The notes under the pieces: generated by a model | The model's database searches: none | Told to the model about the DNA's origin: nothing | What the model saw: the letters and a program-made list of their open reading frames with translations, nothing else | Shown: positions 1 through 20,515 of the stretch, in pieces | Layout of the letters: every line of letters starts with the position of its first letter | Position numbering within the stretch: position 1 is the first letter of the stretch | Program-made: the position numbers and the translations under genes | IMG/VR virus record: IMGVR_UViG_3300032083_000145 | Coordinates: 1-20,515 of that record | Length of the DNA: 20,515 nt | Reading direction: 5' to 3' (one strand) | DNA from: a virus

Positions 1-35
1 AGGCACAGTTGCCATAACAAAGGAGAATAGATAAG

Positions 36-269
36 ATGATATATTATGATGACGTAAAATTGTGGACAGTTCATACTAAAGAGACAGAGTACAACCAGAA
101 AACAGGGAAGCATAAAAAGTTAAAGACCCCTGTAGTTACTGAGAAAGTACATATGTCTGATGTACATGCTTATGATCTAGGTGAATTGTACGAATTAATA
201 AAGTTTGCTACAGAACGAGATCCATATAATAAAATTTATGTAAGTCTTACAGTTAGAACAGAATATTAA
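36..269 (+). CDS. Hypothetical small phage protein (77 aa)
   Basis: I do not recognise this protein. It is 77 residues long, mixed charged with a Lys-rich stretch near residues 15-36, and has no visible motif, signal peptide or membrane segment. A good Shine-Dalgarno sequence (AAGGAG, about 20-25) precedes the ATG at 36. The next gene follows 19 bases downstream behind a similar AAGGAGAAT leader, so the two are probably co-transcribed. It is the first complete gene of the left-arm operon in this window. Small genes at this place in phage replication arms often encode early host-modifying factors, but nothing in the sequence shows such a role. Confidence 0.65.
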   Translation: MIYYDDVKLWTVHTKETEYNQKTGKHKKLKTPVVTEKVHMSDVHAYDLGELYELIKFATERDPYNKIYVSLTVRTEY

Positions 270-288
270 TAGATAAGGAGAATATATA

Positions 289-1131
289 ATGCCATTTGAT
301 TTAACAAACGAACTAGACGTACCATATGACCTAGACTTTGAGGTAGGCTTTGAGCCAACCAAAGTGAAGGATAAGAAGTATGTCATTAACATGCAGACAG
401 GCCAACCTATTGCTATTATAGGTGAAGGTGCTACAGCTAGAAGTCATGGTGATTTCTATCGTAGTGTCTGGGATGTAATGTCCAATGACCTACCTGCATC
501 TGACCTAGAGGATGCAACAGTAGACTTTAAGTCAGCACGTAATGGTGGTTGGACTATGCTTGATATTACACTACCTAAGATCAAGACAACGATTGATACG
601 CCTAAACATTCCACTGAAATATCACAGAGATTAATAGCTGTGCATGGTATAGATGGTACTGCCTCACCTGCTACATGGTTTGGTGCTATAGATTTCTTCT
701 GTACTAATGGTATGATCACTGGTGATTACGATAAGGTACGTAAGAAGAATACATCAGGCTTCACACTAGGTGGGTTTCAGTATGAGTTAGCCAAGGCTAA
801 AACAGACTTTGCTACTCAGGGTCAGAAACTACAGCTATGGGCAGATATAGACCTTACAAATGTAAGTGTACCAACCCTCCTAGATGAGATTATTAAGTCA
901 GAACGTAAGTCCAAGAAGATGTATGAGTTATACATGCAAGAGGCAGGTGTACGTGGACACAATAAGTTTGCATTGTATAGTGCCTTCACTAACTATGCTT
1001 CCTATGCTGATGAGCGTAATGGGTTCAGCCTACGTAATACAGGCAATGATACACAGGCTGTGAGTATGTTCTCTCGTGAGCAAGAGGTATCCAAGTGGAT
1101 CAGTACTCCACAGTTTGTTGAGGCGGCATGA
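289..1131 (+). CDS. DUF932-like phage protein
   Basis: A 280-residue soluble protein resembling the DUF932 family of phage and plasmid proteins. The clearest resemblance is the FCTNGM segment (C138 to M142) followed by a basic stretch and GGF, in the place where that family has its 'C(S/T)NGM' signature. The N-terminal third holds a region like the family's opening domain (residues about 30-65). The molecular function of DUF932 proteins is unknown; they are often found near phage replication or recombination genes. The start at 289 is supported by AAGGAG about 8 bases upstream. The stop codon overlaps the integrase start (ATGA), so the integrase is probably translationally coupled to this gene. 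Family assignment is by eye and moderately sure. Confidence 0.6.
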   Translation: MPFDLTNELDVPYDLDFEVGFEPTKVKDKKYVINMQTGQPIAIIGEGATARSHGDFYRSVWDVMSNDLPASDLEDATVDFKSARNGGWTMLDITLPKIKTTIDTPKHSTEISQRLIAVHGIDGTASPATWFGAIDFFCTNGMITGDYDKVRKKNTSGFTLGGFQYELAKAKTDFATQGQKLQLWADIDLTNVSVPTLLDEIIKSERKSKKMYELYMQEAGVRGHNKFALYSAFTNYASYADERNGFSLRNTGNDTQAVSMFSREQEVSKWISTPQFVEAA

Positions 1132-2213
1132 ATAGATTACCAAGGTATGTAGTTAAACAAGACAATGGTGACTATAGATTTAACCCACCTAAAAATCTTA
1201 TAGATGAGGGTGTAGTCACTAGAAAATCTTATGGTACTGACCTACAGAAAGTACGTAGGTTGGTACGTAAGGACAATGAAGCCATTGATAACTGGCGTGA
1301 CATACGGTCACAGGTATTAGTAATTACAAAAAATAGTAACTTCAAAGAGTTAGTAGAATACTTTTATTTATCTAATGATTTCAATGTGTTACGGGATAAA
1401 ACTAAAGTAGATTACAAATATTTTCTAGGTGTAGCGTGTGATAAATTTGCAACAGTCAAATATAAAAATATAACTACGAAGTTGGCAAAGTCAGCCTATG
1501 AAGACTGGGTCACTCAAGGTGTCAGCTTTGCAAATCATATTGCTACATGTACTTCCCGTATATTTAACTACGCTATTGAAATGGAACAGGCTATTCTAAA
1601 TCCATTCTCTAATATAAAACGTAAGTCAACTAAGAGAAGAAAGGTAGTGTGGACAGAGAATAATGTAAAAGAATTTCTGGACACAGCATACTCTGACTTT
1701 TCCAGTAGAAATATAGGTCTTATTGTACAGATGGCATATGAATGGTGTCAGAGACTAGGAGACATGAGAACACTAGAATGGGATAATATACAGTGGGATA
1801 CAAGTAGACTATGTCTAGAGCAAAGTAAACGTAGAGCCGAGGTGTTTTTACCTATTTCAGACAACTTAATTGGTATGTTAAAGGATCAGCATAAAGACTT
1901 TGGCTTTCAGAGGTATGTAGCACCCCATGTAAAGCCCATACAGGGTGTGTACGAACCCTACACCTTACAGAAACTATCTAAACATGGAAGGGCTGTCATG
2001 CGTAAGGCTATGCTCCCTGAGACACTACGATTAATGGATTTAAGAAGGACAGGAGTAACACAAATGGTGGATGCAGGTGTACCATTAGGGCAGATTATGG
2101 CAGTCACAGGACATACACATGTGTCTTCTGTGCAACCATACATGAAACATACATACACAAGTGCAAATTCAGCATTGACACAGAGAACAGATAGTTTAGA
2201 ATCTACGAAGTAG
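1128..2213 (+). CDS. int: Tyrosine recombinase / phage integrase
   Basis: A 361-residue tyrosine recombinase, which would join phage and host DNA at attachment sites or resolve DNA multimers. An N-terminal region (about 1-65) is followed by a SAM-like core-binding domain (about 69-165) and the catalytic domain (about 170-345). Visible catalytic residues are R209 (QRLGDMRTLEW), K234 (beta-hairpin SKRR), R306 (MDLRRTG), H329 (TGHTH) and the nucleophile Y338 (QPYMKHT), nine residues after H329. The usual box II histidine (HxLR) is Met303 here. The gene starts inside the stop of the DUF932-like gene with no strong Shine-Dalgarno of its own and sits directly upstream of the primase, so it appears to be expressed with the replication operon rather than from a separate lysogeny region. 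No repressor, excisionase or attP is recognisable nearby. Confidence 0.92.
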   Translation: MNRLPRYVVKQDNGDYRFNPPKNLIDEGVVTRKSYGTDLQKVRRLVRKDNEAIDNWRDIRSQVLVITKNSNFKELVEYFYLSNDFNVLRDKTKVDYKYFLGVACDKFATVKYKNITTKLAKSAYEDWVTQGVSFANHIATCTSRIFNYAIEMEQAILNPFSNIKRKSTKRRKVVWTENNVKEFLDTAYSDFSSRNIGLIVQMAYEWCQRLGDMRTLEWDNIQWDTSRLCLEQSKRRAEVFLPISDNLIGMLKDQHKDFGFQRYVAPHVKPIQGVYEPYTLQKLSKHGRAVMRKAMLPETLRLMDLRRTGVTQMVDAGVPLGQIMAVTGHTHVSSVQPYMKHTYTSANSALTQRTDSLESTK

Positions 2214-2234
2214 TAACAAAGAAAGTGATACATT

Positions 2235-3017
2235 ATGAATGTAAATAATATTATAAATGATTTATCACTTGTAAATGGTGAGTCAAAGAGATTAGATTGT
2301 CCATCATGTAATAGAACTAACACATTTACAGTTACCAATAATATGGGAACTATATTGTATAACTGTTATAGTAATAATTGTAGTTTGTCTGGTAAGAAGA
2401 ATGTGAAGCTAAGTAGTGAGGATATACGTAAGTCTATTAGTCCTACAACTACAGAGAATAGTATAACTTTTACAAAACCGGATTGTCTAGTAAAAGATAA
2501 CAAAGCAATATCTATATTCTGTAAGCAATGGGATATAGACCCTGATGAACTAGGTCTGTTGTACGATGTAAAGGAATCTCGTGTTGTATTTCCAGTGCTA
2601 GAGTCAGGTGTAATGGTAGATGCTAGTGGCAGAAGTATCACACACCGAATACCAAAGTGGAAACGATATGGTAAAAGTAGCTTGCCTTATAGCTATGGTA
2701 ATGGTAGTGTAGCTGTAGTTGTTGAGGACTGTATAAGTGCTGCAATTGTAGGTAGTGATGTATATGTCGGGGTTGCTGTGTTGGGTACATCCCTATCAGA
2801 AGAACACAAGAGGTTCTTATCACAGTTCTCAACAGCCATTGTAGCTCTAGACCCCGATGCACTACCCAAGACAATACAATTTACTAAAGAACTAAGGGGA
2901 TACGTTGACACTGTAGTTGCCTTTAAACTAACTAATGATTTAAAATATAGACACCCTAACGACATTGAAAAACTAACAACACTAGGAGTAAAATATGGAA
3001 TTAACATTAATACGTAG
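2235..3017 (+). CDS. DNA primase (zinc ribbon + Toprim), T7 gp4 N-terminal half type
   Basis: A 260-residue primase, expected to make short RNA primers at the replication fork. The N-terminus has a four-cysteine zinc ribbon (C22, C25, C44, C49) for template recognition. A Toprim-like catalytic core follows, with VVVEDCISA (E164, D165) as the acidic first motif and ALDPDA (D206, D208) as the DxD motif. It matches the N-terminal half of T7 gp4, but here primase and helicase are separate genes. The 3' end overlaps the helicase start by 23 bases in another frame, which suggests coupled translation. The Shine-Dalgarno before 2235 is weak (AAAGAAAGTG). Assignment is from motifs and position. Confidence 0.85.
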   Translation: MNVNNIINDLSLVNGESKRLDCPSCNRTNTFTVTNNMGTILYNCYSNNCSLSGKKNVKLSSEDIRKSISPTTTENSITFTKPDCLVKDNKAISIFCKQWDIDPDELGLLYDVKESRVVFPVLESGVMVDASGRSITHRIPKWKRYGKSSLPYSYGNGSVAVVVEDCISAAIVGSDVYVGVAVLGTSLSEEHKRFLSQFSTAIVALDPDALPKTIQFTKELRGYVDTVVAFKLTNDLKYRHPNDIEKLTTLGVKYGININT

Positions 3018-4218
3018 TCTAATGGATAGAGACTTCTATGATGATCACAAGGGTGCAAAGTGTCCTGACAGATTATTTAGTAAGGATGTACGTAAGATTA
3101 AAAATGCTGTAGATTTAGCTATGAAAAGATACGAGCGTACTGTTACACCTGCTGAGATTGAAGCTCTGTTTATGTCTAACAATGCTCAACTTACTACAGC
3201 ACAGAAACAGGCATACACATCTCTGTTTAACCAGATAAAGAAAGAACCCTTAATGGGTAATGACATAGCACAGGAAGTTCTTTCTAAGTTATTTCAACAG
3301 GTAGTAGGTGAAGACGTAGCTAATCTAGGATTTGAAATGGTCAATGGTACTATGTCTAACCTAGAGCCTATACGTAATATACTAGAACAGTATGGTGATG
3401 ACTTCACACCTGACTTAAACATTGAATGGGATAACATGGATGTTGAGACATTGCTTGCTAAGAATGATCTTGAAGCCAGATGGACGTTTAATATACCTAC
3501 ACTGACACGTAAGATAGAAGGTGTGAATGAAGGACACCTGATTGAGGTAGGTGCTAGACCTAACACAGGTAAGACATCCTTCCATGCTAGTCTAGTTGCA
3601 GGACCAAATGGTTTTGCACAGCAGGGTGCTAAGTGTATTATATTATGTAATGAAGAAGGTCCACATCGTGTAGGTGCTAGATACTTAACAGCAGCTACAG
3701 GCATGACCATGCATGAAGTAAAGGCTAACCCCAGTAAGGCAAGGGATATATACTCACCCATAAGTGATAATATTAAAGTTAAAGATTCTACAGGTAGAGA
3801 CATGTCTTGGGTAGAGAGTATGTGTAAATCATACAAACCCGACATAGTTATACTAGACATGGGAGATAAGTTTTCTAAGGCAGGTGGTTATGCTAGACCA
3901 GATGAAGCACTCAAGGCTAATGCCATACATGCACGACAGATAGCCAAGCAACATAGTTGTGCTATCTTTTATATGTCACAGCTATCTGCTGATGCAGAGA
4001 ACAAGGTGGTATTAAATCAGGCTATGATGGAAGGGTCACGTACAGGTAAAGCTGCTGAAGCTGACCTAATGATTCTGATAGCTAAGAACCCACCTGTTGA
4101 AGGACAGGAAGAAGAAGATACACAAAGACATTTGAATGTAGTTAAAAATAAACTTTCGGGGTGGCATGGTATTGTACACTGTGAACTAAACTACAGAACT
4201 GCAAGGTATGAAGTATGA
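2995..4218 (+). CDS. Replicative DNA helicase, DnaB / T7 gp4 family
   Basis: A 407-residue RecA-fold helicase, expected to form a hexameric ring that unwinds the fork using NTP. An N-terminal linker-like domain (about 1-160) precedes the ATPase core. The Walker A motif is GARPNTGKTS (186-195, K193), the probable catalytic glutamate is in LCNEE (220-221), Walker B is IVILD (D288), and the DnaB-type motif 3 is YMSQLSADAE (about 326-335). The C-terminal KNKLSGWHG segment corresponds to the region carrying the trans-acting Arg/Lys in this family. AGGAG at 2984-2988 sits 6 bases before the ATG at 2995, and an in-frame TAA at 2989-2991 precedes it, so initiation is independent of the primase. The stop overlaps the endonuclease VII-like gene start (ATGA). 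Confidence 0.92.
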   Translation: MELTLIRSLMDRDFYDDHKGAKCPDRLFSKDVRKIKNAVDLAMKRYERTVTPAEIEALFMSNNAQLTTAQKQAYTSLFNQIKKEPLMGNDIAQEVLSKLFQQVVGEDVANLGFEMVNGTMSNLEPIRNILEQYGDDFTPDLNIEWDNMDVETLLAKNDLEARWTFNIPTLTRKIEGVNEGHLIEVGARPNTGKTSFHASLVAGPNGFAQQGAKCIILCNEEGPHRVGARYLTAATGMTMHEVKANPSKARDIYSPISDNIKVKDSTGRDMSWVESMCKSYKPDIVILDMGDKFSKAGGYARPDEALKANAIHARQIAKQHSCAIFYMSQLSADAENKVVLNQAMMEGSRTGKAAEADLMILIAKNPPVEGQEEEDTQRHLNVVKNKLSGWHGIVHCELNYRTARYEV

Positions 4219-4685
4219 CACAACAGGAACTATTTATAATAGAAGAACTACCAGAAGAGTATATAGAAGAAGGAATTATATGTATAAAGTGTGATGTACG
4301 TCAACCTCTCTATAACTTTCAGAGTCCTAGACCTACTATGGGTAATTCTACTGGAGAAATAAAAAGAACTTGTAAATCTTGTCATAGTGGACATAGTAAG
4401 ATTATTAGAAAACTTAAAGATGAAAACGCTTACCCAGATAAAAATTATTGTTGCCCTATATGTAGTAGGGATGTATTAGAACTTAGTCGTCACGGAAAAA
4501 GTAAACTGAGTACATGGGTTTTAGATCACTGCCATGATACCAATACCTTTCGTGGTTGGGTGTGTTCACATTGCAACACTGGATTAGGTGGTTTTAAAGA
4601 TGACTTGACAATAATTAAAAAAGCTGTTAAATATTTAAAGAGGCATAAGGAGAGTTTAGATGATGCACAAACCACCAAGGATTAA
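4215..4685 (+). CDS. Endonuclease VII-like (HNH/beta-beta-alpha-metal) nuclease
   Basis: A 156-residue nuclease of the recombination endonuclease VII family, whose T4 member cuts Holliday junctions and branched DNA. The core runs from CCPICS (C80, C83) through VLDHCHDTNTFRG (D104, H105, H107) to CSHCNTGLGGF (C117, C120). The two CxxC pairs would bind structural zinc, and DHCH supplies the catalytic His and metal ligands. An extra N-terminal CxxC pair set (C23, C26 and C53, C56) looks like a second zinc ribbon. The start overlaps the helicase stop. An independent junction resolvase family, endonuclease I, is encoded downstream at 8764, so this one may have another role, for example DNA-packaging-linked debranching or homing. 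The fold assignment is firm; the biological role is inference. Confidence 0.88.
   Translation: MTQQELFIIEELPEEYIEEGIICIKCDVRQPLYNFQSPRPTMGNSTGEIKRTCKSCHSGHSKIIRKLKDENAYPDKNYCCPICSRDVLELSRHGKSKLSTWVLDHCHDTNTFRGWVCSHCNTGLGGFKDDLTIIKKAVKYLKRHKESLDDAQTTKD
4647..4654 (+). promoter_or_regulatory. Ribosome binding site for the 51-aa gene
   Basis: AAGGAGAG lies about 6-8 bases upstream of the tandem ATG codons at 4660 and 4663, inside the 3' end of the endonuclease VII-like gene. It supports the small downstream reading frame as a real gene. Confidence 0.6.
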
Positions 4686-4815
4686 GTACTACGTAGAGTA
4701 TGAGATCAATGCAGAACATGACACAGAGAGTATAACTTTGTTTGCTCATGGGCCACAAATGGTACGAGATATACTTGATAGTTATATTGTAGCTAAGATA
4801 GAGGAAATTGAATGA
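4660..4815 (+). CDS. Small hypothetical protein (51 aa) between nuclease and polymerase
   Basis: A short reading frame fills the gap between the endonuclease VII-like gene and DNA polymerase. It starts MMHKPPRIKYYVEYEINA and ends AKIEEIE. The start lies inside the 3' end of the upstream gene, behind AAGGAG, and its TGA stop overlaps the polymerase ATG (ATGA at 4812-4815). Such tight overlap at both ends is typical of real genes in this operon. The product is acidic, probably a small mixed alpha/beta fold, with no recognisable motif. Tandem ATG codons (4660, 4663) leave the exact start open by one codon. It may couple translation to the polymerase, which has no strong Shine-Dalgarno of its own. 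Confidence 0.7.
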   Translation: MMHKPPRIKYYVEYEINAEHDTESITLFAHGPQMVRDILDSYIVAKIEEIE

Positions 4816-6860
4816 ATGTTGTAACAGTTTTAGATGTAGAGAATACTACTATTAAACGTAACAATAAACTTATGCTTGATCCTTTTGAATCTGAAAATTC
4901 GTTGACAATGGTAGGTATGTTAAATAACTCTGGAGAAAAGATAGTTACGTTTGATCACAGTGAACAACAACCTACTACTGAGGGTGGAAGTATTGTCCAG
5001 AACATTCTGGATGATACCCACCTCTTGGTTATGCAGAATGCTATACATGACTTAACATGGTTGTGGGAATCTGGTTTTACTTACACTGGAGATATCTTTG
5101 ATACCATGCTTGGTGCTTATATAATACAACGAGGACAAAAAGAACCCTTGAGTCTTGAGTACTTAGCAGAACGATACAACTGTGATACACAGAAGATGGG
5201 TACACTAAAGGATTACTTCAACAGAGGATATACGACCAGAGAGATACCACATGAGGAGTTGTCACAATACTTATCTGCTGACTTACATGCTACTATGGAG
5301 TTGTATGATAAGATAAATGATCAGCTTAACACACACGATACAGGCTTAGTGGATACCGTAAAACTAACCAATCAAATATGCATACATCTTGCACGTATCT
5401 ATCAGAAGGGTTTTAATGTTAATCAAGAAGCACTTGAAGAAGTACGTAAAGAGTTTGAAGCTGAGAAGCAAGAGTTGTTAGCTAAGTTACAGTTGCAGGT
5501 GCATGAGCTAATGGGTGACAGACCTATTAATCTTAATAGTCCAGAGCAGTTGTCTTGGATTATCTACAGTAGAAAACCTAATGACAAACCTATGTGGGCT
5601 AACTCATTTAGTTCAAGGCTAACACCATCTGAGTTTAGATCTATTACTAAGCAGAACTCTGTTGTATTATACAAACAAAAGGCACGACAGTGTACTACAT
5701 GTAGGGGTACAGGTAAGGTACGTAGAACTAAGAAGAATGGTACACCATTTGTTAAAACAAGTAAGTGCTTAGAATGTAAGTCAGAAGGGTATCTCTTTAC
5801 TAATACAGATACTATAGCAGGTCTAAAGTTTGCTGCACCTAACCCCGATTGGGTAAGCGCACACGGATTTAGTACCAGTAAAGACAACCTTATAAAGCTA
5901 GAGACCAATGCTAGAGAAAGAGATTTTCAGACTGCTGTTGTATTTTTGCAACGGGTTAGAAGATTATCAGCACTAGACACATATTTATCTAGCTTTGTTG
6001 ATGGTATATCTACACACATTAAATCAGATGGTATGCTACACGTTCAGTTACTACAGCACAGGACAGGTACAGGCAGGTTGTCTGGAGCTAACCCTAACAT
6101 GCAGAACATGCCACGTGGTCAGACGTTTCCTGTAAAGAAAGTGTTTGTGTCACGATGGGAAGGTGGTAAAATACTTGAGGCAGATTTTGCACAGTTAGAG
6201 TTTAGAGTTGCTGCATTCCTTAGTCAGGATAAGATAGCTATACAAGAAGTGTCAACAGGATTTGATGTACACAGTTACACAGCTAAAGTTATCAGTGATG
6301 CAGGGCAGAAGATATCACGCCAAGATGCAAAGGCACATACGTTTGCTCCCTTGTATGGTGCAAGTGGATTTGGTAGGACAGAAGCAGAAGCGTCCTATTA
6401 TCAACAGTTTACTACTAAGTATAAAGGTATATCAGAGTGGCATAAGAGATTAGCTAATGAAATACTTACTACTGGTAAAATAAAAACACCATCTGGTAGA
6501 GAGTTTACATGGCCCGATGTACAGCGTAGACGGAATGGAAGTGTGACATATTTCACACAGATAAAGAATTATCCTGTTCAATCCTTTGCAACTGCTGACA
6601 TCGTACCTATATCTCTGATATACATAGATAAGTTACTAGAAGCAAATAAGATGGAAAGTTGTATAGTAAATACAGTACACGACAGTATAGTTATTGATGT
6701 ACATCCAAATGAAGTAGATAAGGTAATACGAATAGTAAAAGCAACAAATGATAACTTAATAAAAATAGTAAATACTAAATGGAATATAGACTTTAATGTA
6801 CCTTTATTATTAGAGGCAAAGATTGGAGATAATTGGCTTGACACAAAAGATGTGGCATGA
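4812..6860 (+). CDS. polA: DNA polymerase I family (family A) with 3'-5' exonuclease and DnaJ-type zinc-finger insert
   Basis: The 682-residue replicative polymerase of the phage. The proofreading exonuclease domain carries D8/E10 (LDVEN), D80 (NAIHD) and D157 (YLSAD). The polymerase domain carries motif A EADFAQLEFR (D458), motif B RQDAKAHTFAPLYG (R503, K507, F511, Y515) and motif C NTVHDS (H623, D624). F511 aligns with E. coli Pol I F762. Between the exonuclease and polymerase domains lies a CxxCxGxG ... CxxCxxxG element (C294, C297, C319, C322) like part of the DnaJ cysteine-rich central domain. A partial DnaJ domain in the polymerase was reported for phage HMO-2011, as I recall. The length matches T7-like polymerases (about 700 aa). 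The start is coupled to the preceding 51-aa gene by ATGA. Confidence 0.97.
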   Translation: MNVVTVLDVENTTIKRNNKLMLDPFESENSLTMVGMLNNSGEKIVTFDHSEQQPTTEGGSIVQNILDDTHLLVMQNAIHDLTWLWESGFTYTGDIFDTMLGAYIIQRGQKEPLSLEYLAERYNCDTQKMGTLKDYFNRGYTTREIPHEELSQYLSADLHATMELYDKINDQLNTHDTGLVDTVKLTNQICIHLARIYQKGFNVNQEALEEVRKEFEAEKQELLAKLQLQVHELMGDRPINLNSPEQLSWIIYSRKPNDKPMWANSFSSRLTPSEFRSITKQNSVVLYKQKARQCTTCRGTGKVRRTKKNGTPFVKTSKCLECKSEGYLFTNTDTIAGLKFAAPNPDWVSAHGFSTSKDNLIKLETNARERDFQTAVVFLQRVRRLSALDTYLSSFVDGISTHIKSDGMLHVQLLQHRTGTGRLSGANPNMQNMPRGQTFPVKKVFVSRWEGGKILEADFAQLEFRVAAFLSQDKIAIQEVSTGFDVHSYTAKVISDAGQKISRQDAKAHTFAPLYGASGFGRTEAEASYYQQFTTKYKGISEWHKRLANEILTTGKIKTPSGREFTWPDVQRRRNGSVTYFTQIKNYPVQSFATADIVPISLIYIDKLLEANKMESCIVNTVHDSIVIDVHPNEVDKVIRIVKATNDNLIKIVNTKWNIDFNVPLLLEAKIGDNWLDTKDVA

Positions 6861-6899
6861 TATAACTAAGAACCTTATGAAATATAACAGGAGAAATAA

Positions 6900-7796
6900 A
6901 TGAACGAGATAGCAAATATAAATACAAATGACTATGCAGCAATGGCTAAAGCTATGGGCATGGTAATGGATACAGGAGCTAATAAAGAAAAAGCTGATGC
7001 ACTAGCACGTGTACGTATTAACCACTCACCCATTATGGGTAGATCAGAAGTTAAAGGTAAGATGGTTAATGTAGAAGTTGTGAGTGGTGGTACGTACAAA
7101 CTGGACATACCAGATGGACCAACATACTATTCTGATACAGCTACCATACGTCCTTACATGCAAAGGTTTATGCATAAGCGTTTTGTAATGAAGACAGATA
7201 CTACACCTAACAGGTACATTAAAACTATTATGGCTGACAACTTGAATGTTGATCTGAAAGATAATGATGGTGGTTTTAATTGTGGTAAACCTGCAGGTTA
7301 TATACAAGACTTTAAATCTTTACCTGAGAAGATGCAAGACCTTCTAAAGCAGATCAAGCGTGTACGTGTACTGTTTGGTACTATAGAGTTAGACAATCCT
7401 GTGGATGAGACAGGTGCATCAGTTACGATAGGGGCTACGCCATTCATATGGGAAGTTGAGAACAGAGATGCTTTCAAAACCTTTGGTACAAATGTGTTTA
7501 ATAAACTTAATAAGATGAAACGTCTTCCGATACAGCACTATGTGAAGTTAGCTACAGAGGAACGTAAGCTACCCAATGGTAGTTGTTTTTATCTTCCATC
7601 TGTTACTCTTGACCTGTCTAACACCCTTGATATGGATGATGAAGCACAGGAGATATTTGCTAACTTCTTAGCATGGGTAGCTAACTATAATGGTTACATA
7701 ACAAATGCATGGAATGAAAGTATGCATAAACATGAAGAGGTTGATAAGAGTACTGTTGATGAGTTCATTGACATAACTGCAGAGGAATTTGCTTAA
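6900..7796 (+). CDS. Hypothetical protein, candidate single-stranded DNA-binding protein
   Basis: A 298-residue soluble protein that I do not recognise from motifs. It has an internal core with many beta-prone segments (about 50-110 and 155-245). The C-terminal tail is acidic, with several Asp/Glu and ends DITAEEFA, resembling the acidic, aromatic-ended tails of T7 gp2.5 and bacterial SSB. It sits directly after the polymerase and before the exonuclease, the order in which T7-like phages often place replication accessory proteins. No canonical OB-fold signature is visible to me. A good Shine-Dalgarno (AGGAGAAA) precedes the ATG at 6900. Its TAA overlaps the ATG of the exonuclease gene. The SSB role is inference; a different recombination or replication accessory protein is equally possible. 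Confidence 0.7.
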   Translation: MNEIANINTNDYAAMAKAMGMVMDTGANKEKADALARVRINHSPIMGRSEVKGKMVNVEVVSGGTYKLDIPDGPTYYSDTATIRPYMQRFMHKRFVMKTDTTPNRYIKTIMADNLNVDLKDNDGGFNCGKPAGYIQDFKSLPEKMQDLLKQIKRVRVLFGTIELDNPVDETGASVTIGATPFIWEVENRDAFKTFGTNVFNKLNKMKRLPIQHYVKLATEERKLPNGSCFYLPSVTLDLSNTLDMDDEAQEIFANFLAWVANYNGYITNAWNESMHKHEEVDKSTVDEFIDITAEEFA

Positions 7797-8575
7797 TGAA
7801 AAAAGAGTCAGAGTCGGAACATTGGTATAGTAAAACAGGAGAATCTGCATATACTATAGTAGGTTCAAATGGCAAAGAACGCAACACCAATTTACGGGAT
7901 GCTAGGAAACATGGTTACGTACCATCTGTTACTACTATCCTTGGTGTTGCAGCAAAGCCAACCTTAGAGAACTGGAAGATCAATCAGGCTCTGAACTCAG
8001 CACTTACGTTAAAGAAAGAAGATGACGAAAGCGTAAACCAATTCTTTTATAGATGTAAAGAACACTCAAAGAGTATAGGTAAAGAGGCAGCAGAGATGGG
8101 TACAACCATTCACGCTATGATAGAGCAAGGCTTTGCAGGTGGTAAGGAAACAAAACCTTATATGGTAATAAAAGAATACTTGGATAAAACATTTCCTGAT
8201 GAGGAGTGGATAGCAGAAAACTCATTCTGTGCTGAAGCAGGTTATGGTGGTAAAATAGACTTGTATTCTGAATCAGGAATCTTTGTTGACTTTAAAACTA
8301 AGGACAACCTAGATGGTAAAGAAGGATCTAAGCTTGTGTTTAATGAACATGGTATGCAGTTATCAGCCTATGCTGAAGGCTGTGGCTTTGATGATCCTGA
8401 ACGAGTATCCATTTTTGTAGACAGAAAGGATACAGGATTAATAGTTCCATATAAATGGGATAAGGGTACACACCCTAAACATTTACGGATGTTTAACAGT
8501 CTGTTAACGTACTGGAAACTGTTTAAGAACTATGATCCATCTGAAACTACTGCTATAGATGAGAGGAGAAAATAG
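7796..8575 (+). CDS. PD-(D/E)XK exonuclease, RecB/Cas4-like
   Basis: A 259-residue nuclease with the RecB/Cas4-type PD-(D/E)XK core. The signature is complete: H106 (GTTIHAMIE), D155 (GGKIDLY), D165 and K167 (VDFKTK), then Q188 and Y192 (QLSAYA) as the family QxxxY motif. Such phage enzymes usually act as 5'-3' or 3'-5' exonucleases in host DNA degradation and recombination, corresponding in role to T7 gp6 exonuclease. I see no four-cysteine iron-sulphur site of the Cas4/AddB type. The gene starts at the TAATG overlap with the preceding candidate SSB gene, which suggests functional and translational coupling. Substrate polarity cannot be read from the sequence. Confidence 0.88.
   Translation: MKKESESEHWYSKTGESAYTIVGSNGKERNTNLRDARKHGYVPSVTTILGVAAKPTLENWKINQALNSALTLKKEDDESVNQFFYRCKEHSKSIGKEAAEMGTTIHAMIEQGFAGGKETKPYMVIKEYLDKTFPDEEWIAENSFCAEAGYGGKIDLYSESGIFVDFKTKDNLDGKEGSKLVFNEHGMQLSAYAEGCGFDDPERVSIFVDRKDTGLIVPYKWDKGTHPKHLRMFNSLLTYWKLFKNYDPSETTAIDERRK
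8564..8568 (+). promoter_or_regulatory. Ribosome binding site that decides the start at 8577
   Basis: AGGAG lies 8 bases before the ATG at 8577. A longer in-frame ATG at 8559 would place this site inside the coding sequence and has no comparable leader, so 8577 is the better start for the following gene. Confidence 0.6.
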
Positions 8576-8576
8576 T

Positions 8577-8795
8577 ATGTTGGAAAATTTAGACACTCTT
8601 GCAGAAGAGATAAAAGCAAAAGAAGCTGAAATAAAAGAAATGCGTAAGGAGTATAGGGAACAGAAGACTGCTGGTCTTCGTTCTGCTATAGAGCAACGCA
8701 ACGAAGCAGACAAACTTGTACGAGACGAGCTAAAATCACTAGGCTATAATTACAGAAGCCCTTATGAAAGTCTTTTTAGGACAGGTATTGCGTAA
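8577..8795 (+). CDS. Small coiled-coil protein (72 aa)
   Basis: A 72-residue, highly charged protein starting MLENLDTLAEEIKAKE. Residues about 3-55 are rich in Glu, Lys and Ala with leucine/isoleucine spacing typical of a single long helix or coiled coil; the end is a short non-helical tail (YNYRSPYESLFRTGIA). I chose the start at 8577 because of its Shine-Dalgarno; the longer form from 8559 would add six residues. It lies between the exonuclease and endonuclease I, and its 3' end overlaps the endonuclease I start by 32 bases. No function is recognised. A regulator or partner of one of the flanking nucleases is possible but only from position. Confidence 0.7.
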   Translation: MLENLDTLAEEIKAKEAEIKEMRKEYREQKTAGLRSAIEQRNEADKLVRDELKSLGYNYRSPYESLFRTGIA

Positions 8796-9264
8796 CGTAA
8801 AGCAGTTTCAGGCTGCCTTAAAGTATGGTTATCGTAGTGGTCTAGAGATTAAAGTCTCTGATCACTTGAAGGAATTAAAACAAGACTTTAGATACGAGTG
8901 CTTTAAGATAGAGTGGGAAGATCTGATGTATAGAACATATACGCCAGACTTCCTGCTGCCTAATGGTATTATAATAGAAGTGAAAGGTCGCTTTGTACAA
9001 GCAGATAGGCGTAAACATCTGGCTATACAAAAGCAACATCCAAACCTTGACATTAGGTTTGTATTTGAGAGCAGTAAAAGAAAACTAAATAAGGGTGCAA
9101 AGGGTACGTATGCAAGTTGGTGTGAAAAGAATAACTTCTTATATCATGATAGGATTATTCCTGAGTCGTGGTTAAAAGAAAAGATAAGAAAACCTGACAC
9201 ACTATGGCAACTACAAGACAAAAGTGTTATACCTTTCCCACTAAAGAAAACAAGGAGAGCATAA
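8764..9264 (+). CDS. Endonuclease I, Holliday junction resolvase (T7 gp3 family)
   Basis: A 166-residue resolvase closely resembling T7 endonuclease I (149 aa), which cuts four-way junctions and helps break down host DNA and debranch replicating phage DNA. The catalytic residues align with T7 E20, D55, E65 and K67 as E28 (RSGLE), D62 (YTPDFLLPNG), E72 and K74 (IIIEVKG); the 10-residue and 2-residue spacings are preserved. The later segments KHLAIQKQHPNLDIR and GTYASWCEK also match the family. The ATG at 8764 overlaps the preceding gene and has no clear Shine-Dalgarno. A TTG at 8788 behind AGGACAGG is an alternative start that would keep all catalytic residues. It acts in the cytoplasm as a dimer in T7. 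Confidence 0.93.
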   Translation: MKVFLGQVLRNVKQFQAALKYGYRSGLEIKVSDHLKELKQDFRYECFKIEWEDLMYRTYTPDFLLPNGIIIEVKGRFVQADRRKHLAIQKQHPNLDIRFVFESSKRKLNKGAKGTYASWCEKNNFLYHDRIIPESWLKEKIRKPDTLWQLQDKSVIPFPLKKTRRA

Positions 9265-9265
9265 C

Positions 9266-9598
9266 ATGGATGACAAATTATTCTTAGACTTTGATCCTAA
9301 CGATTTTATTATTCGTTTAGCTCCACTACTAGATGAAGATGGTATGTGGACAGGAGAATTAAAGATAGGTACTATAACGACACAAGAAAATAATTTAGAC
9401 GTATACGACTATGATCACCTAATGTTTGTGAGTACATTGGTCAGCTCGTGCATACCTCTAATGGAAGAGAACGTAGAGTTTAGAGATATGTTATATAACT
9501 ATACAAATAAAGTATTGAAACAAAATAACCCAGATAAAAATGATAACGTAACAGTCGAAACTGGTGATGACAATGTGATACAGTTGAAGTTTCATTAG
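9266..9598 (+). CDS. Hypothetical acidic protein (110 aa)
   Basis: A 110-residue acidic protein opening MDDKLFLDFDPNDF. It has two predicted beta-rich parts, then a helix (about 50-85) and a polar tail. I see no catalytic motif, cysteine pair or membrane segment. AAGGAGAGCATAAC upstream provides a good Shine-Dalgarno for the ATG at 9266, one base after the endonuclease I stop. Proteins of this size and composition are common in marine T7-like phages in the stretch between nucleases and nucleotide metabolism genes, but I know no assigned function. Confidence 0.75.
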   Translation: MDDKLFLDFDPNDFIIRLAPLLDEDGMWTGELKIGTITTQENNLDVYDYDHLMFVSTLVSSCIPLMEENVEFRDMLYNYTNKVLKQNNPDKNDNVTVETGDDNVIQLKFH

Positions 9599-9606
9599 GA
9601 GTAGAC

Positions 9607-9765
9607 ATGAGAGTAAAAGTATTTTTAGGTTTGAATCTAGACGAGGACGAGTATCCTATACCTGTTGATGGGTTCGTTGATCAAGAGATTAGAGAAGCAT
9701 TACATGAATTTATCTATGATATAGATGGTATGAAAATAGAAACAATTAGAATATTAACGGAGTAA
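9607..9765 (+). CDS. Small hypothetical protein (52 aa) upstream of RNR
   Basis: A 52-residue reading frame fills the gap before ribonucleotide reductase. It begins MRVKVFLGLNLDEDEYPIP and ends IRILTE before TAA at 9763-9765. AGGAG lies 6 bases before the ATG, and the spacing to its neighbours (8 and 4 bases) fits this operon. The product is acidic and has no recognisable motif. The short beta-helix-beta look (strand 1-9, helix 25-38, strand 42-51) is an impression from residue pattern only. Confidence 0.65.
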   Translation: MRVKVFLGLNLDEDEYPIPVDGFVDQEIREALHEFIYDIDGMKIETIRILTE

Positions 9766-9769
9766 ACAC

Positions 9770-11677
9770 ATGAGTAATTATTTACCAACAGATTATCAAG
9801 CGTTTATACATACATCTCGTTACGCAAGATGGTTGGACAAAGACAAAAGACGAGAGAACTGGGGAGAAACTGTAGGCAGGTATGTAGATTACATGGCTGA
9901 CAAGATAGGCTATGAGTTAGATACAGATACACGTGAAGAATTGTATGATGCTATAGCTAGTCTAGCTGTGATGCCCTCTATGAGAGCGATGATGACTGCT
10001 GGCCCTGCATTGGACAGAGATAACACAGCAGGTTACAACTGTAGCTACCTACCTGTAGATGATCCAAAGAGTTTTGACGAGGCTATGTTTATACTACTGT
10101 GTGGTACAGGTGTAGGCTTTAGTGTTGAACGACAATACATATCTAAGCTACCAGAGATACCACCACTGTATAATAGTGATACAACCATAGTGGTCAAGGA
10201 TAGTAAAGAAGGTTGGGCTAAAGCACTACGTCAACTGCTTGCATTACTATGGGCAGGTGAGATACCCAAGTGGGATGTGTCGTTGGTCAGACCTGCAGGA
10301 GCTAAGTTAAAAACATTTGGTGGTAGAGCATCTGGCCCTGCACCATTGATAGATTTGTTTATGTTTGTGGTTGGTACATTTAAGACAGCACAGACTCGTA
10401 AGCTATCAAGCATAGAGTGTCACGACATTATGTGTAAGATAGGTGAGATAGTTGTTGTTGGTGGTGTACGTAGGTCAGCTATGATCAGTCTATCTAATCT
10501 ATCTGATGACCGTATGAGACATGCTAAGTCAGGTAACTGGTGGGAAGCTGCCCCTCATAGAGCGTTGTCAAATAACAGTGTGTGTTATACAGAGAAGCCC
10601 GACATGGAGACATTCTTACGTGAGTGGACAGCACTTGTAGAGTCTAAGTCAGGTGAGCGTGGTATCTTTAATAGACAGGCTGCACAGAAGCAAGCAGCTA
10701 GAAATGGTAGACGAGATGCTGACTGGGAGTTTGCTTGCAACCCTTGTTCTGAGATAATCTTACGACCATACCAATTCTGTAATCTTACAGAGATAGTTGT
10801 ACGAGCAACAGATGATATCAAGAGTCTATCTAAGAAGGTAGAACTTGCCACCATCTTGGGTACTATACAATCTAAGTTTACAAAGTTCCCATACTTACGT
10901 AAGGTGTGGCAGAATAACACAGAAGAAGAACGTCTACTTGGTGTATCACTTACAGGTATCATGGACAATCCTCTTATGACTAGTAAGAACAAAGGTCTTG
11001 AACAGACACTCAATCATCTTAGATTGGTTGCTGTTGATACAAATAAAGAGTGGGCTGAGAAGCTAGGGATACCACAGTCTACTGCTGTCACTTGTGTAAA
11101 ACCATCTGGAACTGTATCACAATTAGTAGACAGTGCTAGTGGTATACATGCCAGACATAGCCAGTACTACGTAAGAACTGTACGAGGTGACAACAAAGAT
11201 CCATTGACACAGTTTATGATTGATCAGGGTGTACCTTCAGAACTATGTGTAATGAAACCTGACACTACAACTGTGTTTAGTTTTCCAATTGCATCACCCA
11301 AAGGTGCTGTAACTAGGAATGATATGACTGCGATCCAACAGCTAGAGATGTGGCTGATGTATCAAAGACATTGGTGTGAACATAAACCATCTGTTACTAT
11401 CACAGTACGTGATGCAGAGTGGATGGAAGTTGGTGCGTTTGTCTATAAGTATTTTGATGAGATGTCAGGTGTGTCATTTTTACCACACTCTGATCATAGT
11501 TATCAACAAGCACCATATCAGGATTGCAATAAGAAAGAATATGATGCATTATCAAAGAAACTTCCTAAGAAAATTGATTGGGCATTACTGTCTAGTTATG
11601 AGGAAGAAGATAATACAGTAGCGATGCAGACGTTAGCCTGTTCAGGAGATGTGTGTGAAATAGTAGACTTAACATAA
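9770..11677 (+). CDS. nrdJ: Ribonucleotide reductase, class II adenosylcobalamin-dependent, monomeric RTPR type
   Basis: A 635-residue ribonucleotide reductase that converts ribonucleotides to deoxyribonucleotides for phage DNA synthesis. The active-site pattern matches the monomeric Lactobacillus leichmannii RTPR: C91 (AGYNCSYL) and C337 (FCNL) as the reducing pair, C326 (NPCSEI) as the thiyl-radical cysteine with E328, and C624/C629 (ACSGDVCE) as the C-terminal shuttle pair. The C326-C337 and C624-C629 spacings of 11 and 5 equal those of RTPR. Class II enzymes need vitamin B12 from the host and no oxygen or second subunit, and no nrdB-like gene is present in the window. It heads a nucleotide-pool cluster with DUF5664-type and MazG genes. 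At 635 aa it is somewhat shorter than RTPR (739 aa). CGGAG precedes the start. Confidence 0.95.
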   Translation: MSNYLPTDYQAFIHTSRYARWLDKDKRRENWGETVGRYVDYMADKIGYELDTDTREELYDAIASLAVMPSMRAMMTAGPALDRDNTAGYNCSYLPVDDPKSFDEAMFILLCGTGVGFSVERQYISKLPEIPPLYNSDTTIVVKDSKEGWAKALRQLLALLWAGEIPKWDVSLVRPAGAKLKTFGGRASGPAPLIDLFMFVVGTFKTAQTRKLSSIECHDIMCKIGEIVVVGGVRRSAMISLSNLSDDRMRHAKSGNWWEAAPHRALSNNSVCYTEKPDMETFLREWTALVESKSGERGIFNRQAAQKQAARNGRRDADWEFACNPCSEIILRPYQFCNLTEIVVRATDDIKSLSKKVELATILGTIQSKFTKFPYLRKVWQNNTEEERLLGVSLTGIMDNPLMTSKNKGLEQTLNHLRLVAVDTNKEWAEKLGIPQSTAVTCVKPSGTVSQLVDSASGIHARHSQYYVRTVRGDNKDPLTQFMIDQGVPSELCVMKPDTTTVFSFPIASPKGAVTRNDMTAIQQLEMWLMYQRHWCEHKPSVTITVRDAEWMEVGAFVYKYFDEMSGVSFLPHSDHSYQQAPYQDCNKKEYDALSKKLPKKIDWALLSSYEEEDNTVAMQTLACSGDVCEIVDLT

Positions 11678-11687
11678 GGAGATCACC

Positions 11688-11963
11688 ATGATATTACCAA
11701 CGGACAGTAAGGAAAGAAAAGCAATACCTGTATACACAGGCTTCATTAAATACTTTCCTAGAGCTATTGCAGCTATAGCAAAGATATCTTATGTTGGTGG
11801 TTTACAACATGGGCAGACACCTGAGACTATATTCTGGGATAGAACAAAGTCTAAGGATGAACTAGACGCAATGATGCGTCACTTACTAGAAGAAGACTGG
11901 GCGCAGGTAGCATGGAGAGCTATGGCTAACCTAGAAAAACAATTAGAGAAGGAGATAACATGA
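11688..11963 (+). CDS. DUF5664-type putative dATP/dGTP diphosphohydrolase
   Basis: A 91-residue all-helical protein resembling the DUF5664 family (described as dATP/dGTP diphosphohydrolase, MazZ-like, in some phages). Supporting features are the opening KERKAIPVYTGFIKYFPRA, then a conserved-looking histidine (H41), W50, the helix AMMRHLL (R64, H65) and the terminal helix VAWRAMANLEKQLE, in the same order as in that family. Family members are thought to remove pyrophosphate from purine dNTPs. The gene lies 10 bases after RNR with an AAGGAG leader and upstream of MazG, so a role in shaping the dNTP pool fits. Key acidic metal-binding residues are less obvious than in MazG, so activity is uncertain. 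Confidence 0.6.
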   Translation: MILPTDSKERKAIPVYTGFIKYFPRAIAAIAKISYVGGLQHGQTPETIFWDRTKSKDELDAMMRHLLEEDWAQVAWRAMANLEKQLEKEIT

Positions 11964-12148
11964 AGATTACTGTAGAAGATAAAGAGTATGACGTAGATGA
12001 AAAAGATGAGAACATTATGGGTGTAGTAAGGACACTGTCCACTGGGAGTAACTCATTAAAGATACTCAATCATGTGGCACAATGTGTACAGGCTATACAG
12101 AATACTAAGACAGATGAATTAAAACCTAAACTCAATCCAAAGGAGTAG
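11960..12148 (+). CDS. Small hypothetical protein (62 aa)
   Basis: A 62-residue acidic protein, MKITVEDKEYDVDEKDE at its start, then a likely helix (about 18-50) and a Lys/Pro tail. The ATG overlaps the stop of the preceding gene (ATGA) and AAGGAG lies just upstream. The beginning resembles short beta-strand openings in T4-like and cyanophage small proteins, but I cannot name a family. It is probably co-translated with its neighbours in the nucleotide-pool cluster. Confidence 0.65.
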   Translation: MKITVEDKEYDVDEKDENIMGVVRTLSTGSNSLKILNHVAQCVQAIQNTKTDELKPKLNPKE

Positions 12149-12151
12149 TAC

Positions 12152-12415
12152 ATGCAGAGAATGTTAACACGTAAAGAAAGGGGTCTTGGAAAATATGATG
12201 CCCCACTGAAGGTTCAATTTCAGCGAGGCTATGATGATTTCAAGAGGGGTAGAATAAACAACCCCTTTCATATGGATACTATGCAGTTTAGAGAGTGGGA
12301 TAGGGGCTTTAATAAAGCATTTAGTGAGAACTTAAAGAGAGTTACTAAGCATGAACAAACTAGAAACAGAAGCCCAGAATTGGCTAAAGGAGAAGTACAA
12401 AATGTCAGACTTTAA
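12152..12415 (+). CDS. Small basic protein with ribosome modulation factor (RMF)-like motif
   Basis: An 87-residue basic protein. Its middle segment aligns by eye with E. coli ribosome modulation factor: QRGY (24-27), five residues, GR (33-34), PF (38-39, E. coli PY), W49, then GF (52-53, E. coli GW) and A56. The spacing between RGY and GR is identical and that between GR and W differs by one residue. RMF binds 70S ribosomes and promotes inactive 100S dimers during stationary phase. The same fold occurs in the small CrpP-type proteins. The last 30 residues are extra and basic. AAGGAG precedes the ATG by about 7 bases. The gene overlaps the start region of MazG. The ribosomal role is inference from this resemblance. 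Confidence 0.6.
   Translation: MQRMLTRKERGLGKYDAPLKVQFQRGYDDFKRGRINNPFHMDTMQFREWDRGFNKAFSENLKRVTKHEQTRNRSPELAKGEVQNVRL
12386..12392 (+). promoter_or_regulatory. Ribosome binding site for mazG
   Basis: AAAGGAG ends 9 bases before the ATG at 12402 and lies in the 3' end of the preceding gene. The in-frame ATG at 12351 has only AAAGAGAG-like sequence ahead of it and would put this strong site inside the gene, so 12402 is preferred. Confidence 0.6.
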
Positions 12416-12731
12416 TTCGTATCAAAGGTCATCAGCAAAGACAGCTATCTATGATGATAAGTATAAGATATCCTACCCTGCACTTGGGCTTGCAGGAGAG
12501 GCAGGAGAAGTAGCCAATAAAGTAAAAAAGTTAATGAGGGATGGTGTAAATAATATGCCAGATAATTGGAGAGATGATATAGCTAGTGAGATAGGAGATG
12601 TACTATGGTACTGTGCTGCACTGGCAACAGATCTTAATTTATCTCTTGGTACAATAGCAGGTCTCAATCAAGCCAAGCTACATAAGAGGATGAGTGATAA
12701 TAAAATAGGGGGAAGTGGAGATAATAGGTAA
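12402..12731 (+). CDS. mazG: MazG-like nucleotide pyrophosphohydrolase
   Basis: A 109-residue (from 12402) single-domain MazG-type enzyme that hydrolyses NTPs or dNTPs to monophosphates and pyrophosphate. The metal-binding signature is E33xxE36 (GEAGE) followed by E63xxD66 (SEIGDVLWY), exactly the family pattern, within YPALGLAGEAGEVANK. In phage, MazG proteins have been proposed to alter (p)ppGpp or dNTP levels; cyanophage work favoured dGTP/dCTP as substrates, as I recall. An upstream in-frame ATG at 12351 would add 17 residues, but the strong Shine-Dalgarno favours 12402. It is the last gene of the left arm and ends directly against the terminator hairpin. Confidence 0.92.
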   Translation: MSDFNSYQRSSAKTAIYDDKYKISYPALGLAGEAGEVANKVKKLMRDGVNNMPDNWRDDIASEIGDVLWYCAALATDLNLSLGTIAGLNQAKLHKRMSDNKIGGSGDNR

Positions 12732-12761
12732 AAAATTGGGGGCTTAGTTGCCCCCTTTTTA
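12730..12761. terminator. Bidirectional intrinsic terminator between convergent arms
   Basis: A perfect six-base-pair stem GGGGGC (12738-12743) / GCCCCC (12750-12755) with the loop TTAGTT is followed on the + strand by TTTTT (12756-12760) and preceded by AAAAAA (12730-12735). Read on the - strand the same hairpin is followed by AATTTTTT. It starts at the mazG stop codon and lies 29 bases beyond the stop of the opposing gene, so it can stop transcription coming from both arms. Confidence 0.88.
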
Positions 12762-12789
12762 TTTGTTATACTACGGTCATACCTTTGGA

Positions 12790-15700
12790 TTATTTCTTTT
12801 TCTTTCTTTCGTCTTGTAATCGTAAACCCTCTGCCCAATTACCAGTCTCTTCTATTGTCTTTGGTTCAGATATTCCTTTTATTCTTTCTAAGTATTCATG
12901 CGTATCATTGATAAGCACTCTATCACGATTACTTAGATTAAAGTACTTAGCTTTTAAAACTCTTTCTCTATCTAATTTAGTCGGTGCTGATTCAGGGTCT
13001 AATACTTTAGCCCTCTCAGTTCGTCTAATTAGATCAATCTCTGTCTTTAACATATCTCTTTTTCTAACATCCGTAGCGTAATAATATTCATCTGTTTTAA
13101 TAAAAGCTGCTACATCTTTTTCTATTGCTGTACCAATTAATTGACGAGCATCATTAGTCATAGGTTTATCAAATTTTATTCGTTTAGGACTTAACTCAAA
13201 ATAGTCAAACTGTAGTCTTGCAAGTTCTTTTTCTACACTAGTTTTTTCTTCTACTGGAGTTAAACCTGAAAGCTGTTTTAGTATAGGATTTAATTTTCTA
13301 GTACCTGTACTTCTAGTACTAGATGCTGATGCGTCTCTGCCACCTTCTTGAACTTTACCATAGTCTATTCCCATAGTAGGTAAAGACCTGCCAGCTTGTT
13401 TAAAGAAGTAATGCATCATATTTACATCAGTATTATCTGCAAGCTGTCTAACAGAAGGGTCTATCTGTGCCTGTATATCCTTAAAAAATCCTGCTCCTAC
13501 AGTAAATGTATTTAAATAGTTACCTAAAAATTTAGCTGTTCGTTCTTGTATTTTTAATTCTGATTCTCCAGAATCAATACCGTTATTTAAAACATCTACT
13601 AGACTCTCTACTAGATCAAGAGAAGTTCCTGCACGTATGTTACCCCCTGTCATGGCTTTTACCAGCCTTCTACTATCAAAAGGTTTAGTGTTTGCTACAT
13701 TTTCATTATCATGCCACTTACCGGGATTTATTCTATACAAAACATCTGCTACCGCAGCATGTGCAGAGAAAGGACCAATCAATGCTTCTGCATTAAATGT
13801 GCCACCACTTGTTGGGTCATTATATTCATACGCTGAAGTATACTCATCCCCAAAGTTTGCTCTTGCTGCCATAAAAGTACCAAGAATAGCAAGACCACCT
13901 AGTTGTTTTCCCAAAGTATCAGATGATAAATCTATTTTTTTTCTTAATCCTGTCTTACCTGACTTGTTTAAAATTCCACCCATATTATACACACCTAAGA
14001 TTGGTGTATGTTCATACAAGAAACGAAATTGATTTATTAAATATTTAGGAAATGGTATTATTGAAGATGCTAAAAGACTATTAGATGACACGTCAATAAA
14101 TAGATCAGCAAATTTATTAAACTTTCCTTCTCTACCTCTAAAACCAGCCGTTTGATAAGTAAAATCAAATGCCTCTGTCATAGAATCTGCAAATGTTTTA
14201 GCATTTATTTTATTAAAGTTACCTGTTCTTAAAACTTTATCAAGACTATCAAGAACAAGTTCTTTACTTATTTGTTCTCCGGCTGGACCCGTTTCAAATG
14301 TTTTAACAGAAATAGGATTAGCTCCTAATGCCTTATCTACTTCTCTGGCAAATATTGCTCTCTTAAACATATTATCTGACATAGTGTTAAGTTTATTTAG
14401 ATTTCTTGCTACTCCAATTAAACCACCTGTTTGGTCCGTTACATCTGCAATATCACCCATTTTACGTAGCAGTTTTTTAGTTACGTCTGTGTTACCCAGT
14501 TTTTTATCACCAAGAAGTTCAAATAATGCTTTTGTATTTACACTTTCCATTCCAAGTTTTAAATCTTGGAAGTGTAGTGATTGAAACCCTGCTCTAGCTT
14601 GCGCCCGTGACTTTCTTATAAGGTCTTCTGAGTGTTTTCTTACCATTGCATCATTTGGATTACTAATTAATTTTATATTTCCCTTTGCGTAGTCTACAAC
14701 TGATGCCCCAAAATTATCCAACATATAGACATAGTTTCTTAAATATCCATTAGTTGTGTTTCTCATTGTAGTAGCAGGTTGTATTGTCATAAATCCAATA
14801 CGTGCTTTATTTATATGTGTAAAAAAGGAACCTATTTTAGCACCGACACCTTTAGTTTCCTGTAGTGCATCAACTACTTCTCTTGATTTACTAGTAATAG
14901 TTCCTAAACCTAGTGTGTTCTCATCTATTTCATTTAGTCTGGTTACAATTTCCTGATAGTCTGACTGTTTACCAATGTCTTTTATCATTCTACCAGATCT
15001 TAGACCTAGACCATAGGAAGAAAGTTCTGCAGCATATAATCCACCAAGTTGTTCTGTGGTTATATTGTGATCATTTAAAATTTTACCAAAAGAATTTTCA
15101 TCTAAGACTCCATCTGCCAAACCTCTGGCTACTCTTGATGTAAATGCCTCTGTCAAAGGGTCATCTAACGTTGGATGATCACCTATCTTATGAAATACTT
15201 CTGATGCTGCAGCAGCAATATTCTGTATTTCTTTTGCTCCTATAGAGTATACACGGTTTCCTGAACTTAATTCCTTACGTAACTCTTTACCTACGGCAAG
15301 CTGTTCAGGAATAGTTTCTATAAGGGCTTTCTTCTTAGACTTAGCTAATTTTTTTGTTTCAGCATCTAGACTGTCTAGTAATTGTTCTTGATATTTTTTT
15401 GCAGTTTTAGATGTTGTTTTATTTGTTAGTGTTTTAATTGTGGCATTAGCATGTGACTTTTCAGTTGCATCATCTACAATTTTTTTAGTAGATTTAAGTA
15501 TCTCATCAGCCTTTGACGCATTGATTCCTCTAGTGTAACCAGTAAAACCACCTAAAACACCACCTGTTCCTGCAGATATAGCTGTAGCTAGACCTATATT
15601 TCCTAGATCTATCTCTTCTTTTATTCCTGTCTCTACACGTGTACCTTCTTGAGCAGCAACAGTTGCACCCCCAGCAACTCCCTCAACAACAGCAGAACCG

Positions 15701-16146
15701 ATTCCTGTTCTTAACGCTTGACGAACACCTAGTTTTATACCTTGATTTGCAGCAAGTGCGCCTACCTTTGCTGTACCAAAAGAAAATGCACCAGCATATG
15801 TTGACGGTGCAGTAAATATCCCTTCAAGATAATCTCCTGCTGCCTTAAAACCAAAATCAGAATCCATCTTATCATAGGTATCCATAAGTCTACCAAACTG
15901 TGCTTTACCTTCAGCATCAGTTTCTTGAGCGTATGTTAGATCCTTTAGTGCAGTAACTTCATTTACATTCTGAGAACGAAAATGTTCCATAAAGGCATTA
16001 TACTTATCTTCATTTGTACCAAGATCATTAGCAGAATAACCACCTCTATCAATTAAAAACCGCCCAGCGTCACGTAAAAAAGATCTGTCTTTTAATAACG
16101 TTTCTTTATTTAATTTATTTTTTAAATTGTGTGAGCTGTCTACCAT
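12790..16146 (-). CDS. Large putative internal virion / ejection protein (1118 aa)
   Basis: A 1118-residue protein, the last gene of the right-arm operon. I see no lytic transglycosylase, peptidase or nucleotide-binding motif. Residues about 109-206 are rich in Gly, Ala and small hydrophobics, and a second short hydrophobic stretch (LGGLAILGTFMAA, about 748-761) follows; both could associate with membranes. The rest is largely helical and charged, and the C-terminus is a basic tail (RLQDERKKKK). Very large, Ala/Gly-rich proteins at the end of a structural operon in podoviruses are usually internal core proteins ejected into the host (as T7 gp15/gp16), so that role is likely but inferred. The ATG at 16146 has AAGG about 13 bases upstream. 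It lies 21 bases after the preceding gene. Confidence 0.82.
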   Translation of the reverse strand: MVDSSHNLKNKLNKETLLKDRSFLRDAGRFLIDRGGYSANDLGTNEDKYNAFMEHFRSQNVNEVTALKDLTYAQETDAEGKAQFGRLMDTYDKMDSDFGFKAAGDYLEGIFTAPSTYAGAFSFGTAKVGALAANQGIKLGVRQALRTGIGSAVVEGVAGGATVAAQEGTRVETGIKEEIDLGNIGLATAISAGTGGVLGGFTGYTRGINASKADEILKSTKKIVDDATEKSHANATIKTLTNKTTSKTAKKYQEQLLDSLDAETKKLAKSKKKALIETIPEQLAVGKELRKELSSGNRVYSIGAKEIQNIAAAASEVFHKIGDHPTLDDPLTEAFTSRVARGLADGVLDENSFGKILNDHNITTEQLGGLYAAELSSYGLGLRSGRMIKDIGKQSDYQEIVTRLNEIDENTLGLGTITSKSREVVDALQETKGVGAKIGSFFTHINKARIGFMTIQPATTMRNTTNGYLRNYVYMLDNFGASVVDYAKGNIKLISNPNDAMVRKHSEDLIRKSRAQARAGFQSLHFQDLKLGMESVNTKALFELLGDKKLGNTDVTKKLLRKMGDIADVTDQTGGLIGVARNLNKLNTMSDNMFKRAIFAREVDKALGANPISVKTFETGPAGEQISKELVLDSLDKVLRTGNFNKINAKTFADSMTEAFDFTYQTAGFRGREGKFNKFADLFIDVSSNSLLASSIIPFPKYLINQFRFLYEHTPILGVYNMGGILNKSGKTGLRKKIDLSSDTLGKQLGGLAILGTFMAARANFGDEYTSAYEYNDPTSGGTFNAEALIGPFSAHAAVADVLYRINPGKWHDNENVANTKPFDSRRLVKAMTGGNIRAGTSLDLVESLVDVLNNGIDSGESELKIQERTAKFLGNYLNTFTVGAGFFKDIQAQIDPSVRQLADNTDVNMMHYFFKQAGRSLPTMGIDYGKVQEGGRDASASSTRSTGTRKLNPILKQLSGLTPVEEKTSVEKELARLQFDYFELSPKRIKFDKPMTNDARQLIGTAIEKDVAAFIKTDEYYYATDVRKRDMLKTEIDLIRRTERAKVLDPESAPTKLDRERVLKAKYFNLSNRDRVLINDTHEYLERIKGISEPKTIEETGNWAEGLRLQDERKKKK

Positions 16147-16167
16147 GTTTTATTTTGTACCTTGAGT

Positions 16168-17478
16168 TTACTGACTTAGATTGTTTTGTAGTATTTGTAT
16201 ATCTGTCATTACATCTGATATAGCCATTTGTCGTTTCTTTTCGTCACCAAACAATTGATTTCTAGTATCTGCATTTAACTCAGCTAAACGTTTTTTTAAT
16301 TCCTCTACAATACTCATTTGTTCGTTTTTAGTCATCTTATCAAACTCATCAGGGGTAACTTTTATCTCTGTTAATGTGGGGTCAATTGGAAACACAGATC
16401 TATCATATAGCTGAGTATCTCCTAAAACTAATTCACCATCATTACCAAAAACTAGTTTTTTATTCTGGTTTAATGCTTCATTAGACATGTTAGCTATAGT
16501 AACTGCATCAATACCTTTATCTTTTGCAGCACTAGCCACATTTCCTAAACTACTAATAGCTTTATGTATTTCACTTTTATACTTTTGATCCATTGCACCT
16601 GTTACATAAAAAGTACCTCCAGCATCTGTGCCGTACTGACCACCGTCTGCTAAACCAAGAACTGTCTCTGATAGATAGTTACTTTGAACAGCCCTAAATC
16701 TAGCATATTCAGTATCAGAATATGGTTTATTTACTGCGGTTGTTTCACCGGCAATTCTTCTAGTTTCAGCGTACGTTTGTATTGACTTTGCTTCTGCAAT
16801 TAATTTGGGATTATTACTTGCTGTTCCTTCTTCTAATTTACTTGCAGCTAGTGAGGTTAAGATATTGTAATCTTGTAAAGGTCTAGAGGAACGTATTGTT
16901 CTCCATGTAGGAACTCCACTACCTTTTAATACGTCAGGCATATTATTTGTATACTTTGTATCATTAGTTGGTATTCCTGCAGCCCTTATTAATCGGTCTG
17001 ATTGTGCTTTAATTTGCGCGTCAGCATCCATACCAAACATTCTTGTCATACCTGTACCTATACCATATCCACCGGACGGTACAACTTTAGCTTTGGGTGT
17101 CATAAATCGTGCCAGTTCAAGTGCTGACACACTTGGTCCATCTCTTTTTTCTAGGTTTAATTGTTCTTTAATATTAAAATAAGGATCTTGTCTTGAAAAC
17201 TCATAAAGTTCTTGTGCTATGAGCTTTGCTTCATCTGCGCCATGCTTATCAACTAGGTATTGATACTGGTCTGTTCCTCCAACTTTAATACTTAAATCTT
17301 TTATTTCTTTTAAGTTTTGCTCTAAAGCATCAGTGTATTTATCTTGCTCTCTTATAGCCCGGTTTGCTCTAATCTTTGCAACACTAGAGGCTTCATTTTT
17401 TAGGAAGTCCATTTGCTCTGTAATATTTCTATCTAAACTTTTGGCTGCACCTTTTATTACGCCTCTAAAAAAACTCAT
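16168..17478 (-). CDS. Putative virion structural protein (436 aa)
   Basis: A 436-residue protein that I do not recognise by motif. The N-terminal 90 residues and the last 60 are strongly helical and charged, suggesting coiled coils (NITEQMDFLKNEASSVAKIR near the start; EELKKRLAELNADTRNQ near the end). The middle (about 110-330) is mixed and Gly/Ala/Ser/Thr-containing, with a GGYGIGTGMTRMFGM segment. No signal peptide or membrane segment is obvious. AAGGAGAATATA precedes the ATG, which overlaps the stop of the upstream 173-aa gene (TAATG), so the two are coupled. Its place between a small conserved protein and the giant protein suggests a second internal virion protein. Function is inference from context. 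Confidence 0.78.
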   Translation of the reverse strand: MSFFRGVIKGAAKSLDRNITEQMDFLKNEASSVAKIRANRAIREQDKYTDALEQNLKEIKDLSIKVGGTDQYQYLVDKHGADEAKLIAQELYEFSRQDPYFNIKEQLNLEKRDGPSVSALELARFMTPKAKVVPSGGYGIGTGMTRMFGMDADAQIKAQSDRLIRAAGIPTNDTKYTNNMPDVLKGSGVPTWRTIRSSRPLQDYNILTSLAASKLEEGTASNNPKLIAEAKSIQTYAETRRIAGETTAVNKPYSDTEYARFRAVQSNYLSETVLGLADGGQYGTDAGGTFYVTGAMDQKYKSEIHKAISSLGNVASAAKDKGIDAVTIANMSNEALNQNKKLVFGNDGELVLGDTQLYDRSVFPIDPTLTEIKVTPDEFDKMTKNEQMSIVEELKKRLAELNADTRNQLFGDEKKRQMAISDVMTDIQILQNNLSQ

Positions 17479-17999
17479 TATATTCTCCTTGCCATAAGGC
17501 CAGTTAGTTGATTAACTTTTTCTTCTTTAGTACTATTATCATCAACTTCTTCTACAATCTGTTCTGGTTCTGCAGATTTTTTAGCAGCCTCTGCTTTAAA
17601 TTGTTTCATAGCTCTGTTTAAAAGGGCTTTTTTTATAGACTTGTCTTCATCACCCAGTCCTGTTTCGTAGTCTATCTTTGCACTGTCACCTATTAACATA
17701 ATAAATTCTATAAGTACAGGTGTAGCCATCACACCAACATCAATACTATGAACACCTTCCATAACATTAGACAGTTGTATAACGTGAGCTAAGTCAGCTA
17801 CAGATACACCCATTTCAAGAATATCTTCTATTTGTATAGCTACTTCATCAGAGGACATTTTTGATATATAAAAGTCAACAGCCTCTTCAATAGTTGTATA
17901 CTGTGAGGGTTGTTGCCAAGGCCTTGCCCCAAGTTCAGACACCATAGCCTGTCCGGGTATAGGTGCATCAAAAGATGGTTGTGTATTAGGAAGAGCCAT
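17478..17999 (-). CDS. Putative virion-associated protein (173 aa)
   Basis: A 173-residue protein. The N-terminus has a Pro-containing segment (APIPGQAMVSELGARPWQQP) followed by helical region TTIEEAVDFYISKMSS, a hydrophobic centre (about 60-105) and an acidic, Lys/Glu-rich C-terminal third. I recall proteins with a similar 'PGQ...PW..P' opening in marine myo- and podoviruses next to structural genes, but no function is known to me. GAGGAA about 8-13 bases upstream of the ATG acts as a ribosome binding site and lies in the 3' end of the upstream 72-aa gene, which overlaps by 14 bases. Confidence 0.75.
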   Translation of the reverse strand: MALPNTQPSFDAPIPGQAMVSELGARPWQQPSQYTTIEEAVDFYISKMSSDEVAIQIEDILEMGVSVADLAHVIQLSNVMEGVHSIDVGVMATPVLIEFIMLIGDSAKIDYETGLGDEDKSIKKALLNRAMKQFKAEAAKKSAEPEQIVEEVDDNSTKEEKVNQLTGLMARRI

Positions 18000-18204
18000 T
18001 TTTTAGTTCCTCTCTCTCTTTTCGTATTGCAGAAACATAAGTTGCAATTCTTTCATTTTCATCTAACACCTTAACTTTTTTCTTTTTACTAGTGGAGTTA
18101 GGAGATAGTAAACCTTTTGAGATAGGGCCTACTCTTTCCTCTTCTAGCGTTATAGAATTTATATTATTGTATGCTATAATACCCGGATTTAATTGTCTAG
18201 TCAT
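17986..18204 (-). CDS. Small hypothetical protein (72 aa) of the structural operon
   Basis: A 72-residue basic protein: a non-helical first half (MTRQLNPGIIAYNN), a lysine run KKKKVK at about residues 40-45, and a charged helix at the end (DENERIATYVSAIRKEREEL). AGAGGA precedes the ATG at 18204. Its 3' end overlaps the next gene by 14 bases and it follows the large repeat protein by 15 bases, so it belongs to the same transcript. No motif is recognised; a small virion or assembly factor is possible from position only. Confidence 0.68.
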   Translation of the reverse strand: MTRQLNPGIIAYNNINSITLEEERVGPISKGLLSPNSTSKKKKVKVLDENERIATYVSAIRKEREELKNGSS

Positions 18205-18219
18205 TTATAAAGTATCCTC

Positions 18220-20515
18220 TTAAAACATGTTTGATATGTAAGCACTACCCAGAGTACCAATTAATCCACCTACTGCTTCACCTGCTGCAGATGAAGATTG
18301 TTCTTCTGCAATCTCTTTACGTGATTTAGCTTCTATTTCTGACTTAGCAAGTTCATTCATACGAGTTAGTTGATTTTCTGCAGATGTCCAAGCCCACTCC
18401 ATACTGTCTGCATAGTACTGCCACAGATTAGCATATGATTGTTCTGACATATCTAGTATTGATCTTGCATTTATTTCATTAGCTCTGTTAACAGCCACAG
18501 TATCGGCAGTTGCAATCTCTCTACGCCACTGTGCATTGTTCTGAGATATTACTATAGAGTTTTGTGCATTAAACTGATCACGTTGATTATCTAACTCTGC
18601 ATTAAATTTCTGTATGGCATTTGTTTCACCTGCATTAAACTGAGATTGTGCGTTGGATTGTGCTGCATTAAACTGAGAAGTTGTACTTGCCAAACTGGCA
18701 AAGAATTGATCTGTTTGTGCCTGACTGCTTGCATTAAATTGTCTTGCGGCATTAGTAGCTGCCTGATCAGTAAACAAAGATTGTATTCTTGACTGAGCTT
18801 TAAACATACCAGTCTGTTGCTCATTAGATAGGTTAGTCATATCCATTTGCATAAAGTTTTGTGCATTCTGTACTGCAGCCTGTTGTCTATTAGATAAGTT
18901 AGCCATATCTAGTTGAGATAATGCAGCAGCCTCTGCCATTACCATTGCTTGGCTATTATTTAGGTTTTGTAGATTTACAGTATTAGCAACCCTACTATTC
19001 TCTAATGCAACCTGTTGATCTGCAGTAAAGTTCATATTAGCTATGTCACCTATACGTGCAGAGTTCTGTACTCGTGATTGAAACTCTTGGTCAAACTCCA
19101 TGCCCATAAATGTAGCACGTTGTTGTGCTGCAAGCATAGCACGTTGTTGGCGGTTTGACAAGTTCTGTGTTTCAAATTGTGCAAATATTGATGCATCTGC
19201 CTGTGCTAAAGGTAATGCAGATTCCATTGCTCCTTGTATAAGAGCCTGTGCTGCCATACTTGATGCACCTAAACCTCTGTTTGCCATCTGTGTAGTGACG
19301 TTACGCATTGCTCCTGCTGCCCATGCAGGTGTATTACCACCCTCAAAGGCTGCCATCAATCCTTCTAACTGTCCTTGTACTGTAGCTTTGTTCGTTGGTG
19401 TTGCTTGAGCAGCCTGTGTTTGTTCTGTAAATGTTGCTGCTGTCTGAGCATTAGCTGCTCCACTTACTAGTTCACCAGCTTGCACACTACGTGTAACAGG
19501 GTTAGCCATTGTAGTTGCTGTACCCTGTGCTTCAGTTAAAGCTTCAACACTTGTTTCTGTTGTTTGTTGGGCTGTAGCTTGTGCGCGTGGATCTACAGTA
19601 CCTTGTGCAGGAGCTACTGAGTCTGTTACTGCTTGTACACCTGCCTGAGTAGTAGCTGCAGCCATAGTACGTGGATCTGTTGCTGTTGGTGCTACAGCAC
19701 CCATAGATGTAGCCTGTGCCACATTAATATCTGGAGCTGCTGATAACTGTCCTGTTGTTGGATCTATTACTTGGTTAGCATTAAATGCAGTACCAACTGG
19801 TTGTACAGTTGCACCATAAGGTAAACCGGGTGTATAGGCCCTGTTAGCCATTTGATCTGCAATAGTCTGACCTTGGAACCCAGTTGACTGAGGCACTGGC
19901 CCTTGTGTGTAGTCTACTGGTCCTACGGGTGGTGCTGTTGCTTGTGGGTTGGCTGCTTGTCCTACTGGTGGTGGGTTATTGTACATACCTCTGTTTAGAG
20001 TGTCTGATGGTCCTGAAACTTGTTGAAGTGGTCCGGCCTCTCCCTGTGTTTTTATATATGCATCGTAGTTTGGGTTTGATGTATAGTCAGCACCACCTTG
20101 TAAGTAACTTGTTTGTCCTGATCTATTTAAGTAATCCTCATATGCTTGATCTGCTGCACCACCAACACTTCCAGAACCTTGTCTACCAAAGTAAGGACTA
20201 GAACGTACATCCATTGTACCAACTCTATTACGTGGATCATTTCTAAAGGCGTTATATTCTGGTGAGTCATAGTACCCAGATACAACATTAGGGTTTCTTT
20301 GTACAGGTTGTTGTGGTCTTGTGTCAATTAGTTGTGGTAATTTTTCTAGTGGGCCACCACCTTCAAATGTATTTGTAGTTGCATTATAAAAGTCTTCTGG
20401 CCCTTGAGACATACTACCATAACCATCATTACCTGTACCTGTAAATGGCATACCTGAACTATTGAAGGCTGACATATTAGATGGTAGTGGTGGTGTAGGT
20501 CGTTGTTGCCCAGCA
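18220..20515 (-). CDS. Large repeat-containing virion protein, 5' end beyond the window
   Basis: At least 751 residues from the ATG at 20475. That ATG has no Shine-Dalgarno, and the frame stays open to the window edge (upstream codons read AGQQRPTPPLPSN), so the gene probably begins outside. The first 200 residues are Gly/Pro/Gln/Tyr/Asn-rich and likely disordered; about 200-370 is Ala/Thr/Gln-rich. From about 438 a 22-residue repeat runs (NLSNRQQ-like units at 438, 460, 482, 504, 526, 548), then an 11-residue repeat (QFNA-like units at 579, 590, 601, 612, 623, 634, 645). A Trp/Tyr-rich segment (about 680-700) and a charged helix follow. The C-terminus is small and hydrophobic (VGGLIGTLGSAYISNMF). 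Probable internal or tail-associated structural protein; no enzyme motif is seen. Confidence 0.82.
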   Translation of the reverse strand, partial: AGQQRPTPPLPSNMSAFNSSGMPFTGTGNDGYGSMSQGPEDFYNATTNTFEGGGPLEKLPQLIDTRPQQPVQRNPNVVSGYYDSPEYNAFRNDPRNRVGTMDVRSSPYFGRQGSGSVGGAADQAYEDYLNRSGQTSYLQGGADYTSNPNYDAYIKTQGEAGPLQQVSGPSDTLNRGMYNNPPPVGQAANPQATAPPVGPVDYTQGPVPQSTGFQGQTIADQMANRAYTPGLPYGATVQPVGTAFNANQVIDPTTGQLSAAPDINVAQATSMGAVAPTATDPRTMAAATTQAGVQAVTDSVAPAQGTVDPRAQATAQQTTETSVEALTEAQGTATTMANPVTRSVQAGELVSGAANAQTAATFTEQTQAAQATPTNKATVQGQLEGLMAAFEGGNTPAWAAGAMRNVTTQMANRGLGASSMAAQALIQGAMESALPLAQADASIFAQFETQNLSNRQQRAMLAAQQRATFMGMEFDQEFQSRVQNSARIGDIANMNFTADQQVALENSRVANTVNLQNLNNSQAMVMAEAAALSQLDMANLSNRQQAAVQNAQNFMQMDMTNLSNEQQTGMFKAQSRIQSLFTDQAATNAARQFNASSQAQTDQFFASLASTTSQFNAAQSNAQSQFNAGETNAIQKFNAELDNQRDQFNAQNSIVISQNNAQWRREIATADTVAVNRANEINARSILDMSEQSYANLWQYYADSMEWAWTSAENQLTRMNELAKSEIEAKSRKEIAEEQSSSAAGEAVGGLIGTLGSAYISNMF
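18522..19164 (-). repeat. Hendecad (11/22-residue) protein repeat region
   Basis: Codons for residues about 438-651 of the large repeat protein encode tandem units of 22 and then 11 residues. The 11-residue units open QFNA, QFFA, QFNA, QFNA, KFNA, QFNA and QNNA at exact 11-residue steps, with one register shift between the 22-residue and 11-residue blocks. At DNA level this shows as the word GCATTAAA (minus-strand TTTAATGC) recurring around 18542-18740. Such spacing is typical of hendecad helical bundles. Confidence 0.7.

Follow-up and report, generated by a model that had tools for sequence, protein, structure and literature searches.

The HMO-2011 group of marine phages was defined in papers of 2019 and 2022 by a hallmark of its DNA polymerase, a partial DnaJ domain (PMC6918029, PMC9038755). 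The published descriptions place this domain between the exonuclease and polymerase domains (PMC6918029, PMC9038755), and PF00684 is annotated in the polymerase of the HMO-2011 record. Insertions in the thumb of other family A polymerases have been described in functional terms: the T7 and human mitochondrial polymerases contact their processivity factors through such insertions, and those of the plant organellar polymerases were modelled as meeting duplex DNA (PMC7699545). In T7, the region of the thioredoxin-binding domain takes the acidic tails of both the helicase and the single-stranded DNA-binding protein (SSB) (PMC7699545, PMC12593628).

An earlier note on the DNA studied here, made from its letters, had named the partial DnaJ domain of the HMO-2011 polymerase correctly, as the record annotation and the published papers demonstrate. 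Its remark that the job of this insert appears undescribed agrees with the literature that we found, where authors have used the domain to mark the group from 2019 at the latest; the literature searched reports neither a function of the finger nor biochemistry on HMO-type polymerases. The finger itself is already known and is not new. What is new is the quantified invariance of its cysteines, its corrected location, its reading as a single zinc site, its zinc-free counterparts in other phages and the pattern of acidic tails in neighbouring proteins. Phages of the HMO-2011 type abound in the oceans and are among the commonest groups there, and the finger was present in every polymerase of the group that was found.

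The polymerase gene and its surroundings

The window, i.e. the whole stretch of 20,515 nucleotides that was analysed, covers the left-hand portion of a marine phage of the HMO-2011 type. Its genes follow in the order integrase, primase, helicase, endonuclease VII, polymerase, a 298-aa protein, exonuclease, T7-type endonuclease I and class II ribonucleotide reductase, after which come genes on the opposite strand. HMO-2011 shares the order integrase, primase, helicase, polymerase, endonuclease and ribonucleotide reductase, to which the window adds the endonuclease VII gene. This endonuclease VII-like gene occupies positions 4215-4685, in the gap between helicase and polymerase; HMO-2011 has none there, and its helicase and polymerase genes overlap. 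The features of the replication genes and of the polymerase domains are as follows.

2995..4218, + strand: DnaB-like replicative helicase, C-terminus not acidic (Pfam DnaB_C, E=1.8e-12)
4812..6860, + strand: family A DNA polymerase of HMO-2011 type, 682 aa (Pfam and identity to cultured phages)
4812..5336, + strand: 3'-5' exonuclease domain, about residues 1-175 (Pfam match 58-172, Klenow alignment, secondary structure of the model)
5340..5567, + strand: residues 177-252, the first half of the thumb, comprising helices 177-199, 205-234 and 244-252, with helix H1 (INLNSPEQLSWIIY; Klenow counterpart FNLSSTKQLQTILF) at its end (model, Klenow alignment)
5568..5870, + strand: thumb-tip insert, residues 253-353, predicted as two short helices followed by a beta stalk that bears the zinc finger (length comparison, AlphaFold2)
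5871..6848, + strand: residues 354-679, comprising the remainder of the thumb together with palm and fingers (Pfam DNA_pol_A 350-676)
6900..7796, + strand: 298-aa protein whose conserved C-terminal tail is acidic, candidate ssDNA-binding protein and candidate partner (position and tail)

The Pfam matches of the polymerase (DNA_pol_A, E=4e-57; DNA_pol_A_exo1, E=6e-12) indicate the exonuclease and polymerase of family A. Over 99% of its length the protein is 71% identical to the polymerase of CRP-345, 70% to that of CRP-1 and 63.5% to that of HMO-2011, its nearest cultured counterparts. By its sequence, the window polymerase is a new member of the known HMO-2011 kind.

The cysteine motif and its conservation

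The finger and its parts were delimited as follows.

5658..5822, + strand: predicted zinc finger, residues 283-337, with a stalk of strands 287-293 and 327-335 and two CxxC knuckles at its end (models, Foldseek)
5691..5714, + strand: first knuckle, C294-T-T-C297-R-G-T-G301 (cysteines in 346/346 polymerases, glycines in all except 2)
5715..5765, + strand: basic hairpin joining the knuckles, residues 302-318 (conserved Lys/Arg)
5766..5789, + strand: second knuckle, C319-L-E-C322-K-S-E-G326, a degenerate CxxCxGxG (cysteines and G326 invariant in HMO-type polymerases)

The residues and spacing that the earlier note had read, C294xxC297xGxG301 followed by C319xxC322xxxG326, are present in ORF 4812-6860, with C294 at nt 5691-5693, C297 at 5700-5702, C319 at 5766-5768, C322 at 5775-5777 and the turn glycines G299 and G301 in the first motif. 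The interval 5685-5785 that it gave for them holds all four cysteines, but G326 (5787-5789) lies just beyond its end. PF00684 (DnaJ_CXXCXGXG) aligns to residues 289-330 at E=2e-5 and 25.2 bits, which is under the gathering score of 32.7, and this match to a partial DnaJ domain sits between the exonuclease and the Pfam polymerase matches. When the protein was shuffled 100,000 times, any CxxC...CxxC pair occurred in 9 of the shuffled sequences and the full motif in 0; thus the pair of motifs is not expected by chance. The first motif is an exact CXXCXGXG, whereas in the second (CLECKSEG) a serine replaces the first glycine, giving CxxCxxxG instead of the CxxCxGxG quoted in the papers on HMO-type phages. 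Since many of the collected members vary at this glycine, the published criterion of two CXXCXGXG motifs should be read loosely.

Relatives were collected by scans of viral contigs and as incidental matches from a scan with other phage polymerases, and cultured phages were added; the HMO-type set leaves out one SPO1-like polymerase (L091). The earlier note had proposed an alignment of marine phage polymerases as a check. C294, C297, C319 and C322 were kept together in all 346 HMO-type polymerases, or 129 representatives after reduction to below 90% identity (pairwise identity down to 30%, median 41%), and free variation was not seen. The remaining three cysteines of the window polymerase vary among relatives. 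Within the finger (residues 283-337) the only fully invariant residues of the HMO-type set are the four cysteines, G326 and G337, and in three contigs (L277, L302, L312) a motif glycine is lost while every cysteine is kept. The motif was also found in 7/7 polymerases from genome bins that span the region. Among near relatives, 113 nonsynonymous and 212 synonymous changes were counted in the finger, compared to 798 and 2516 in the rest of the gene. The higher ratio in the finger implies that the invariance of its cysteines does not result from generally slow change.

The cysteines lie within a basic insert, as the earlier note had described: Lys or Arg occupies positions 305, 307 and 318 in 96%, 95% and 88% of the representatives, respectively, and the net charge of the finger ranges from 0 to +11, with a median of +5 and at least one representative at 0. 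In the CRP-738-like polymerases (L083, L216, L241 and others) the hairpin between the knuckles has 12-13 additional residues and is more basic, the net charge reaching +11.

Thiol chemistry is possible at zinc centres of the DnaJ type, and the cysteines might accordingly form a redox or zinc-release switch. The pattern found here is that of an ordinary structural Cys4 site with highly conserved turn glycines, and nothing pointing to redox control was found, which makes such a switch very improbable.

The predicted fold and its location in the thumb

AlphaFold2 without templates modelled the whole polymerase with a pLDDT of 91. When the insert was modelled alone, the mean pLDDT was 86.7, and it reached 93-97 in the finger. 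The insert was confidently folded in the prediction, and it resembles DnaJ-type zinc fingers. In Foldseek searches of the PDB its best matches were DnaJA2 (probability 0.99), BSD2 (0.95), anti-TRAP (0.92) and DnaJA3 (0.72), all of them half or whole DnaJ-type zinc fingers; the E-values were weak (0.12 to 0.72), as is expected at about 40 residues. A fold search with the whole polymerase returned general PolA matches only. A profile of 93 inserts had DnaJ (1exk, E=0.008) as its top match, with the inner two repeats aligned, followed by Ydj1, DnaJA3 and the phage antitermination protein Q. As the alignment is to the inner two repeats of DnaJ, the insert is, on modelling, a single predicted Cys4 zinc hairpin that corresponds to zinc centre II of DnaJ. 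With invariant cysteines, a confident fold and the matches to DnaJ, BSD2 and anti-TRAP, the proposal of a DnaJ-type zinc finger is well supported. A whole DnaJ domain was rejected, because only two of the four CXXCXGXG repeats are present and these align to the inner pair.

The 2022 paper on the HMO-2011 group points to the part that DnaJ plays when lambda replicates, and by that analogy the insert might recruit the host DnaK/DnaJ machinery. However, Pfam and NCBIfam gave no match to a J domain in the window polymerase, one zinc centre is present instead of two, and the half-fingers of anti-TRAP, antitermination protein Q and BSD2 show that this fold also serves in proteins unconnected with the Hsp70 cycle. 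Recruitment of chaperones therefore appears extremely improbable.

According to the model and the Klenow alignment, the insert is flanked by thumb helices on both sides, 177-199, 205-234 and 244-252 before it and 357-369 after it. Helix 244-252 includes the motif NLNSPEQL, which is equivalent to FNLSSTKQL of Klenow (helix H1). For these reasons the insert is placed, by model and alignment, inside the polymerase thumb, in the H1-H2 loop at the thumb tip. This corrects the earlier note, which like the published descriptions had put it between the exonuclease and polymerase domains; the published placement probably arose because the Pfam polymerase match begins after the insert. The corrected site, a thumb loop after H1, shows both a target for deletion and an analogy with T7 that should not be assumed.

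The T7 polymerase (sequence from record NC_001604) has its thioredoxin-binding domain at approximately residues 258-334. It precedes the helix equivalent to H1 (FNPSS at 334), and the T7 H1-H2 loop carries no insert. The identity of the insert with the T7 domain was thus rejected on site, since the T7 domain lies before H1 and the insert of the window after it. A MAFFT alignment that superposed both inserts was recognised as an alignment error from the anchoring at FNPSS (334) and from local alignments.

The H1-H2 insert is about 100-128 aa long in HMO-type polymerases and 15-22 aa in StenR_269 and SPO1-like polymerases, with about 22 aa in StenR_269; this polymerase used as a query yielded one further relative only. 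The polymerases of KP34-like, Rhizobium, Pseudomonas SeaP1 and Methylophilales phages have inserts of about 50-120 residues in this loop. No similar finger was found in non-HMO phage polymerases, tblastn with the thumb region giving the HMO group and chance matches to tail proteins, and the paper on the Thermus phage G20c polymerase mentions neither zinc nor thioredoxin. A possible closer outgroup to the HMO type is L404, a polymerase of 620 aa that shares 29% identity with the HTVC033P enzyme; it has no zinc finger, and its basic loop is shorter. In Methylophilales phage MEP402, Alcaligenes phage QDWS535 and several contigs the family A polymerase is split between two ORFs, one for the exonuclease and thumb followed by one for the palm and fingers, and in MEP402 a 77-aa ORF lies between them. 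The entries of this group are L084:2989-5100, L090:1629-3544, L352-L356, L371, L397 and L399; for the contigs, the first half of the split polymerase was examined.

Possible roles of the finger

We infer that the finger is a zinc-braced basic element of the thumb tip that grips the primer-template DNA and raises affinity or processivity without thioredoxin, and we give this function a probability of roughly one half. The Cys4 zinc hairpin would sit at the thumb tip on its two-stranded stalk, and zinc would most likely brace the hairpin. So braced, it could turn its conserved Lys/Arg side chains toward the primer-template duplex that exits the active site, and it may hold the enzyme on DNA as a built-in processivity or grip element for which host thioredoxin is not needed. 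The points counted for DNA grip are the invariant cysteines, the confident AlphaFold2 model, the DnaJ-like fold, the conserved Lys/Arg, the H1-H2 site and the basic inserts of relatives, with the thumb insertions of the T7, human mitochondrial and plant organellar polymerases as precedents. Deletion of the thumb tip of Klenow lowers DNA affinity and processivity. The suggestion of the earlier note that the insert replaces a processivity factor is plausible, because the insert is basic and lies at the thumb tip, although the thioredoxin-binding site of T7 is not matched. If the finger does replace thioredoxin as a grip, it would represent a thioredoxin-independent route to a processive family A replicase, and such an element could inform polymerase engineering.

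Against DNA grip stand the weak Foldseek E-values and the representative whose finger has a net charge of 0; moreover, acidic tails of proteins could bind to a basic surface just as well as DNA. Tails with a net charge of -4 or lower were found in 243/257 products of polymerase-adjacent genes compared to 27/593 background ORFs (upstream ORFs), and the thioredoxin-binding domain of T7 binds the tail of gp2.5 (PMC7699545). The main task of the finger could thus be docking, its basic face binding the acidic C-terminal tail of the neighbouring protein. This protein carries a conserved GG(F)xCGK-like motif, and its position and tail make it a candidate SSB. It had no match in Pfam, PHROGs, NCBIfam or the PDB, a profile comparison gave no match to the sister family either, and its assignment as a recognised SSB was therefore rejected. 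Neighbours of the zinc-free sister polymerases also have acidic or DDDIPF-like tails, which is in line with docking as such but makes the pairing non-specific, since acidic tails then also adjoin polymerases without the finger. Docking as the main role is therefore considered rather unlikely; a DNA-gripping finger might, as a second use, also dock an acidic tail, for instance the one on the 298-aa protein.

The finger might also couple the polymerase to the helicase or primase. The acidic helicase tails of T7 bind basic patches of the polymerase, one of them near the thioredoxin-binding domain (PMC12593628), and primase, helicase and polymerase are published core genes of the HMO-2011 group. 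However, the C-terminal tails of HMO-type helicases (e.g. ...YRTARYEV) have a net charge of about 0, and consequently the T7 contact cannot be copied as such. The claim that the insert contacts the helicase is weakened, as the acidic C-terminal tail is found on the protein encoded directly downstream of the polymerase and not on the helicase as in T7, and we regard such coupling as improbable.

A formulation that spans both DNA grip and docking, namely that the finger is a built-in processivity clamp or an SSB-docking module at a site unlike that of T7, with zinc-free equivalents in related phages, is put forward tentatively, the odds being somewhat against it.

Comparison with known systems

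The polymerases of HMO-2011, CRP-1/2/3, CRP-345 and HTVC033P are of the same kind as that of the window, with the partial DnaJ insert and all four cysteines. The cysteine-rich domain of DnaJ/Hsp40 proteins (1exk, 1nlt, 2ctt, 7zhs) shares the Cys4 hairpin of zinc centre II, whereas the window insert has two motifs instead of four, one predicted zinc site and neither J nor substrate-binding domains. Stand-alone half DnaJ fingers (anti-TRAP, BSD2 and phage antitermination protein Q) are alike in fold or profile; their carriers differ, none being a polymerase. The inserts of KP34-like, Rhizobium, SeaP1 and Methylophilales phages occupy the same loop, are mostly basic and contain a K.G...G.PK-like hairpin, but lack CxxC pairs. 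The thioredoxin-binding domain of T7 gp5 is likewise inserted at the tip of the thumb in a phage polymerase of family A, and it is not known to contain zinc. The window insert and the T7 domain are neighbours at the thumb tip and represent separate insertions.
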